Assembly (NCBI GenBank): GCA_025056255.1
Contig: JANWVT010000005.1
Coordinates: 67,001-131,000 of the forward strand
Source of the DNA: Bernardetiaceae bacterium
GTDB taxonomy: Bacteria; Bacteroidota; Bacteroidia; Cytophagales; Thermoflexibacteraceae
Reading direction: 5' to 3'
DNA length: 64,000 bases
Below the pieces are notes generated by a model that saw nothing but the letters and a program-made list of their open reading frames with translations, had not been told where the DNA came from and did no database searches. The position numbers were made by a program, and so were the translations under genes. Each line of letters starts with the position of its first letter. Position 1 is the first letter of the stretch. Of the stretch, positions 1 through 64,000 are shown piece by piece.

Positions 1-2954
1 AAGATATTTTTGCCTTGTTGAAGGTCAATGTGATGAGTTGTAAACTGCTGGCTATCTGTATATGGCACACCACCGATAGATTTGCGGTCAGCTTTAATTT
101 CCGTAAATTCATTATTGTGAAAGTAGTACAGAGGGCTTTTTGCTCCGGCAAAACAAAGCTGCCGAGCTTGTATATCTAATGTGCACAAGGCAATGTCCAT
201 TCCATCTTGGTTATCAGTATGATTCTGGTTCAACACTGTATTAATACGTTCGTGGAGTTTGCTTAGTATCTCACCTGGGTTTGTTACTTGGTCTGCCAGT
301 ACAATTTCATTTAAAAGGTCATAAGCAATTAAAGACATAAATGCTCCCGGCACGCCGTGTCCGGTGCAATCTACTGCTGCAATTAGGCGTAGTCTTTCCA
401 ATGAAGCACACCAGTAAAAATCGCCACTGACCACGTCTTTGGGACAATAAAACACAAACACATCGGGAAAAATTTGTCTCAATTTGTCGTAACTGGGCAA
501 CATAGCATCTTGAATGCGCTTTGCATAGCGAATGCTTGCCATTATTTTCTGATTCTGTTGCTCTAATAAAGCAGACTTTCGGTGTAGCTCCTCATTTCTT
601 GCTTCTATTTCTTCTTTTTGTTCTTTGATTTGTTTTGTACGAAACGCTACAATTGCTTCTAATCGCGCTTTTTCTTTCCTGAGCCTGATGTTGTAAATTC
701 TTGCTGCAAGAACAACAATCCCAGTAAGGATTAAAAGATAAGTCAAAATAGCCCACCATTGTAAGTAAATAGGGAAGCTTACTTTTAATCGCAATTGCAA
801 AGGCTGGCTGTAAAGAAAAGCACCTTGTTGAATAGCACGAATTTCTAACGTGTAGTTACCACTTTTTAATTGAGAAATGAACAATTCTTGCCCAACAGGT
901 TGCCAAGGTTCGTTGCCTTTCTGCATCAAGCGGTATTCATATCTGACCTTATTTGCAGGATAGGACAATGTGGCAAAAGCAACATGCAAATAGGTACTAT
1001 GCTCGAAATGATAGATGCTATCTGCATGAAAATACACTTTCTTACCATCATTTTCAATTCGCAGGAATACTGGTTTAGGAGTAGGCTGATTTGTTAGATG
1101 CCATTGCTGAGCATAGGCTATGCCATTAGCAGTTCCTACCCAAAGCCGCTTGTCGTTATCGGTCAACAAACAACGATGAGAGATATTTTTAGAAGGCAGC
1201 CCATTGGTTTCGTCAAAAAGCCGCATTTCTCCTTTATGATACTGCAAAAGTCCAATATTGGTTCCTAACCAAATGCTACCATTACTACCTTGGGCAATGG
1301 CATGTACATCTGTGTCCATTGGCAGCGGTATTCTGCGCGTAGAATCTTCACCGTATTGCCATAAACCATAGCTGCCCCCTATCCAGATGGACTGTTTGCT
1401 GTCAATCAGGATATCTTCTACCAAAAACTCTGTTTGCCCTTGTGTTACTAAGGGTTTACTAATGTTGATAAATCTATCGCGGATAGAGTCGTATTGGTAT
1501 AAATAGGTTGTTATGCCACTTCCTCCGGCTAAAACTCCCTTTGTGGGGCTCACTCTTACAATTTGTACATTGGTAAGAATGCCTTCGCTTTTGCCATAGC
1601 GCTTTATGGTAAGTTTTGGCGTAATTCTCACCAGTTCTGCATTAGCACAAACCCATATGTGGTTGTGGTTATCTTTTGTAAAGTGCGTCACTCTGGGTAT
1701 CATGTGAGACAAATCCAAAGTATCCACTTTGTTAGCCGTTATTCGAAAAACACGAGCATCGGAAGTACCTATCCACAGAGCATCATTGGTTTTTAAAATA
1801 GCGAAAATATCTTTTGTATTCAACTGAGTAGCTTGTAGCAGTATTTGCCCTTGGCTCATGATGCGATTATTGATGCTACACAAAATAGCTCCCTCAGTTG
1901 CATAAATGGCACCATCCTCCCCTGTTGATATGGACAATACGTAGCTTCGTTCAAAAGGCAGTGTTAAGGGGGCAAAGTAGGTGCGATACAACAAGGCAAC
2001 TCCTTCATCGGCACAGACCCAGTAGTTACCTGCCTTGTCTGAGATGATGTCATTGATAACTTTGTAGGGCAGGTGGGACATCTTTGCTGGTGGGCTTTCT
2101 TGTTGTTTGATATTAACCCGATACAAGCCTTTGTTCCATGTACCCATGAGTAACAAACCAGAGGATTCCAAATGTAAACAAGACACATCGGGGATACCGA
2201 ATAGCAGCTTTGCCTCTGCAACCTGCCAGTTGGACTCAGAAATTTTTATTTCAAAAACACCTTTTTCAGTTCCTGCCCATAAGGTGTTGCCATTGCTGAT
2301 AAAAGCGCTACACACTTTAAAAGAAGTGTTTAAGAGTTGAATGGCTACAAATTGCTAAGAGTGCTCATCAAAACGGAAAAGATGACCGCGTTGGGAGGCT
2401 ACATATAAACTCCCGTCTATGGTTTCGGCGAAAGAAAAGGAGCGGTTCCAACTGGTGGTGCGCTCGGTCAAGGGAAAAGGATAATGCACCAATTTGCCGT
2501 TAGGTAATAAGCAAGCGATGGCTTGGTCTTGTCCAATCCATAAGCGCTTTCGTCTATCTTCATACAAGCGCTTAGGTGCAACAATACTATTGCGTTGGGT
2601 ATCTGGAAATAAGTCTTGGAAGTTAACTGTATCGGGGCGGCATACAATTTTGGTCACTCCTTTGTCATGAGCTACTAATATATCACCATTCTCACGCCTA
2701 ATAATATGTTTGGTGTAATCACTGGACAGCGCATTTTTGAAATGAAGAAAGCTTTTTCCATCAAAACGCACCATCCCTGCATCGCCTGCAATCCAAGCAA
2801 AGCCGTATCTGTCTTGTATAATTGATTTGCTAATATTTGTGGGCAGTCCTTGCTCTACTTGGTAAAGTTGTACTTGGTAATATTGTGCTGCTGTCCATTT
2901 TGCAAACCATAGACAAAATAGTAGCACGTAAGTTTTCTTCCCAGAGGAGTACAT
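1..2954 (-). pseudogene. Two-component-type beta-propeller / SpoIIE phosphatase sensor, interrupted by an in-frame TAG and cut by the window edge
   Basis: The gene reads from 2954 down to the left window edge in one frame, with a single stop (TAG at 2357-2355). Before the stop: a signal peptide (MYSSGKKTYVLLFCLWFAKW, ending near TAAQ) and the first propeller repeats (QGLPTNIS, DRYGFAWIAGDAGMVRFDG). After it, about 784 further codons stay open in the same frame: more Reg_prop repeats (LWIGTSDA, IWIGGSYGLWQYG, IWLGTNIGLLQYH, LWVGTANGIAY), a Y_Y_Y-like Ig domain (YEYRLMQKGNEPW, then SGNYTLEIRA), one membrane helix, a coiled coil and a SpoIIE/PP2C phosphatase domain (VSGDFYW, DCTGHGVPGAFMSLIAYDLL, DGMDIALCTLD). 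This architecture is common in Cytophagales sensors. The ATG at 2993 is rejected as start because it touches the U-tract of the rpoC terminator. The stop may be a real nonsense mutation, a sequencing error, or a read-through site; its CAG-like context would fit one C-to-T change. Confidence 0.8.
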
Positions 2955-2993
2955 TACAGCCTTTTTGCGTCCAAATAAATAAAAAAATTGCAT

Positions 2994-3022
2994 AAAAAAA
3001 CCGCTCCGTGGTTTCGGAGCGG
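2994..3022 (-). terminator. Rho-independent terminator of rpoC
   Basis: A perfect 8-bp stem (CCGCTCCG at 3001-3008, CGGAGCGG at 3015-3022) with a 6-nt loop is followed on the minus strand by seven T (3000-2994). It lies 26 bp after the rpoC stop. Confidence 0.9.
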
Positions 3023-3047
3023 CTGATGTGAGTGAATTGCTTTCACT

Positions 3048-6000
3048 CTACTGCTCTTGATAGTCCTTAGAACGCATTTTAACTGCCTCTTTAGACTCCT
3101 GCATTTGTTCGTATTCTTCTTTGGAGAATACGCGATTGGTTTGAAATACACGCATACCGGTACCAGCCGGAATGAGGTGCCCTACAATCACGTTCTCTTT
3201 CAGCCCAGTGAGGTAGTCCGTTTTTCCGCGAATAGCAGCCTCGCTAAGCACTTTGGTAGTTTCTTGGAACGATGCAGCAGAAATCCAGCTCTTAGTACCC
3301 AACGATGCTTGGGTGATACCTTGCAAAGTAGGTTTAGATACAGCAGGTTGGGCGTCGCGCACTTTTACCAATTTTAGGTCTTTGCGTTTTAGGCTGGAGT
3401 TTTCGTCGCGCAACTTGCGGGCACTTACAATCATACCTTTTTTCATAACGGTAGAGTCGCCTGCATCAATCACAACTTTTTTGTCTAAAATGGAGTCGTT
3501 GGCTTCACGGAACGTCCATTTGTCTACAACCTGACCAGGCAAGAAAGTAGTATCGCCCGGGTCGATTATTTCAACTTTTTGCATCATTTGGCGAACAATC
3601 ACCTCTAAGTGCTTGTCGTTGATTTTCACCCCTTGTAGGCGATATACTTCCTGAATTTCGTTTACCAAATATTCTTGCACAGCCGTAGGACCTTTAATGG
3701 CTAAGATGTCGGCAGGAGTGATTGCGCCGTCGGAGAGCGGCATACCAGCCTTCACATAGTCGTTTTCTTGCACGAGAATGTGCTTAGAAAGCGGCACCAT
3801 GTATTTCATTTGCACTCCCTCTCGGCTTTTGACGTAAATCTCCCGATTGCCGCGCTTGATACCGCCATAGCTTACCTCGCCATCTATCTCGCTCACAATG
3901 GCAGGGTTGGAAGGATTACGAGCTTCAAACAACTCAGTTACGCGTGGCAAACCACCAGTGATGTCGCGGGTTTTGCCAATAGCACGCGGAATTTTCACCA
4001 GTACTTGACCAGCGCGAATTTGCTGTCCATTTTCCACTACCAAGTGAGAACCTACTGGCAAGTTGCTGCTTGCCTGTTCGCCAGTTTGCGGATTGCGCAC
4101 CGTGATAGTGGGGTTCTTCGAGCGGTCTTTGGTTTCAATGATAACTTTTTCGCGGTGACCAGTTTGCTCGTCGTACTCTTCTTGGTAGGTAATACCTTCT
4201 TCTATGGCTTCAAACTCTACAATACCGTCGTACTGAGACAGGATAACGGCGTTGAAGGGGTCCCAGTAGCATATTTCTTGCCCTTTTTCTACCAAATCGC
4301 CTTCTTTTACGCGCAGGAAGGCGCCATATGGCACGTTGTTGCTGATGAGCACCTGCCCAGTTTCCGGATTGACAATGCTCACTTCGGCAGAACGCGCCAT
4401 CACTACGTCAATAGCTTGACCTTCAGCGTTGGTGGTTGTTACTTTGCGCATTTCTTCAAACTTGATTCTGCCACTATATTTGGCAACAATGTTGGAATCT
4501 ACGGCAATGTTTGATGCTGTACCACCTACGTGGAAAGTGCGCAAGGTGAGCTGCGTACCCGGTTCACCAATGGATTGAGCGGCAATAACGCCTACTGCAT
4601 CGCCTATTTGGGCTAACTTACCGGTTGCCAGGTTGCGACCATAACACTTTGCACAAACGCCTTGCTTGGTTTCGCAAGTCAACACTGAGCGAATTTCAAC
4701 CGATTCAATATTGGTTTCTTCGATACGGCGAGCAATATCTTCATCTATTTCCTGTCCTGATTCTACAATCAGTTCATTGGTAATGGGGTCGTAGATGTCG
4801 TGTACAGAAACGCGTCCTAAAATGCGCTCAGAGAGTTTTTCAATTACATCTTCTTGGTCTTTTAGCGCTTCAACTGTTAGCCCGCGCAGCGTACCACAGT
4901 CTTCTTCGTTGACTACTACGTCTTGGGCTACGTCTACTAAACGACGGGTCAAGTAGCCGGCATCAGCCGTTTTCAGTGCTGTATCGGCAAGACCTTTGCG
5001 CGCACCGTGTGTAGAAATAAAGTATTCTACCACGTCTAACCCTTCTTTGAAGTTAGAAAGAATGGGGTTCTCAATAATTTCACCTACTGAACCTTGCAGG
5101 TTTTTCTGGGGTTTTGCCATGAGTCCACGCATACCTCCCAGTTGGCGAATTTGTTCGCGTGAACCGCGTGCACCGGAGTGCATCATCATGTAAATAGAGT
5201 TGAATCCGCCTTTGTCTTCTTCTAGTTGCTTGAGCAGGGTGTTGGTAATACTGTTATTAACGCGCGTCCATATGTCAATAATCTGGTTGTAGCGTTCGTT
5301 GTCGGTAATCAGACCCATGTAGTAGTTGTTCCAAACGTTATCTACCTCTTTTTTGGCTTCCTCAATCAGCTTGTGTTTAGACTCAGGAATCATGATGTCG
5401 TCTAAGCCAATGGAAAGTCCACCCTTGTAGGCAGTCTGAAAACCGAGGTGTTTGATGTCGTCTAAGAATTGAGCGGTACGCGCCATGCCTACGATTTTGA
5501 ACACCTGCGAAATAATGCCTTGCAGTTTTTTCTTGGTCAGTTCTTCGTTTACAAAGCCCACTTCTTTGGGTACCACTTGATTGAAGATGACCCTGCCGGC
5601 AACTGTATCTATCAGCTTGGTTTCTAATTGCTTAGTTTGCTCGTTGCGCACATGTACGCGTACCTTAATAAAGGCGTTTTTATCGAGTTTGCCTTCATTG
5701 ATGGCAATAATCACCTCTTCGGGCGAGTAGAACGACTTGCCTTCTCCTTTAACGGGATGCTCTGGTGTAGACTTGCGTCCTTTTGAGAGGTAATACAAGC
5801 CCAGTACCATGTCCTGAGAAGGTACGGCAATAGGCGCACCGTTGGCTGGGTTGAGAATGTTATGAGAGGCAAGCATGAGCAAAGAGGCTTCCAAAATAGC
5901 TTCGTGCCCCAGTGGTACGTGTACTGCCATTTGGTCGCCGTCGAAGTCGGCGTTGAACGCTGTACATACCAAAGGATGCAACTGAATGGCTTTGCCCTCG

Positions 6001-7361
6001 ATAAGTTTAGGCTGAAATGCCTGAATACCCAAACGGTGAAGCGTAGGAGCGCGGTTGAGCAATACTGGATGCCCTTTTAGTACATTTTCTAAAATATCCC
6101 ACACTACGGGCGACTTGCGGTCTACAATTTTCTTAGCAGACTTAACCGTTTTGACAATGCCGCGTTCAATTAGTTTGCGAATAATGAAAGGCTTGAATAA
6201 CTCTGCTGCCATGTCTTTGGGCAGTCCGCACTCGTGTAGTTTTAACTCCGGACCTACCACAATTACTGAACGACCAGAGTAGTCTACGCGCTTACCTAAC
6301 AGATTCTGACGGAAACGCCCCTGCTTGCCTTTTAACATATCGGAAAGCGACTTGAGGGCACGGTTGCCATCGGAGCGCACGGCATTTACTTTGCGCGAGT
6401 TGTCGAACAGCGAATCTACTGCCTCTTGCAACATGCGTTTTTCATTGCGCAAAATAACCTCAGGTGCCTTAATGTCTATTAGGCGTTTGAGGCGGTTGTT
6501 GCGAATAATGACGCGGCGATACAGGTCGTTCAAATCGGAAGTAGCAAAGCGTCCACCGTCCAATGGTACTAAGGGGCGCAACTCGGGCGGAATTACCGGT
6601 ACCATTCGGATAATCATCCATTCAGGGCGGTTTTCAAGGCGCATATTGGCACTGCGAAACGCCTCCACTACTTTCAAGCGTTTGAGTGCTTCCGACTTGC
6701 GCTGCTGGGAACTGTCGTTAGCCGCCATGTCGCGCAGTTCATAAGAAAGTTCATCCAAGTTGAGGCGGGCAAGCATCATTTCCAATGCCTCGGCGCCCAT
6801 TTTAGCAATAAATTTATCTGGATGGCTATCGTCTAATAGTTGGTTTTCGCGCGGGAGCGTGTCTAATTTTTCAAGATATTGTTCTTCGGTGAGAAAGTCG
6901 CCTTCTTTTAAGTCTTTTAGAATACCGGGCTGAATCACCACATAACGCTCATAATAAATAATCTGGTCTAACTTCTTGCCAGAAAGCCCCAATAAATAAC
7001 CTATTTTATTGGGAAGCGTGCGGAAGTACCAGATATGAGCCACTGGAATAACTAATTGAATATGCCCCATGCGTTCGCGGCGAACCTTTTTCTCGGTTAC
7101 CTCAACACCGCAACGGTCGCAAATAATACCCTTGTAGCGTATGCGCTTGTATTTGCCGCAATGGCATTCCCAGTCTTTTACCGGACCGAAGATGCGCTCG
7201 CAAAATAAGCCACCCATTTCGGGCTTGTAAGTACGATAATTAATAGTTTCAGGCTGTGTAACCTCGCCGTGAGAACTTTCCAAAATGGATTCAGGAGAAG
7301 CAAGACTAATGGTGATTTTAGTAAAGTCGTTGCTAATCTTCTTGTTTTTCTTGAACGCCAT
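3048..7361 (-). CDS. rpoC: DNA-directed RNA polymerase subunit beta'
   Basis: Largest catalytic subunit of RNA polymerase, 1437 residues, as expected for Bacteroidetes. The N-terminal zinc site is visible (C66, C68, C81, C84), followed by the invariant Mg-binding loop NADFDGDQ at 470-476 that forms the active centre, and the second zinc cluster ([13 protein letters not shown]). The bridge-helix/trigger-loop region reads [16 protein letters not shown]. The start gives the canonical MAFKKNKK N-terminus. In most bacteria rpoC lies directly behind rpoB; here the upstream neighbour is rplS on the opposite strand, so rpoC must be transcribed from its own promoter in the 190-bp divergent spacer. A strong terminator follows. 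Confidence 0.99.
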
Positions 7362-7392
7362 GTAGAGTGATGCAGTTTATGCTTTGAACCAG

Positions 7393-7400
7393 CAAAGGTA
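7393..7400 (-). promoter_or_regulatory. Candidate -7 element of the rpoC promoter
   Basis: TACCTTTG on the minus strand matches the Bacteroidetes -7 consensus TAnnTTTG, 32 bp before the rpoC ATG. A convincing TTTG -33 element is not seen at the usual distance. Confidence 0.5.
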
Positions 7401-7485
7401 GTATAAAAAACTATTTGAAACACATTTGCAAGTTTTTTTCCGATTTTTTTTGAGCTTGTGCCGCTTAAAATTCAGCTTAATAGCG

Positions 7486-7514
7486 TTGTTTTTCTATAAA
7501 ACAGGCTAAATTTG
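7486..7514 (+). promoter_or_regulatory. Candidate promoter of rplS
   Basis: TTG at 7486-7488 (-33-like) and TAAATTTG at 7507-7514 (-7, exact TAnnTTTG) are 18 bp apart, a normal spacing for the Bacteroidetes primary sigma factor. The ATG of rplS is 37 bp downstream. Confidence 0.65.
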
Positions 7515-7551
7515 CAGTCCTTTTTTTGAGGGCATGTAAATCCGTACCGTC

Positions 7552-7908
7552 ATGAACGAACTGATAAAATTAGTAGAAAAAGAATATACAGCTAAGAGAG
7601 CTGGTATTCCTGACTTTAAAGCCGGCGACACCATTAATGTACACGTGAAAATTGTGGAAGGCAATAAAGAGCGCATCCAGCAATTTCAAGGAGTGGTGAT
7701 TCAGCGCAAAAACACCAATACCAATGGTGAAACTTTTACAGTCCGCAAAATCTCTAATGGTATAGGGGTAGAGCGCATTTTCCCTATTATTTCACCCAGT
7801 ATTGATAAAATTGAGTTAGTACGTCGCGGTTCGGTGCGTCGCGCAAGACTCTACTATTTGCGCAACTTATCTGGTAAAGCTGCCCGTATCAAAGAGAAAT
7901 TGAGCTAA
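7552..7908 (+). CDS. rplS: 50S ribosomal protein L19
   Basis: 118 residues, the normal length of bacterial L19, a component of the 30S-50S interface. The family hallmarks are present: [20 protein letters not shown], the [13 protein letters not shown] strand, the [17 protein letters not shown] segment and [20 protein letters not shown] near the C-terminus. In many bacteria rplS follows rpsP-rimM-trmD; here it stands alone, divergent from rpoC, with its own promoter and a clear terminator. Monocistronic rplS is therefore inferred. Confidence 0.98.
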
Positions 7909-7936
7909 ATTGGTTAATAGTTTCCCCTTAGGCATT

Positions 7937-7966
7937 GCCAACAGCCATATCGCTGTTGGCTTTTTT
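7937..7966 (+). terminator. Rho-independent terminator of rplS
   Basis: A perfect 9-bp stem (GCCAACAGC at 7937-7945, GCTGTTGGC at 7952-7960), 6-nt loop, then six T (7961-7966). It lies 28 bp after the rplS stop. Confidence 0.92.
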
Positions 7967-8226
7967 GTTTGTTTTTAAATCAATTGGCAGGGGCAAAATA
8001 GCCGAGTACTTGTGTAATGGCACAATTTAAAAGCGACTTTACTTTTTCTACTAAAAAGAGTAGCCGCGTGCATCAACATTTTGCCGGGCGATTGCGTAGG
8101 TTCTATCATATCTAGCAGGGAGTTGTTGTTCATGAGGCACAAACAACAACTGGAAAAATTGTATTTTTCAAACACTTAATTGCTTTGCTTGCTCCGATAC
8201 CCGCTTACAAGTAGGCAATATGAGAG
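7967..8226. other. Spacer without a recognisable gene
   Basis: Together with the rplS terminator this makes a 318-bp gene-free gap between the converging rplS and NlpC/P60 genes. A 66-codon minus-strand frame (8175-7975) shows no family resemblance or plausible start context. No RNA or repeat was seen. Confidence 0.5.
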
Positions 8227-8739
8227 CTATGGCGGCAATACTCGTATTACTTTCAAAAAGCGTTTTCTGTAGCTACCATCTGCCAAAAAGTTGTAGGTAA
8301 CAGCATTGGTTTTAGCTGAGGAGGAAGCGTGAATGAAGCGTAGGTTTTTCCCGTCGGAAGATGTAACAATTCCTACGTGTCCAGCACGCCTTATGGCAGA
8401 GTTGGTGCCTGTGAATACTACAATATCTCCAGCACGTGCTTCTGACAGTTTGACTTCTCTTCCCAAGTGCTTACTGTACAACGCAGACGAGGCGGGCATG
8501 GCAATGCCGAAGCATTTGAATACGTAGTGTACAAAACCCGAACAATCGAAGGCTTTGGGTGTTTTGCCTGCATGCCGATAAGGTGTACCCAGTAAAGTTT
8601 CGGCAAAAGCAACCAATTGGGTTGCCATGCTGCTGTCTGCTGCTGTTGGCTGTGCCGACAGGGGCAAGGTAAACCACAGGCATAATAGCCCCACTTTCGC
8701 ACTTGTAGCACTAGTGCTTATGCTCGGTAGAACAACCAT
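8227..8739 (-). CDS. NlpC/P60 family cell-wall peptidase
   Basis: A secreted cysteine peptidase of about 170 residues, expected to cut the stem peptides of peptidoglycan (family role: gamma-D-Glu/diamino-acid endopeptidase). An N-terminal hydrophobic segment (VGLLCLWFTLPLSAQ) looks like a signal peptide. The catalytic triad is in place: C66 in DCSGF, H121 in GHVGIV and H137 in FIHASS. The ATG at 8739 is chosen because it gives a signal peptide and has a GGGAG-like sequence just upstream; a longer frame to 8814 would run further into the permease gene. With this start it still overlaps the 3' end of the upstream ABC permease by 22 bp, which suggests translational coupling in one operon with the exporter. 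Confidence 0.9.
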   Translation of the reverse strand: MVVLPSISTSATSAKVGLLCLWFTLPLSAQPTAADSSMATQLVAFAETLLGTPYRHAGKTPKAFDCSGFVHYVFKCFGIAMPASSALYSKHLGREVKLSEARAGDIVVFTGTNSAIRRAGHVGIVTSSDGKNLRFIHASSSAKTNAVTYNFLADGSYRKRFLKVIRVLPP

Positions 8740-10028
8740 TTGGCAATCTCCCGATAAGTAGGTTTCTTGCCATACATCAAAATTCCTACGCGGTAGATAC
8801 GAGCAGCTACCCAAACCATACTGATAAAAGAAGCAATCAGTATAAGCATAGACACGAACAGTTCCCAGTTAGCGCCTGTAAAAGGCACTCGTGCCATCAT
8901 TACTACGGGGGCAGTAAAAGGTATCAAAGAAAGCCAGAAAGCCAGCTGTCCATTGGGGTTGGCAATTACTGCCGAAAGAGAAATGATAGCAAAAATTAGC
9001 GGAACGGTAATAGGCAGCATAAACTGCTGACTGTCTGTTTCACTGTCCACAGCTGCCCCAATAGCAGCAAACATAGCCCCATACATGAGGTAGCCGGCAA
9101 AAAAGAAGAATAAAAAAGCTGCAAGGGTAACAGGCAGGTTGATGGAGGCAATGGCTGCCATGGCATTGCTTATTTCTATGGCATTTTCCATTTCAGGGTT
9201 TTGCCGGAGTTGCTCTATCTGACCTTTTGTGCGTGCCTCTGCCACTTTATCTAATCCAAAAGCAATAGAAACAGCGCTTGTAATGCCTATGCTCAGCACT
9301 ACCCATATGAGAAATTGCGTAAGGGCAACTGCCCCAATGCCAATAATTTTACCCATCATTAAATCAAAAGGGCGCACTGAGCATATGAGCACCTCAACAA
9401 TGCGATTGGTTTTTTCTTCCATCACCCCTCGCATAATTTGCGCGCCATACAGAAAAATGAAAATGTAAATAAAAAATGCCCCTATGTAACCAACCACCAT
9501 AGCTGCTCCCGAACTACTCTCTTGCTCTCCCTCTTTGCCAATTTTGATAGTGGCAATATCTACCTGCGCACGGATGCTGTCTAACTGCTCTTGCCGAATG
9601 CCGGAGCGCATCATGCGCAACTCTTCAATTGCTTGCCGAATGGTGCGTTCTAAGGTAGACTTGGTAACTGGTGCTAAGCTCTCCTCCGAAAAGTAGGTAA
9701 AACCCTTTGGCTCTGAAAGGTTGATGTCGGGGATGAGCAATACTCCATCATATTGTTTCTTTTTCAATGCAGCTTTTGCCTCATCTAAGCCAACAGAAAG
9801 TTCAGTAAAAGTGAGCGTGCTGGTATTTTCAAACCGATTGCGGAACAACCCGCTTTCGTCTAAAACAGCAATATGCTTGTGCTCATCGGAGGCAAAAACA
9901 GTAATTAGTGCCGGCACAAACAGTATAGCGCCAAATAGGATAGGTCCTAAAATGGACATAATCAGGAAGCTCTTTTTGCGTACGCGAATGAGGTACTCGC
10001 GTTGTACAATCAGCCAAATATTGCTCAT
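8718..10028 (-). CDS. ABC-2 type exporter permease (NatB-like)
   Basis: 436-residue inner-membrane permease. The order is typical of the NatB/ABC-2 family: an N-terminal REYLIRVRKKSFLI stretch leading into the first membrane helix, a large extracytoplasmic domain (about residues 50-180), then a cluster of five to six hydrophobic helices from about 185, including the conserved RGVMEEKTNRIVEVLICSVR segment. The substrate cannot be told from sequence; NatAB relatives export sodium ions or peptides. It starts 3 bp after the stop of its ATPase partner, and its 3' end overlaps the NlpC/P60 gene. Confidence 0.93.
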   Translation of the reverse strand: MSNIWLIVQREYLIRVRKKSFLIMSILGPILFGAILFVPALITVFASDEHKHIAVLDESGLFRNRFENTSTLTFTELSVGLDEAKAALKKKQYDGVLLIPDINLSEPKGFTYFSEESLAPVTKSTLERTIRQAIEELRMMRSGIRQEQLDSIRAQVDIATIKIGKEGEQESSSGAAMVVGYIGAFFIYIFIFLYGAQIMRGVMEEKTNRIVEVLICSVRPFDLMMGKIIGIGAVALTQFLIWVVLSIGITSAVSIAFGLDKVAEARTKGQIEQLRQNPEMENAIEISNAMAAIASINLPVTLAAFLFFFFAGYLMYGAMFAAIGAAVDSETDSQQFMLPITVPLIFAIISLSAVIANPNGQLAFWLSLIPFTAPVVMMARVPFTGANWELFVSMLILIASFISMVWVAARIYRVGILMYGKKPTYREIAKWLFYRA

Positions 10029-10031
10029 AGG

Positions 10032-10955
10032 TCAAACAGTAGGGGGTTGCATGTTGGCAGTTGCTACTACTCGTATAAAAATTTCCTGCATATTAGGTAT
10101 TTGTTCATGGAACGATACAATATTTGCCTGTGCCATACAGGCTCTGAGCAGTCCGTTGTTGCTACCTTGGTGAATCTTTACAAGATGCCTGTATATGCCA
10201 CCTTCAAGAGATTCAGTTTGTAGTATTTCGTAACCATTTTCGGTAAGTGTAACAGGCGCGTCTGTTTCTATGACAAACGTATGCGTTTTGTATGCATGCT
10301 TGATGTCCGATTTTTTACCTTCTAAAACCTTGCGAGAGCGATTAATCAACCCTACGTAGTCGCAAAGCTCTTCCACAGTATCCATGCGGTGTGTAGAAAA
10401 TATGATAGTGCTGCCTTGCCGGCGCAGTTCTAGAATCTCGTCGCGAATAAGAGCTGCATTTACAGGGTCGAAGCCAGAGAAAGGTTCATCCAAAATAATT
10501 AAAGCAGGCTGATGCACTACGGTAGCAATAAATTGAACTTTCTGCTGCATGCCTTTGGAAAGGTCTTCCAAGTTTCTGCCTGCCCATTCCATCAGGTTCA
10601 GTCGCTCCAACCATGCGCGGATGCGCTTACGGGCTTCCGATTCTTTCAAACCACGCAAGCGGGCTAAGTACATCAGTTGTTCGCCCACTTTTGATTTGCG
10701 GTACAAGCCCCGTTCTTCTGGCAAATAGCCCATTTGTTGGTGATGAATGGGTGCCAATGGTTCTCCTTTGAAAATAACCTTTCCCTCGTCAGGAGCAGTA
10801 ATTTGCGTGATAATGCGAATAAGCGAGGTTTTGCCCGCACCGTTCGGTCCTAATAATCCGTAAATTTGACCTTCTGGTACGGCAATGCTAACATCTTGCA
10901 ATGCCGTATGCTCGGCATAGCGTTTAACTAAATGAATTGTTTCTAAGATATTCAC
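10032..10955 (-). CDS. ABC transporter ATP-binding protein (NatA-like)
   Basis: 307-residue ATPase that powers the adjacent permease. Walker A (LLGPNGAGKTSLIRI), the signature region (LSKGMQQKVQFIA), Walker B with the catalytic Glu (LIILDEPFSGFDP) and the switch His (IIFSTHRMD) are all visible. The C-terminal ~80 residues form the DUF4162-like extension common in this subfamily. The start codon is GTG at 10955; no in-frame ATG precedes the ABC core. It opens a three-gene minus-strand operon (ATPase, permease, NlpC/P60) and is divergent from the SMP-30-like gene with only 40 bp between them. Confidence 0.95.
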   Translation of the reverse strand: MNILETIHLVKRYAEHTALQDVSIAVPEGQIYGLLGPNGAGKTSLIRIITQITAPDEGKVIFKGEPLAPIHHQQMGYLPEERGLYRKSKVGEQLMYLARLRGLKESEARKRIRAWLERLNLMEWAGRNLEDLSKGMQQKVQFIATVVHQPALIILDEPFSGFDPVNAALIRDEILELRRQGSTIIFSTHRMDTVEELCDYVGLINRSRKVLEGKKSDIKHAYKTHTFVIETDAPVTLTENGYEILQTESLEGGIYRHLVKIHQGSNNGLLRACMAQANIVSFHEQIPNMQEIFIRVVATANMQPPTV

Positions 10956-10995
10956 TGCATTTCCGTAGATTATAAAAGCAAAATGTATTACAGGT

Positions 10996-12009
10996 ATGCA
11001 AAAATATCATTTCTTTTGGTTGATAATGCAACTATTACTTTCCGGGTGCCAAAGTAGTTGTACTAGCCACTCTGACAATCGCTCTCACTCATCTGTTGCC
11101 AATTTGGAACCAGAAGTGCCCTATCCCACTGCGCAAGCACGTGTGCTATTGCCTGCCGGGGCTTTACTTGGAGAGGGAGCTTATTGGCATCATCAGCAAC
11201 AAAAACTTTGGTGGGTTGATATTGAACAAGGGAAACTACACATTTTCAACCCTGCTAATAGCAGTGTGCAAACCTATGAAATGGGGCGCCGCATAGGTAC
11301 TGTTGTGCCTGACAAAGCAGGCAATGCCATTGTAGCCCTCCAAGACGGTATTTTTCGCTATGAATTGGAAAGCCACCGCTTTCAGCTATTAGCTGCCCCC
11401 GAGAAGGATAAGCCCGGCAACCGCTTCAATGACGGCAAGTGTGACCCTCAAGGACGGCTCTGGGCGGGCACAATGGCTATTGATGCATCTGGCAAAAGTG
11501 GAGCATTGTACTGTCTGGAAGCTAACGGCAAAATCTCCAAAAAAATAGATAGTGTCGGTATTTCTAACGGAATTGTATGGACAGCCGACGGCTCAAAAAT
11601 GTACTATATCGATACTCCCACTCGGCAGGTGCGTGCTTATGACTACGACCCAGCCACAGGGACTATTCGCTTCAATCGAGTGGCAGTGCACATACCCGAC
11701 GGAGCAGGATACCCCGACGGTATGGCAATTGATGCACAAGGAATGATCTGGGTAGCTCTATGGGAAGGCAGCGGCATTATGCGCTACGACCCCTCAACAG
11801 GTAAACCGTTGCTCAAGGTAATCACACCCGGTGCATGGCGCGTTACTTCTTGTACCTTTGGAGGCAAGCAGTTAAATGAACTTTACATCACCACTGCTTC
11901 TATCGGATTGAATGAAGCACAAAAGCAACAGTATCCTAACAGTGGGCATTTGTTCATTATTCCATTAGACAGCATTCGTGGCGTGCCGCTGCCGGTTTTT
12001 GCTTACTAA
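10996..12009 (+). CDS. SMP-30/gluconolactonase/LRE family lipoprotein
   Basis: 337 residues. The N-terminus is a lipoprotein signal (MQKYHFFWLIMQLLLSGC, lipobox LLSGC), so the protein is probably anchored in the envelope. The rest is a six-bladed SMP-30 propeller with its divalent-metal ligands recognisable: Glu in GEGAYW, Asn in NRFNDGKCD, Asn in SNGIVW and Asp in YPDGMAID. Family members hydrolyse sugar lactones or related esters; the actual substrate is unknown. Its TAA stop overlaps the stop of the convergent MerR gene by 4 bp, so no terminator separates the two. Confidence 0.9.
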   Translation: MQKYHFFWLIMQLLLSGCQSSCTSHSDNRSHSSVANLEPEVPYPTAQARVLLPAGALLGEGAYWHHQQQKLWWVDIEQGKLHIFNPANSSVQTYEMGRRIGTVVPDKAGNAIVALQDGIFRYELESHRFQLLAAPEKDKPGNRFNDGKCDPQGRLWAGTMAIDASGKSGALYCLEANGKISKKIDSVGISNGIVWTADGSKMYYIDTPTRQVRAYDYDPATGTIRFNRVAVHIPDGAGYPDGMAIDAQGMIWVALWEGSGIMRYDPSTGKPLLKVITPGAWRVTSCTFGGKQLNELYITTASIGLNEAQKQQYPNSGHLFIIPLDSIRGVPLPVFAY

Positions 12010-12902
12010 TTGGCGTACTTTAAATTTTCGACAAATTCAATCAAATCTCTTATCTGATTGATAATAGTAGCATTATCGGAAACTTGGATATCCTGCCCTA
12101 CTACCTGATAGCCACTTAGCAATAAATGCGCTTGCGGGAAGCGTTTACACAACGCATCTACATAAGCCTGAACAGTATCCTCAGGTGGTACAGAGGTAAT
12201 TACGGTGAGCAAATAGTCGGGCTTGTGGATATCATACACTTGTGCTAAATCGCTCAAAGGAGTGCTCTGTCCTAAGTAAATTACCTTGTGCCCCCGCGAT
12301 TTGATGATGTAATAACTAAACAGCAAGCTAATTTCGTGCAGTTCGCCTTCTGGCAAAAATAGCATAAACTTTTTCTGATAAGGACGTGCTTCAAATTGTC
12401 CGTCTATGGCTACAATAATTTTTTGGCGGATTAAATTGGTGATAAAGTGTTCTTGTGCCGGATTGATGGCATCGGTTGTCCAAAGGGTGCCAATTTTGAC
12501 CAAAAACGGGTAGATGATATTCATCATCGTTTTCTCAAACCCGTATTGCAAAATGTTGGTAGCCATGATTTTCTCAAATTGCGCTTCGTCCAAGTCTATC
12601 ATGGCAAGGGTAAGGGCGTTAATCTGATTATCATAACTACCCGACTTGTGAATAGTCTCCATCACTTTGGCACGAATTTCTTCGTGGCTCATGCGGGCTA
12701 TTTTGGATATTTTGATGCCATGATTATTTAGCAAAGCGATATTGAGCATCATTTTCAGTTCCGAAGTGCTGTAAAGCCTAATGTTTGTATCGGTACGCTC
12801 TGGTTTAAGAATACCATATCGCTGCTCCCACATCCTGATGGTATGTGCTTTAATACCCGTCAGGTTTTCTAAGTCTTTAATAGAATAGCTGCTCACGTTC
12901 AT
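12006..12902 (-). CDS. MerR-family regulator with a B12-binding domain (CarH/LitR-like)
   Basis: 298 residues. Residues 1-70 are a MerR winged helix (YSIKDLENLTGIKAHTIRMW, then RYGILKPERTDTNIRLYS). Residues about 80-165 form the helical cap and carry the W-x9-E-H signature (W141, E151, H152) that in CarH contacts adenosylcobalamin. Residues 175-298 are a Rossmann B12-binding domain with E187-x-H189, the His being the expected lower axial cobalt ligand, then GHKVIYLGQSTP. In CarH/LitR, light breaks the Co-C bond and releases DNA. All key residues are kept, so a B12 photoreceptor-repressor is a well-supported inference, although vitamin B12 or redox sensing without light is also possible. No carotenoid genes are nearby. 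The ATG at 12902 is preferred over a TTG at 12914. Confidence 0.9.
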   Translation of the reverse strand: MNVSSYSIKDLENLTGIKAHTIRMWEQRYGILKPERTDTNIRLYSTSELKMMLNIALLNNHGIKISKIARMSHEEIRAKVMETIHKSGSYDNQINALTLAMIDLDEAQFEKIMATNILQYGFEKTMMNIIYPFLVKIGTLWTTDAINPAQEHFITNLIRQKIIVAIDGQFEARPYQKKFMLFLPEGELHEISLLFSYYIIKSRGHKVIYLGQSTPLSDLAQVYDIHKPDYLLTVITSVPPEDTVQAYVDALCKRFPQAHLLLSGYQVVGQDIQVSDNATIINQIRDLIEFVENLKYAN

Positions 12903-13409
12903 ACCCAAGTCCAATCAGAGCGCTTATCTTTTATAAGCCGCTTGTTAGTAAAAGTTTGATGAAAGTTTAAAGTGCAAGCGTTTTTTCTTGCTCTATTAGT
13001 ACAACATACCTACAAGCAAATTGTTTAACGAAATGATGCTTTTAAAAATTATTTCTCGGTTACCAAAGACAAGTGCTACTGCTATTCAATCTGCGGCGCC
13101 ATATATGCCTCAAAGGCGCTAAACAAGCCCAAGTTTATAGTACGCACAGGCACACTATAAAGCAACCCAAAAGAACATTATTTTACAAACTACCTAAACA
13201 AAATTACATAAATTTTGGGGCGTAAGTAAAATTTTTTGCATCACCATTGGGTTTAGTGTTGCAATAGCTAACTATCGTTTTGCAAGCAAGGGTGCATGCA
13301 AACGTTTAGCTGAATTACATTGCTGCTTTGCTCACTAAAACACTGGCTGTCATTATTCTTTTTTTGGGATTGAGCCGAAAATGGTGTTCCACAAGCTCGC
13401 GCCAGTAGT
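12903..13409. other. Long AT-rich spacer upstream of the MerR regulator
   Basis: About 500 bp without a credible gene. It contains a possible -7 element for the regulator (TAATTTTG on the minus strand, 13206-13199) and two inverted repeats described separately. No clear terminator for the GH63-like gene was found. Confidence 0.5.
13134..13161. promoter_or_regulatory. Inverted repeat, possible operator of the B12-MerR regulator
   Basis: TTTATAGT (13134-13141) and ACTATAAA (13154-13161) form an 8-bp perfect inverted repeat with a 12-nt spacer, about 230 bp before the regulator start. A second pair, GCGCC (13096-13100) and GGCGC (13115-13119), lies next to it. MerR proteins bind such dyads, but the link is inference only. 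Confidence 0.3.
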
Positions 13410-16076
13410 TTAAAAATTGCCAATTAAAGCAGCTACTAGCCCTGTCCACCCACACTGATGTGAAGCCCCGAGCCCTCTTCCTGTGTCGCCATCGAAGTAT
13501 TCGTAGAATAAGATGTAGTCGCGGAAATGGGGGTCTTGTTGCATTTTTTTGTTATTGCCAAAGATAACTCTTTCACCTTTTTCATTTCTGGTGAATAGTC
13601 TGATTAGGCGTTTTTTCAAATCCTCGGCAATTTCTTTGAGTGTGTGCATATTGCCACTTCCGGTGGGGTATTCAAATGTTTGCGTGTCGCCGTAGTAGTC
13701 ATAAAATTTCAGCAACGACTCAATGATGAGATAATTGATTGGAAACCACACCGGACCGCGCCAATTAGAATTACCGCCAAACATAGATGAATCGGATTCG
13801 CCGGGCAAGTATTCTACTGTGTAGGCGCGGTCTTTGAAATAGTAAACATATGGATGTTTCTGATGATATTTAGACAGGGAACGAATACCGTAGTCGGAAA
13901 GGAACTCTTCGGGGTCTAACAGGCGGCGCAAAATGCACTTGAGGCGGTGTATGCGCAAAAGGGATAGCATGCGGCTTTCTCCGCGCCCAAGTTGATACCA
14001 GCGAGAAATGAGGCTTGCAGCAGAAGGTTTATTGCGCAGCACCCACTCCAACCGGCGGCGGAAGTCTGGCAGTTTTTCAATGAGCTCAGGGGTTAGCACT
14101 TCTACTGCCACAATGGGCATAATGCCTACAATAGAGCGCACTTTGAGGTGGTGACTGCGATGATTAGCAGGATGAAGGATATCGTAGTAAAATTCGTCTT
14201 CTTCGTCCCAAAGGTCTATGTGTTCTGAGCCCATGTTGAACATAGCCGCTGCAATAGCCAAAAAGTGCTCAAAAAATTTAGATGCCATTTCTTGGTAATA
14301 AGGCTTAATCTGCGCCAGTTCTAAGGCGATTCGCAGCATATTGAGGCAATACATAGCCATCCAACTAGTAGCATCGGCTTGTTCCAAATAACCACCCATA
14401 GGTAGGCTTGTACTGCTGCGGTCGAACACGCCAATATTGTCTAATCCTAAGAAGCCTCCTTCAAAAAGATTATTGCCTTCGCGGTCTTTCTGGTTAATCC
14501 ACCACGTGAAATTCATTAACAGTTTTTGAAACACAATTGATAAAAACTCTGTGTCGCCAACACCATTGTTAGCCTCTTTTTCTATATTGTAAACTTTCCA
14601 TGCACCCCAAGCATGAACAGGTGGATTAACGTCGCTAAAATGCCATTCATAAGCGGGGATTTGCCCGTTGGGGTGCATGTAGTACTCTCTGAGCATTAGT
14701 ACCAATTGTCGTTTGGCAAATGCAGGGTCTATTTTGGCAATAGGGACGCAGTGAAACGCTAAATCCCATGCTGCATACCAAGGGTATTCCCACTTGTCGG
14801 GCATGGAAATGAGGTTAGAGTTATACAAGTGTTTCCATTTGTGGTTGCGTCCGGTTTTGCGTTCTTCGGGCAGGTTGTTGCCATGAATGGGGTCGCCGTT
14901 CAGCCATTGTTCTACGTTGTAGTAATAGTATTGTTTGTTCCACATCATGCCAGCAAAGGCTTGCCGTTGGATATCAAAAAGTTCGGTGTTGTGTTCAAGT
15001 CCTTTTTGAATGTCTTCGTAGAAAAGGTCTGCCTCATACTTGCGGAGGTTAAAAATATTGTCGAAATTGTGAAAGGGCTCTTGTAGCGACACATGGTTGC
15101 ACAAGCGCAAACGGATGGTGTGGCTTTTGCCAGCTACAATAACAGTAGGATAGTGCAGGGCTGCCTTAGTGCCTTTTTGTTCAGGGTTTTTAAATCGCTT
15201 GTCACCAGTAACGATATAGTCGTTGATAGCGTCTTTGGGAAAGGGTCGGTCAGGTTTAACTGCATCGGCTAAGTGGCGCAAACGGCGGTGATTGGTTTCG
15301 TTTTCACAAAACAACAGCTCTGGCTTGCCCTCGTAGTATAGCCGCAACTCTCCTATATTTTTATGATGAATATGTAGGCATTTGTCTTCAGGGTCGGCAA
15401 ACAAGGTTGGCTTGTACTTCCATTCCCAAGTTTCATAGCCCCACGACCATGTGTTGCGGAACCAAACAGTAGGTAAAAAATGCAACACAGCATCGGTGTC
15501 GCCGCGATTGATAGCGGTTACTCTAATCAGGATATCCTCGGGCTCGGCTTTGGCGTATTCAATGAAAATATCGAAATAGGCGTTGTTGTCAAATATGCCC
15601 GTATCCATGAGTTCATACTCGGGTTCTTTGCGGCTGCGGCGTTTATTTTCCTCCACTAGTTGCTCATACGGAAATCTGCTTTGTGGATATTTGTAAAGCA
15701 TTTTCATGTATGAATGAGTGGGCGTGGAGTCGAGGTAGTAGTACAGTTCTTTTACGTCCTCGCCATGGTTGCCTTCATGATTGCCCAGTCCAAAGAGGCG
15801 TTCTTTGATAATAGCGTCTTTGCCGTTCCAGAAAGCATGTGCTAAGCAGACGGTTTGTTTTGTGTCTGAAAAACCTCCGATGCCATCTTCGCCCCAACGA
15901 TAGGCTTTGCTACGTGCCATATCATGTGTAATGTATCCCCATGCATAACCGTGTTGGCTGTAGTCTTCTCGAACAGTTCCCCATTGTCTTTCAGAAAGGT
16001 AAGGTCCCCAACGTTTCCAACCAGTATTATTATGAGTAATTTTCAGACGAAGCGCTTCTGGATTATTAGCTGTCAT
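13410..16076 (-). CDS. GH63-like glucosidase
   Basis: 888 residues with no signal peptide, so probably cytoplasmic. The sequence matches the long bacterial glucosidase family related to GH63/MGH1: N-terminal WGPYLSERQWGTVREDY and WGEDGIGGFSDTKQ, a beta-rich region (DIFIEYAKAEPEDILIRVTA), and a C-terminal (alpha/alpha)6-barrel with ISMPDKWEYPWYAAWDLAFH, GGFLGLDNIGVFDRS and GGNSNWRGPVWFPINYLIIE. The Asp in YAAWD and acidic residues in the barrel are candidate catalytic groups. Family members act on alpha-glucosides such as mannosylglycerate-type or kojibiose-like linkages, so the substrate stays open. It is divergent from the VanX-type gene. No sugar-transport genes are adjacent. Confidence 0.88.
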   Translation of the reverse strand: MTANNPEALRLKITHNNTGWKRWGPYLSERQWGTVREDYSQHGYAWGYITHDMARSKAYRWGEDGIGGFSDTKQTVCLAHAFWNGKDAIIKERLFGLGNHEGNHGEDVKELYYYLDSTPTHSYMKMLYKYPQSRFPYEQLVEENKRRSRKEPEYELMDTGIFDNNAYFDIFIEYAKAEPEDILIRVTAINRGDTDAVLHFLPTVWFRNTWSWGYETWEWKYKPTLFADPEDKCLHIHHKNIGELRLYYEGKPELLFCENETNHRRLRHLADAVKPDRPFPKDAINDYIVTGDKRFKNPEQKGTKAALHYPTVIVAGKSHTIRLRLCNHVSLQEPFHNFDNIFNLRKYEADLFYEDIQKGLEHNTELFDIQRQAFAGMMWNKQYYYYNVEQWLNGDPIHGNNLPEERKTGRNHKWKHLYNSNLISMPDKWEYPWYAAWDLAFHCVPIAKIDPAFAKRQLVLMLREYYMHPNGQIPAYEWHFSDVNPPVHAWGAWKVYNIEKEANNGVGDTEFLSIVFQKLLMNFTWWINQKDREGNNLFEGGFLGLDNIGVFDRSSTSLPMGGYLEQADATSWMAMYCLNMLRIALELAQIKPYYQEMASKFFEHFLAIAAAMFNMGSEHIDLWDEEDEFYYDILHPANHRSHHLKVRSIVGIMPIVAVEVLTPELIEKLPDFRRRLEWVLRNKPSAASLISRWYQLGRGESRMLSLLRIHRLKCILRRLLDPEEFLSDYGIRSLSKYHQKHPYVYYFKDRAYTVEYLPGESDSSMFGGNSNWRGPVWFPINYLIIESLLKFYDYYGDTQTFEYPTGSGNMHTLKEIAEDLKKRLIRLFTRNEKGERVIFGNNKKMQQDPHFRDYILFYEYFDGDTGRGLGASHQCGWTGLVAALIGNF

Positions 16077-16096
16077 GTGTTGAAAGATTGTTGATA

Positions 16097-16104
16097 CAAA
16101 TATA
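16097..16104 (-). promoter_or_regulatory. Candidate -7 element of the GH63-like gene
   Basis: TATATTTG on the minus strand fits TAnnTTTG exactly, 21 bp before the start codon at 16076. A TTG 15 bp further upstream is a poorly spaced -33 candidate. Confidence 0.5.
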
Positions 16105-16170
16105 AAAAGCAGATGAGCTCAATTGGTGATAGTTTGCGCATATTTACGGAAATTCCTAGGTTTTAAACAA

Positions 16171-16806
16171 ATGAAGCATTTGATTAATGTATGGATGCTG
16201 TTGGCATTTACAAACAGCTACTGGGCAATTGCACAACCAAACTTGCAAGGGCGATATGCTGCAAGGCTCGATACGTCTTGGGTAGAACTGCTCAAATTAG
16301 ACTCTACTTTTGTGTTAGATGTAAAATATGCTACGCAAAACAATTTCACGGGCGAGGTGCTTTATGATTGTGGAAAAGTTTTTTTGCGGAGAAAAGTAGC
16401 GGAGGATTTGGTCCAAGCGCATCAGACCGTAAAAGCACAGGGATATCGCATGAAGATTTTTGACGGATATCGTCCTCTTTCTGTACAGTGGCGTATGTGG
16501 CAAAAAACACCCAACAAAAACTATGTGGCAGACCCGCGCAAAGGCTCGATGCACAACCGCGGCTGTGCAGTAGATTTAACACTAGTAGATGCCTCCGGAA
16601 AAGAGCTCGATATGGGAACCCCCTACGATTTTTTTGGCAAAGAAGCCCATTTAGACTACCCACACAACAGGCAAGTACAAGAAAACCGAAAGATATTGCA
16701 AAATGCTATGAAAAAGCATAACTTCCGTACTATTAAAACAGAATGGTGGCATTTCTCGCACCGCAACCTATATCCAATCAGTAATTTTCCACTTCCTTGT
16801 CAATAG
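16171..16806 (+). CDS. D-alanyl-D-alanine dipeptidase (VanX/DdpX family, M15D)
   Basis: About 211 residues starting at the ATG at 16171, which gives a signal peptide (MKHLINVWMLLAFTNSYWAI, cleaved near AQP). It is a zinc dipeptidase of the M15 family: DGYRPLSVQWRMW, the zinc motif S-x-H-x-x-G-x-x-x-D in SMHNRGCAVDLTL, and EWWHF with the catalytic Glu and third zinc ligand near the C-terminus. Such enzymes split D-Ala-D-Ala and help recycle peptidoglycan peptides in the periplasm. There are no vanH or vanA ligase genes next to it, so a role in glycopeptide resistance is not supported. Confidence 0.92.
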   Translation: MKHLINVWMLLAFTNSYWAIAQPNLQGRYAARLDTSWVELLKLDSTFVLDVKYATQNNFTGEVLYDCGKVFLRRKVAEDLVQAHQTVKAQGYRMKIFDGYRPLSVQWRMWQKTPNKNYVADPRKGSMHNRGCAVDLTLVDASGKELDMGTPYDFFGKEAHLDYPHNRQVQENRKILQNAMKKHNFRTIKTEWWHFSHRNLYPISNFPLPCQ

Positions 16807-16828
16807 TTTCAACAATCGGTTTTGTAAG

Positions 16829-17998
16829 ATGTCATCATTATTGAAAAACATTAGCACATGCTTAGCTCTGGCAAGCATACTGGCTTGCAGCAATGCGGAA
16901 AAAGTAAAGAACGACTCCGTACCTGTCTCCGAGCCGCACCCTTTCGACAAGAAGTTGCCGTTAGAGAGAATTAAACTGCCGAAAGGATTTACCATTAGCG
17001 TTTACGCCGAAGTACCCAATGCTCGGTCTATGTGCCTTTCTCCTTCGGGGATTCTGTACGTAGGCAATCGGCAAGGGGATAAAGTGTATGCTGTTATCGA
17101 CAAAGACAAAGACTTCCGCGCCGATGAGGTAAAAGTAATTGCCTCGGGTTTAGACATGCCAAACGGAGTAGCTTTTCGCAATGGCAGTTTGTATGTGGCA
17201 GAAGTAAGCCGCATTTTGCGCTTCGACAACATCGAGGCTCATTTAGACAACCCTCCTAAGCCAGTGGTGGTGTACGATAAGTTTCCAACTGACAAACATC
17301 ATGGCTGGAAATTTATTGCCTTCGGACCCGACGATAAGCTTTACGTGCCAGTAGGTGCGCCCTGTAATATTTGCGAACGCTTAGACAAGCCCATTTATTC
17401 CACCATTACCCGCATCAACCCCGACGGAACGGGCTTTGAAATCTACGCACACGGCATCCGCAATAGTGTAGGCTTCACATGGCACCCCAACAGCAAAGAC
17501 CTTTGGTTCACCAGCAACGGACGAGATATGATGGGCGACGACATCCCCGGCGATGTACTCCATCATGTGCCGCGAGCTGGCATGCACTTTGGGTATCCCT
17601 ATTGCCATCAGGGCAATATCCCCGACCCTGAGTTTGGCAAAAAACGCCCTTGCTCCGACTTTCCACCACCTACGCAAGTGCTCGGTGCCCATGTAGCAGC
17701 CTTGGGCTGCCGATTTTACGATGGCAACATGTTTCCCGACACCTACAAAAAACATCTGTTCATTGCAGAACATGGCTCCTGGAATCGTTCTAAAAAATCG
17801 GGCTATCGCGTTACTTGGGTGCGCATTACCCCCGACAACCGCTCTGCTGGCTATGAGCCTTTTGCAGAAGGCTGGCTGGATGAAGCCACTGACCAAGCAT
17901 GGGGGCGCCCCGTAGATGTGCAACTGCTACCCGATGGCTCTATGTTAGTCTCCGATGACTACGCCAACGTAATCTATCGGATTGCTTATAAAGGGTAA
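16829..17998 (+). CDS. PQQ-type sugar (glucose/sorbosone) dehydrogenase lipoprotein
   Basis: 389 residues. Lipoprotein signal MSSLLKNISTCLALASILAC with lipobox SILAC, then a six-bladed GDH-like propeller: GFTISVYAEVPNARSMCLSP, DMPNGVAFRNGSLYVAE, KHHGWKFIAFGPDDKLYVPV, HGIRNSVGFTWHP, FTSNGRDMMGDDIPGD and FIAEHGSWNRSKKSGYRV. This is the sorbosone dehydrogenase/soluble glucose dehydrogenase B family, periplasmic aldose oxidation using PQQ. Whether this organism makes PQQ is not shown here, and many Bacteroidetes members have no tested activity. It begins 22 bp after the VanX-type gene and may be co-transcribed with it. A terminator follows. Confidence 0.9.
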   Translation: MSSLLKNISTCLALASILACSNAEKVKNDSVPVSEPHPFDKKLPLERIKLPKGFTISVYAEVPNARSMCLSPSGILYVGNRQGDKVYAVIDKDKDFRADEVKVIASGLDMPNGVAFRNGSLYVAEVSRILRFDNIEAHLDNPPKPVVVYDKFPTDKHHGWKFIAFGPDDKLYVPVGAPCNICERLDKPIYSTITRINPDGTGFEIYAHGIRNSVGFTWHPNSKDLWFTSNGRDMMGDDIPGDVLHHVPRAGMHFGYPYCHQGNIPDPEFGKKRPCSDFPPPTQVLGAHVAALGCRFYDGNMFPDTYKKHLFIAEHGSWNRSKKSGYRVTWVRITPDNRSAGYEPFAEGWLDEATDQAWGRPVDVQLLPDGSMLVSDDYANVIYRIAYKG

Positions 17999-18021
17999 TT
18001 TGCTTAGCCGTTGGCAATACC

Positions 18022-18057
18022 AAACCTTGTGGACATAACCCGAGTCCGCAAGGTTTT
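18022..18057 (+). terminator. Terminator after the sugar dehydrogenase gene
   Basis: AAACCTTG (18022-18029) pairs with CAAGGTTT (18049-18056), continued by GGAC/GTCC (18031-18034 with 18044-18047) after a single-base bulge on each side. It ends in a short T run. The remaining ~220 bp up to 18278 hold nothing recognisable. Confidence 0.75.
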
Positions 18058-18278
18058 GTATTAACGAAATGCTGCTGTTGCACATATGGAAAACGTACAT
18101 GCCTGCACACACGCAGCGGTAAAAAGATTTTGGAGCGCAGAGGGCAGTAAACTCCGAAATTTGAAACGCTCAATCCAAATTCCTTATGCGGCTGTTTCAT
18201 CTCCACGAAGCAAAGGTGGGTGAAGGCTGACAAGGCAAGTTTACTTGGCACACAAGTACTCAACAAGCCGCCCAATGG

Positions 18279-19397
18279 TCAATAGACCTTCACTTGGAAA
18301 ATAAAATCCTGCATTTTTTTCAACTGTGCAGTGCGTTTCTGTCCAGCAAGTTTACTTTGCTTAGGCAAATCGAACAGCTCGTCTAACTGCTCAGGAAGAC
18401 TGTCTTTCAAAGTTCGCCAAACAGTAGAAGATTTGAGCGCAAAGGCAACTCCTTCTGCACCAGACAGCTTGCCCGATACTACGCCAATGATATTTCCGCT
18501 GTCGTCGAATACAGGGCTACCGCTATTACCCGGATTGACTGGAATAGAAATCTGGTAGGCAATAGAATCTCCTTCAAAACCTGTGCGTGCACTAATGCTT
18601 CCCTCGCCATACACAATATCATTTTTAGGATACGCCAAGGTAAATACCTCTTCTCCTAAATCTACTGTGCCCTTTTTAAGGGTGTATGGAATTTTTCCGA
18701 AAGAGCGGAAAGTGCTGTCTGTAATTTTGAGGACAGCCAAGTCGGTGCGTTCATCGCCAAAAGCGAGTTCTACCTTGTAGCGCAAGCCGGGCTGCGTAGT
18801 GGACTCAATGAAAACTGAATCGGCTTTGGCTACCAAATGATAACTGGTAATCAGATGTCCTTTTTCTGAAATAGCAAAACAAGTTCCTTCAAAGCGCTGC
18901 GGGGCTGTCATGGTGCGCGGCGCAAATCGGCTAAGGGTGTCTTTGCTGTTTTTAATGTCGCGTTTAATTTGGTCTAATTCGCGACGCAACAGTTTAAGGC
19001 TGCTTTGTTGGCTACGTTCCATATTCCTCAGGTAGCCGAGAGTAAACAAGGTGCTCAGTACAGTAATTAAAGCTACGCTGGCTGCTATGGCAATAGTGGG
19101 TAAGTATTTGGAAACGTAATGACGCCATATTTGTCGGTTTTTATAGACTTTAAGAGCAGCTTGCTGTTCGATGGGGTCTATTGCTGCATGGAATTGGTCG
19201 AGTTTGGTACGAAGCAGGCGGCGTTCTTTCAGTTCGTCCAAATAATTTCTAATTTGCTGATAATCAGCAACTTGCTGAGCTAATATAGGGTTTTCGGCAA
19301 GTTCTTTTTCAAAGGCAAGATACTCGCCAGCCTCCATATCGCCTTCTACATATCGTTCAATTTTGCTCCAAACCAAAAATTGCTCATCAGTCTTCAT
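18279..19397 (-). CDS. Anti-sigma-like membrane protein with a periplasmic trypsin/HtrA-like protease domain
   Basis: 372 residues in four parts. Residues 1-98 are cytoplasmic and resemble the N-terminus of Bacteroidetes anti-sigma factors (IERYVEGDMEAGEYLAFEKE, then LAENPILAQQVADY). Residues 99-121 are one membrane helix. Residues 125-157 are a probable coiled coil. Residues 165-330 form a trypsin-like fold with the complete triad: H187 in TSYHLV, D219 in ERTDLAVLKI, and S292 in GNSGSP, plus IIGVVSGKLSGAEGVAFA. No PDZ domain is present, unlike DegP/DegS. Its ATG overlaps the stop of the ECF sigma gene (ATGA, 19397-19394), so the two are translationally coupled. The inferred role is a sigma-sequestering regulator that senses or processes envelope targets; this combined function is a prediction. 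Confidence 0.88.
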   Translation of the reverse strand: MKTDEQFLVWSKIERYVEGDMEAGEYLAFEKELAENPILAQQVADYQQIRNYLDELKERRLLRTKLDQFHAAIDPIEQQAALKVYKNRQIWRHYVSKYLPTIAIAASVALITVLSTLFTLGYLRNMERSQQSSLKLLRRELDQIKRDIKNSKDTLSRFAPRTMTAPQRFEGTCFAISEKGHLITSYHLVAKADSVFIESTTQPGLRYKVELAFGDERTDLAVLKITDSTFRSFGKIPYTLKKGTVDLGEEVFTLAYPKNDIVYGEGSISARTGFEGDSIAYQISIPVNPGNSGSPVFDDSGNIIGVVSGKLSGAEGVAFALKSSTVWRTLKDSLPEQLDELFDLPKQSKLAGQKRTAQLKKMQDFIFQVKVY

Positions 19398-19948
19398 TTC
19401 AGCTCATTAATTATTTTCTTTAAGCGGTTAAAGCATTTGTATTTCTGTGTTTTAGCATTGTCAGCATTGGTATAGCCCATTTTTTCAGCTATTTCAGCCA
19501 TGCTCATTTCATGCAAATAGTAGTCTTCCAAAATAGTACGACAGGGTTCGCCTAAGCGTTGCATAGCTGATTCTACCATTACTAGCCGTGCTTCTCGTTC
19601 TATGCTGACACTATCTTCTACAAAAGGGATAAACTCCTCAATATCTTTTAAATCTGTTTTAATTTTTTTTGCCTGCAGGCGTTTTAACCAGTGGTTGCGG
19701 CTAACTGAGTACAGAAAGGTTTTAATGCTGCATCGCAACTGGAAATCAGGGCGCTGTACGTTTTCATACAGTACGATAAAAGCTTCCTGATAAACATCTT
19801 TGGCTTCATCTTCTGTGCCATTGTTTAGTACTACTAAGTGTAGTACCATCGGAAAATGAAGTTTATACAGGCGGCTCATAACTGCCTCATCGTTTTCTCG
19901 AAGAGCTTTAATAAAAGTCTCTTCATTAAGCAAGGCAGTTCTTTTCAT
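19394..19948 (-). CDS. ECF-type RNA polymerase sigma factor
   Basis: 184 residues from the ATG at 19948; an alternative ATG at 19960 adds four residues. Region 2 is visible (LYKLHFPMVLHLVVLNNGTE, DVYQEAFIVLYENV, IKTFLYSVSRNHWLKRL) and region 4 has the helix-turn-helix LHEMSMAEIAEKMGYTNADN. These are the two conserved domains of extracytoplasmic-function sigma factors, which direct polymerase to stress or envelope genes. The linker (DLKDIEEFIPFVEDSVSIER) is acidic. The downstream anti-sigma/protease gene starts inside its stop codon. It is divergent from queG with an 86-bp spacer. The cognate promoter cannot be identified from this window. Confidence 0.95.
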   Translation of the reverse strand: MKRTALLNEETFIKALRENDEAVMSRLYKLHFPMVLHLVVLNNGTEDEAKDVYQEAFIVLYENVQRPDFQLRCSIKTFLYSVSRNHWLKRLQAKKIKTDLKDIEEFIPFVEDSVSIEREARLVMVESAMQRLGEPCRTILEDYYLHEMSMAEIAEKMGYTNADNAKTQKYKCFNRLKKIINELK

Positions 19949-20010
19949 TACTCTTTCCATTAATACGTTTCAATCGAAATAAGTAACCCCCAAAGAAAAA
20001 ACTTTTGTCA

Positions 20011-20018
20011 TAATTTTG
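20011..20018 (+). promoter_or_regulatory. Candidate -7 element of queG
   Basis: TAATTTTG matches TAnnTTTG, 16 bp before the queG ATG. No good -33 element was found. Confidence 0.45.
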
Positions 20019-20034
20019 TATCACAACCTTTCCA

Positions 20035-20982
20035 ATGAACTTGCAGCGAATTCAACATACCAATATAGTCAAACAAAAGGCAGCAGCGCTTGGCTTCGAT
20101 TTTTGCGGCATATCAAAAGCTGTGTTTTTAGAAGAAGAGGCGCCTCGCTTAGAACAATGGCTCAACGCACGCATGCATGGGCAAATGAGCTATATGGAAA
20201 ATCATTTCGACAAGCGTTTAGACCCGCGCTTGCTAGTACCGGGGGCAAAATCTGTTGTTACTTTGCTTTATAATTACTACCCTACTAAAAAAATTTTGTA
20301 CCAAAACGAGGACCTGAAAATATCTAAATATGCTTACGGAACAGACTATCATTTTGTTATCAAAGACAAATTGAAGGCTTTGTTACAGGCTATTAGGCAG
20401 GAAATAGGGGAAATAGATGGACGCGTTTTTGTGGACTCTGCTCCTGTAATGGATAAAGCATGGGCAGCCCGAAGCGGCGCCGGTTGGATGGGTAAGCATA
20501 CTAACATCATTAACAGGCAAATGGGCAGTTTTTTTTTCATTGCCGAACTAATTACAGATCTAGAATTAGAGCCAGATGCTCCTATTAAAGACTATTGTGG
20601 TACTTGCACCCGTTGCATAGATGCCTGCCCTACTGAGGCTATTGTAGAACCTTATGTAGTGGACGGGAGCAAATGCATCTCCTACCTCACTATTGAACTG
20701 AAAGATAACATACCCGAAGAGTTTGCTGGCAAAATGGAAAATTGGATTTTTGGCTGCGATATTTGTCAAGACGTATGCCCTTGGAATCGGTTTGCTAAAC
20801 CGCACCGCGAGCCAGCATTTGAGCCTCATCCGCAATTGGAACACATGAAAAAAGATGATTGGAAAGAACTCACCGAAGAGTTATTTCAAGAATTGTTTAA
20901 AAAATCGGCTGTGAAACGCACCAAACTGAAAGGTTTGCAGCGCAACATCGCTTTTGTTACAGCTACTCATCAGCCAGAATGA
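20035..20982 (+). CDS. queG: Epoxyqueuosine reductase
   Basis: 315 residues. QueG is the cobalamin-dependent iron-sulfur enzyme that performs the last step of queuosine synthesis in tRNA (epoxyqueuosine to queuosine). The catalytic region reads [20 protein letters not shown] followed by GKHTN. Two [4Fe-4S] sites are visible: [16 protein letters not shown], then the single Cys in [11 protein letters not shown], and [14 protein letters not shown]. Length is typical of the short form, with no C-terminal HEAT-repeat extension. The stop overlaps a possible upstream start of batD (ATGA at 20979). It also uses B12, like the MerR regulator 8 kb away, but no link is implied. Confidence 0.97.
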
Positions 20983-21011
20983 TACTGTTGTTAGACTATT
21001 TGAGTTTTCGT

Positions 21012-22454
21012 ATGCAACGCATCTTTGCCAAATTCGGTTTGCTGTTTGCTTTTACTATGCTAGGGCGCTTGGGGGTGTTGGCGCAAGAAGTGCAAATAGA
21101 AATTCCTAAAACCGAGATTAGCACCAACGAGTCGCTGCAAATTAAAATATCGGTTGTAAACGGAAAGATAAACGAGTACAGCATTTTTCCGGTTATTAGA
21201 GGTTTTACTAAATCGGATATTTCTTCTGGCGAGCAGCAAGTAATTATGGGCGGGCGCCTAACGCAAATTGCCAATGTAGTACAAAATTATCGCCCTTTGA
21301 AAGAAGGTACGTACAATGTTCAACCGTTTACCATGATGGTAAACGGCAAACAAGTTCGTTTTTTGGGCACCACTGTTACTGTTACGGCTGCCACTTCGGC
21401 ATATGACTTTTGGGCTTCTCCCGATTTAGAACCAGAGGTGGATTGGGTACGAGAAGATGTCTTTTTAGCGGTTGCTACCGATGTGAAGGAAATTTATGCT
21501 GGCCAGGCAGTTAACGTAGTTATTTCTTTTTATGCATTGCAAAGTAGCCCTTACTTGCTCAAATTTCCCGATAATTTATTTCAACTACTTTCAGCAGCTG
21601 TAAAAAAACTCAAACCAGAAAATTGTTGGGAAGAAAATTTTAATATAGGCGGACAAATTGTTCCTACTACTGTCAAAATTAAAGGCAAAGACTATCAGCA
21701 ATATAAGATTTACCAGTCTAGTTACTACATTAACCAGCCGGGCGAAGTTACCCTACCTGCTATCTCTTTGCCATTGATAAGGCTGCGTCCGGGTAATTAT
21801 GGGCGCGAAGAGAAACGCAACTATACCTCTAAACCTATTACCATTCGCGTAAAGCCATTGCCTCCCCATCCGATGCGAGAGAAAATAGCCGTAGGAAAGT
21901 TTAGGTTGGAAGAAAAAGTGAGCCAAACAACTGTAAAAACGGGGCAAAGTTTTAATTATGATTTCCACATTATTGGGCAAGGCAATTTTTCTTTCCTGCG
22001 CGAACCCGACACGCGCCGTACGCTTTCCATAGAAATGTATCCTCCCAACGTGCAACAACAGATTAATCGCGAAAATGGGCGGGTGTTGGGCAGTAAAAAG
22101 TTTTCCTACATGATCATAGCCAATGAACCGGGCAACTACAACATGGCAGACTATTTCCAGTGGATATTTTTCAACATTGAAACGCAGAACTATGATACCC
22201 TGAAGCCTAAAATTAGTGTGCGGGTAGAAGGAGAGAGCCGTACAGATAAAATAATTGGCAATACCAGTAGCGGAGCTTATTACGACAACATCTACTTATT
22301 AGACAACCACCTGACAAGTCTAGACGATGCTTCACAATGGAAATGGATACTGAGCTTTGCACTGGGAGGGTCGGCAATTATTGGGCTCATACTGGCGGCA
22401 GGTTCATGGTTCAAACGAAAAAAGGATAAATTACCCAAAAATTATGAGTTATGA
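21012..22454 (+). CDS. batD: BatD-like oxygen-tolerance membrane protein
   Basis: About 480 residues from the ATG at 21012, which begins a signal peptide (MQRIFAKFGLLFAFTMLGRL, ending LAQ); an ATG at 20979 overlapping the queG stop is possible. The mature part contains BatD features: QEVQIEIPKTEISTNESLQI, VQNYRPLKEGTYNVQPF, INQPGEVTLPAISLPLIRLR and YMIIANEPGNYNMADYFQWI. One C-terminal helix (WILSFALGGSAIIGLILAAG) is followed by a basic cytoplasmic tail. BatD is normally part of the Bat aerotolerance operon with MoxR and von Willebrand-type proteins; those partners are absent here, so this is a stand-alone paralogue. Confidence 0.88.
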   Translation: MQRIFAKFGLLFAFTMLGRLGVLAQEVQIEIPKTEISTNESLQIKISVVNGKINEYSIFPVIRGFTKSDISSGEQQVIMGGRLTQIANVVQNYRPLKEGTYNVQPFTMMVNGKQVRFLGTTVTVTAATSAYDFWASPDLEPEVDWVREDVFLAVATDVKEIYAGQAVNVVISFYALQSSPYLLKFPDNLFQLLSAAVKKLKPENCWEENFNIGGQIVPTTVKIKGKDYQQYKIYQSSYYINQPGEVTLPAISLPLIRLRPGNYGREEKRNYTSKPITIRVKPLPPHPMREKIAVGKFRLEEKVSQTTVKTGQSFNYDFHIIGQGNFSFLREPDTRRTLSIEMYPPNVQQQINRENGRVLGSKKFSYMIIANEPGNYNMADYFQWIFFNIETQNYDTLKPKISVRVEGESRTDKIIGNTSSGAYYDNIYLLDNHLTSLDDASQWKWILSFALGGSAIIGLILAAGSWFKRKKDKLPKNYEL

Positions 22455-23002
22455 AACTGCAATACAACGCGCCCATAGTGCTGACTTTTGCTTTCATCTG
22501 TACGTTTTTAGTAGTGCTGCAAGGTATGGGAATTAACCTCATGCCACTTTTCAGTGTTGCCGGAACAATAGACTTGACCAATCCCATAGACTTTTTTCGC
22601 CTGTTTTCGCACGTACTTGGGCATGCAGACTGGGGGCATTTGCTTAATAATTTAACCTTTATACTGCTGTTAGGTCCTATTTTGGAAGAAAAATATGGCT
22701 CTTTGGGGCTGCTGCTAATGATGGTGATTACAGCATTTGTTACTGGTGTGTTGAACGTTTTCTTTTTTTCCTCAGGGCTTTTAGGGGCAAGTGGTATTGT
22801 TTTTATGATGATTTTGCTTAGCTCTATTGTCAATTTGCAACGAGGGCGCATACCACTGACTTTTGTGCTAGTAGTAGTGCTTTTCTTAGGAAAAGAATTT
22901 ATCAACATGTTTGAGCATAACAACATTTCCGAATTTGCTCATATTATGGGAGGCATTTGCGGTGCAGTATTTGGTTTTAATTTTCGCCGCCGCTATGCCT
23001 AA
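22451..23002 (+). CDS. Rhomboid family intramembrane serine protease
   Basis: 183 residues with about six hydrophobic segments. The rhomboid signature is complete: H63-x3-N67 in WGHLLNN, the catalytic Ser S114 in GLLGASGIVF and the catalytic His H164 in FAHIMGGICGAVFGF. It cuts transmembrane substrates within the bilayer; the substrate is not predictable. The ATG lies inside the batD stop (ATGA at 22451-22454), so both are probably translated together, and an inverted repeat follows as terminator. The three-gene order queG-batD-rhomboid is tightly packed. Confidence 0.94.
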   Translation: MKLQYNAPIVLTFAFICTFLVVLQGMGINLMPLFSVAGTIDLTNPIDFFRLFSHVLGHADWGHLLNNLTFILLLGPILEEKYGSLGLLLMMVITAFVTGVLNVFFFSSGLLGASGIVFMMILLSSIVNLQRGRIPLTFVLVVVLFLGKEFINMFEHNNISEFAHIMGGICGAVFGFNFRRRYA

Positions 23003-23020
23003 GGGGCTTGATATGGCAAA

Positions 23021-23049
23021 GGTATGAGCCATGAGCAACGGCTCATACC
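23021..23049. terminator. Bidirectional terminator-like hairpin between rhomboid and BNR genes
   Basis: GGTATGAGCC (23021-23030) and GGCTCATACC (23040-23049) form a perfect 10-bp stem with a 9-nt loop between two convergent genes. Flanking T or A runs are weak. Confidence 0.7.
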
Positions 23050-23060
23050 TAATTTATTGG

Positions 23061-26000
23061 TTACTTTACAGGGGGCATGGTTTCTACTAAGGCAATGTCT
23101 GCTTCATTTACCAATTTTTGGTAGGCAGCCCATTCGTTGGCAAACAGTTCATTGGCTCGCTGCACTAATTTATCTACTGCTTCTACTGCACGACTGATAG
23201 CCGCTTGTTCGGTGCTACCGGGCATTCCTTGGGTAGTACGGAAATATGACATTGCCTCGCCGATAAGCGCCGTTACCGCATCTGGACGACGTACAATGCC
23301 TTGCAGTTCGCTGTCGCCGCTAATGGTTTTGTTCAAGTCTGTGAGCTTTTTGCGAAGTTCTTCCCCTGCTTTTTTGACTGCTTTGGCTTTGTCATCGCTG
23401 CGCTCGCCAAGCAAGCGGCTGATTTGCCCTATTTTGTCTTGGCTGCTGCGGATGTTGTCGGCTACGGCAGTGGCGCGGCTTATGTGTTGCATTAGTTCCT
23501 GTTGCATTTTCTCGCGAGCAGCCAATATTTCGGGAGTGGTTTCATAACGAGGGTCGTGCAATACATTCACTTTGGCGGAATCCTTTACGTTGGCATAGCT
23601 AATGCGAACAGTATAAGTGCCGGGTAAGACTGTTCCGCCGACTGGCTCAGGCGCATTGGGGTTAGTTGGTTTAGGCTGATTGGGCATCCGCACGCCTTTG
23701 CGAGTAAAGTTCCAATAAATGCGGTTGATGCCCGGCTTGCCTCCTGCCCTAAAGGTGCGCACTACTTCCCCATTAGATGCCAGTATTTCTACTTTCACTG
23801 TATCGGTTTTGGTTTTAGCGTCTTTGGGGTTCATGACAAAGCTAATCATGGCGCCGCGCTGGCGGTTTTCGCCAGTGTACACATTGTCGGGCGTAAACTC
23901 GTGCATACCTGCCGGAAAGCGATAGTGCGCCATGTAAGCATCGGGGATTTCGAATACTTTTAAGGTTTTGTCTAGCACACTCACTCCTTCTCTGGCAATG
24001 GCACGCAGCGGGCGGATGTCGTCGATAATATATGCCGAGCGCCCAAAGGTACCAATAACAAGGTCATGTTCCCGAGGGTGAATCACCATGTCGTGAGTAG
24101 AAACGCTGTGCGGATAGCCTTGTGTCCATTTAGTCCAGTTTTTACCACCGTCAACCGATACATACAGCCCAAACTCTGTTCCCAAGAACATCAGGTTGGG
24201 CTCTCGCAGGTCGTACAAGAACGAGAGGGCGTAGCCTTTCACGTTGGCAGCCAAGCGTTCCCATGTTTTGCCATAGTCTTTGGTGCGGAATACGTAGCAG
24301 TTCCAATCGTCGCGGCGGTGGTTGTCCAGTATCACCACTGCTTCTGCTTCGTTGGTAGGGGAGGGCTGTATTTGCGGAATCCAAGTGTTTGCTGGTACGC
24401 CTTTGACATTTTTAATCAGGTTAGTCCATGTTTTGCCGCCATCGGTGGTGAGTTGTAGGTTGCCGTCGTCTGTTCCTACCCAAATAACGCCTTTTTTTAC
24501 TGGACTGGGCGCAATAGCAAGAATAGTGCAATGGTTTTCTGCTGCTGTAACGTCGTAGGTAAGCCCGCCGCTCTCGGTTTGTTTCTGCTTAGCAGTGTCG
24601 TTAGTAGTTAAGTCGGGTGAAATAATTTCCCAGCTGTCGCCCCGATTGGTACTTTTATGCACAAATTGGCTGCCGTAGTAAATAGTTTTATCGTCGAAGG
24701 GGTCATGTGCAATGGCAGCGTTCCAGTTGTAGCGAAGTTGTACCTTTGGGTCGGGATGTTGTGGGCGAATGAACTTAGTAGCCCCTGAAACCAAATCGTA
24801 GCGCACCAAGTTACCACCCTGCGACATGGAGTATCCGTAGCGATTGTCGCTGCGGTCGGGCAATACGTCGAAGCCGTCGCCAAAGCTGGTTTCCTCCCAT
24901 TCATAATTGCGGATGCCACCCATGCGCCAAACTTGGCTGGGTCCTGCCCATGAGCCATTGTCTTGCATGCCGCCGTATACTTTGTAGGGGATGCTCATAT
25001 CTACGTTGATATGATAGAATTGGCTCAGCGGAAGATTTTCTGGGAAGAACCAAGTTTGTCCGCGGTCGCGGCTAATAGCAAGCCCACCATCGTTGCCGTC
25101 AATAATGTAGTCGGGGTCGTTGGGGTGAATCCACCAAGCATGGTGGTCGGAGTGAATTTGGTTGCTCAGCAAGGGGCGGAAAGTTTTACCGCCGTCTTCA
25201 CTGACCGAAACGTCGGAGTACAGGTTGTAGATGCGGTTTTCATTGGTAGGGTCAACGTAAATTTCGGCATAGTAGAATGGGCGGTTGCCAATATTGCGGT
25301 CGGTCACTTTTGTCCATTTAAAGCCGCCGTCGTCGGAGCGATACAGGGCATTCTTTTTCGATTCAATGAGCGCATATACCACGTTAGGACGGCTGCGGGC
25401 AATCGCCAAGCCCATTCTACCCAGTGGTCCTTCGGGTAGTCCGTCTTCTGTGCCCAATTTTTTCCAAGTTTTGCCGCCGTCGGTAGTAATGTACAATCCC
25501 GAACCCGGACCGCCAGAGCGGAAAAACCATGCATCGCGATGGAAATCCCACATGTTGACAATGATTTTATCGGGGTTGTGCGGGTCTACAACCATCTCAC
25601 CTACGCCGGTGGTATTGTTCTCAGGTTTGAGAATGTGCTGCCAAGTTTTGCCGCCGTCGGTAGTTTTAAAAACGCCGCGTTCGGTAGTGTAGCCATAAGC
25701 CGGACCCTGTACACCTACGTAGCACACATCGGGGTTGTCCGGATGTACAAAGATGCGGTGTATGCTGCGCGTATTTTCCAGTCCTACATGTATCCACGAT
25801 TTGCCGCCGTCGTTGCTTCGGTACACGCCGTTGCCAAAATTTTGGCTGTTGCGCGGATTCCCCTCACCAGTTGCTACCCAAATAATATCTGGATTTTTTT
25901 GATAAATGGCAATAGCACCGATGGATGCAACGGGTTGCTCATCAAAAATGGGCTGCCAACTGATACCCCCACTGGTAGATTTCCACAAACCGCCTGAGGC

Positions 26001-26189
26001 AGAACCAATGTAGATGATGTTGGGGTTGCGCAGTACTACATCGACCGCCGTGACGCGACCGCTGACACCCGCCGGACCGATGCTACGGGCTTTCATTCCT
26101 TGGAATTTTTCCATGTTAAGCGTTTGTGCTTGTACAAAAACTACCCACAGTAGGCAGCTTATTGTCATGCAGATAAACTTTTGCTTCAT
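23061..26189 (-). CDS. Large secreted BNR/Asp-box (sortilin-like) repeat protein
   Basis: About 1042 residues. The start at 26189 (ATG) gives a signal peptide MKQKFICMTISCLLWVVFVQ, ending AQ; a TTG at 26210 is less likely. Residues ~30-720 contain many Asp-box/BNR turns (SNDGGKSW, TTDGGKTWQ, TTDGGKTWKKLG, SDDGGFKW, SEDGGKTF, SRDRGQTW, TTDGGKTW, SVDGGKNW), which build a sortilin/VPS10-like ten-bladed propeller. A beta-sandwich region follows (VEILASNGEVVRTFRAGGK) and a helical C-terminus (~870-1040). Databases often call these glycosyl hydrolases, but no catalytic residues are evident, and function is unknown. No T9SS sorting domain is seen at the end. Confidence 0.85.
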   Translation of the reverse strand: MKQKFICMTISCLLWVVFVQAQTLNMEKFQGMKARSIGPAGVSGRVTAVDVVLRNPNIIYIGSASGGLWKSTSGGISWQPIFDEQPVASIGAIAIYQKNPDIIWVATGEGNPRNSQNFGNGVYRSNDGGKSWIHVGLENTRSIHRIFVHPDNPDVCYVGVQGPAYGYTTERGVFKTTDGGKTWQHILKPENNTTGVGEMVVDPHNPDKIIVNMWDFHRDAWFFRSGGPGSGLYITTDGGKTWKKLGTEDGLPEGPLGRMGLAIARSRPNVVYALIESKKNALYRSDDGGFKWTKVTDRNIGNRPFYYAEIYVDPTNENRIYNLYSDVSVSEDGGKTFRPLLSNQIHSDHHAWWIHPNDPDYIIDGNDGGLAISRDRGQTWFFPENLPLSQFYHINVDMSIPYKVYGGMQDNGSWAGPSQVWRMGGIRNYEWEETSFGDGFDVLPDRSDNRYGYSMSQGGNLVRYDLVSGATKFIRPQHPDPKVQLRYNWNAAIAHDPFDDKTIYYGSQFVHKSTNRGDSWEIISPDLTTNDTAKQKQTESGGLTYDVTAAENHCTILAIAPSPVKKGVIWVGTDDGNLQLTTDGGKTWTNLIKNVKGVPANTWIPQIQPSPTNEAEAVVILDNHRRDDWNCYVFRTKDYGKTWERLAANVKGYALSFLYDLREPNLMFLGTEFGLYVSVDGGKNWTKWTQGYPHSVSTHDMVIHPREHDLVIGTFGRSAYIIDDIRPLRAIAREGVSVLDKTLKVFEIPDAYMAHYRFPAGMHEFTPDNVYTGENRQRGAMISFVMNPKDAKTKTDTVKVEILASNGEVVRTFRAGGKPGINRIYWNFTRKGVRMPNQPKPTNPNAPEPVGGTVLPGTYTVRISYANVKDSAKVNVLHDPRYETTPEILAAREKMQQELMQHISRATAVADNIRSSQDKIGQISRLLGERSDDKAKAVKKAGEELRKKLTDLNKTISGDSELQGIVRRPDAVTALIGEAMSYFRTTQGMPGSTEQAAISRAVEAVDKLVQRANELFANEWAAYQKLVNEADIALVETMPPVK

Positions 26190-26296
26190 ACAAAAACCAA
26201 ATAGATACAATGGGAAATAACAAAAGAAAATGTGCGGCTGATATGCATGTGTTCAATTTTAGTGAAAGACATCTGAATATTTGCAAGAATCAGCCT

Positions 26297-26304
26297 TAAA
26301 TTTG
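26297..26304 (+). promoter_or_regulatory. Candidate -7 element of the thiolase gene
   Basis: TAAATTTG fits TAnnTTTG exactly, 26 bp before the ATG at 26331. The GTG at 26304 falls on the promoter itself, which supports the later start. Confidence 0.55.
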
Positions 26305-26330
26305 TGCAATTACTCCGACCAATAACATCC

Positions 26331-27509
26331 ATGAAAGAAGTTTATGTTGTTTCAGCCGCAAGAACGCCCATCGGCAGTTTTGGCGGCAGCCTCGCTGGAC
26401 TCACCGCTACTCAACTGGGAGCCGAAGCCGTAAAGGCAGCTGTTACCCGCGCCGGACTTGCCGGAGAACAAGTGCAAGAACTATTCATGGGCAATGTAAT
26501 AGCTGCCGGCTTAGGGCAAGCACCTGCTCGCCAAACAGCCATTTATGCAGGTTTGGGCTATCACGTGCCCTGTACTACCGTCAATAAAGTGTGTGCATCG
26601 GGTATGAAAGCCGTCATGTTTGCTGCCCAGAGCATCATGAGCGGACAAAACGATATCATTATTGCCGGCGGCATGGAAAGCATGAGCAACGTTCCCTACT
26701 ACATTCCTAAGGCACGCTATGGTTACAAATACGGCAACGGTGAAATTCTCGACGGCTTGGTATATGACGGCTTAACTGACCGCTATCAGGGTTGTGCCAT
26801 GGGCGTATGTGCTGATGCCACTGCTGCCAAGTACCACATCAGCCGCGAAGAACAAGATGCCTATGCCATTCAGTCTTATAAACGCGCTGCCCAAGCCACT
26901 GCTAACGGACATTTTAAGAATGAAATAGTACCTATTGCCATTCCGCAGAAAAAAGGCGAGCCGCTGTTGATGACCGAAGACGAAGAGTACAAAAACGTTA
27001 TCTTCGATAAAATCCCTACTCTTAAACCAGTATTTACCAAAGACGGTAGCGTTACGGCAGCCAACGCCAGTACCATCAACGACGGTGCAGCAGCACTAGC
27101 TGTTGTCAGCGGTGAACAGGTAAAAGCATTGAACCTAACACCTTTGGCGCGCATTGTATCTTTTGCCGATGCTGCCCAAGAGCCAGAGTGGTTTACCACA
27201 GCACCTGTGCCAGCCGCCCAGCGCGCCCTTCAAAAAGCAGGTTTATCGCTAAGCAGCATAGATTTCTTTGAAGTAAACGAAGCTTTTTCAGTAGTAGCAC
27301 TGGCATTCATCAAGCAACTAGGCTTAGACCAAGCCCGTGTGAATGTACATGGTGGAGCAGTATCTATTGGGCATCCGTTGGGATGTTCAGGGGCACGCAT
27401 TCTGGTTACGCTTATTAACGTGCTGCATCAGCACAATGGTAGATACGGTTTAGCTGCTATTTGCAATGGCGGCGGTGGTGCGTCTGCTATGATTATTGAG
27501 CGCGTATAG
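26331..27509 (+). CDS. Acetyl-CoA C-acetyltransferase (thiolase)
   Basis: 392 residues. It condenses two acetyl-CoA to acetoacetyl-CoA or runs the reverse cleavage in fatty acid degradation. The acyl-accepting C88 is in VNKVCASGMKAVMFAAQ; NEAFSVVALAF, GGAVSIGHPLGCSGARILVT (active-site His) and the second Cys in ICNGGGGASAMIIE are also present. The start at 26331 gives the standard MKEVYVVSAARTPIG. It stands alone between a divergent BNR gene and a degraded region; no beta-oxidation partner is adjacent, so biosynthetic or degradative use is open. Confidence 0.95.
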   Translation: MKEVYVVSAARTPIGSFGGSLAGLTATQLGAEAVKAAVTRAGLAGEQVQELFMGNVIAAGLGQAPARQTAIYAGLGYHVPCTTVNKVCASGMKAVMFAAQSIMSGQNDIIIAGGMESMSNVPYYIPKARYGYKYGNGEILDGLVYDGLTDRYQGCAMGVCADATAAKYHISREEQDAYAIQSYKRAAQATANGHFKNEIVPIAIPQKKGEPLLMTEDEEYKNVIFDKIPTLKPVFTKDGSVTAANASTINDGAAALAVVSGEQVKALNLTPLARIVSFADAAQEPEWFTTAPVPAAQRALQKAGLSLSSIDFFEVNEAFSVVALAFIKQLGLDQARVNVHGGAVSIGHPLGCSGARILVTLINVLHQHNGRYGLAAICNGGGGASAMIIERV

Positions 27510-27649
27510 CCTACTATTCATGCAACTGCATCCTGCTATTTGCTGGCGAGCTGCAAGTGCCTGTGGGGTACTTGCAGCTTGTTCTTTTGTACAAAACGAT
27601 ACAACAAAGGCTGCTTCGCAACACTCTGAGAAAATCTGCCTCGCCATAT

Positions 27650-28262
27650 AGGCTGCGCCTTATCCTATTCTGAGAAGCAAGGCAAAAGATGATTTTGCCA
27701 AATGGGTGAATAAAACTTTGAAGTAAACCTTCGATGCTTACATAGCACCAACCAAAGCACAGCACAAAGGCTGCCCCGAGCTATCAGACTATCCGAAAGA
27801 AGCCTAGCAAATGCTGAGCATACTGCAAACCGTTTGCAGTTACCTTGAAGTGCTGTCGAATCATGAGCGACTTATTTCAGTTATCCAATACTTTGTGTAC
27901 ACCGTTGGCAGCGGCAATGTGTTTTCGCTGAATACCAAAGTTTCCAACTTTGATATCAAGGCTCAGCAAACACTCATCAACCTCGACTTAGGCATGACAG
28001 CAGACCCAATACCCCTTGTTGCACAACCCACTTAGGAGTATTTCGACCGGTTATTTGTGGGTGAAGATATTAATTATCTATCTGGTTGTGGAGCCTAAAA
28101 AGTTGGTCAAAATAGAGTTGGGTGCCAGAAATGACAGCATCACATAATACAAGCTTATCCTACCAGCCATGCCAGCCGTAGCAACTATCAAATTCCAATC
28201 AAAAAAATCAAGTGAACTTCCTAAGTGGCACTTAGCTACGTCCATTCATTTTATACCAAACT
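27650..28262 (+). pseudogene. Decayed coding region of unknown family
   Basis: One frame reads as protein-like sequence across several stops: AKDDFAKWVNKTLK, TAA, TFDAYIAPTKAQHKGCPELS then DYPKEA, TAG, a 74-codon open stretch from ATG 27811 (including VYTVGSGNVFSLNTKVSNFD and GMTADPIPLVAQPT), TAG, EYFDRLFVGEDI. Each of these three stops is one C-to-T change from a Gln codon. About 45 bases later the coding-like signal moves to another frame (LVVEPKKLVKIELGARNDSI), where VKIELGARND recalls AbiEii-type nucleotidyltransferases, but too weakly to name it. The stretch looks like one or two dead genes. The whole 27510-28408 spacer holds no intact gene. Confidence 0.5.
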
Positions 28263-28348
28263 TATGGGTCTATATTCCATTTCTTAACTGCTCCATTGCT
28301 TAATAGCATCACGGGTGCATTTTGAAACCACTTATTGGCAATAGGCGG

Positions 28349-29492
<1,144 letters not shown>

Positions 29493-29504
29493 TCAACCGA
29501 AAAA

Positions 29505-30251
29505 GTGATTGAAGTTAAAAATATCAACAAATCTTTTGCTGGCAAACAAGTTCTGTTCGACGTTAGTGCAGTTTTCAAGCCGGGTATCACCAACATGATC
29601 ATCGGCGGAAGCGGCACAGGAAAGAGCGTATTGCTAAAAAATATTGTAGGGCTGATTGTTCCAGATAGCGGCAGTGTGCTATTTGATGGGAGAGATTTCC
29701 ATCACGGCTCGCAAGAAGAAAAAAAAGCACTCAGGCAAGAAATCGGCATGTTGTTTCAAAGCACTGCTTTGTTCGATTCCAAAAATGTGGAAGAAAACGT
29801 TCGCTTTCCCTTAGACATGCTCTCCGACATGCCCATGGATGAAAAAATGGACCGCGTAAACTTTTGCCTCAAACGCGTAGGACTGGAAAACGTCAACAAA
29901 AAAATGCCCTCTGAACTCAGCGGTGGCATGAAAAAGCGCGTTGGAATTGCCCGAGCTATTGCCTTGCAAACAAAATACTTGTTTTGCGACGAACCTAACT
30001 CTGGCTTAGACCCGCTCACCTCTATTATGATTGACAATCTGATTTACGAAATCACAAAAGAATATAACATTACAACCGTTGTGGTTTCACACGACATGAA
30101 CTCAGTAATGGAAATAGGAGAGCACATTATTTTCATGTATCGCGGTGCTAAGCTTTGGGAAGGAAACAATGAAAATATTTTTCACTCCGATGTTAAAGAA
30201 CTCAATGAGTTTATTTTTTCAAACAAATTAATGCGACGTTTCAAGCAATAG
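29505..30251 (+). CDS. mlaF: MlaF-type phospholipid ABC transporter ATPase
   Basis: 248 residues starting with GTG at 29505; no ATG is available upstream of the core. Walker A (IIGGSGTGKSVLLKNI), signature (LSGGMKKRVGIARAIA), Walker B (YLFCDEPNSGLDPLTS) and switch His (VVVSHDMNSV) are intact. GGSGTGKSVLLKN is typical of the MlaF/MCE ATPases rather than other ABC families. It drives MlaE, encoded 12 bp upstream. Confidence 0.95.
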   Translation: MIEVKNINKSFAGKQVLFDVSAVFKPGITNMIIGGSGTGKSVLLKNIVGLIVPDSGSVLFDGRDFHHGSQEEKKALRQEIGMLFQSTALFDSKNVEENVRFPLDMLSDMPMDEKMDRVNFCLKRVGLENVNKKMPSELSGGMKKRVGIARAIALQTKYLFCDEPNSGLDPLTSIMIDNLIYEITKEYNITTVVVSHDMNSVMEIGEHIIFMYRGAKLWEGNNENIFHSDVKELNEFIFSNKLMRRFKQ

Positions 30252-30304
30252 CTGCATCAGTTTTGCATAAAAATTGTTACTTTAGGTGTGCAAATTTTAC
30301 TATT

Positions 30305-30700
30305 ATGGCGTATGCAACTATAGACGAAAGCAGGCTGCCAATTGTGCTGATTACTTTCAGCGACAAAGAGCCTACTCGCAAAGAATTTGATGACTACCTA
30401 AACGCCATGTATGCCATATATGCGCGTCGCAAACCTGTAAGCTTCGTGTTTGATGCCACCCAAGTGAGGTATTTGTCCTCAGAGTTTAGAATCAAGCAGG
30501 GAAATTGGATCAAGCGGCACAAAGACTTGATAGCAGAAGTGCAAAAGTGTTTTGTGTTTGTAATTCCAAACCTTTTGGTGCGATTTATTTTGGATGCTAT
30601 TTTAATGATATCCCCCCTACCTGCTCCATACGTAATTGTAAAAACTGTAGAAGAGGGTTTACAAGAGGCTGCTAAGCGCATGCAGTTGGTTGCTTATTAA
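30305..30700 (+). CDS. Small STAS/SpoIIAA-like domain protein
   Basis: 131 residues from the ATG at 30305. The pattern (KEFDDYLNAMYAIYARRKPV, SFVFDATQV, GNWIKRHKDL, CFVFVIPNLLVRFILDAI, PAPYVIVKTVEEGLQEA) fits the STAS/SEC14 (SpoIIAA-like) family of small alpha/beta proteins. It follows mlaF by 53 bp. In the classical Mla complex MlaB is a STAS-domain subunit that binds MlaF, so this protein could be a stand-in; that is inference from position and fold class only. It lacks any signal peptide and should be cytoplasmic. Confidence 0.6.
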   Translation: MAYATIDESRLPIVLITFSDKEPTRKEFDDYLNAMYAIYARRKPVSFVFDATQVRYLSSEFRIKQGNWIKRHKDLIAEVQKCFVFVIPNLLVRFILDAILMISPLPAPYVIVKTVEEGLQEAAKRMQLVAY

Positions 30701-30777
30701 GCAACATGATAAGCTGTACAAAATCTACTTGATAGATCAACTACTTGTTGTTTTTCGTAAAGACAAAAACAACGGCG

Positions 30778-30855
30778 ACGTGCAACAGCGGCGTGCAACG
30801 GCGGCGTGCAACGGCAGCGTGCAACGGCGACGCGCAACGGCAGCGTGCAACGGCG
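30778..30855. repeat. 13-bp GC-rich tandem repeat
   Basis: Six full copies of a 13-bp unit (consensus GCGTGCAACGGCG, last base G or A) with partial copies at both ends, in otherwise AT-rich DNA between two convergent genes. Because 13 is not a multiple of 3 no frame keeps a constant peptide, so it is non-coding. Confidence 0.9.
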
Positions 30856-30893
30856 GCAACTTTTTCAAATTACGCACCTAACTTGCATTTATT

Positions 30894-32159
30894 TTACCTA
30901 AGCGACATGGCAGCAGCCCTACCTGCAACATAAGCAGTAGTCCAAGCAGCTTGAAAGTTGAATCCTCCTGTAACGCCGTCAATATCAAGTACTTCTCCTG
31001 CAAAATACAAGTTTGGCACTATTTTGCTCTGCATATCGTCCCAGTGTACATCTTCAAGCGAAATGCCACCACAGGTAACAAATTCTTCCTTATAGGTAGT
31101 TTTCCCTGACACAAGATAGGTATCGTTGCGTAAAATATTTACCAATCGGTTCAGGTCGGTTTTACTTAATTCGCACCATTTTTTGTTGACGGGAATATCA
31201 ACTTTAAGCAATAAATATTCCCACAAGCGTGCTGGCATATGTAATGGATTATAGTTGCTAATAAAGCGCTGCGCATATTGTTGCTTGCAGTGAAGTAGCT
31301 GGTTGCGCAAATCTTCCTCAGAAGCACAGGCTACCCACCTAACGGAAATAGAGAAGTGGTAATTTTTTTCGGCAATCCAACGTGCTCCCCATGCAGAAAG
31401 CTTCAAAATAGCAGGACCACTCATGCCCCAGTGCGTAATTAGCAACGCTCCTTCACAAGAAAGTTTGGTGCCCACAATTTTCACTATGGCATTTTTCACT
31501 GCAATTCCTTGCAACTGCGTAATGTTTTCTTGTGGCATATTGAATGTGAAAAGGGAGGGAACAGGCGGAACAATCCGATGCCCTAATTTTTTAAGCCACT
31601 CCAAGCCACTTTCTTTAGGACTGCCGCCAGTAGCAATAATGAGTTTTCGGCACTGCAATAGTGTGTTTGCTTGCCTAATGGCTAATACAAAACTATGATT
31701 TTCAGCAACTTGTATTGCTGTAACTTCCCGATTGCACTCAATTTGAACACCATGCTGCCGCGCTGCTTGCAAAAGGGCATCTACAACGCTTTGAGAACTG
31801 TCAGTAACCGGAAACATTCTACCATCAGGTTCGGTTTTAAGTGGCACGCCATGCGATTCGAACCATCGGATAGTGTCGGTAGTCATAAAGTGTGGCAACA
31901 ACTTTTTCATTAATTTTTCGCCGCGCGGATAGTTTTTGCTCATTTCATTCACATGAAAACACGCATGCGTTACATTACATCTGCCTCCGCCAGATATTTT
32001 GACCTTTGAAAGCAATTTATTTGTTTTTTCTAATAATAAAATTTTTTTATTGGATGACAACTTTGCAGCCTGTATGGCAGCAAAAAAACCAGCGGCACCT
32101 CCGCCAATCACTGCAATATCAACTATATGTTGAAAATTGGGGCTAAATTTGTGCAACAT
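30894..32159 (-). CDS. BaiN/HI0933-like FAD-dependent oxidoreductase
   Basis: 421 residues. N-terminal dinucleotide-binding motif VIGGGAAGFFAAIQAA, then the family hallmark KISGGGRCNVTHACF, the second nucleotide region KLIIATGGSPKESGLEW and the C-terminal FAGEVLDIDGVTGGFNFQAA. These mark the HI0933/YhiN/BaiN flavoprotein family, uncharacterised for most members, with BaiN acting in bile-acid reduction and others suspected of redox roles. Cytoplasmic, no membrane helices. It is divergent from the T9SS subtilase with 43 bp between the two starts. Confidence 0.93.
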   Translation of the reverse strand: MLHKFSPNFQHIVDIAVIGGGAAGFFAAIQAAKLSSNKKILLLEKTNKLLSKVKISGGGRCNVTHACFHVNEMSKNYPRGEKLMKKLLPHFMTTDTIRWFESHGVPLKTEPDGRMFPVTDSSQSVVDALLQAARQHGVQIECNREVTAIQVAENHSFVLAIRQANTLLQCRKLIIATGGSPKESGLEWLKKLGHRIVPPVPSLFTFNMPQENITQLQGIAVKNAIVKIVGTKLSCEGALLITHWGMSGPAILKLSAWGARWIAEKNYHFSISVRWVACASEEDLRNQLLHCKQQYAQRFISNYNPLHMPARLWEYLLLKVDIPVNKKWCELSKTDLNRLVNILRNDTYLVSGKTTYKEEFVTCGGISLEDVHWDDMQSKIVPNLYFAGEVLDIDGVTGGFNFQAAWTTAYVAGRAAAMSLR

Positions 32160-32202
32160 ATCCTCAATATTCGCGTATTTTTTTCTAATTTAGAGGCATA
32201 AT

Positions 32203-35200
32203 TTGCCTATTACCAAATACTTACAAAAATCCTTGCCCTTGAAAAGACTGTTACTTTACTTACTTTTTCTGACGTGGTATTGTGGAGAGGCAAATGCTCA
32301 GCAGTTGCCAAGCAAGGCTGCTTATCAGTCAGACCGCCTGATTGTCAAATTCAAGGAGACAAGCCATTTTTCTTTTCACCAACCGCTTCCTCGGTCTGTT
32401 GTAAAAAATATTGGTATTGAAAATATTGTACAGCTACATCCAGCCTCCCGTCGGACTTCTTTTGGCAACTACGATATTGCTTATTTGTACGAAGTCAAGC
32501 TCAAATTAGGAGTAGACTTGGCTGATGCCATGCATCAATTGGCTGCTCAACCACAAGTAGCTTATGCCGAGCCCATACCCATTCATTATGAGTTGTTTGG
32601 CAATGAGTCATTTATACCTAACGACCCCTTTTTCAACGAAATCATGTTTCCGGGGCGTATGTATGGACATCGGCTAGCACGCGTTTTTGAGGCATGGGAA
32701 ATCAGTCGCGGCGATAGTAATACTGTAATAGCCATTGTAGACTCGGGCATACGTACCGACCATCCTGACTTGCGCCGAAATTTGTACTTTAACAATCGCG
32801 AGCGCTTTGGCAGACCGGGTATAGACGACGATGGCAATGGCTTTGTGGATGACAGCTTAGGTGTTGATTTTGCCGAAAATACCAACATTTACAACAACTT
32901 TCACGGTACCACAGTGGCAGGTGTGGTGGGGGCTGTTCCCAATAATAATTTGGGTTTTGCTGGTGTAGGCTACCACTGCCGCATCATGCCTTTAAAAGTT
33001 ACTCGCGTAGGTTCCCTCAATCCCATTGGGCTGTATCAGGCAATTCTATATGCAGCCGAAAATGGAGCCAAAATTATTAATATTTCCATTGGGCAAGCCA
33101 CAACTTCCTTGCGTTGGGAGCAGGATATTATCAACTATGTAACCCATCAAAAAGATGTACTGGTGGTGGCTGCCGCAGGTAATTGGGCGGCATCGGGAGG
33201 TGCCGAAATAGCGTTTTATCCTGCTGCTTATGAAAATGTGCTGGCAGTAGCTGCATCGGACCGACAAGACCGCCGCGCAAGTAATGGCGTGTTTGGCAAT
33301 CATGTAGCATTAATGGCGCCGGGAGTAGATATTTGGAGCACTTTTACCGGACCTGATTTTACTTCTTCGCTTTCAGGCTCTTCTTTTGCCGCTCCGTTTG
33401 TGGCAGGTGCAGCGGGGCTCATTCGCTCCAAATTTCCCTACCTCAAGGCAGTACAAGTAGCAGCACTGTTGCGCACCACAGCCGACGATGTGTATGCGAT
33501 ACCTGAAAATATGCCTTTTATGTACAAGTTGGGCAGGGGACGTATCAATGTGTTGCGAGCTTTACAAAATGAAACCACTGCTGCCGCTATTGTTGCCAAT
33601 CGCTTCACCTGGTCGGCAAGAAACATTACAGGGCAAGGCGCTAATGACGATACTATTCAAATAGCAGCCGTTTTTAGAAACCTGCTCCGTCCACTTGTAA
33701 ATGCACAAGTAACCCTAACTACTCATTCGCGTTATGCGCGAGTATTGCGAGGTAGTTTTACTATTGGGCGCTTATCAAGCTTAGACTCTGTTCAAAATAA
33801 TCAGCAGCCTTTTATAGTACATATTGCGCCAGATACGCCCCCGGGTGAAACCATCCAATTCCGATTGAACTATAGCGATGAGGGCTACTCCGACTGGCAA
33901 ATGTTCAGCATTACCATTTCTAACAGCCCGTTAGACATACAATTCAATCGAATCAGTTTGTCGATGGCTGCTAATGGTAGAATTGGCATGACGGACAACT
34001 TGTATCTTAGTGGCATTGGTTTGCGATTCGACGGGCAGCGCATTTTAGGCGAAATGGGGCTGATGGTAGGCGTGTCTTCCTCAGCTGTTTCTAATAGTGT
34101 ATTCATTAGTCCCGGACAGCGCTCCTCCGATTTTACCCCTATTAAGCAACCGCGCTTCTTAGAACAAGGATTGCAGCGCACCATAGGATACGCTTCTTTC
34201 ACAGATGCTATCAACAATCCCAGTAGACTGAACATCACCGTAGAACAGTTTGTCAGCGGTAGGGTGAACCTGCCACATCGGCAATACATCGTTTTGCACT
34301 ACGACGTAACGAATACCTCTGCCTTCCGAATGGATAGCCTGCGAGTAGGTATTTATGCTGACTGGGATATTGGTGACCTGAATAATATTGCTGGGTGGGA
34401 TGCTGTTAATCGGTTCGGATATGTTTATAAGCAAGGCGGATTGTGGGCTGGCATCAAGTCTCTTAGTAGTGTGAATGGTTACTTTGCCATTGATAAAGAG
34501 GGGGTTCATCCTAATCAGTTTAATTTTACTGATGGCTTCAGTATTGTTGAAAAATTTGCCACTCTTGCTACCGGCGTTACTCGACCGCAAGCCGGTCTGC
34601 ATCGGACTGGCGGAGCTGATGTAGCCCACGTGCTTACTGGTGTTATCCCGCGTTTAGAGCCGGGAGAAAAGCAACGCGTATCTTTTATTGTAGCAGTAGG
34701 CAGTAGCCTATCCGATTTGCAAGATGCCATCTATCAAGGCACCTTACAAGAAAGCCCTGCTACTTTGCGTAGCGCAACACCTATCCTACCCGACTATCTG
34801 TGCGGCGGAGATACCATACGGCTAATGCCTAACAATGGAAGCCGTTTCCGATTCTACGCATCAGACAATCTGCAAGTTCCTATCCAAGAAGGAGCATTTC
34901 TGCCTTTGACCATGGCAGATGAAGGCAAAACCTTTTATGTCAGTGGCTACGACCACCCTATTGAAAGCGACTTAGTACCCTATACTGTCAAAATTCACTC
35001 AGCAGTAGCTCGGTTTGGCTCGATTGATTCACTCAATATTGCCGACTCTAACAAATTGTATCTTTTCGACGAAAGCCCAAACGCTGTTGCGTGGCGTTGG
35101 GAATTCGGCAGAGGAATTCCTGTTCAAACAGTTAAAAATCCGGTAGTTCACTTTTCAAATCCCGGCAACTACCGCGTGCGGCTCACCATTACCGATAGTA

Positions 35201-36987
35201 AAGGTTGTCAGGCTTCTTTTGTCAAAACTATTCGAGTAGTGCGCTTAGCAAGGGGTAACCGTCCGCAGATACCTTTCATTTTATATGCTTGCGAGAACAC
35301 GCCCGTACTGATTGCCCCCTTCACAAATACAGCTAGTAACTTCAACTTTTATCATGACAGCCTTTCGGCAAACCCTGCTGCATCGGGAAGAACTTATCTG
35401 CTCCGCGATAAAAATGTGCGAAAAGTGGTTATCACAAGTATTGACTCTGCTTTGGAAAGTTTACCTACCGAAGTGGAAATTTCTCGCATACGGCTGAGGG
35501 CAGCCTTTGAATACTCTCCACGATTCGATACAGTCATCTACGACAGGATTACTTTCTCCGACCGCAGCATAAGTGATGTACCGATTAGTCGCTGGGAGTG
35601 GGACTTTGGCGATGGTTCTCCTAAGTCTTTTGAAACTAGCCCTTCTTACATGTACAAGCGACAAGGAGTATTCACTGTTAAATTAGTGGTAACTAATTCC
35701 TTTGGATGCCGAGATAGCATTATGCAAACCTTCCGCGTAGGTAGGAAAGCTCCTGTGCCTATTGCCAACGATGTAGAAGCGTGCAGAGGCGATACTGTGC
35801 TCATCAGACCCGCTGGCGGAACCCGCTTTAATTTCTACCGGCAACCACCTGAAAATGCACACCCCGTACACAGTGGCGCTTTCTACAAAACGTACGTAGA
35901 ACAAACTACTCCTTTGTGGATTACTTCCGTAGATTCTATTATAGAAAGTGATGCAAGGCAAATCAGGGTGATAGTGAGAGAAGCTATTGCCGACTTTGAG
36001 GCTCCCGAGGTTGTAGGGATAGGACCCGATACACCACCAGTCGTGTTTTATGACCGAAGTATGGGTGCCGTGGAGTGGCTATGGGACTTTGGCGACGGCA
36101 CCTCTTCTACACACCGCGACCCTATGCACCGCTATCAGCGTACAGGCGAATATCGTGTGCGTTTAACTATCAAAAACAAATTGGGATGTGTTTCTGCTAT
36201 TGAAAAACGCATTCGCGTGGTTGGACAAGGTCCCGTACCCGTGCTGCCAGACCGCATTTTTTGCCCAGATGAAACAGTAGTGCTCACACCGTTCAATGGT
36301 AAAATATTTCGGTTTTACGAAATACCGCCTCCCACAGGTAAGCCCGTGGCAGAAGGAAGTTCTTGGAACATGGGTAGGCTGACCGCCTCTCGAACTGTTT
36401 ACATTACTAATGCCGACTCGGTACGCGAAAGTTTACCTTTAACCTATGTGGTTCGTGTAAGCACGCTCCATGCCCGTTTTTCAGCAACTGCCACCGGAGG
36501 CATACTACTTGCTGGCGACACGGTACGCTTGCGCGGAGAGAGTGATGCCGCCCTGACTTGGACATGGAATTTGGGCAATGGTAGAACAGCAACAGGAAGA
36601 GAAGTACGAGTAATCTATGAACGCGCTGGCACTTACAACGTATCGTTAACTGTTCGCGACGAACATGGATGTGAACAAACTTTCACACAACCACTTACCA
36701 TACAAAATACTGTGGGGCTGCCACAGCAACCGCCCCCACACGAACCACAAGCAATACTCTCGCCCAATCCTGTCAAAAATAGGGCACAATTAACCTTAGA
36801 TCTATCCAAGCCGCAACTGGTTAACATAGCCCTATACGACCACATCGGTCGGATAGTTTGGCAAGGGAATACACAAATCAGAAAAGGTATCATTGAAATA
36901 CCTACCCACATCTTGGCGGCTGGCAGCTATTTTCTGCATATACAATGCAGCGAACTTACTCGTCATATTCGGATTATAAAAGAGTGA
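32203..36987 (+). CDS. Secreted subtilisin-like (S8) protease with four PKD repeats and a T9SS sorting domain
   Basis: 1594 residues if TTG 32203 is used; the frame opens after a TAG at 32191 and has no ATG or GTG before the signal peptide (LKRLLLYLLFLTWYCGEANA), so a TTG at 32203, 32233 or 32239 must be the start. Order: propeptide (~40-130), S8 catalytic domain (~155-440) with D180 (IVDSGIRTDHPD), H234 (FHGTTVAG), oxyanion N327 (AAGNWAA) and S394 (SGSSFAAP), a beta-rich middle (460-860), then a fourfold composite repeat (866-1500) in which a FYxxP-containing module alternates with a PKD domain (WDFGDG motifs), and a type A T9SS sorting domain from 1515 (AILSPNPVKN to the end), which implies export through the outer membrane. 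Confidence 0.93.
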   Translation: MPITKYLQKSLPLKRLLLYLLFLTWYCGEANAQQLPSKAAYQSDRLIVKFKETSHFSFHQPLPRSVVKNIGIENIVQLHPASRRTSFGNYDIAYLYEVKLKLGVDLADAMHQLAAQPQVAYAEPIPIHYELFGNESFIPNDPFFNEIMFPGRMYGHRLARVFEAWEISRGDSNTVIAIVDSGIRTDHPDLRRNLYFNNRERFGRPGIDDDGNGFVDDSLGVDFAENTNIYNNFHGTTVAGVVGAVPNNNLGFAGVGYHCRIMPLKVTRVGSLNPIGLYQAILYAAENGAKIINISIGQATTSLRWEQDIINYVTHQKDVLVVAAAGNWAASGGAEIAFYPAAYENVLAVAASDRQDRRASNGVFGNHVALMAPGVDIWSTFTGPDFTSSLSGSSFAAPFVAGAAGLIRSKFPYLKAVQVAALLRTTADDVYAIPENMPFMYKLGRGRINVLRALQNETTAAAIVANRFTWSARNITGQGANDDTIQIAAVFRNLLRPLVNAQVTLTTHSRYARVLRGSFTIGRLSSLDSVQNNQQPFIVHIAPDTPPGETIQFRLNYSDEGYSDWQMFSITISNSPLDIQFNRISLSMAANGRIGMTDNLYLSGIGLRFDGQRILGEMGLMVGVSSSAVSNSVFISPGQRSSDFTPIKQPRFLEQGLQRTIGYASFTDAINNPSRLNITVEQFVSGRVNLPHRQYIVLHYDVTNTSAFRMDSLRVGIYADWDIGDLNNIAGWDAVNRFGYVYKQGGLWAGIKSLSSVNGYFAIDKEGVHPNQFNFTDGFSIVEKFATLATGVTRPQAGLHRTGGADVAHVLTGVIPRLEPGEKQRVSFIVAVGSSLSDLQDAIYQGTLQESPATLRSATPILPDYLCGGDTIRLMPNNGSRFRFYASDNLQVPIQEGAFLPLTMADEGKTFYVSGYDHPIESDLVPYTVKIHSAVARFGSIDSLNIADSNKLYLFDESPNAVAWRWEFGRGIPVQTVKNPVVHFSNPGNYRVRLTITDSKGCQASFVKTIRVVRLARGNRPQIPFILYACENTPVLIAPFTNTASNFNFYHDSLSANPAASGRTYLLRDKNVRKVVITSIDSALESLPTEVEISRIRLRAAFEYSPRFDTVIYDRITFSDRSISDVPISRWEWDFGDGSPKSFETSPSYMYKRQGVFTVKLVVTNSFGCRDSIMQTFRVGRKAPVPIANDVEACRGDTVLIRPAGGTRFNFYRQPPENAHPVHSGAFYKTYVEQTTPLWITSVDSIIESDARQIRVIVREAIADFEAPEVVGIGPDTPPVVFYDRSMGAVEWLWDFGDGTSSTHRDPMHRYQRTGEYRVRLTIKNKLGCVSAIEKRIRVVGQGPVPVLPDRIFCPDETVVLTPFNGKIFRFYEIPPPTGKPVAEGSSWNMGRLTASRTVYITNADSVRESLPLTYVVRVSTLHARFSATATGGILLAGDTVRLRGESDAALTWTWNLGNGRTATGREVRVIYERAGTYNVSLTVRDEHGCEQTFTQPLTIQNTVGLPQQPPPHEPQAILSPNPVKNRAQLTLDLSKPQLVNIALYDHIGRIVWQGNTQIRKGIIEIPTHILAAGSYFLHIQCSELTRHIRIIKE

Positions 36988-37197
36988 ATGGCTGTACCGA
37001 GCAAACAGCCGCCTACATAAAAGCAAGTTGTAAATTACGAAATTGTCTGCCCTCTACACTCCAAAATCTTTTCGCCGTCGTGCATGTTCCTCAGACAGGA
37101 TTACAGGCCTGAAAGGATATGATGTTGTGGAAGAGCTAGTTGATTGTGCAACAACAGTGGAGTTCTTCCAATATTAAACTGTTTTGCTTCATTGCCT

Positions 37198-38346
37198 TTA
37201 CTCAGCCTTTTTAGCTTTCCCAGTGAAATATTTCAGACGAATCACTTCTTGTTGAGTCAGATAGCGCCAGTGTCCACGTGGCAATCCCTTTTTAGTCAAA
37301 CCCGCATAAACAGCGCGGTCTAAACGCACTACTTGGTAGCCGAAATGCTCAAAAATGCGTCTTACGATTCGGTTTCTGCCACTGTGAATATCAATAGAAA
37401 TAATTTTTCTATCATCAGTCATGTAATACATTTTATCAGGCTTAATAAAGCCATCTTCCAATTGAATGCCGCTAACGATTTGGTCAAAATGGCTTTCCTC
37501 TAAGGGCTTGTCTAACTCTAACTGATAGTTTTTCTTGACCTGGTTAGAAGGATGCGATAATTTTTCTGCCAGTGCACCGTCGTTAGTCAGTAGTAACAAG
37601 CCGGTTGTATTACGGTCTAACCGCCCCACAGGATAAATGCGTTCTTGGCAGGCATCGGCTACCAATTCCATTACTGTTTTGCGCTCTTGAGGGTCATCGG
37701 TTGTTGTGATGTAGTCTTTGGGTTTGTTGAGTAGTACATACACAAGGCGCTCGCGTTTGAGCACTTCACCGTCTAGTTCGACGCGGTCGGAGGGTTTTAC
37801 GCGATACCCCATTTCGGTGATTACCTTGCCATTAACGGCAACGCGTCCGCTTGCTATGAGCTTATCTGCCTCTCGCCGCGAACAAACACCTGCATTGGCA
37901 ATAAACTTGTTCAAGCGCACATCTGTTGCTAACGAAGTAGCCGCACCTTTTGCCGCACCAATGTTTTTAATTTTGCTCATGTCATAATCAGGGGTGCGCG
38001 GCTTGGGTTGTTGTGTTTTGCGCCGACGTGGCGAGGTGTCTTTGGAGTTACGCTCGTAGCCTTCGGGAATATCTTTCCACCAGTAAAAATTTTTGCGCTG
38101 CGCATGGTGTGCTTCTCGCTCTTCGTTTCTGGACTTTTTACTAGTACTTTCCTTTTCAGCAGATAGCTTTTGCTTAGAGCGCTTGTGAGAAGTTACAGCC
38201 TTGTCATGCTCAGGCTTGCCGCGAAGCAAAGGGAACGCACTTGAATTTTTTCTTTGAGGCTTTTTAGAAGATTTTTTCGGCAGTTTTTTGTTCTCTTTTT
38301 TTGCAGGGAGGTCTTCTCCACCCAACTTTGTGTTTTTCTTACTCAT
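37198..38346 (-). CDS. 23S rRNA pseudouridine synthase (RluB/RsuA family) with a long basic N-terminus
   Basis: 382 residues. The first ~135 residues are rich in Lys, Ser and Arg and low in complexity (KKENKKLPKKSSKKPQRKNS), a feature of many Bacteroidetes members. An S4 RNA-binding domain follows (RLNKFIANAGVCSRREADKL), then the synthase domain with the catalytic Asp in YPVGRLDRNTTGLLLLTNDG and the C-terminal SGRNRIVRRIFEHFGYQVVR. RluB converts U2605 of 23S rRNA; RsuA acts on 16S rRNA, and this sequence best fits RluB-like enzymes. The basic tail probably binds rRNA. It is the last gene of a minus-strand run with scpB. Confidence 0.92.
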   Translation of the reverse strand: MSKKNTKLGGEDLPAKKENKKLPKKSSKKPQRKNSSAFPLLRGKPEHDKAVTSHKRSKQKLSAEKESTSKKSRNEEREAHHAQRKNFYWWKDIPEGYERNSKDTSPRRRKTQQPKPRTPDYDMSKIKNIGAAKGAATSLATDVRLNKFIANAGVCSRREADKLIASGRVAVNGKVITEMGYRVKPSDRVELDGEVLKRERLVYVLLNKPKDYITTTDDPQERKTVMELVADACQERIYPVGRLDRNTTGLLLLTNDGALAEKLSHPSNQVKKNYQLELDKPLEESHFDQIVSGIQLEDGFIKPDKMYYMTDDRKIISIDIHSGRNRIVRRIFEHFGYQVVRLDRAVYAGLTKKGLPRGHWRYLTQQEVIRLKYFTGKAKKAE

Positions 38347-38451
38347 ATATTAGCTTGTTGCTGAAGTACTGAAAAATAGGGCTGTCTCACGACAGTCCGT
38401 AACATTTTATAAACGCTTGCAAAAATAAAGCAAGTTGTTGCTTTTTTAAAA

Positions 38452-39033
38452 TTACAAATTAGCTACTTCAAAAGCAGCCGGGTTTTCGCCACTTTCTTCG
38501 GGTAAATCTTTGGGTTGGGGCAAATCTTTTAAATCGTTAAGATTGAAGTATTGCATAAAAGCTAAGCTGGTGCCATACAAAAGAGGTCTGCCCGGCGCAT
38601 CAGACTTGCCTTTGATTTCTATTAGTTCTTTTTCTAATAATTTTTGAAGGGCATAGTCGCAAGCAACACCTCTTATTTGTTCAATTTGCGCCTTAGTAAC
38701 AGGCTGCTTGTAGGCAATAATAGCTAGGGTTTCCAAAGCTGCTTGTGATAGCCTTTTTTTGGAGGTGTTTTTGAGTAACAGCGCAACACTTTGCCGATAA
38801 GCCGGCTTGGTGAGCATCTGATAACCTCCTGCTACTTTTAACAGCTGAATAGCTGTTTGGTCACTACTATAACGTGCTTCAAGTGCAGATAGGGCTGCTA
38901 CTACATCTTCAACAGGAATTTCAGTAGCTAACATCTCTTGCAAACATCGGTGCAACTCTTCAAAAGACACTGGGGAAGGTGCGCAAAAAATCATCGCTTC
39001 TATATGGTTAGTCAAATAAGAAGAATTGCTCAT
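38452..39033 (-). CDS. scpB: Segregation and condensation protein B
   Basis: 193 residues. ScpB is the kleisin-interacting partner in the SMC-ScpAB condensin that organises the chromosome. Two winged-helix units are recognisable: HIEAMIFCAPSPVSFEELHR and the core KRLSQAALETLAIIAYKQPV, TKAQIEQIRGVACDYALQKL, LLYGTSLAFMQYF. No scpA lies alongside, so the complex is encoded at separate loci. A 105-bp gap leads to the downstream pseudouridine synthase gene. Confidence 0.95.
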   Translation of the reverse strand: MSNSSYLTNHIEAMIFCAPSPVSFEELHRCLQEMLATEIPVEDVVAALSALEARYSSDQTAIQLLKVAGGYQMLTKPAYRQSVALLLKNTSKKRLSQAALETLAIIAYKQPVTKAQIEQIRGVACDYALQKLLEKELIEIKGKSDAPGRPLLYGTSLAFMQYFNLNDLKDLPQPKDLPEESGENPAAFEVANL

Positions 39034-39109
39034 TGTTTACCGATGATAATGATACATAGCTAACAACGCCTACAAAAGCATGTAGGCATCGGAAAAACAG
39101 AGTAAAAAT

Positions 39110-39493
39110 CTATCTAGATTTGTTCAGCTTAGCCTCTATGGTTTGTTGGGTATGAGGAACAGCACGCAAGCGCTCTTTGGGAATCAATTTGCCGGTATCG
39201 ATACAAATACCATAGGTACCATTTTTAATGCGAATCAGTGCATTTTCTAGTTGGATGATATATTTCTGTGTACGGGCTGCTAATTGGTTCAGCTGTTCTT
39301 TTTCAAGCGCATCTGCTCCGTCTTCTAATGATTTCAGACCGCTGATATTGTCATCGCCGCCGGTATTTTTGCGCGTAATGGATTCTTTTAAGTGTTGTAG
39401 TTCTTCCCGAGCCTTTTGTAATTTGCTTAGAATCAACTCTTCAAACTCTTTCAACTCTGACTCGGAATAGCGAAGTTTTTCCTCAGATTTCAT
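39110..39493 (-). CDS. DksA/TraR-like protein without the zinc site
   Basis: 127 residues. An N-terminal coiled coil (SESELKEFEELILSKLQKAR) is followed by a DksA-type C-terminal region, NGTYGICIDTGKLIPKERLR and then AVPHTQQTIEAK. The usual C-x-x-C...C-x-x-C zinc finger has kept only one Cys, with D, T, T and A-like residues elsewhere, a change widespread in Bacteroidetes members. DksA homologues bind the RNA polymerase secondary channel and adjust transcription in the stringent response; whether this zinc-less form does so is inference. Encoded upstream of scpB by 76 bp on the same strand. Confidence 0.88.
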   Translation of the reverse strand: MKSEEKLRYSESELKEFEELILSKLQKAREELQHLKESITRKNTGGDDNISGLKSLEDGADALEKEQLNQLAARTQKYIIQLENALIRIKNGTYGICIDTGKLIPKERLRAVPHTQQTIEAKLNKSR

Positions 39494-39664
39494 GGTTTTG
39501 CTTCAATTTTTTGCACGCAAAATTAAATGAATAATTTCCAATATAACAATCCTCAACCCACTGCCATTTAATTGCTTAGCACTATTTTTTACGCAAAAAA
39601 TACTCGAAAGTTGCCTGTTACATGGCAAAACCACGTACATTTGAGCATAAGAAGTTCAATTTGC

Positions 39665-40621
39665 ATGCAACCTGCTCTCATAACCGGCACTCTGCAAGCC
39701 GTCAGCATAGTTACCCATTGCTGGCATCAGAGCTTGCGCTTTTATACCGATGCACTTGGCTATCCGATACTACAGCAAGGTTTGCTCAGCTTAGCACAAC
39801 GGCAAATTTTTGGTATGCATTTAACCCGCTACGCCCTTTTAGGTTATGAGCAAGGCTCAGTAATACGTTTGTTAGAAACTTCCCTTTCCGATGCAGTCCC
39901 CAATCGCTTGGGGGCTCGCCCATGGGATTTGGGCATGGCGGTGGTAGAAGCCGGGACCCCCGATGTGGAGGCTGTTTACTACCGAGTGCTGCGCAATCGA
40001 TTTGGTGCTATTTCTGAGCCAGCAGAGTTTGAAGCAGAAGGTCCGGAACCATTGGGTTGGGTAATGATGAAAAGTGCAGCTTTTTTGGGTCCTGCCGGAG
40101 AGCAACTCTTTGTTACACAAATTGTTCGTCGCAAAGGAGGTGCTTCGCTGCTAAAAGAATCGGCAGTAAAGGGCGTTAATGCACCTGCTAATGTGGTTAT
40201 TTCTATGAAAGACCGCAGCCCCATAGAGATTTTTTGGCATCCCATACTGGGTATTAGCCCAGTGAACGATTTGCCTATGTGTCAGCCTTTGGCAGCTAAA
40301 ATCATGGGAGGACCCTCTGATATGGGTTTTGACATGTTGCTCATGGGGCACGGCTCACATCGCATCGGCATGGAACAGCACGTGTATGCTCCTTACAACC
40401 CTACCTATGACTACAAAGCCTACCCTTGTACGTTTGAAAAAACCGGATTGGCTTCGGCTTGTTGGCAATCGCCCAACTTAGACCTTGCTGCTGCCCGAAT
40501 TAGTGCTGCCGGTTTTGAAATCATTAGCCGTCTTGGATTACCTATGCGCCAGCAAGCAACACCCGAAGCCGTAGTATTCAGAGGTCCTTTGGGCGAAATT
40601 GTGGAGTTGGTAAGTTTGTAA
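39665..40621 (+). CDS. VOC-superfamily (glyoxalase/dioxygenase-like) protein
   Basis: About 318 residues from the ATG at 39665. It contains two vicinal-oxygen-chelate-like halves: LITGTLQAVSIVTHCWHQSL then RFYTDALGYPIL in the first, and ANVVISMKDRSPIEIFW plus a C-terminal LDLAAARISAAGFEIISRLG and FRGPLGEIVELVSL in the second. The His/Glu metal ligands of classical glyoxalase I cannot be placed with certainty. Substrate is unknown. It is divergent from the DksA-like gene and has no obvious operon partners. No signal peptide, so likely cytoplasmic. Confidence 0.7.
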   Translation: MQPALITGTLQAVSIVTHCWHQSLRFYTDALGYPILQQGLLSLAQRQIFGMHLTRYALLGYEQGSVIRLLETSLSDAVPNRLGARPWDLGMAVVEAGTPDVEAVYYRVLRNRFGAISEPAEFEAEGPEPLGWVMMKSAAFLGPAGEQLFVTQIVRRKGGASLLKESAVKGVNAPANVVISMKDRSPIEIFWHPILGISPVNDLPMCQPLAAKIMGGPSDMGFDMLLMGHGSHRIGMEQHVYAPYNPTYDYKAYPCTFEKTGLASACWQSPNLDLAAARISAAGFEIISRLGLPMRQQATPEAVVFRGPLGEIVELVSL

Positions 40622-40791
40622 ATAGCGCACTCACTTCTACCTTGCTCAGCCCAACCTCTGCCCTACCAAAGTTTGTATGTATTGGGCAAAGCCGAAAAAG
40701 CAGTGCCTTATTCAATACATTTGCCAAAGCATTCACCAACAAAATAGTACGAAACAGGTAAATTAAACAAATGCGCTACATTGACTAGGGC

Positions 40792-42999
40792 TCATATGCC
40801 AAACCAATAAGTCAGTTTCAAGTTGAGTGAGCGAAAACGCGGGGCAAGGTTCTCGGCAAAATAGTTGTCGTTGTAAACAATAAACAAATCTGAAAGAGGA
40901 GCAAAGCGCCACTGCAGCCGCGAATTGATACCCAAATTATTGCGCTGGTTAGAAAACTGCACCAAAGTGGACCAAAATACAGACTTGCTAAACGTAATGT
41001 CTACACGCGGGCTAATGATGAGCATCTCAGAGGAAGCATGAGGCTCAGGAAGTATCACCTTGTCGTAGTTAGCAGTTAAACCAATTTGGGCATAAGGTAT
41101 CAAGCGCAGATTGCCAGACAGATTGAAAGAATGCCCTTTGCCGTTGTAAAACGCTCCTGTGGAAGCACCAGCCGACCATGTCAATTTCTTAGTTGGGTTG
41201 GAGTTAAAACTAATGCCCCAACGGCTATAACTGTAATCAGTTCCGGCAGGTAAAGGCTGTTTGCGATAGGTGCGCGAAGGGTCGAAAGGAAACGTCAGAT
41301 ATACGTAGTCCCAAGTGTAGCGCAACTCAAAAGTGGCTTGGTTGCGCAATTCAAAGTTATAGGAAGCCCACACAAATTGGTCGGTTCGTTTGTAGCCCAT
41401 GCTTGGCGAAAAAATTTGCACGTAAACCACTCTGGGCGTGTGCCTGTTAATGAAACCTTTCACGGGGTAAAACGTATGTGCCACGCTATTTCCTAAGCGG
41501 AAAAAGTCGGTGCGAGGAACAAAGCCCAAATCGGAACGAAAGTCTTTATCTACGTATAACCAATCAGTAGCCACATTCCAAAACCGCGTATTGTAAGTGA
41601 TGGCAGCCTGTGCAGCTATGTTGCCACTTTTATCGTCGGGCTGAAAAGATTTATGTAAGAATACTTTACCGTTCCACGTGTTGTCTTTGGAGGCTAAGTT
41701 ATAGTCCATTCCTACTACGCGGTTATATTTAGGCTGAATGCTCTGAAAGCCGCTGCCGAAAAATGCTTCTCTATTGATGAAAAATGCCCCAACGTTAGAG
41801 CGGCTAAATACTTTTCGCTGTAATACCAACATAGCATTGTTGTTAGAAGCAATTCTATTAGCGGGGTTTTCTGCTGTTTGGATGCTCATGGCGCCCAGTC
41901 GCCAGTTGCTATTAAGTTTCCCACTAAGCCGAAAGCCGCCCAGTATGCGATTTTCGACGGTTCTGCCAATGGTATCGGTAATGATGCCTATTCGGCGAGA
42001 GAAAAAAGTGCGCATGGTGGCAAAATAATCGCCAAAGCTTCCAAAAAGGTCGTTGTTATCAATAAAAAACTGTCGTCTTTCTGGTAAGAAAATTTCGAAT
42101 CGGGTTAAGTTAGTTACGATGTTGTCCACTTCTACATTGGAAAAATCAGGATTGAGCGTAACATCTAAATTCATACCGTTGCCAATGGCTATTTTAGCGT
42201 CGCCGCCTACAGAGAGTTGGGTAGTGTTTTGTACCTGTTCTGTTTGGTAGTCTTTGGCAGCAAGCCCGTTCACATATGGAATCAAATACACCGGTGGGCG
42301 ACTTTTTCCCAAAGGATTTTCAAAGACTAGTTCGCCCATGAAAGCCAAATTTGCCAACAGTTGATTTTGCGGCACACGTGCCCAAGCGCTCTGTTCGTTT
42401 GACTGCAAGTCCCAGCGGAAAATTTGGAAACGCCACTTGCGGCTACCTTCCGGAAACTTCACCGAGCTGAAGGGAATGGCAGCTTCTAAAACATAAAAAT
42501 TTGCGCCGCGCGTGCTTTCTACCTGCCATTTCATATCCCAAGCAAGGTTGAAACTTTCGCGCGTGGCACCGCCATCGGCTATAAGCGCCTCCCGCTGCAC
42601 ACCATAGGGGCTTGCACTAAACAGGTATGCTGTGTTGCCGTCGCTAAAAGTATCGAATACCAATGCCACATTATCATTCTCTGCCCCCATAAAATCGCGG
42701 CGCAAAGAGTTGATAACAAAGCTATTGCCAGAGGTATGCGCTACAATGCCCACATAAATCATGTTGTCGCTGTAAAGTATGCGTGCTTCGGTCTGATTGC
42801 GTGCTTTTACCGAGTCTGTCGGAAAATATTGCCAAAAGCCGCTTATTTTCTCTGCTAATTGCCAAACTGGTTCATCGAGCTTCCCATCGAGCAAAATTTT
42901 TTCATCAGTATGTTTTGCCGTAACGAAAAGTAGTTCGCTTTGAGCAGCTATCTGCCAGACTGGCAACCACATCAGTATCAACAAAAAAATCTTTTTCAT
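40792..42999 (-). CDS. DUF5916 outer-membrane protein with N-terminal CBM9-like domain
   Basis: About 735 residues from the ATG at 42999 (signal MKKIFLLILMWLPVWQIAAQ). The first ~190 residues look like a CBM9-type sandwich (TDEKILLDGKLDEPVWQLAE, MIYVGIVAHT, VLEAAIPFSSV), the rest is a DUF5916 beta-barrel (ATMRTFFSRRIGIITD, NRILGGFRLSGK, NSNWRLGAMSIQTAENPANR, LKLTYWFGI at the end). Proteins of this type are widespread in Bacteroidetes with unknown role, presumably outer-membrane. Divergent from the AraC gene, which may control it. Confidence 0.88.
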   Translation of the reverse strand: MKKIFLLILMWLPVWQIAAQSELLFVTAKHTDEKILLDGKLDEPVWQLAEKISGFWQYFPTDSVKARNQTEARILYSDNMIYVGIVAHTSGNSFVINSLRRDFMGAENDNVALVFDTFSDGNTAYLFSASPYGVQREALIADGGATRESFNLAWDMKWQVESTRGANFYVLEAAIPFSSVKFPEGSRKWRFQIFRWDLQSNEQSAWARVPQNQLLANLAFMGELVFENPLGKSRPPVYLIPYVNGLAAKDYQTEQVQNTTQLSVGGDAKIAIGNGMNLDVTLNPDFSNVEVDNIVTNLTRFEIFLPERRQFFIDNNDLFGSFGDYFATMRTFFSRRIGIITDTIGRTVENRILGGFRLSGKLNSNWRLGAMSIQTAENPANRIASNNNAMLVLQRKVFSRSNVGAFFINREAFFGSGFQSIQPKYNRVVGMDYNLASKDNTWNGKVFLHKSFQPDDKSGNIAAQAAITYNTRFWNVATDWLYVDKDFRSDLGFVPRTDFFRLGNSVAHTFYPVKGFINRHTPRVVYVQIFSPSMGYKRTDQFVWASYNFELRNQATFELRYTWDYVYLTFPFDPSRTYRKQPLPAGTDYSYSRWGISFNSNPTKKLTWSAGASTGAFYNGKGHSFNLSGNLRLIPYAQIGLTANYDKVILPEPHASSEMLIISPRVDITFSKSVFWSTLVQFSNQRNNLGINSRLQWRFAPLSDLFIVYNDNYFAENLAPRFRSLNLKLTYWFGI

Positions 43000-43020
43000 G
43001 ACTACTATTATTAACTGATA

Positions 43021-43028
43021 CAAAGTTA
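43021..43028 (-). promoter_or_regulatory. Candidate -7 element of the DUF5916 gene
   Basis: TAACTTTG on the minus strand matches TAnnTTTG, 21 bp before the DUF5916 ATG at 42999. No clear -33 element. Confidence 0.5.
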
Positions 43029-43113
43029 AAAAGCACCCTAATAGGCGATTTACCACTATTCCAGAACAATTAACCAGTTTTCCCGATGCCATACCAAATA
43101 TGCCGTAAAGTAG

Positions 43114-43121
43114 TATATTTG
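43114..43121 (+). promoter_or_regulatory. Candidate -7 element of the AraC gene
   Basis: TATATTTG matches TAnnTTTG, 19 bp before the AraC ATG at 43141. The 141-bp divergent region thus holds a -7 motif for each direction. Confidence 0.5.
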
Positions 43122-43140
43122 TTCATAATCAATCGATTAT

Positions 43141-44061
43141 ATGTATATGGAAAACATCATCGTTGCAGACAACATTGCGCGCTACAATGAGCGATACGGC
43201 GTACCCACTCTTCACCCACTAATCAGCATTTTCGATTTGTCCTCTTCGGTGCCCTCACCTTCCTCGGGAAGTAAGGGAAAAGTACGCTTTGAACTATATG
43301 CCATTTACCTAAAAGGCTCGCACTGTGGCATGTTGCGCTACGGGCGCACGTTTTATGACTACCAAGAGGGCACTTTGGTATTTATTGCACCCGGTCAGGT
43401 AATAGAAGTAATTCGCGATACGGAAAATAACGAGCCTCCTAAAGGTTGGGCTTTGGCATTTCACCCTGATTTGCTGTTAGGCTCCCCCCTCAGACAAAAC
43501 ATTAAAGATTATTCGTTTTTCTCTTACAACGTTCGCGAAGCACTTCATATTTCTTTACAAGAGCGAGAGATTATAGAAAGTTTTTTCAAAAAAATTAGAC
43601 AAGAAGTAGAGCGACCAATAGACCGCCACAGTAAAAAACTGCTTGTGAACACTATCAATTTATTATTAGACCATTGCATGCGGTTCTACGACCGACAATT
43701 CATTATGCGAGAAGACCTTCACAAAGGAGTAGTTGAAAAATTCAACACGTTGCTGGAGCGCTACTATCAGTTAGGGCGGCTGCAAAATGAGGGCTTGCCA
43801 TCAGTAGCCCAATGTGCCGATGAACTGTGTTTTTCGTATAAATATTTCGGCGACTTAATCAAAAAACAAACTGGTAAAACTGCACAGGAATATATCCAAC
43901 TGTGGGTGCTGCAACTGGCCAAAGAACAGTTGCTTGTGACTGAAAAATCGGTTAGCGAAATAGCCTATGAACTTGGCTTTGAATATCCACAGCACTTTAC
44001 ACGACTTTTCAAACAAAAAATAGGACTGACGCCCTCAGAATTTAGGCTAATGCCTAATTAA
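43141..44061 (+). CDS. AraC-family transcriptional regulator
   Basis: 306 residues. N-terminal cupin-like sensor region (YGRTFYDYQEGTLVFIAPGQ) and a C-terminal AraC DNA-binding domain with two helix-turn-helices: LPSVAQCADELCFSYKYFGD and VSEIAYELGFEYPQHFTRLF then KQKIGLTPSEFR. The ATG at 43141 is used, though an ATG at 43147 is equally plausible. The effector is unknown. Its divergent placement next to the DUF5916 gene suggests, but does not prove, that it controls that gene and itself. Confidence 0.94.
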   Translation: MYMENIIVADNIARYNERYGVPTLHPLISIFDLSSSVPSPSSGSKGKVRFELYAIYLKGSHCGMLRYGRTFYDYQEGTLVFIAPGQVIEVIRDTENNEPPKGWALAFHPDLLLGSPLRQNIKDYSFFSYNVREALHISLQEREIIESFFKKIRQEVERPIDRHSKKLLVNTINLLLDHCMRFYDRQFIMREDLHKGVVEKFNTLLERYYQLGRLQNEGLPSVAQCADELCFSYKYFGDLIKKQTGKTAQEYIQLWVLQLAKEQLLVTEKSVSEIAYELGFEYPQHFTRLFKQKIGLTPSEFRLMPN

Positions 44062-44189
44062 CCCAATTTGCAGTTTGGGAGTAGTATCAGAACAGGCAAA
44101 AAACATGTGTTGCAAAAAAATATTTTATTCATAATAACTTGATAATCAGCAAGTTAATAGTTGATTTCACATCTAATAAAATTTGTTGG

Positions 44190-44197
44190 TATTTTTG
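44190..44197 (+). promoter_or_regulatory. Candidate -7 element of the DUF2490 gene
   Basis: TATTTTTG matches TAnnTTTG, 63 bp before the ATG at 44261. Confidence 0.45.
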
Positions 44198-44260
44198 CGC
44201 TCCTGTTTTACAAGTAGCTACCTATATGGCAAAAGCACAAGCCGTTCAACTCAATCATAC

Positions 44261-45073
44261 ATGAAAATATCCTTCTACATAACGTTCTTAGCATTAGTTT
44301 GGTGGCTTGAGTTTTTTCCTGTGATGGCACAACGGGCATCCGTTATAGAGTTAGACGAAACAGGTATTTGGAACGGCTTGTACATTAAGGGTAGGATTTC
44401 CAATAAAATTGGCTACTACGGTGAACATCACTTACGCCTCCGCAACAAGCTAGACGATGTAACTTCTTTTGTTGGCAGAACCCGGCAAATTTACAACAGA
44501 GCTGGTATTAACATCCTATTTAACAATTACTTTGAAGCAGTGATAGGTCCCACCCTTGTTTGGAACTACAGCCCCAATCCAGAAAATGTCAATTTTGAAA
44601 AAACCGTGTTAGAGCCTCGTATTTGGCACCAATGGCTATTTATGATGCCTCAGATGGGACGATTCAAAATATATCATCAATTTCGTTTTGAGCACCGCTG
44701 GCGCAGAAGTAATGCGATAGGCTCTTCTTATGACTATACCAATCGGTACAGGTATAAATTTTTTGTTTATGTTCCGTTAAACAAGAAAACAATTGAAGTC
44801 CACAGCCTATTTTTTTCACCCAGTGCAGAAATTTTTATGCACAGCGGTCGCTCCATTGTCAACAATCCTTTTGAAGATTTTCGAACCTATAATGGCATTG
44901 GATACGTATTAAGTCCTAAGGTAACTTTGTTTGCAGGTCATATGTGGACACTTGGTCAAAGAAGTTCTGGCTTTGAATACAAAACAAGTCACATTCTGCG
45001 ATTCAATGTGTTAGTTGGTTTAGACTTTAGAAAATTGGATACCAAACTTCCTCAAATTAATTTAGGCTACTGA
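44261..45073 (+). CDS. DUF2490 outer-membrane beta-barrel protein
   Basis: About 270 residues from the ATG at 44261, with a signal peptide (MKISFYITFLALVWWLEFFP, ending VMAQ). The rest alternates aromatic and polar residues as in a small outer-membrane barrel: GYYGEHHLRLRNKLDDV, RAGINILFNNYFEAVIGPT, FKIYHQFRFEHRWRR, RYKFFVYVPLNKKTIEV. This is the DUF2490 family of unknown role. Its TGA stop shares one base with the ATG of the MORN gene, so they form one operon. A second DUF2490 gene lies at the right window edge. Confidence 0.88.
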   Translation: MKISFYITFLALVWWLEFFPVMAQRASVIELDETGIWNGLYIKGRISNKIGYYGEHHLRLRNKLDDVTSFVGRTRQIYNRAGINILFNNYFEAVIGPTLVWNYSPNPENVNFEKTVLEPRIWHQWLFMMPQMGRFKIYHQFRFEHRWRRSNAIGSSYDYTNRYRYKFFVYVPLNKKTIEVHSLFFSPSAEIFMHSGRSIVNNPFEDFRTYNGIGYVLSPKVTLFAGHMWTLGQRSSGFEYKTSHILRFNVLVGLDFRKLDTKLPQINLGY

Positions 45074-45954
45074 TGAAGCGGATATTTATTGCTCATACTC
45101 CCCTGCTGATATTGCTTGCTACATTGTGTATTTTGTTAGCAGCAACAAGTGTCAATTATTACCAAAAAACTAACCGATTGAGCCATGCCCTGCAGGCTGC
45201 CCGGGCAAAGATTATTCAAGACAGCATTCAGATAGCCAATTCCGAACAAATAGGGAAAAAACTGCAACTTGTACTAATTCAATATGCCAAAGACAGCGCT
45301 TTTGTGCAAAACCCAAACTGGTTGGAGTTATTAAATACCGTTTTGGCATCTTATCACGCCAAAAACCAATTGCTTAATCAACAAAATAGTACCCAGCGAA
45401 AAGAGATAGAAGATTTTAAAACCCTACTCTCTGTTACCAACAGTCAATTGCATTTTGCTGAGAGTCAAACACAAGAAGCTGAAACAGCAATCGCTTTACT
45501 GGCAGCAGATCTACGAGAAAAAACCCGAGCAACAGATAGTATGGCGGCAGAACTTGCCCAACTGCGCTTTGCATTAGAACAATCCACCGTTGACTCCATC
45601 TCGTTGTTATCGCCAAAAGGCAATAAAATTTTTTACTACGGCAAACTTCTCAATGGCTTGCCAAATGAATTTGGTATTGGGTTCTATCAAGGAAGAGGAT
45701 ACTACATTGGTGAGTGGCAAGGTAATGCCCGCCATGGGAAAGGTAAGCATTTCTACAAAGATGGCTCCGTTTATGAAGGCAATTTTGAAAACGACTTACG
45801 CGCCGGTTTCGGGATTTATTACTATGCCTCCGGCGAAATTTACAGAGGTTACTGGAAAGATGACCTTATGAATGGACAAGGTGAAATTATTGGCATAGAT
45901 AAAAAAGCCATCTCTGGAATATGGGAGAACGGCAAGTTGCAACAACGCAGATAA
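45073..45954 (+). CDS. Membrane-anchored coiled-coil protein with MORN repeats
   Basis: 293 residues. One N-terminal membrane helix (PLLILLATLCILLAATSV), then a coiled coil over ~30-175 (QNSTQRKEIEDFKTLLSVTN, ETAIALLAADLREKTRATDS), and three to four MORN repeats at the C-terminus (GYYIGEWQGNARHGKGKHFY, GSVYEGNFENDLRAGFGIYY, GEIYRGYWKDDLMNGQGEI). Bacterial MORN proteins are poorly understood; the layout suggests an inner-membrane scaffold facing the periplasm. It starts in the TGATG overlap with the DUF2490 gene. Confidence 0.88.
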   Translation: MKRIFIAHTPLLILLATLCILLAATSVNYYQKTNRLSHALQAARAKIIQDSIQIANSEQIGKKLQLVLIQYAKDSAFVQNPNWLELLNTVLASYHAKNQLLNQQNSTQRKEIEDFKTLLSVTNSQLHFAESQTQEAETAIALLAADLREKTRATDSMAAELAQLRFALEQSTVDSISLLSPKGNKIFYYGKLLNGLPNEFGIGFYQGRGYYIGEWQGNARHGKGKHFYKDGSVYEGNFENDLRAGFGIYYYASGEIYRGYWKDDLMNGQGEIIGIDKKAISGIWENGKLQQRR

Positions 45955-46303
45955 ACCATTACGCTTTTAGCAACTGAGCATCCAACAACAATTTTTCAGG
46001 CTTACATAACTGGGCTATAAAAACAAATAAATCAGATGAGTGCTTGTGCTATTAAGCCCTGTTCCATCAATTTTAACTGGCAAAGCACAATGCTTGAATC
46101 AACATAGCAAGTGCTGAAAAGCCTCTGAGCGTTTTAAAGAGTCAACAGCTGCCCCAAGCCAAGTACAGACTCAAATCATCCAAGCACTTACCTACCACAA
46201 TTGAACAGCGCTAACTCCTTGCTTGCTGCTTGTCCAATCCTAACAACTTATCATTAGCTTTGCAGCCGAATTAGAATGGATAACTTGGTTAACTTTTTTA
46301 CTC
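45955..46303 (+). other. Spacer upstream of malic enzyme
   Basis: 349 bp with no open gene, RNA gene or terminator recognised. Near its end, TAGCTTTG at 46255-46262 is an exact TAnnTTTG element, 41 bp before the malic enzyme ATG, with a loosely spaced TTG at 46230-46232. Confidence 0.5.
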
Positions 46304-48586
46304 ATGGCTATTAAAATCAGAAAACAAGATGCACTGGACTATCATGCACAAGACCGCCCCGGCAAGATAGAAGTTGTTCCTACAAAAGCTACTAAATCGC
46401 AACGCGACTTGGCACTTGCTTATTCACCCGGCGTTGCTGAGCCTTGCTTGGAAATTGCAAAACATCCCGAAGATGTCTATAAATACACTGCCAAAGGCAA
46501 CTTAGTGGCTGTTATTTCCAACGGCACAGCCGTGTTAGGCTTGGGCGATATTGGTCCGGAAGCCTCTAAGCCAGTAATGGAAGGCAAGGGCATCTTGTTT
46601 AAAATATTTGCAGGCATTGACGTATTCGATATTGAACTCAACTGCCGCGATATAGACGACTTTGTGCACGTGGTCAAAGCCTTAGAACCTACCTTTGGCG
46701 GGGTTAATCTGGAAGACATTAAAGCACCTGACTGCTTTGAGATTGAGCAGCGCCTCAAAAAAGAAATGCGCATTCCGGTAATGCACGACGACCAGCACGG
46801 CACTGCCATCATTACAGCCGCCGGGCTAATTAACGCTGCCGAGTTGGTAGGTAAAAAGCTGGAAGACCTCCAAATTGTAGTGTCGGGCGCGGGCGCATCG
46901 GCAATTTCATGCGTGAAACTATTTTTACAAATTGGCGTGAAGCGCGAAAACATCGTTATGTGCGACAGCAAAGGTGTTGTACGTGCCGACCGCAACGATT
47001 TGGACAAGTACAAACGCGAATTTGCTACCACCCGCCCCTTCTATACTTTGCAAGAAGCCCTACAAGGCGCTGATATGTTTTTGGGGCTCAGCAAAGCCAA
47101 TATACTCAAACCTGAATGGCTACTAACCATGGCAGCAAAGCCCATTGTATTTGCTTTGGCAAATCCTGACCCCGAAATAGCCTACGACGTAGCCGTTGCC
47201 ACTCGCAGCGACATCATCATGGCTACTGGACGCTCCGATTACCCTAACCAAGTAAACAACGTGTTAGGATTCCCATTCATTTTTCGCGGCGCCTTAGACG
47301 TACGCGCAACGGAAATCAACGATGCCATGAAACTGGCAGCCGTTTATGCCATTGCCGAACTGGCGCGCAAACCTGTTCCCGAAATTGTCAATATTGCTTA
47401 TAACCAGCCCCACATTACGTTCGGACCTCATTATTTTATTCCCAAGCCCTTAGACCCACGCCTGCTCACCACTGTTGCCCCAGCAGTAGCCAAAGCAGCT
47501 ATTCAAAGCGGCGTCGCCCGCCACCATATTTCCGACTGGGAAGCTTACGAAAACGAACTGCGTCGCCGCATGGGCAACGATGAGAACATCATGCGCGTGT
47601 TGGTCAATAAAGCTAAACAAGACCCTCAGCGAGTCATTTTTGCCGAAGCCGACAACTACAACGTGCTCAAAGCAGCCCAAATAGTAATGGACGAGGGCAT
47701 TGCAAAGCCCATTTTGCTGGGCGACAAAAATAGAATTGCCCAAATTATTGCCGAAAATGGCTTAGACTTAGGCGATACGCCCATCATAGACCCCCTTTCT
47801 CCCGAAACTGCCGAGCAATGCCGACGCTATGGCGATATTTTCTTCGACAAACGCAAACGACGCGGCTACAACTACCTTGAAGCCCACAAACGCGTTCGCG
47901 AACGCAACTATTTTGGCATGCTGATGCTCCACGAAGGAGAAGCAGATGCCCTCATTTCAGGTTTAACACGCAAATACGAGTCGGTACTGCGCCCTGCTCT
48001 GGAAATAATTGGCACTGCCGAAGCAGGCAAAAAAGTTTCGGGCATGTACATGATGCTCACCAAGCAAGGACCTATTTTCATGGCAGACACTACCGTTATC
48101 CAAAACCCTACTACCGAAGAACTGGTTGACATTGCTTTATTTGCAGCCGATGCCGTCCGCCGTTTCGACATAGAGCCCCGCATTGCCATGCTGTCGTACT
48201 CCAACTTTGGCTCTTCTAACGACCCCGAGCCCACCAAAGTCCGCAAGGCAGTTGAAATACTGAAAGCTAACCACCCTCACCTGTGTGTAGATGGCGAAAT
48301 ACAAGCCAACGTAGCGTTCAACAAAGAAATTTTGGCAGAAAATTATCCTTTCTCCGAATTGGTCTCTGGTGCGCCGAATATCCTAATTTTTCCTAACTTA
48401 GCAGCAGGTAATATTGCTTACAAACTAATGCAAGCTATTGGCGGCGCCGAAGCCGTAGGTCCGATAGTTTTAGGCATGAAAAAATCCGTACACGTATTGC
48501 AACTGGGCAGTTCGGTACGCGAAATAGTGAATATGACCACCATTGCAGTAGTAGATGCACAAGATAAAAAGCGCCAACGCCCATGA
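46304..48586 (+). CDS. maeB: NADP-dependent malic enzyme with C-terminal phosphotransacetylase-like domain
   Basis: 760 residues. The N-terminal half oxidatively decarboxylates malate to pyruvate: catalytic Tyr Y40 in LAYSPGVAEP, catalytic Lys K95 in VMEGKGILFK, metal-binding HDDQHGTAIITAAGLINAAE and the NAD(P) site VVSGAGASAISCVKLF. The second half (from ~430) resembles phosphotransacetylase (RVIFAEADNYNVLKAAQIVM, GEADALISGLTRKYESVLRP) and in MaeB proteins serves regulation by acetyl-CoA. Length and order match MaeB of many bacteria. The slyD-like gene begins inside its stop codon (ATGA). Confidence 0.97.
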   Translation: MAIKIRKQDALDYHAQDRPGKIEVVPTKATKSQRDLALAYSPGVAEPCLEIAKHPEDVYKYTAKGNLVAVISNGTAVLGLGDIGPEASKPVMEGKGILFKIFAGIDVFDIELNCRDIDDFVHVVKALEPTFGGVNLEDIKAPDCFEIEQRLKKEMRIPVMHDDQHGTAIITAAGLINAAELVGKKLEDLQIVVSGAGASAISCVKLFLQIGVKRENIVMCDSKGVVRADRNDLDKYKREFATTRPFYTLQEALQGADMFLGLSKANILKPEWLLTMAAKPIVFALANPDPEIAYDVAVATRSDIIMATGRSDYPNQVNNVLGFPFIFRGALDVRATEINDAMKLAAVYAIAELARKPVPEIVNIAYNQPHITFGPHYFIPKPLDPRLLTTVAPAVAKAAIQSGVARHHISDWEAYENELRRRMGNDENIMRVLVNKAKQDPQRVIFAEADNYNVLKAAQIVMDEGIAKPILLGDKNRIAQIIAENGLDLGDTPIIDPLSPETAEQCRRYGDIFFDKRKRRGYNYLEAHKRVRERNYFGMLMLHEGEADALISGLTRKYESVLRPALEIIGTAEAGKKVSGMYMMLTKQGPIFMADTTVIQNPTTEELVDIALFAADAVRRFDIEPRIAMLSYSNFGSSNDPEPTKVRKAVEILKANHPHLCVDGEIQANVAFNKEILAENYPFSELVSGAPNILIFPNLAAGNIAYKLMQAIGGAEAVGPIVLGMKKSVHVLQLGSSVREIVNMTTIAVVDAQDKKRQRP

Positions 48587-49095
48587 AAATCGAACGCCAC
48601 ACTGTCGCTACCATTACATACGAGCTGCGCATGAGCGACCACACCGAAGACCAAGTACTAGTGGAAATCGTTACCGAAGAAGACCCCATGCTCTTTTTGG
48701 TAGGAGAAAGCGGATTGCCTGAAAAATTTGAAGAACTGCTAATGGGCAAACAGCCGGGCGACACTTTCGCTTTCAGCATTAGCCCAGAAGATGGCTATGG
48801 CGAATACGACCCGGAAGCTAAGGAACTATTTCCTTTGGAAGCCTTCCGCATCGATGGCAAAATAGACGAAGACTTGCTGCAAATTGGCACCATCTTGCCC
48901 CTCACCAACGACGAGGGCGACATGATTAGCGCACGTGTAGAACAAGTAACCGATAGCGGGGTGCTGTTAGATTTCAATCACCCATTGGCGGGCAAAACCA
49001 TGCACTTCACTGGCAAAGTCATCCATGTACGCCAAGCTACGCGCGCCGAAATTGAACACGGGCACGTACACGGTCCCGGCGGCGTAATACACTAA
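48583..49095 (+). CDS. FKBP-type peptidyl-prolyl isomerase (SlyD-like)
   Basis: 170 residues. The sequence has the SlyD arrangement: FKBP half (ATITYELRM), an insert-in-flap chaperone domain (PEDGYGEYDPEAKELFPLEA) and the return strand (SGVLLDFNHPLAGKTMHFTG). A short His-containing tail (EHGHVHGPG) may bind metals weakly. It aids folding of proline-containing proteins. Its ATG overlaps the maeB stop, so the pair is translationally coupled. Confidence 0.93.
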   Translation: MKIERHTVATITYELRMSDHTEDQVLVEIVTEEDPMLFLVGESGLPEKFEELLMGKQPGDTFAFSISPEDGYGEYDPEAKELFPLEAFRIDGKIDEDLLQIGTILPLTNDEGDMISARVEQVTDSGVLLDFNHPLAGKTMHFTGKVIHVRQATRAEIEHGHVHGPGGVIH

Positions 49096-49312
49096 CCAAC
49101 ATCGCTTGAATAAGTGCCCATTTTAGTAAATGGTAAGCAAATTGGTTTTTAGGCGACAACTAAGGATGCTAACAGCCTGAAAACCAATTTTTTTTATAAA
49201 CCGATTGCGCATAATTCACACAACACTGCACCAATTGTCAAAGATTGTTCCGAAATTTGCCGTTGCAAACTTGTTTACCTTAAGGCTGACAAATTAGGAG
49301 CGCCAAAAGCCA

Positions 49313-50053
49313 ATGAAAGAAAAAATAGATTTGTCACGCGTTCCCCAACACATTGCTGTTATTATGGACGGTAACGGACGCTGGGCAAAAAAAAGAGGGG
49401 CAGCACGTGTTTTCGGGCATCGCAATGCTGTTAAAGCAGTGCAAGAAATTTCCGAAGCATCTGCCGAATTAGGAGTGAAATATCTGACCCTATATGCTTT
49501 TTCGACTGAAAACTGGAACCGTCCGCCAGAAGAAGTCAATGCCCTCATGCAGTTACTGGTTCATACCATCGAGAAAGAGACACCTACTTTGCAAAAGAAC
49601 AACATCCGGCTGATGACCATCGGCAACATTCAGCGCCTCCCTGCTGAGTGCATTGCTACTTTACAAAAAGCCATTAACCAAACTGCCTCTAACACTGGTA
49701 TGACCGTTATTTTAGCACTTAGCTACAGCGGACGCTGGGAAATTCTCAATGCTGTAAAAGCCATGGCTGCCGACATTGAAGCTAAAAAACTTACCAGTGC
49801 GGAAATTGATGACGAAAAATTTAACTACTACCTCAACACCTACAACATTCCAGACCCCGAGCTTATCATTCGCACCAGTGGCGAAATGCGCATTAGCAAT
49901 TTTCTGCTGTGGCAACTGGCTTACTCTGAACTGTTCTTTACCGATATTCTTTGGCCAGACTTCCGAAAAGAGCATTTGTACGAGGCTATTCTGTCCTATC
50001 AGCAGCGAGAGCGTCGCTTCGGAAAAATAAGCGAACAACTTTTGCAACCATAA
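49313..50053 (+). CDS. uppS: Isoprenyl transferase (undecaprenyl diphosphate synthase)
   Basis: 246 residues, the usual length. It makes the C55 lipid carrier for peptidoglycan and O-antigen. The catalytic Asp D19 lies in HIAVIMDGNGRWAKKRG; other family signatures are GHRNAVKAV, TLYAFSTENWNRP and the C-terminal DPELIIRTSGEMRISNFLLW. It is the first gene of an envelope operon: bamA starts 49 bp later, followed by two skp genes. Confidence 0.97.
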   Translation: MKEKIDLSRVPQHIAVIMDGNGRWAKKRGAARVFGHRNAVKAVQEISEASAELGVKYLTLYAFSTENWNRPPEEVNALMQLLVHTIEKETPTLQKNNIRLMTIGNIQRLPAECIATLQKAINQTASNTGMTVILALSYSGRWEILNAVKAMAADIEAKKLTSAEIDDEKFNYYLNTYNIPDPELIIRTSGEMRISNFLLWQLAYSELFFTDILWPDFRKEHLYEAILSYQQRERRFGKISEQLLQP

Positions 50054-50102
50054 CCCCCTGTCTCTGCATACTGATACAAAGCTTGGCTTTGCCTGTTGAT
50101 TT

Positions 50103-52661
50103 ATGAAACGCATTATTCTTGCTTTATTGCTACTACTCAATATTGCTACTGCCGTCGCACAAATCGGCTTAGGTTTGCGCAATCGCTACCGTTTACAAGA
50201 GTCGGTGGATTACTCCCGTCCGCGCGACTATACTATTGCTGCTGTTACCGTGAGCGGCGCCGAACACTTAGACCGCGATGCACTTCTTTCAATGTCAGGG
50301 TTGCGCGTAGGCGATAAAATCAAAATACCCGGCGAAGAAGTAAGCAATGTGATAAAGAAACTTTATAAGTCGGGTATTGTAAGCGATGTAGCCGTGCTGA
50401 TTACCAAAACAGAAGGCGACAAAGCTTTCTTAGAAATTGCCGTGAAAGAGCGTGCACGACTCTCTCGTTTCGTATTTGAAGGCATTCGCAAAGGACAACA
50501 AGAAACCCTGAACGAAAAAATCAAGCTCACTAAAGGACGTATCATCAATGATGCATTAATCAAAAATACGGAAAATAAAATCCGCAAATTCTACGAAGAA
50601 AAAGGTTACCGCAACACAAAAATTACCATCACGCAGCGCAAAGACACTATCTATGGCGCTAACTCCAACTACGCCTATTTGCTCATTAAAATAGACAAAG
50701 GACCTAAGGTGCGCATCCAAAACATAGACGTAGAAGGCGTCCACGACTTTAAAGTTCAAAAAGTACTCAACAAAATGAAAAAAACCCGTGCAAAAGGGTT
50801 CAATTTGGCAAAAATATTTACTCCTTCTAAGTTCATTCGCGAAGAATTTGAAAAGGACAAGAAACACATCATTGAATTCTACAACAAAAATGGCTATCGC
50901 AATGCCGCCATTGAATCCGACTCGGTGTACGATATTGCCGAAGGATTAGTAGGAATCAAACTGAAAATTCACGAAGGCAAAAAATTCTACTACCGCAACA
51001 TCAAGTGGGTAGGCAACTACATCTACTCCGATACCGTGCTTAACAAAGTGTTGGGCATTCAAAAAGGAGACGTGTATAATCCCGAAGAGCTGAACAAACG
51101 CCTCAATTTTAGCCCTACCCAGCAAGATATTACCTCTTTGTACATGGACGATGGTTACCTATTTTTCAACATCGAACCAGTGGAAGTACAAGTAGGAGAA
51201 GACTCGATTGATATTGAGTTGCGCATGTACGAAGGTGAACAAGCCAACATCAACAAAATTAACCTGCGCGGCAATACACGCACCAGCGACCACGTAATTT
51301 TACGCGAACTTCGCACCCTACCGGGTAACAAGTTCAGCCGCGCCGACCTGATTCGCACGCAGCGCGAACTTGCCGCTCTGGGCTATTTTGACCCAGAAAA
51401 AATTGGCATGAATCCCGTTCCTAACATGGCAGATGGAACAGTAGACATCAACTACAACTTAGAAGAACGCCCCAGCGACCAAATAGAGCTCTCAGGCGGA
51501 TGGGGAGGAGCTTTCGGCTTTGTAGGAACAGTGGGGCTGGTGTTTAATAATTTTTCTGCTCGCAAACTCACCGACCTGAGCTCGTGGAAACCTCTACCGC
51601 AAGGCGACGGACAACGCTTGCAACTGCGCCTACAAGCAAACGGCAGACGCTTTCAAAACTACTCACTCACTTTCAGCGAACCTTGGCTGGGCGGCAAAAA
51701 ACGGAACGCCTTCACTATTGGCTTTAATCACTCTGTAAACCGCACTTTTGCCGATTTTGCCATGTCGCGCCAACTGGGCTCTTTGCAAGTATCGGGCGTG
51801 TCGGTAAGTTTGGGCAGGCAGCTGAAAGTTCCCGACGACTGGTTTGTGATGACAAACGCTCTGAGCTACCAATACTACAACTTGAACAACTTTTTCGGAT
51901 TTGGTGCCATCAACAACGGTCGATTTAACAACTTCACTTTTAATACTACTATTTCGCGCAATAGTATAGACAACCCTACCTACCCCCGTGAGGGCGCTAA
52001 TGTATCGCTTTCCGTAACAGTAACGCCTCCCTACTCGCTTATTACGGGAAGAGCCGAGCCACTGGTGAATGGCTCTACCCAATGGATAGAGTACCACAGG
52101 TGGATGTTTGATAACTCATGGTTCATGAAACTAACCAGTAACGGCAAATTAGTACTTCATGCCCGTGCCCATATGGGCTTCATGGGACGCTTTAACCCCA
52201 ACATCGATACTAGCCCGTTCGAGCGCTTTGTGTTAGGAGGCAGTGGTTTAACTATCAACAACTTCTTACTGGGAACAGAAATCATTGGCTTGCGTGGCTA
52301 TCAGGACAATACCATCCGCCCATTGGAACCCGACGGCAACGGCGGCTTGCGCTATAACCGAAACGGTGCTGGCGGAATTGTGTACAACAAATACGTACTG
52401 GAACTCCGCTATCCAGTTTCGCTCAATCCTTCGGCTACTATATTTGTGTTGGGCTTTGCCGAAGGCGGAAACAACTGGGGTAGCTTCAAAGAATTTAACC
52501 CGTTCGATTTAAAACGCTCTGCCGGTGTTGGCGCCCGCATTTTCATGCCCGCTTTTGGGTTGTTGGGCATTGACTGGGCATATGGCTTCGATACCATACC
52601 CGGCGCAACAGGTATCAACGGCAGTCAGTTTCATTTTACGATTGGTCAACTGTTAAGATAA
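50103..52661 (+). CDS. bamA: Outer-membrane protein assembly factor BamA
   Basis: 852 residues. Signal peptide (MKRIILALLLLLNIATAVAQ), five POTRA-like repeats from ~45 (AAVTVSGAEHLDRDALLSMS, NIDVEGVHDFKVQKVLNK, INKINLRGNTRTSDHVILRE) and a C-terminal Omp85 barrel from ~450 (SGGWGGAFGFVGTVGLVFNN, TFSEPWLGGKKRNAFTIGFN, ending FHFTIGQLLR with the terminal aromatic pattern). The GLRGYQDNTIRP segment is the VRGF-like motif of the L6 loop. It inserts beta-barrel proteins into the outer membrane, the target of many proteins in this window. skp follows after 13 bp. Confidence 0.97.
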   Translation: MKRIILALLLLLNIATAVAQIGLGLRNRYRLQESVDYSRPRDYTIAAVTVSGAEHLDRDALLSMSGLRVGDKIKIPGEEVSNVIKKLYKSGIVSDVAVLITKTEGDKAFLEIAVKERARLSRFVFEGIRKGQQETLNEKIKLTKGRIINDALIKNTENKIRKFYEEKGYRNTKITITQRKDTIYGANSNYAYLLIKIDKGPKVRIQNIDVEGVHDFKVQKVLNKMKKTRAKGFNLAKIFTPSKFIREEFEKDKKHIIEFYNKNGYRNAAIESDSVYDIAEGLVGIKLKIHEGKKFYYRNIKWVGNYIYSDTVLNKVLGIQKGDVYNPEELNKRLNFSPTQQDITSLYMDDGYLFFNIEPVEVQVGEDSIDIELRMYEGEQANINKINLRGNTRTSDHVILRELRTLPGNKFSRADLIRTQRELAALGYFDPEKIGMNPVPNMADGTVDINYNLEERPSDQIELSGGWGGAFGFVGTVGLVFNNFSARKLTDLSSWKPLPQGDGQRLQLRLQANGRRFQNYSLTFSEPWLGGKKRNAFTIGFNHSVNRTFADFAMSRQLGSLQVSGVSVSLGRQLKVPDDWFVMTNALSYQYYNLNNFFGFGAINNGRFNNFTFNTTISRNSIDNPTYPREGANVSLSVTVTPPYSLITGRAEPLVNGSTQWIEYHRWMFDNSWFMKLTSNGKLVLHARAHMGFMGRFNPNIDTSPFERFVLGGSGLTINNFLLGTEIIGLRGYQDNTIRPLEPDGNGGLRYNRNGAGGIVYNKYVLELRYPVSLNPSATIFVLGFAEGGNNWGSFKEFNPFDLKRSAGVGARIFMPAFGLLGIDWAYGFDTIPGATGINGSQFHFTIGQLLR

Positions 52662-52674
52662 CCGCTTCATTTTT

Positions 52675-53250
52675 ATGTTCAACCGCTGGCTCTGTTTGGC
52701 ATTTGTAGCAATGCTTGGGCTGCCTGCCCAAGCACAACGTTTTGGCTATGTAGATACACAAGTAATTTTGGAAAAGATGCCCGAGTATGCTCAGGCGCAA
52801 TCGGAATTAGAAAAACAAGCCGAAATATGGCGCAAAGAAATTGAGGAAAAGCAGGCAGCTGTACAGAAAATGCGACTCGACTTTGAAGCCGAAAAAGTGC
52901 TCTTACCCGAAGATTTGCGCCAGCAACGACTGGCAGCTATTGATGCCAAAGAAAAAGAGGTCATGGATTTTCAAAACAAAATATTTGGCATAGAAGGGCA
53001 GATTTACCAAAAACGCTTGGAACTAATGAAGCCCATTCAAGACAAAGTTTATGCAGCAGTAGAAAAAGTAGCACGCAAGCGCCGACTCTCATTTATTTTT
53101 GATAAGGCTGGCGATTTGGTCATGATTTTCGCTGACCCTATCCACAACTACACCGATATTGTGATGGAAGAGTTAGGTATTGCAGATGCTAACTCAGGTA
53201 CAACAACGCCAAACAACAAATCTAACAACGGGAAAAAAAGTAATAATTAA
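52675..53250 (+). CDS. OmpH/Skp-family periplasmic chaperone, first copy
   Basis: 191 residues. Signal peptide (MFNRWLCLAFVAMLGLPAQA), then FGYVDTQVILEKMPEYAQAQ and a long helical region (EKQAEIWRKEIEEKQAAVQK) typical of Skp tentacles, ending with SFIFDKAGDLVMIFADPI. The Asn/Lys-rich tail (TPNNKSNNGKKSNN) is unique to this copy. Skp trimers escort unfolded outer-membrane proteins to BamA, encoded just upstream by 13 bp. Confidence 0.93.
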   Translation: MFNRWLCLAFVAMLGLPAQAQRFGYVDTQVILEKMPEYAQAQSELEKQAEIWRKEIEEKQAAVQKMRLDFEAEKVLLPEDLRQQRLAAIDAKEKEVMDFQNKIFGIEGQIYQKRLELMKPIQDKVYAAVEKVARKRRLSFIFDKAGDLVMIFADPIHNYTDIVMEELGIADANSGTTTPNNKSNNGKKSNN

Positions 53251-53349
53251 AAACTGTTAAGACAGGTTGCCTATATTTGCAACGCATTCGTTTTTGGAGC
53301 ACAAATTGCAATTGATTTTAGTAACTATTAAAAAAAACACCAACACAAC

Positions 53350-53892
53350 ATGAAAATTAAGTTTTTTGCTTTCGCTTTTGGCTTATTGCTGTGGGCTGGT
53401 CATACGAAAGCTCAAATGAAAATCGGCTACACCAATCCTGATGTTATCTTAGCTGCTTTACCTGAAGCCAAAACCATTGAGGCAGAGCTCAAAACCTACG
53501 GAACACAATTAGAAAACGAGTTGCAAAACAAACGCAAAGAGTTGCAAACCAAATTTGAAAATTATCAGAAAAATGTAAACGACATGACACCCGCCATCCG
53601 GGAAAGCCGTGAAAAAGAGCTGCAAACACTCAACCAAGCTTTGCAAGAGTTTCAGGAAAAAGCACAAAACGATATGCAGGTAAAGCAAGCCCAACTGCTA
53701 CAACCTGTATACGAAAAAATTCAAAAGGCAATAGACGATTTAGCCAAAGCCGAAAACTACGACTATATCATTGTAGCCGATGCTGGTCAGATGCCTATTA
53801 TCTTGTATGCCAAAGAGGAGTACGACATTACTAACAAAATCATCACTAAATTAGGCGGCACCCCTATCAAAAAAGAGGAAGCTAAAAAATAA
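53350..53892 (+). CDS. OmpH/Skp-family periplasmic chaperone, second copy
   Basis: 180 residues. Signal peptide (MKIKFFAFAFGLLLWAGHTK, ending AQ), then KIGYTNPDVILAALPEAKTI, a helical hairpin rich in Glu, Lys and Gln (LQTKFENYQKNVNDMTPAIR) and the closing strand YDYIIVADAGQMPIILYAKE. It is a paralogue of the preceding gene, from which it is separated by 99 bp. Two tandem skp genes after bamA are usual in Bacteroidetes. A strong terminator ends the operon. Confidence 0.93.
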   Translation: MKIKFFAFAFGLLLWAGHTKAQMKIGYTNPDVILAALPEAKTIEAELKTYGTQLENELQNKRKELQTKFENYQKNVNDMTPAIRESREKELQTLNQALQEFQEKAQNDMQVKQAQLLQPVYEKIQKAIDDLAKAENYDYIIVADAGQMPIILYAKEEYDITNKIITKLGGTPIKKEEAKK

Positions 53893-53917
53893 TTTTCTCT
53901 CGACCGGTACCAACAGC

Positions 53918-53950
53918 GTCATTCCGACCAACTTCGGAATGACTTTTTTT
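53918..53950 (+). terminator. Terminator of the uppS-bamA-skp operon
   Basis: GTCATTCCGA (53918-53927) pairs perfectly with TCGGAATGAC (53934-53943), 6-nt loop, followed by seven T (53944-53950). Confidence 0.93.
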
Positions 53951-53972
53951 ATTGCTTATCCAAATCAATAGC

Positions 53973-54923
53973 TCAGTGGTTTAAGCTGCCTACCATAACT
54001 GTTTGTTTGTCTGCTGTTGAAGATTGTATAGTTGTTTGAGTAGGGATTTTTAGAAGATAGGTCTTGCCTTTGCGTACCTCTAATTTGTCGCCTATTAGCC
54101 ATTGGTTCATTTCTCGAAAAACGCGGTAGTTGATACCTCTTTGAGCTGCAAAAGCTACTAAATCAGGAATATCAGACTTGATAGCTACTACACTGCAAGC
54201 AGGTGTTGGCTTAGGCGGATAGTAACTCAACTGGTACTTTTCAGGATTTTTCATAATTTCTTTTATTGCCAAAGTGCGATATACAAAACGCGTAGTTTGG
54301 GTGCTAAGGTCTAGGTCGTAGAAATGACGGCTTTTCTGACAGCTCATGGTTTTCATCAGCGCACCTGCTCCTGCATTGTAGGCAGCCAATACGTTGGTCC
54401 AACTACCCAAATCTTTGTAGAGTTTTTTCAGGTATTGGCAGGCAGCACGAGTGCTCTTTTCTACATCTAAACGTTCATCTACCATCTGGTTAACTTCTAA
54501 ACCCATTGCTTGGGCAGTTACTGGCATCAGTTGCCAAAAACCAGCTGCTCCCATGTGCGAGACCGAGTTAGTAAGCGAACTTTCCACCACGGCAATGTAT
54601 TTCAAGTCGTCGGGTAGTTGTTCTTCTTTTAAAATTTGACTAATAACTGGCAACCAATTAGATGCACGGCGCATAAGCAGTTCGTTGTTTGCATGCCAAT
54701 AGGCATTGATGTGTAACTCACGGTCGAAATATTCACGCACCTCTTGCCGATGAAGTGGCACTCTTTCTCCACAATATTCAAAAAAGTCGGGAACATGAAT
54801 ATTGAATATTTTTTCCGTATGACGATAGACAAAAGGTCGCCGTAAATTAAATAATTCATATGTTGCCCAGCCTATCAGTACTATTAAGGAGGCAACAAGC
54901 AAAAAACCTTGTAATTTTCTCAT
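53973..54923 (-). CDS. Membrane-bound lytic transglycosylase (MltD-like)
   Basis: About 316 residues from the ATG at 54923; a start at 54980 would overlap the terminator of the upstream gene. One N-terminal membrane helix (GFLLVASLIVLIGWATYELF), then an SLT catalytic domain with the Glu in YIAVVESSLTNSVSHMGAAG, FWQLMPVTA and NVLAAYNAGAGAL. A weak LysM-like region follows (RGINYRVFREMNQWLIGDKL). It cleaves the glycan strands of peptidoglycan to give anhydro-muropeptides, exposed to the periplasm. Confidence 0.93.
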   Translation of the reverse strand: MRKLQGFLLVASLIVLIGWATYELFNLRRPFVYRHTEKIFNIHVPDFFEYCGERVPLHRQEVREYFDRELHINAYWHANNELLMRRASNWLPVISQILKEEQLPDDLKYIAVVESSLTNSVSHMGAAGFWQLMPVTAQAMGLEVNQMVDERLDVEKSTRAACQYLKKLYKDLGSWTNVLAAYNAGAGALMKTMSCQKSRHFYDLDLSTQTTRFVYRTLAIKEIMKNPEKYQLSYYPPKPTPACSVVAIKSDIPDLVAFAAQRGINYRVFREMNQWLIGDKLEVRKGKTYLLKIPTQTTIQSSTADKQTVMVGSLNH

Positions 54924-54940
54924 ATGCGTACTTTTGAAAT

Positions 54941-54977
54941 AAAAAACCCTTCGGGCTGTGTTGCGCCAGAAGGGTTT
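54941..54977 (-). terminator. Terminator of the LOG-family gene
   Basis: On the minus strand AAACCCTTC (54977-54969) pairs with GAAGGGTTT (54952-54944) around a 16-nt loop and runs into a T tract (54946-54941). It lies 7 bp after the LOG-family stop. Confidence 0.85.
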
Positions 54978-54984
54978 CATTTAT

Positions 54985-55713
54985 TCAGAAGTTTGGCGAA
55001 AGCAAGTACTTGGAGTAGAATTCTTCAATTACAGCTACTGCCTCATCTGCCGTATCTACCAAGGTAATCAGGTTGAGGTCGTCAGGGCTAATGTTTCGTT
55101 CTTGCCCCAGTACTACTTCTTTTATCCAATTAATCAATCCTGACCAATATTTTTTGCCAACTAATACAATTGGGAAGCGCCCAATTTTATGTGTTTGAAT
55201 GAGTGTATATGCTTCAAACAACTCGTCCAACGTACCCAAACCGCCCGGCATTACAATGAACCCTTGTGAGTATTTGACAAACATTACTTTTCTGACAAAA
55301 AAGTAGTCAAAATTAATCACCTTGTCGGGGTCGATGTACTGATTATGAGACTGTTCAAACGGCAGTTCTATGTTGAGCCCTACGGAGGTGCCGCCAGCAA
55401 AATGAGCACCTTTATTGGCTGCTTCCATAATTCCCGGACCTCCACCTGTAATGATGCCGTAGCCTTTGCGCACCAACTTAGCAGCTATTTCCTCAGCAAG
55501 TTGATAGTACGGATTATCGGGTTTGGTACGCGCTGAGCCAAAAATGCTCACACAAGGACCTATCTTAGCCATCTTTTCCAAACCCTCTACGAACTCTGCC
55601 ATGATTTTAAAAATCATCCAAGAGTTCACGCTCTTGATTTCGCTCCAAGTCTTTTGAGTAAAGGCTTTTCGGATACGCTCTTCATTAATTAGTTGTTGCT
55701 CAAAATTTTCCAT
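54985..55713 (-). CDS. LOG-family protein (cytokinin-type phosphoribohydrolase, TIGR00730)
   Basis: 242 residues. The Rossmann-fold LOG signatures are clear: SIFGSARTKPDNPYYQLAEE, GYGIITGGGPGIMEAANKGA, and VMPGGLGTLDELFEAYTLIQ with the PGGxGTxxE motif. LOG proteins hydrolyse nucleoside 5'-monophosphates (AMP or cytokinin ribotides) to base and ribose phosphate; older records call them lysine decarboxylases, which is wrong. The substrate in Bacteroidetes is not known. An N-terminal ~40-residue helical lead marks the longer bacterial form. Confidence 0.92.
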   Translation of the reverse strand: MENFEQQLINEERIRKAFTQKTWSEIKSVNSWMIFKIMAEFVEGLEKMAKIGPCVSIFGSARTKPDNPYYQLAEEIAAKLVRKGYGIITGGGPGIMEAANKGAHFAGGTSVGLNIELPFEQSHNQYIDPDKVINFDYFFVRKVMFVKYSQGFIVMPGGLGTLDELFEAYTLIQTHKIGRFPIVLVGKKYWSGLINWIKEVVLGQERNISPDDLNLITLVDTADEAVAVIEEFYSKYLLSPNF

Positions 55714-55816
55714 GTCTTGCTGCTTGGTTTATTCAACCGCTTCTAAGCGCCACCTTTTGTAGCTGCTATCTGAACGGATTGTTTTATACGAAGTTGTTTG
55801 TAAAAATGTTACACAG

Positions 55817-56800
55817 CTACTTAATTTTTGCTTGTGTGGCGCCATAGCCAAATTTTTCTTTACGAGCGTCTTTATAGTAGGCAATATGCGGATGTTTGCT
55901 CAGGCGCTTGTGGATTTCGTGTCGCAGGGTGCCGTTGCCAACACCGTGGATAAAAATAATTTCGTCGTAGGCTTCCAAAATAGCCTTGTCTAAGGCTGTT
56001 TCAAAAGCTTTTAACTGTATTTCGAGCATCTGTGCAGCATTCATTTTGTTATAGTCTTTGGTGAGTTGTTCTATGTGCAGGTCTATTTCCATCTGACGCG
56101 GCTGCTTAGGCATAGCCGCAGGGGCAATATGCTTAGCCAATGAAGCGCTTACATTGACCGGAGCAGTCGCCACTTGCCGCTCTGTAATGCTTTCTTTGAT
56201 TTGTTCAGGGTTAATGCTGACAATTTTTTGGTCTATCTGGAACAAATGGCAGTCTTTGTCTAACAGCGGCGCTTTGCTTTTGCTCTTGAAAAAAGAACTT
56301 GCTGAAAAGGTAAATTTGCGAATGAGCGGTTCTTTGAGGCTTGTAAAGCCCGGCTTAAAAAAAATGGCTTGTATCAGCAAGGGAGACCACTTTTCAAATT
56401 TATCTAAGTTAGCCTCGGTTACTTTTTGACTGCTGCGTTTGGTCAAATATCCGGCTGCCAAACCATAGTAGTTGGTGTCGCGCACTTCGCCAAGGTTGAA
56501 CAGAATGTCTATGTCGGTATTGTTTATCAGATAAACACTCAGTTGCCTGTCGTTAATAGGCAAGAATGCTAAGAAAAAGCCCATTTCAGCCGATACAACA
56601 GGTGCACTTACTGGTTCTTCTTTGTGCCTCTCGCGAAAAACTATTTTTTCTTCTTTGGCTATGGGTACTACCTCCTGCCTCAAAACAGGGATTTTGAAAC
56701 CTTCTTCAATTTCAATTTCTACTAAGTTGTCGGGCAAAAAATTAGTAATGATGCCTTCCTGCGTATCATGCAGCAAACGAACGCGATCGCCTATGTTCAT
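55817..56800 (-). CDS. DUF2027 protein with a C-terminal Smr domain
   Basis: 327 residues. The N-terminus is the DUF2027-type region (MNIGDRVRLLHDTQEGIITN, LPDNLVEIEIEEGFKIPVLR); the C-terminal ~85 residues are a Smr domain as in MutS2 (EIDLHIEQLTKDY, EIIFIHGVGNGTLRHEIHKR, YYKDARKEKFGYGATQAKIK). Smr domains nick nucleic acids. This fusion is conserved in Bacteroidetes and its role is not known. The porin gene lies downstream of nothing shared: it is upstream on the same strand, 78 bp away. Confidence 0.92.
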   Translation of the reverse strand: MNIGDRVRLLHDTQEGIITNFLPDNLVEIEIEEGFKIPVLRQEVVPIAKEEKIVFRERHKEEPVSAPVVSAEMGFFLAFLPINDRQLSVYLINNTDIDILFNLGEVRDTNYYGLAAGYLTKRSSQKVTEANLDKFEKWSPLLIQAIFFKPGFTSLKEPLIRKFTFSASSFFKSKSKAPLLDKDCHLFQIDQKIVSINPEQIKESITERQVATAPVNVSASLAKHIAPAAMPKQPRQMEIDLHIEQLTKDYNKMNAAQMLEIQLKAFETALDKAILEAYDEIIFIHGVGNGTLRHEIHKRLSKHPHIAYYKDARKEKFGYGATQAKIK

Positions 56801-56878
56801 AATAGTTCAGTTCTGGTTATGGATAAATCTTAACAAGCTATCTTATGAGCTTGCTTAACAAAATTACCCAAAGAATGC

Positions 56879-57985
56879 TTACTTTGGAAACCCAATAGTC
56901 ATACTTGTAATAAGCCAAGTCATTTTCGATGTAGCGGCATTGCCGTTGTCATACACCTGCCTATCGGAAAAAAAATGTCGTCCCTCAGCCCTAAAAAGTG
57001 CCAACCGATTGACCTGCCAGTTCAGGCAAACGCCGCTACTGTAAGAAGCAAACCCATTGGAGGGATGTATTGGACTGATTTGCACACTTGCAGGGTCGCT
57101 GAAATACTCCAGCCTTCCCGAAACCGACAGCCCCTTCGATAAACGGTATCGTGCAATAAAATTAGCTTGCCACCAGAAATTATTGCTCAGTTCACCGGTA
57201 GCCCTTTGTCGTTTTTGATTCCCGATATACACACACGTGGTAAAAGAAAAGCCTCCAGAGAGGTTATACAACCAGTATACATCTGTAAAATATCTCATCC
57301 GATTATCTGGCGCGCTACTGCTGCGCTCATCGCCTATGTAGGTATTCCAGTTTAGCAGATGCTTTTCGCTGGGCTTCCATTCCAACTGTGTACCAACAGA
57401 CTTTTGGCGGTTTGGGTCGGCAATTTGTTGCCAACCATTAAGCAAATACAAGTAGGTAGTCACTTGATTGCTCAGAGGCAGGCTAAGTTTCAGACCTGCA
57501 AGGTAGTAAGGCACATATTCGGGGGCAAAACTGCGGGTATACATCAGTTGTTCGCGGCTGATTGGGCTCTCATTGGTATAAGGCGAACCCAGTATGCCCG
57601 CATCTAACCAGATATTCTTTGTTTGAGACAATTGAAAACCTGCCGATGCTTCCAATATGTTTTTGAGTGTGCCGGGTTCGGCGGCGTAGTTAGCATTCAT
57701 AAATGTACCCACTGCAGGGGTAAAACGAGCGCGAAACCGTTCAGCATGATATTTCACATCTATAAAAGCAAGATTGATGGTTAGCTCATTACTGCGCGAC
57801 ATGGATACAAAATAGGGCACATCGCCCGACCGCCCGTCAGTCAAAACGCCATAGTACATATCTATGTACGCCCCTATTTGAAACGTAGCATTTCCCAACG
57901 TAGAATCTGACGCAGCAGGCTGCGCACAAGCAGCACCAATAGCCGTAAAAGTAACTACTGTAATACAATACAGCACCTTATCCAT
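56879..57985 (-). CDS. Outer-membrane porin-like beta-barrel protein (OmpL/bbp2-like)
   Basis: 368 residues. Signal region ending CAQPAAS, then FQIGAYIDMYYGVLTDGRSG and repeating amphipathic strands (SNELTINLAFIDVKYHAERF, RFRARFTPAVGTFMNANYAA, YLAGLKLSLPLSNQVTTYLY). The pattern and closing strand MTWLITSMTIGFPK fit the putative beta-barrel porin-2 (OmpL-like) family. Substrate is unknown. It may share transcription with the DUF2027/Smr gene, which begins 78 bp downstream. It is divergent from aspS with 122 bp between starts. Confidence 0.85.
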   Translation of the reverse strand: MDKVLYCITVVTFTAIGAACAQPAASDSTLGNATFQIGAYIDMYYGVLTDGRSGDVPYFVSMSRSNELTINLAFIDVKYHAERFRARFTPAVGTFMNANYAAEPGTLKNILEASAGFQLSQTKNIWLDAGILGSPYTNESPISREQLMYTRSFAPEYVPYYLAGLKLSLPLSNQVTTYLYLLNGWQQIADPNRQKSVGTQLEWKPSEKHLLNWNTYIGDERSSSAPDNRMRYFTDVYWLYNLSGGFSFTTCVYIGNQKRQRATGELSNNFWWQANFIARYRLSKGLSVSGRLEYFSDPASVQISPIHPSNGFASYSSGVCLNWQVNRLALFRAEGRHFFSDRQVYDNGNAATSKMTWLITSMTIGFPK

Positions 57986-58107
57986 ACAACCAGTGATTTT
58001 AATTCAAGTTGCAATTAACAAAATATCCGTATGACATTGTGCTCCTTATCGCACCAATCCTAAAAGCCAAAAAAATCCCCTAATTTCGCCCCCAAACTTT
58101 TTGAATT

Positions 58108-59853
58108 ATGCTAAGAACGCACACTTGTGGGGAACTGCGCCTGTCGCATGTGGGGCAACAGGTTATGCTCTGCGGCTGGGTACAGCGTGTCCGCGACAAA
58201 GGCGGACTGATTTGGATTGATCTTCGCGATCGCTACGGAATCACACAATTATTAGTAGAAGAAACCTCCGCTGCACCTGCACTGGTGCAAACAGCTCGCC
58301 AGTTAGGTCGCGAGTTTGTTGTACAAGCTGCTGGCGAAGTAATTGAGCGCGTTTCCAAAAACAATAAAATCCCGACAGGCGATATTGAAATCCGCCTGCG
58401 CGAACTGACTGTGCTCAACTCTGCCAAAGTTCCTCCGTTTTTGATTGAAGACGAGACCGACGGCGGGGATGACTTGCGCATGAAATATCGCTACTTGGAC
58501 TTGCGCCGCAATGTAGTGCGTCAGAATTTAGAGCTGCGGCATCGCATGGCAAAAGCCACCCGCGACTATATGGACAGCCTTGGCTTTCTGGAAGTAGAAA
58601 CGCCTGTATTAATCAAATCCACACCTGAAGGGGCTCGCGACTTTGTAGTGCCGAGCCGCCTGAACCCCGGCGAATTTTATGCCCTGCCACAGTCGCCACA
58701 AACTTTTAAGCAAATTCTAATGGTGGCAGGTTTTGACCGCTACTTCCAAATTGTAAAGTGCTTCCGCGACGAAGACCTCCGCGCCGACCGCCAACCTGAG
58801 TTTACGCAGATTGACTGCGAAATGTCTTTTGTGACGCAAGAAGACATTCTCAACACTTTTGAAGGACTTATCAAGTACTTGTTCAAAACCATCAAAGGCA
58901 TTGAATTGCCAGATTTCCGCCGCATGACTTATGCCGATGCCATGCGCCTCTATGGTTCAGACAAGCCCGACTTGCGCTTTGGTATGCAGTTTACCGAACT
59001 GAACGACGTAGCCAAAGGCAAAGGTTTCCAAGTATTTGACAATGCGCCGCTGGTCGTAGGCATTTGTGCAGAAGGATGCGCCGAGTTTACCCGCAAGCAG
59101 TTGGACGAACTTACCGACTTTGTAAAACGACCACAAATCGGGGCAAAAGGCTTGGTTTATGTACAATACAAAATTGATGGCACATTCAAATCTTCGGTAG
59201 ATAAATTCTACACACAAGACGATTTGATGCAGTGGGCAGTAAAAATGAATGCTAAGCCCGGCGATCTGATGCTCATCCTCTCAGGAGAAACAAATGCGAC
59301 CCGCAAACAACTTAACGAGCTGCGCCTTGAAATGGGCAACCGACTCGGCTTGCGCAATAAAAACGTTTACGAGCCACTGTGGGTGCTGGACTTTCCGTTG
59401 GTAGAATGGGGCGAGGAAGAACAACGCTGGTTTGCCATGCACCACCCTTTCACCTCACCCAAGCCCGAAGACATTCCGCTGTTGGAAAGCAACCCGGCAG
59501 CCGTTCGCGCCAATGCGTACGACATGGTGATTAATGGTGTTGAAGTAGGTGGTGGCTCCATCCGCATTTTTGACCGCGAGTTGCAAGCAAAAATGTTTCG
59601 CTTATTAGGCTTTACCGATGAGCAGGCGCGCGCCCAGTTCGGATTTTTGATGGAAGCCTTTGAATACGGCGCACCTCCGCACGGCGGCATTGCCTTTGGC
59701 TTTGACCGCTTGTGCTCGCTTTTTGGCGGTGCAGAATCTATTCGCGACTTTATTGCTTTCCCTAAAAACAACTCTGGACGCGACGTAATGATTGATGCCC
59801 CCTCTCCTATTTCCGAAGAGCAACTAAAAGAATTGAACATCAAGTTAGCATAA
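58108..59853 (+). CDS. aspS: Aspartyl-tRNA synthetase
   Basis: 581 residues, the bacterial length. N-terminal OB fold ([20 protein letters not shown]), class II motif 2 ([20 protein letters not shown]), the bacterial GAD insertion (~280-410), and motif 3 ([16 protein letters not shown]). It charges tRNA-Asp, and the presence or absence of Asn-tRNA amidation cannot be judged here. A near-consensus TAATTTCG lies 20-30 bp upstream. The tRNA cluster starts about 85 bp after its stop. Confidence 0.98.
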
Positions 59854-59881
59854 AAAAACTGCATTTTTTAAGGCATAATGC

Positions 59882-59911
59882 TTGTAATAAAACTTACCAG
59901 TGTTAACTTTG
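59882..59911 (+). promoter_or_regulatory. Promoter of the tRNA cluster
   Basis: TTG at 59882-59884 and TAACTTTG at 59904-59911 (exact TAnnTTTG) are 19 bp apart, 28 bp before tRNA-Ser. Confidence 0.7.
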
Positions 59912-59939
59912 TGCCACGTTTTTGAAAACAGAAGCGGGA

Positions 59940-60024
59940 GGAGAGTTGCCTGAGTGGTTAAAGGAGCGGTTTGCTAAACCGTGACCGGGTAACCGGTCCG
60001 GGGGTTCGAATCCCCCACTCTCCG
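59940..60024 (+). tRNA. tRNA-Ser(GCT)
   Basis: 85 nt with long variable arm. Acceptor GGAGAGT/ACTCTCC, T loop TTCGAAT, anticodon GCT in the loop TTGCTAA. Reads AGC/AGU. The 3' CCA is not encoded (CCG follows). Confidence 0.95.
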
Positions 60025-60029
60025 CCGTT

Positions 60030-60104
60030 CGGGGTGTAGCGTAGCCCGGTTATCGCGCCACATTTGGGATGTGGAGGTCGCAAGTTCGAATCTTGCCACC
60101 CCGA
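60030..60104 (+). tRNA. tRNA-Pro(TGG)
   Basis: 75 nt. Acceptor CGGGGTG/CACCCCG, anticodon stem CCACA/TGTGG, loop TTTGGGA with anticodon TGG, T loop TTCGAAT. CCA is not encoded. Confidence 0.95.
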
Positions 60105-60112
60105 CTCTTTCA

Positions 60113-60186
60113 GACCTCATAGCTCAACTGGATAGAGCAACTGCCTTCTAAGCAGTAGGTTGCAGGTTCGACTCCTGCTGGGGTCA
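60113..60186 (+). tRNA. tRNA-Arg(TCT)
   Basis: 74 nt. Acceptor GACCTCA/TGGGGTC, anticodon loop CTTCTAA giving TCT, T loop TTCGACT. Reads AGA/AGG. CCA is not encoded. Confidence 0.95.
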
Positions 60187-60197
60187 TTAAGCTGCAA

Positions 60198-60229
60198 AAG
60201 CCACCTCGAAAACTCGGGGTGGCTTTTTT
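60198..60229 (+). terminator. Terminator of the tRNA cluster
   Basis: GCCACCTCG with a short A loop and CTCGGGGTGGC forms a stem ending in six T (60224-60229), directly after tRNA-Arg. Confidence 0.9.
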
Positions 60230-60419
60230 GGTACACTGCGTTTTTCCCTTGTTGGCGCTGCTGCTGGTGCCCCTACCTGGCAGCAAAGAAAGTGTAACAT
60301 CTATTGCCTTTGCTCCATGTTGCAACAACTCCATAGCTGTTGTTCATGTGCTCACAAATAACAATGTTGAGCACATACCCGACAGCATAGCAAAGTGCGA
60401 TTTTACATAAAATTTGCAC

Positions 60420-61118
60420 TATGTTTACTCGTTGCACACTGCCTCCTGAGGCAGTGCCAATAATAATTTGCTGCGTATTAGGGTTGCCGTTGTAGCGAAT
60501 CTGTGCGCCACCTTTAGCAACCGCATTTATTTCAACTTTTGCATCTACTTCCAGTTCCCTGCCAGAATCGGCACTGAGTTGACAGCGGTTTGCCATAAAT
60601 GCTAAAACTATTCATTTGCCAGCACAGCCGCAGCGAGCAATCAAAACATTTGCCTTTTTTCTTACATCAACGCGGGCGCTGTCGTTACAATCAGCTGTTA
60701 GCTTGCGGGCTTTTATTCGTCCATTCAATCGGCAGCCAGCAGTTATTTGCAAGTTAAACCAGCCAGCTGATAGGGTATTTTACGAGCGAATGTTAGCTCT
60801 GCCCAGCGCTACTATTTCCTCTCATTTTTTTACCGAGAGTATTATTTTGCTGCCTGAACCACCCTTCATCTCTACCCTTTTGGTTGCGGTAGCGGAAAAG
60901 TGTGCTTGCCTGCTGTAACCTCCGTGCTGATATTTTGCATTTGGCGCGACGCGCCTTCTAAAATAAGTTGCTCCTTTCCCTCTGGTCAGAGCTGTACGTG
61001 AAAAGGTTCGCGAACTTCCAACTTGTAAAATCTTGTTACAGAGTAAGTTGCCATTTGCTTTTGGGCAAAAGCCGAAGCATAGCTAAGTAAACATAATAGG
61101 GAATTTTTTCTGTCTCAT
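60420..61118 (-). pseudogene. Decayed DUF2807 (head GIN domain) gene
   Basis: Reading the minus strand from the ATG at 61118, a signal peptide (MRQKK, then after a frameshift in an A run LLCLLSYASAFAQ) leads into DUF2807-like sequence: TRFYKLEVREPFHVQL, TGA, PEGKEQLILEGASRQMQNIS, TEVTAGKHTF. A second frameshift near 60890 moves to the frame of VEMKGGSGSKIILSVKK, TGA, then TAA, then a stretch with GCRLNGRIKARKLTADCNDS, a TGA, and CQLSADSGRELEVDAKVEIN ... IRYNGNPNTQQIIIG. The repeated short beta-strands with small residues are the GIN-domain pattern. At least four stops and two frameshifts show it is dead. The ~950-bp gap 60236-61186 is otherwise empty. Confidence 0.75.
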
Positions 61119-61218
61119 AGTACAAAGCAATATTTCGCATACAAAAACAAACAGGCGGGTAAGAAATTGCACACAAAAAAGGTTGCACGAAAAATTTTAT
61201 ATTCGCAAAAGCAAAGCT

Positions 61219-61947
61219 ATGGAAACACACTTTTTTATTACGGGTACCAGTCGCGGCATTGGGCGAGCATTGGCGGAGCGACTTGTCAAAAATCCTTATT
61301 ATCACGTAGTTGGAATTGCCCGACATGCGGCTTTTCAACACAGCCGCTATACGCATGTTATAGCAGACCTAACGGAGGTAGATCAACTACCTACCCTTGC
61401 CAATAAAATTTTTACTGAAAGAGCAAGTGCCAAGAGGCTGGTACTCATCAACAATGCCGGCACGCTGGGCGAAATTGGTTATGTAGGTGAAATTTCGGAA
61501 GCCCAACTAATTGCTTCTTTTCGCGTGAATATGATAGCTCCTGCACTGCTATGCAGCCTATTTATTCGTCACTACAAACATTTGCTCATTCCTAAAACCA
61601 TCATCAATGTTAGTTCGGGGGCAGGCAAAACCCCTTACGATGGCTGGGCTGCTTACTGCGCCGCCAAAGCTGGATTGGATATGTTCTCACGCTGCATTCA
61701 GATAGAGCAAGATATCCGAGAGTTTGGCTTTCGCATTTTTTCAGTTGCTCCCGGCGTAGTAGACACGCAAATGCAACAAGAAATTCGTCGGGCAAATACG
61801 GAAGGATTTAGCCGCATCGAACGCTTCCGGCTACTCAAAGAAAACCGCGAACTGAGCACCCCTGAGGAAGTGGCTGAAAAATTCATCCACTTGCTTGACA
61901 ATGAAGACCAATATCCAGAAGTAATTTTAGACTTGCGCAACATCTGA
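61219..61947 (+). CDS. Short-chain dehydrogenase/reductase
   Basis: About 242 residues from the ATG at 61219; a TTG at 61183 is less likely. The NADP-binding TGTSRGIGRAL motif starts at residue 8, the NNAG motif is in VLINNAGTLG, and the catalytic Ser and Tyr-x3-Lys are in NVSSGAGKTPYDGWAAYCAA and K in CAAKAG. It resembles sepiapterin-reductase-like SDRs, but the substrate is unknown. The next gene starts 55 bp later on the same strand. Confidence 0.92.
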   Translation: METHFFITGTSRGIGRALAERLVKNPYYHVVGIARHAAFQHSRYTHVIADLTEVDQLPTLANKIFTERASAKRLVLINNAGTLGEIGYVGEISEAQLIASFRVNMIAPALLCSLFIRHYKHLLIPKTIINVSSGAGKTPYDGWAAYCAAKAGLDMFSRCIQIEQDIREFGFRIFSVAPGVVDTQMQQEIRRANTEGFSRIERFRLLKENRELSTPEEVAEKFIHLLDNEDQYPEVILDLRNI

Positions 61948-62002
61948 ACTGTTGGCAGCACCATATTTTTCTCCGAACTTTGCAATAACAATCCGGAAAT
62001 CT

Positions 62003-63595
62003 ATGCTCAATGACAAAACTAAGTTGCCCAATGTTATGTCTCAGCATCATAGTGCCTCGAGTCATAAGTTGCATTTGCGCAACCTTACTATTGATGACTA
62101 CGACGACATGCTGGAAATCATGAATTTGGTGTACTCCAACATTGGCGACGGCATTTGGTCTAAGCAAGATATTGAGGTATTGTTAAAAATATTTCCCGAA
62201 GGGCAAATTTGCATTGAAGACAATGGAAAGGTAGTTGCTTGTGCGCTGTGTATCATTGTTGACTACGACAAATTTGGCGACAACCACACCTATCGCCAAA
62301 TTACGGGCAACTACAAGTTTACTACGCACGACGCCAAAAAAGGTAATGTGCTGTATGGCATTGACATATTTGTTCACCCCAATTTTCAAGGGCTTCGCTT
62401 AGGGCGACGCCTCTACGATGCACGCAAAGAACTTTGCGAGCACCTTAATTTGAGGGCTATTATTGCCGGCGGACGCATTCCCGGCTACGCGCAGTATGCC
62501 GATAAAATTACCCCCCGCGAGTACATTGAACTGGTGAAAAACAAAGAAATCTCAGACCCTATTCTTTCCTTCCAACTCAGCAACGACTTCCACGTCAAGA
62601 AAGTACTAACCAACTATTTGCCCGGCGACAGCGAATCGAAAGCCTATGCTACACTATTGGAATGGAACAACATCTACTATCAAGATGAAAAAGAACCTAT
62701 CATTGGGGGGCAAAAAGAATTTGTACGGCTGGGCGTGGTGCAATGGCAAATGCGCAATGTGCCTTCCCTGCAAGCACTGTTAGAAAATGCCGAGTTTTTT
62801 ATTGATGCCGTAAGCGACTATAAGGCTGATTTTGTGCTTTTCCCCGAATTTTTCAATGCGCCGCTAATGGGGCTTTTCAACGAAGACACTGCCGCCAAAG
62901 CCATCCGGAAACTGGCAAGCTATACCGAAGAATTGCGCGACAAGTTTGTAGAATATGCTGTTGCCTACAATATCAACATTATTGCAGGCAGCATGCCTCT
63001 TTATAACGATGGTGAGCTTTATAACGTGAGCTACCTCTGTCGCCGCGACGGTACTTGGGATGCACAATACAAACTCCACATCACCCCCGATGAAAAAAGC
63101 CACTGGGGCGTGCAAGGGGGTAGTAAGCTGCGCGTTTTCGACACAGATGTGTGCAAAATTGGCATTCTGATTTGCTACGATGTAGAGTTTCCTGAGCTCT
63201 CTCGCATATTGGCAGAGCAAGGTATGCAAATATTGTTTGTTCCGTTCTTGACCGATACCCAAAATGGCTACCATCGCGTAAGCAAATGCGCCCAAGCAAG
63301 AGCCATAGAAAACGAATGCTACGTGGCTATTGCTGGCAATGTGGGCAATTTGCCGCGTGTAAAGAATATGGACTTGAACTACGCCCAGTCTGCTGTGTTC
63401 TCCCCTTCCGACTTTGCTTTTCCTAACGATGCCATTGTAGCACAAGCAACTCCTAACGCCGAAACTACCATCATTGCCGATGTAGATTTGAGTTTGCTTA
63501 AAGAGCTACACACAGCCGGTAGTGTACGCAACCTAAAAGACCGCCGCAAAGATTTGTACGAAATTAAATGGTTCAATAAAAAACATCTTACCTGA
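62003..63595 (+). CDS. GNAT acetyltransferase fused to a carbon-nitrogen hydrolase
   Basis: About 530 residues from the ATG at 62003; a TTG at 61952 is possible. Residues ~15-210 are a GNAT domain (HLRNLTIDDYDDMLEIMNLV, GIDIFVHPNFQGLRLGRRLY with the acetyl-CoA loop). Residues ~235-520 are a nitrilase-superfamily hydrolase with the Glu-Lys-Cys triad: E in LFPEFF, K in QYKLHITPDE, C in ILICYDVEFPE. This two-domain protein is a known family in several phyla; the substrate is not established. It ends 4 bp before the convergent DUF2490 gene's stop. Confidence 0.93.
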   Translation: MLNDKTKLPNVMSQHHSASSHKLHLRNLTIDDYDDMLEIMNLVYSNIGDGIWSKQDIEVLLKIFPEGQICIEDNGKVVACALCIIVDYDKFGDNHTYRQITGNYKFTTHDAKKGNVLYGIDIFVHPNFQGLRLGRRLYDARKELCEHLNLRAIIAGGRIPGYAQYADKITPREYIELVKNKEISDPILSFQLSNDFHVKKVLTNYLPGDSESKAYATLLEWNNIYYQDEKEPIIGGQKEFVRLGVVQWQMRNVPSLQALLENAEFFIDAVSDYKADFVLFPEFFNAPLMGLFNEDTAAKAIRKLASYTEELRDKFVEYAVAYNINIIAGSMPLYNDGELYNVSYLCRRDGTWDAQYKLHITPDEKSHWGVQGGSKLRVFDTDVCKIGILICYDVEFPELSRILAEQGMQILFVPFLTDTQNGYHRVSKCAQARAIENECYVAIAGNVGNLPRVKNMDLNYAQSAVFSPSDFAFPNDAIVAQATPNAETTIIADVDLSLLKELHTAGSVRNLKDRRKDLYEIKWFNKKHLT

Positions 63596-63598
63596 TGT

Positions 63599-64000
63599 CT
63601 AATCTTCTTTGATTTCAGGCTCCATGACTTTGCTGTTGCGCTTTTTAGGATCGAACATTTCTATGAAAATGCCAATTTGTAGGAAATCGGTACCCGTTTC
63701 GTCGTTGATGCGATAGTCGAACTGGTGCAAGTAGCCTATTTGTACAGATACTTCGGGCGAAAATCTTTTGGTTAAACTGAATGCCAAGCGGTTACGCTCA
63801 AAGTAGGGTTCGCGGTCGGTAAAAAACAACTCGTTAGTAACGCTCAACCAATACGGCTGATAACCTTTGTGTGTGTTGCCAAAGGGATAGGCTACTCCTG
63901 CTCGATACCGAAAACGATTGCGATAGCCGTTAGTAGTGAAGCGCATCTCCATTCTGTAGCGCTGTTCTATTTTTAATTTGCCTATGTATTGCATCAGCGA
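63599..64000 (-). CDS. DUF2490-like outer-membrane protein, C-terminal part (5' end outside window)
   Basis: The frame runs off the right edge and ends at a TAG at 63601-63599. What is seen (LMQYIGKLKIEQRYRMEMRF, GNTHKGYQPYWLSVTNELFF, SLTKRFSPEVSVQIGYLHQF) has the aromatic, alternating pattern of DUF2490 barrels, close to the gene at 44261 (its GRFKIYHQFRFEHRWRR matches the KLKIEQRYRMEMRF part). The ATG at 63994 is internal to the domain. The acidic tail (KVMEPEIKED) is extra. Confidence 0.75.
   Translation of the reverse strand, partial: SLMQYIGKLKIEQRYRMEMRFTTNGYRNRFRYRAGVAYPFGNTHKGYQPYWLSVTNELFFTDREPYFERNRLAFSLTKRFSPEVSVQIGYLHQFDYRINDETGTDFLQIGIFIEMFDPKKRNSKVMEPEIKED

Follow-up and report, generated by a model that had tools for sequence, protein, structure and literature searches.

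Can one membrane protein hold an ECF sigma factor inside the cell and at the same time supply the protease that works outside the inner membrane? The question is raised by two neighbouring minus-strand genes in the window, the whole 64,000-nucleotide stretch of DNA that was analysed. A preliminary description of the sequence took the second gene to encode sigma control and periplasmic proteolysis in a single chain. The answer depends on the make-up of this protein, on how faithfully it accompanies the sigma factor, and on what its N-terminal helices do elsewhere.

Organization of the locus

The sigma factor gene, of ECF type, lies at 19394..19948 (minus strand) and encodes 184 amino acids when counted from the methionine conserved in a 16-sequence alignment. 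The open reading frame as listed is longer (19394-19960, 188 aa), and the gene had first been drawn to 19960. That frame exists, but the true start is probably at 19948, because Met5 of the listed frame is invariant in 16/16 aligned relatives, and because a conserved promoter-like motif (19960-19989) overlaps the first ATG by its final base. The product matches the NCBIfam sigma70-ECF family (E 1.5e-18) and Pfam Sigma70_r2 (E 4.9e-8). The gene for the membrane fusion protein (18279..19397, minus strand, 372 aa) begins within the sigma stop codon, so that the two share ATGA, a 4-nt overlap; adjacency and overlap are both as originally noted. Among relatives the spacing ranges from -43 to +104 nt, so the ATGA overlap is not general. 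Longer apparent overlaps, at L106, L167, L170, L176 and L180, arise from the choice of start codon.

Architecture of the fusion protein

The domain order given in the preliminary description, a cytoplasmic segment followed by one membrane helix, a coiled coil and a protease, was seen again. Residues 1-95 (19113..19397, minus strand) form an anti-sigma-like cytoplasmic domain of four predicted helices. The only hydrophobic segment of the protein, at about residues 98-123 (feature span from residue 99, 19029..19103, minus strand), makes it a single-pass protein, and an AAS cluster in this membrane helix is nearly or fully conserved. A heptad-repeat stalk follows at about residues 127-157 (18927..19019, minus strand); its hydrophobic positions are spaced by 3-4 residues, at 134/137/141/144/148/151/155 across 81 proteins, with 148 mostly Gln, a pattern judged by eye in a region where AlphaFold models a helix with low confidence. 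The protease domain, of DegS/HtrA type without PDZ, takes up residues 166-338 (18384..18902, minus strand), and the chain closes with a conserved helix and strand, recognised in alignments and model (residues 355-372, 18282..18335, minus strand), which end in VKVY and contain R355, Q358 and V371, invariant in the 81 proteins. The AlphaFold model of the whole protein, built from 16 sequences (mean pLDDT 76.9, pTM 0.53), has three N-terminal helices, a low-confidence helix at 91-157, the protease, and the C-terminal helix and strand.

An AAS or similar small-residue cluster also opens the membrane helix in L117, L168, L169, L173, L193 and others, which are carriers of the same N-terminal domain with unrelated C-terminal parts; the cluster is possibly a site-2 protease feature. 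The VKVY tail was considered as a special sigma signal and rejected; since protease relatives that lack a sigma gene carry similar tails, we regard it as characteristic of this protease subfamily.

The protease domain belongs to a well-known fold. Residues 171-306 match Pfam Trypsin_2 with E 5.5e-21, and the catalytic residues H187, D219 and S292 are identical in 16/16 aligned relatives and in 81/81 proteins of the wider set, so that the trypsin-like fold with the His-Asp-Ser triad of S1C (HtrA/DegS-type) proteases is present. At least one C-terminal PDZ domain is usual in DegS/HtrA proteins; here the Pfam scan found no PDZ family at E <= 5, and only about 34 residues remain after the protease domain. 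The earlier account of a trypsin-like domain with a full triad and no PDZ is borne out by these results, and the comparison with HtrA-type proteases that it proposed returned a DegQ-type protease as the best PDB chain in a sequence-profile search (E 4.2e-23). At the level of structure, where the whole-model fold search is informative for residues 162-338 only, all of the top ten Foldseek chains are DegS, the best being DegS without its PDZ domain (E 2.4e-12); VIA-align places DegS and a plant Deg2/Deg9 construct joint first (Z 19.9), with other HtrA proteins tied, and superimposes the domain on DegS with an rmsd of 2.2 over 164 residues. A dead or decaying protease was rejected in view of the invariant triad. 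More distant relatives of the domain (L197-L204, L207, L208 and L022) have varied N-terminal parts, many with signal-peptide-like starts, and similar tails.

Conservation of the sigma-fusion pair

The survey for the same adjacent pair that had been suggested at the outset found it kept at every scale. Among 38 other related genomes, 15 contain a relative of the fusion protein scoring more than 200 bits, and with the window's own protein a sigma relative lies directly upstream in 16/16. A scan of a collection of species genomes gave at least 582 stretches encoding relatives. The best 80, from Pontibacter, Hymenobacter, Rufibacter, Adhaeribacter, Pedobacter, Mucilaginibacter and Chitinophaga, among others, were kept as named loci; they include many congeners and some genomes shared with the 38-genome survey, and 80/80 have the sigma gene upstream (79 by script and L106 by inspection). 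In a phylum sample of 392 genomes, searched at E <= 1e-30 with up to five candidates scored per genome, so that misses are possible, 39 genomes matched; judged by the span of the match, 31 contain one fused gene each and 8 only the protease. All 31 fused genes have the sigma gene upstream (31/31). Fused proteins that start inside the N-terminal domain, without helices 1-2, are found in two of these 31 cases (G284 and G390, loci L205 and L206), where the sigma gene and the protease look intact. In another fused protein, at L324, the N-domain profile gave no match.

The association holds in the reciprocal direction as well. Searched with a profile of the sigma factor at E <= 1e-35, 59 genomes from the order gave 83 matches, with a gap in the scores between 2.1e-65 and 7.0e-55. 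Each of the 26 sigma genes above the gap is followed by a fusion gene (26/26). From the 57 below it, four were inspected (L329-L332): none is near a protease, and all have an N-domain match directly downstream. With protein identities of 37-84%, the pair is found again in Cytophagales, Sphingobacteriales and Chitinophagales, and is for this reason more than a chance neighbourhood. The preliminary description had also held that protease relatives commonly found without a sigma gene would speak against it. Such relatives do occur (8/39 genomes, and L022, L207 and L208) and count in part against the proposal, yet neither an ECF gene nor an N-domain was found in the stretches surrounding them.

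The N-terminal domain is a sigma-linked module

Modelled alone, the N-terminal domain consists of helices 3-18, 23-35, 37-72 and 75-95 (mean pLDDT 85.7), the fourth having the lowest confidence. Its likeness to anti-sigma factors is faint in the window's own sequence. There is no Pfam match; anti-sigma families of NCBIfam are matched only below their cut-offs, and the E-values to anti-sigma profiles, 0.0012 for the whole protein and 0.05 (NF052375) for the domain, are both far below cut-off. Other members of the domain come closer: when matches up to E 10 are counted for 21 members, zf-HC2 is matched by 13 (best 5.1e-4), the anti-sigma family NF052375 by 11 (best 2.6e-6) and PRK13920 anti-sigmaE by 6 (best 3.3e-4), and a single member matches Hemerythrin (E 1.4e-4), better than the best zf-HC2 match. 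Unrelated proteins lead the sequence-profile search of PDB chains, in which RslA appears at E 0.8. Foldseek returned 14 rows, none of them significant (best E 0.97), with RslA at ranks 1-6 and RskA at rank 12, so that anti-sigma chains are 7/14; VIA-align gives Z 5.8 and rmsd 5.4 for RslA and Z 4.6 and rmsd 9.6 for RskA, a level that may reflect a common helical arrangement. Residues 1-96 contain no cysteine, and hence no zinc motif.

In the 59 genomes of the order the N-terminal domain is matched 147 times, fusions included, in 49 genomes. Further N-domain loci examined numbered 31, namely L117, L167-L176 and 20 hand-picked high-scoring rows that seemed to differ from the fusion in frame or score; an ECF gene is directly upstream in 31/31, overlapping in L167 through start choice. 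L168, L175 and L181 are again fusions, which leaves 28/28 non-protease carriers that follow an ECF gene, and on this ground the N-domain is a sigma-linked module. Ten of the non-protease proteins were compared with Pfam: two match TPR, one matches FlgD_ig above its cut-off, one has a weak FlgD_ig match, and six have no match at E <= 0.01, a level at which none of the ten matches an anti-sigma family. The window's own genome has one other N-domain match, in L117 (L117:867-3165, G000 contig C11), where a second ECF sigma gene is overlapped by the gene for a large N-domain protein with a membrane segment; the part of this protein that was examined has no Pfam match.

An anti-sigma role of the domain is suggested by this context together with weak similarity. 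The anti-sigma-like segment of the preliminary description is supported by its constant sigma context (28/28); the window's own profile matches stay below all cut-offs.

A promoter-like motif and small lipoprotein genes

A bipartite promoter-like motif of the general form GGGTTAC-N15/16-GTATTAA is found upstream of these sigma genes. The window's copy, GGGTTAC-N15-CGTATTAA at 19960..19989 (minus strand), was also recovered by pattern scans of the window and of its own genome. Of 116 distinct sequences lying upstream of the sigma gene, 89 contain GTTAC-N18-TTAA; in three simple shuffles no pair exceeded 7. With repeated genomes included, GTTAC-N15-GTAT is present in 91/125 upstream regions, preceded by G in all of them and by GG in 92%; the remaining 34 regions all contain GGGTTAC and agree with GGGTTAC...CGTATTAA at 13-15 of 15 positions, most with one extra spacer base.

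The motif is associated not only with the sigma operon but also with genes for small lipoproteins. In 32 hand-picked genomes that carry the fusion, GGGTTACN14-16GTATTA was matched 72 times and the reversed pattern used as control 24 times, the former being present in 30/32; 32 hand-picked genomes without a fusion match have 11 against 14, in 9/32. By their coordinates 26 of the 72 carrier matches are sigma promoters and 46 lie elsewhere; the stretches around these 46 include 8 of the sigma promoters, which brings the sites inspected to 54. These 46 were filtered for an ATG within 120 nt of the motif that opens a frame of 40-130 aa with a lipobox-like Cys: 28 were flagged, of which L260 is spurious, leaving 27/46, distributed over 21/32 carriers, while the other 19 are at about the control level. 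The same filter selects 0/11 of the motif sites in non-carriers. Around the sigma gene itself, a divergent copy of GGGTTACN14-16GTAT stands 27-51 nt before a gene for a 60-91-aa lipoprotein in 61/80 named loci (best 80). The lipoprotein tails in the named loci consist of 25% T, 18% A, 15% E, 12% V, 8% D and 7% S.

Lipoproteins rich in the same six residues are seen behind the motif at named loci such as L043-L068, and in L258, L280, L283 and L286 two or three lipoprotein genes stand in a row beside the sigma gene, each with its own motif. In three genomes of one family (f24; L253, L254 and L255) the genes behind the motif encode proteins 96, 201 and 96 aa long that match AMPK1_CBM, a domain of glycogen-binding type; one match is over the cut-off and two are just below.

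In the window's own genome the motif is not above control, with 5 matches of a looser pattern against 7; in the window a loose pattern with one mismatch matches twice, against a shuffle mean of 2.73. A copy at G000:C12:54227 lies inside a long open reading frame, for which reason it is taken as chance and was rejected as a target. On contig C96 a copy stands 47 nt before a 67-aa lipoprotein gene (C96:98495-98695; L291:496-696, minus strand); since the own-genome count is at control level, this case depends on its agreement with the relatives. Comparison of this lipoprotein with Pfam gave nothing above cut-off, and its match to the PG1828 lipoprotein family of NCBIfam (E 2.3e-8) reaches 34.6 bits against a cut-off of 50, so that a family name was dropped. 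Literature searches found no link between PG1828 and a sigma factor, and GGGTTAC is in no paper among the matches listed.

Possible mechanism

There is good support for an ECF partner that unites an anti-sigma-like segment and a periplasmic protease: the pair is kept in both directions, the triad is invariant, and the N-domain is linked to sigma genes elsewhere. The original proposal of sigma control and proteolysis joined in one molecule is partly supported, strengthened by the single chain, the constant pairing and the 81/81 triad, and qualified by the weakness of direct anti-sigma sequence similarity. We tentatively favour, at somewhat less than even confidence, a sigma/anti-sigma pair whose anti-sigma factor doubles as an envelope protease and cleaves itself at site 1. 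The N-terminal helices would hold the sigma factor at the inner membrane, as its modular association with sigma genes and its weak fold matches suggest, and the heptad stalk would probably oligomerise the protein and place the DegS-like protease domains side by side. An envelope signal would free the protease, which would cut the flexible stalk in the same subunit or in one beside it; an RseP-type site-2 protease would then cut the membrane helix and release the sigma factor, which would transcribe its own operon and the small lipoprotein genes from the GGGTTAC-N15/16-GTATTAA promoters. A single-pass protein and a site-2 protease in the same cell, which regulated intramembrane proteolysis calls for, are both present; the own-genome M50 (RseP-type) gene (E 7.2e-61) is weak evidence for site-2 release, because 14/14 control genomes also have M50. 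An intact active site would be expected whatever the protease is used for, and does not single out self-cleavage.

The shared motif and the lipoprotein genes suggest a signal connected with lipoproteins or the envelope. A bolder proposal, which we consider doubtful, is a self-contained envelope sensor loop: the regulon would be mainly the sigma factor, its protease-inhibitor partner and the tiny disordered lipoproteins, and the tails of the latter, of which T, A, E, V, D and S make up about 85%, would be soft substrates or ligands of the protease that either occupy it and block self-cleavage, as feedback, or report failed lipoprotein export. If so, a single molecule would combine the roles of inhibitor, site-1 protease and ligand receptor, and its ligand would come from the very regulon that it controls.

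The protease domain might instead serve as an occupancy sensor without self-cleavage, which is possible but on balance unlikely. Binding of a ligand or substrate would alter the oligomer, and the signal would pass through the stalk and membrane helix to loosen the grip of the N-domain, proteolysis serving only to clear the substrate. The helix that the model runs without a break from the membrane to the protease (with low confidence) and the conserved heptads could carry such a conformational signal, and the linker between stalk and protease has no conserved cleavage motif in the aligned relatives; the catalytic serine, however, is invariant in 81/81, a constraint not called for in a pure binding sensor, and in the accounts compared proteolysis destroys membrane-held anti-sigma factors of the kind of RseA and RsgI (PMC8103513, PMC12203970). 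Slightly less likely, the protease is a regulated effector: the anti-sigma part would set the amounts of sigma factor, protease and lipoproteins, another protease would make the site-1 cut, and the fused protease would act on unrelated envelope proteins. Because the sigma gene and the fusion share an operon behind the motif, the protease is among the products that the switch controls; related proteases manage with no sigma gene nearby, and four other Trypsin_2 proteins in the genome could perform site-1 cleavage. Co-expression, however, needs only an operon and not a constant physical fusion. That the N-terminal helices are not anti-sigma at all, and the pair is linked otherwise, for instance by a sigma factor that simply drives a membrane protease, would agree with the missing Pfam match, the far-below-cut-off anti-sigma match, the unrelated leaders of the PDB search and the Hemerythrin hit, but is very improbable given the 28/28 non-protease carriers directly downstream of ECF genes, the anti-sigma matches of other members down to E 2.6e-6 and the 7/14 anti-sigma fold rows.

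Comparison with known systems

Many Bacteroidota thus have an ECF sigma gene beside a membrane protein that is apparently both the holder of the switch inside and a protease outside the inner membrane. According to a survey of class I anti-sigma domains (ASDI), just 6% of ECF genes in Bacteroidetes have a class I gene in their vicinity, compared with 32% across all phyla, and the control of the remaining Bacteroidetes factors is left open there (PMC7406223). The N-domain may account for part of this gap, because stock profiles barely recognise the module and because it is joined to several different C-terminal parts. The same text defines ASDI by four N-terminal helices, three bundled and a fourth (PMC7406223). 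Like the ASDI proteins RslA and RskA, which lead its fold matches, the fusion protein is predicted to have a four-helix N-terminal domain, and its gene lies beside an ECF gene; unlike them, it has only weak sequence similarity, no zinc motif in residues 1-96, and a protease as its extracytoplasmic part.

MarP, a membrane-anchored mycobacterial serine protease that cleaves itself, resembles the other half of the molecule (fold match 3k6z, Z 18.1, rmsd 2.4, 158 residues). The NCBIfam MarP family (NF033740) is matched by residues 110-332 with E 4.7e-15, at 55.5 bits against a cut-off of 250, short of family membership. To our knowledge MarP has no link to a sigma factor, and no PDZ.

The account of Clostridium thermocellum RsgI, as far as available, describes self-cleavage in a periplasmic domain, after which RseP and the ClpP complex act (PMC12203970). 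If the fusion protein is self-cleaving, as we infer, it would likewise be an anti-sigma factor that supplies the first extracytoplasmic cut. RsgI, however, acts on SigI and uses an autocleavage periplasmic domain rather than a trypsin-like protease, and no self-cleaving domain of this kind was found in Pfam and NCBIfam scans of the window protein. A trypsin-like protease fused to an anti-sigma domain is absent from the available parts of the RseA/DegS and RsgI accounts compared, and literature searches found no such fusion described; the ECF reclassification in Nucleic Acids Research, which could have an entry, was outside their coverage.

In E. coli sigma control and site-1 cleavage fall to different proteins: RseA is the anti-sigma factor, and DegS, which carries a PDZ sensor, is the site-1 protease (PMC8103513). 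The present system resembles E. coli sigma-E/RseA/DegS/RseP in its putatively membrane-held ECF sigma factor, its membrane-anchored protease of DegS-like fold and its RseP-type gene, and differs from RseA/DegS in having one chain and no PDZ. The fusion is thereby a minimal system, with the sigma partner and a candidate site-1 protease on one chain, so that the coupling of proteolysis to sigma release can be tested by one point mutation; the shared motif and the lipoprotein genes offer a ready reporter.
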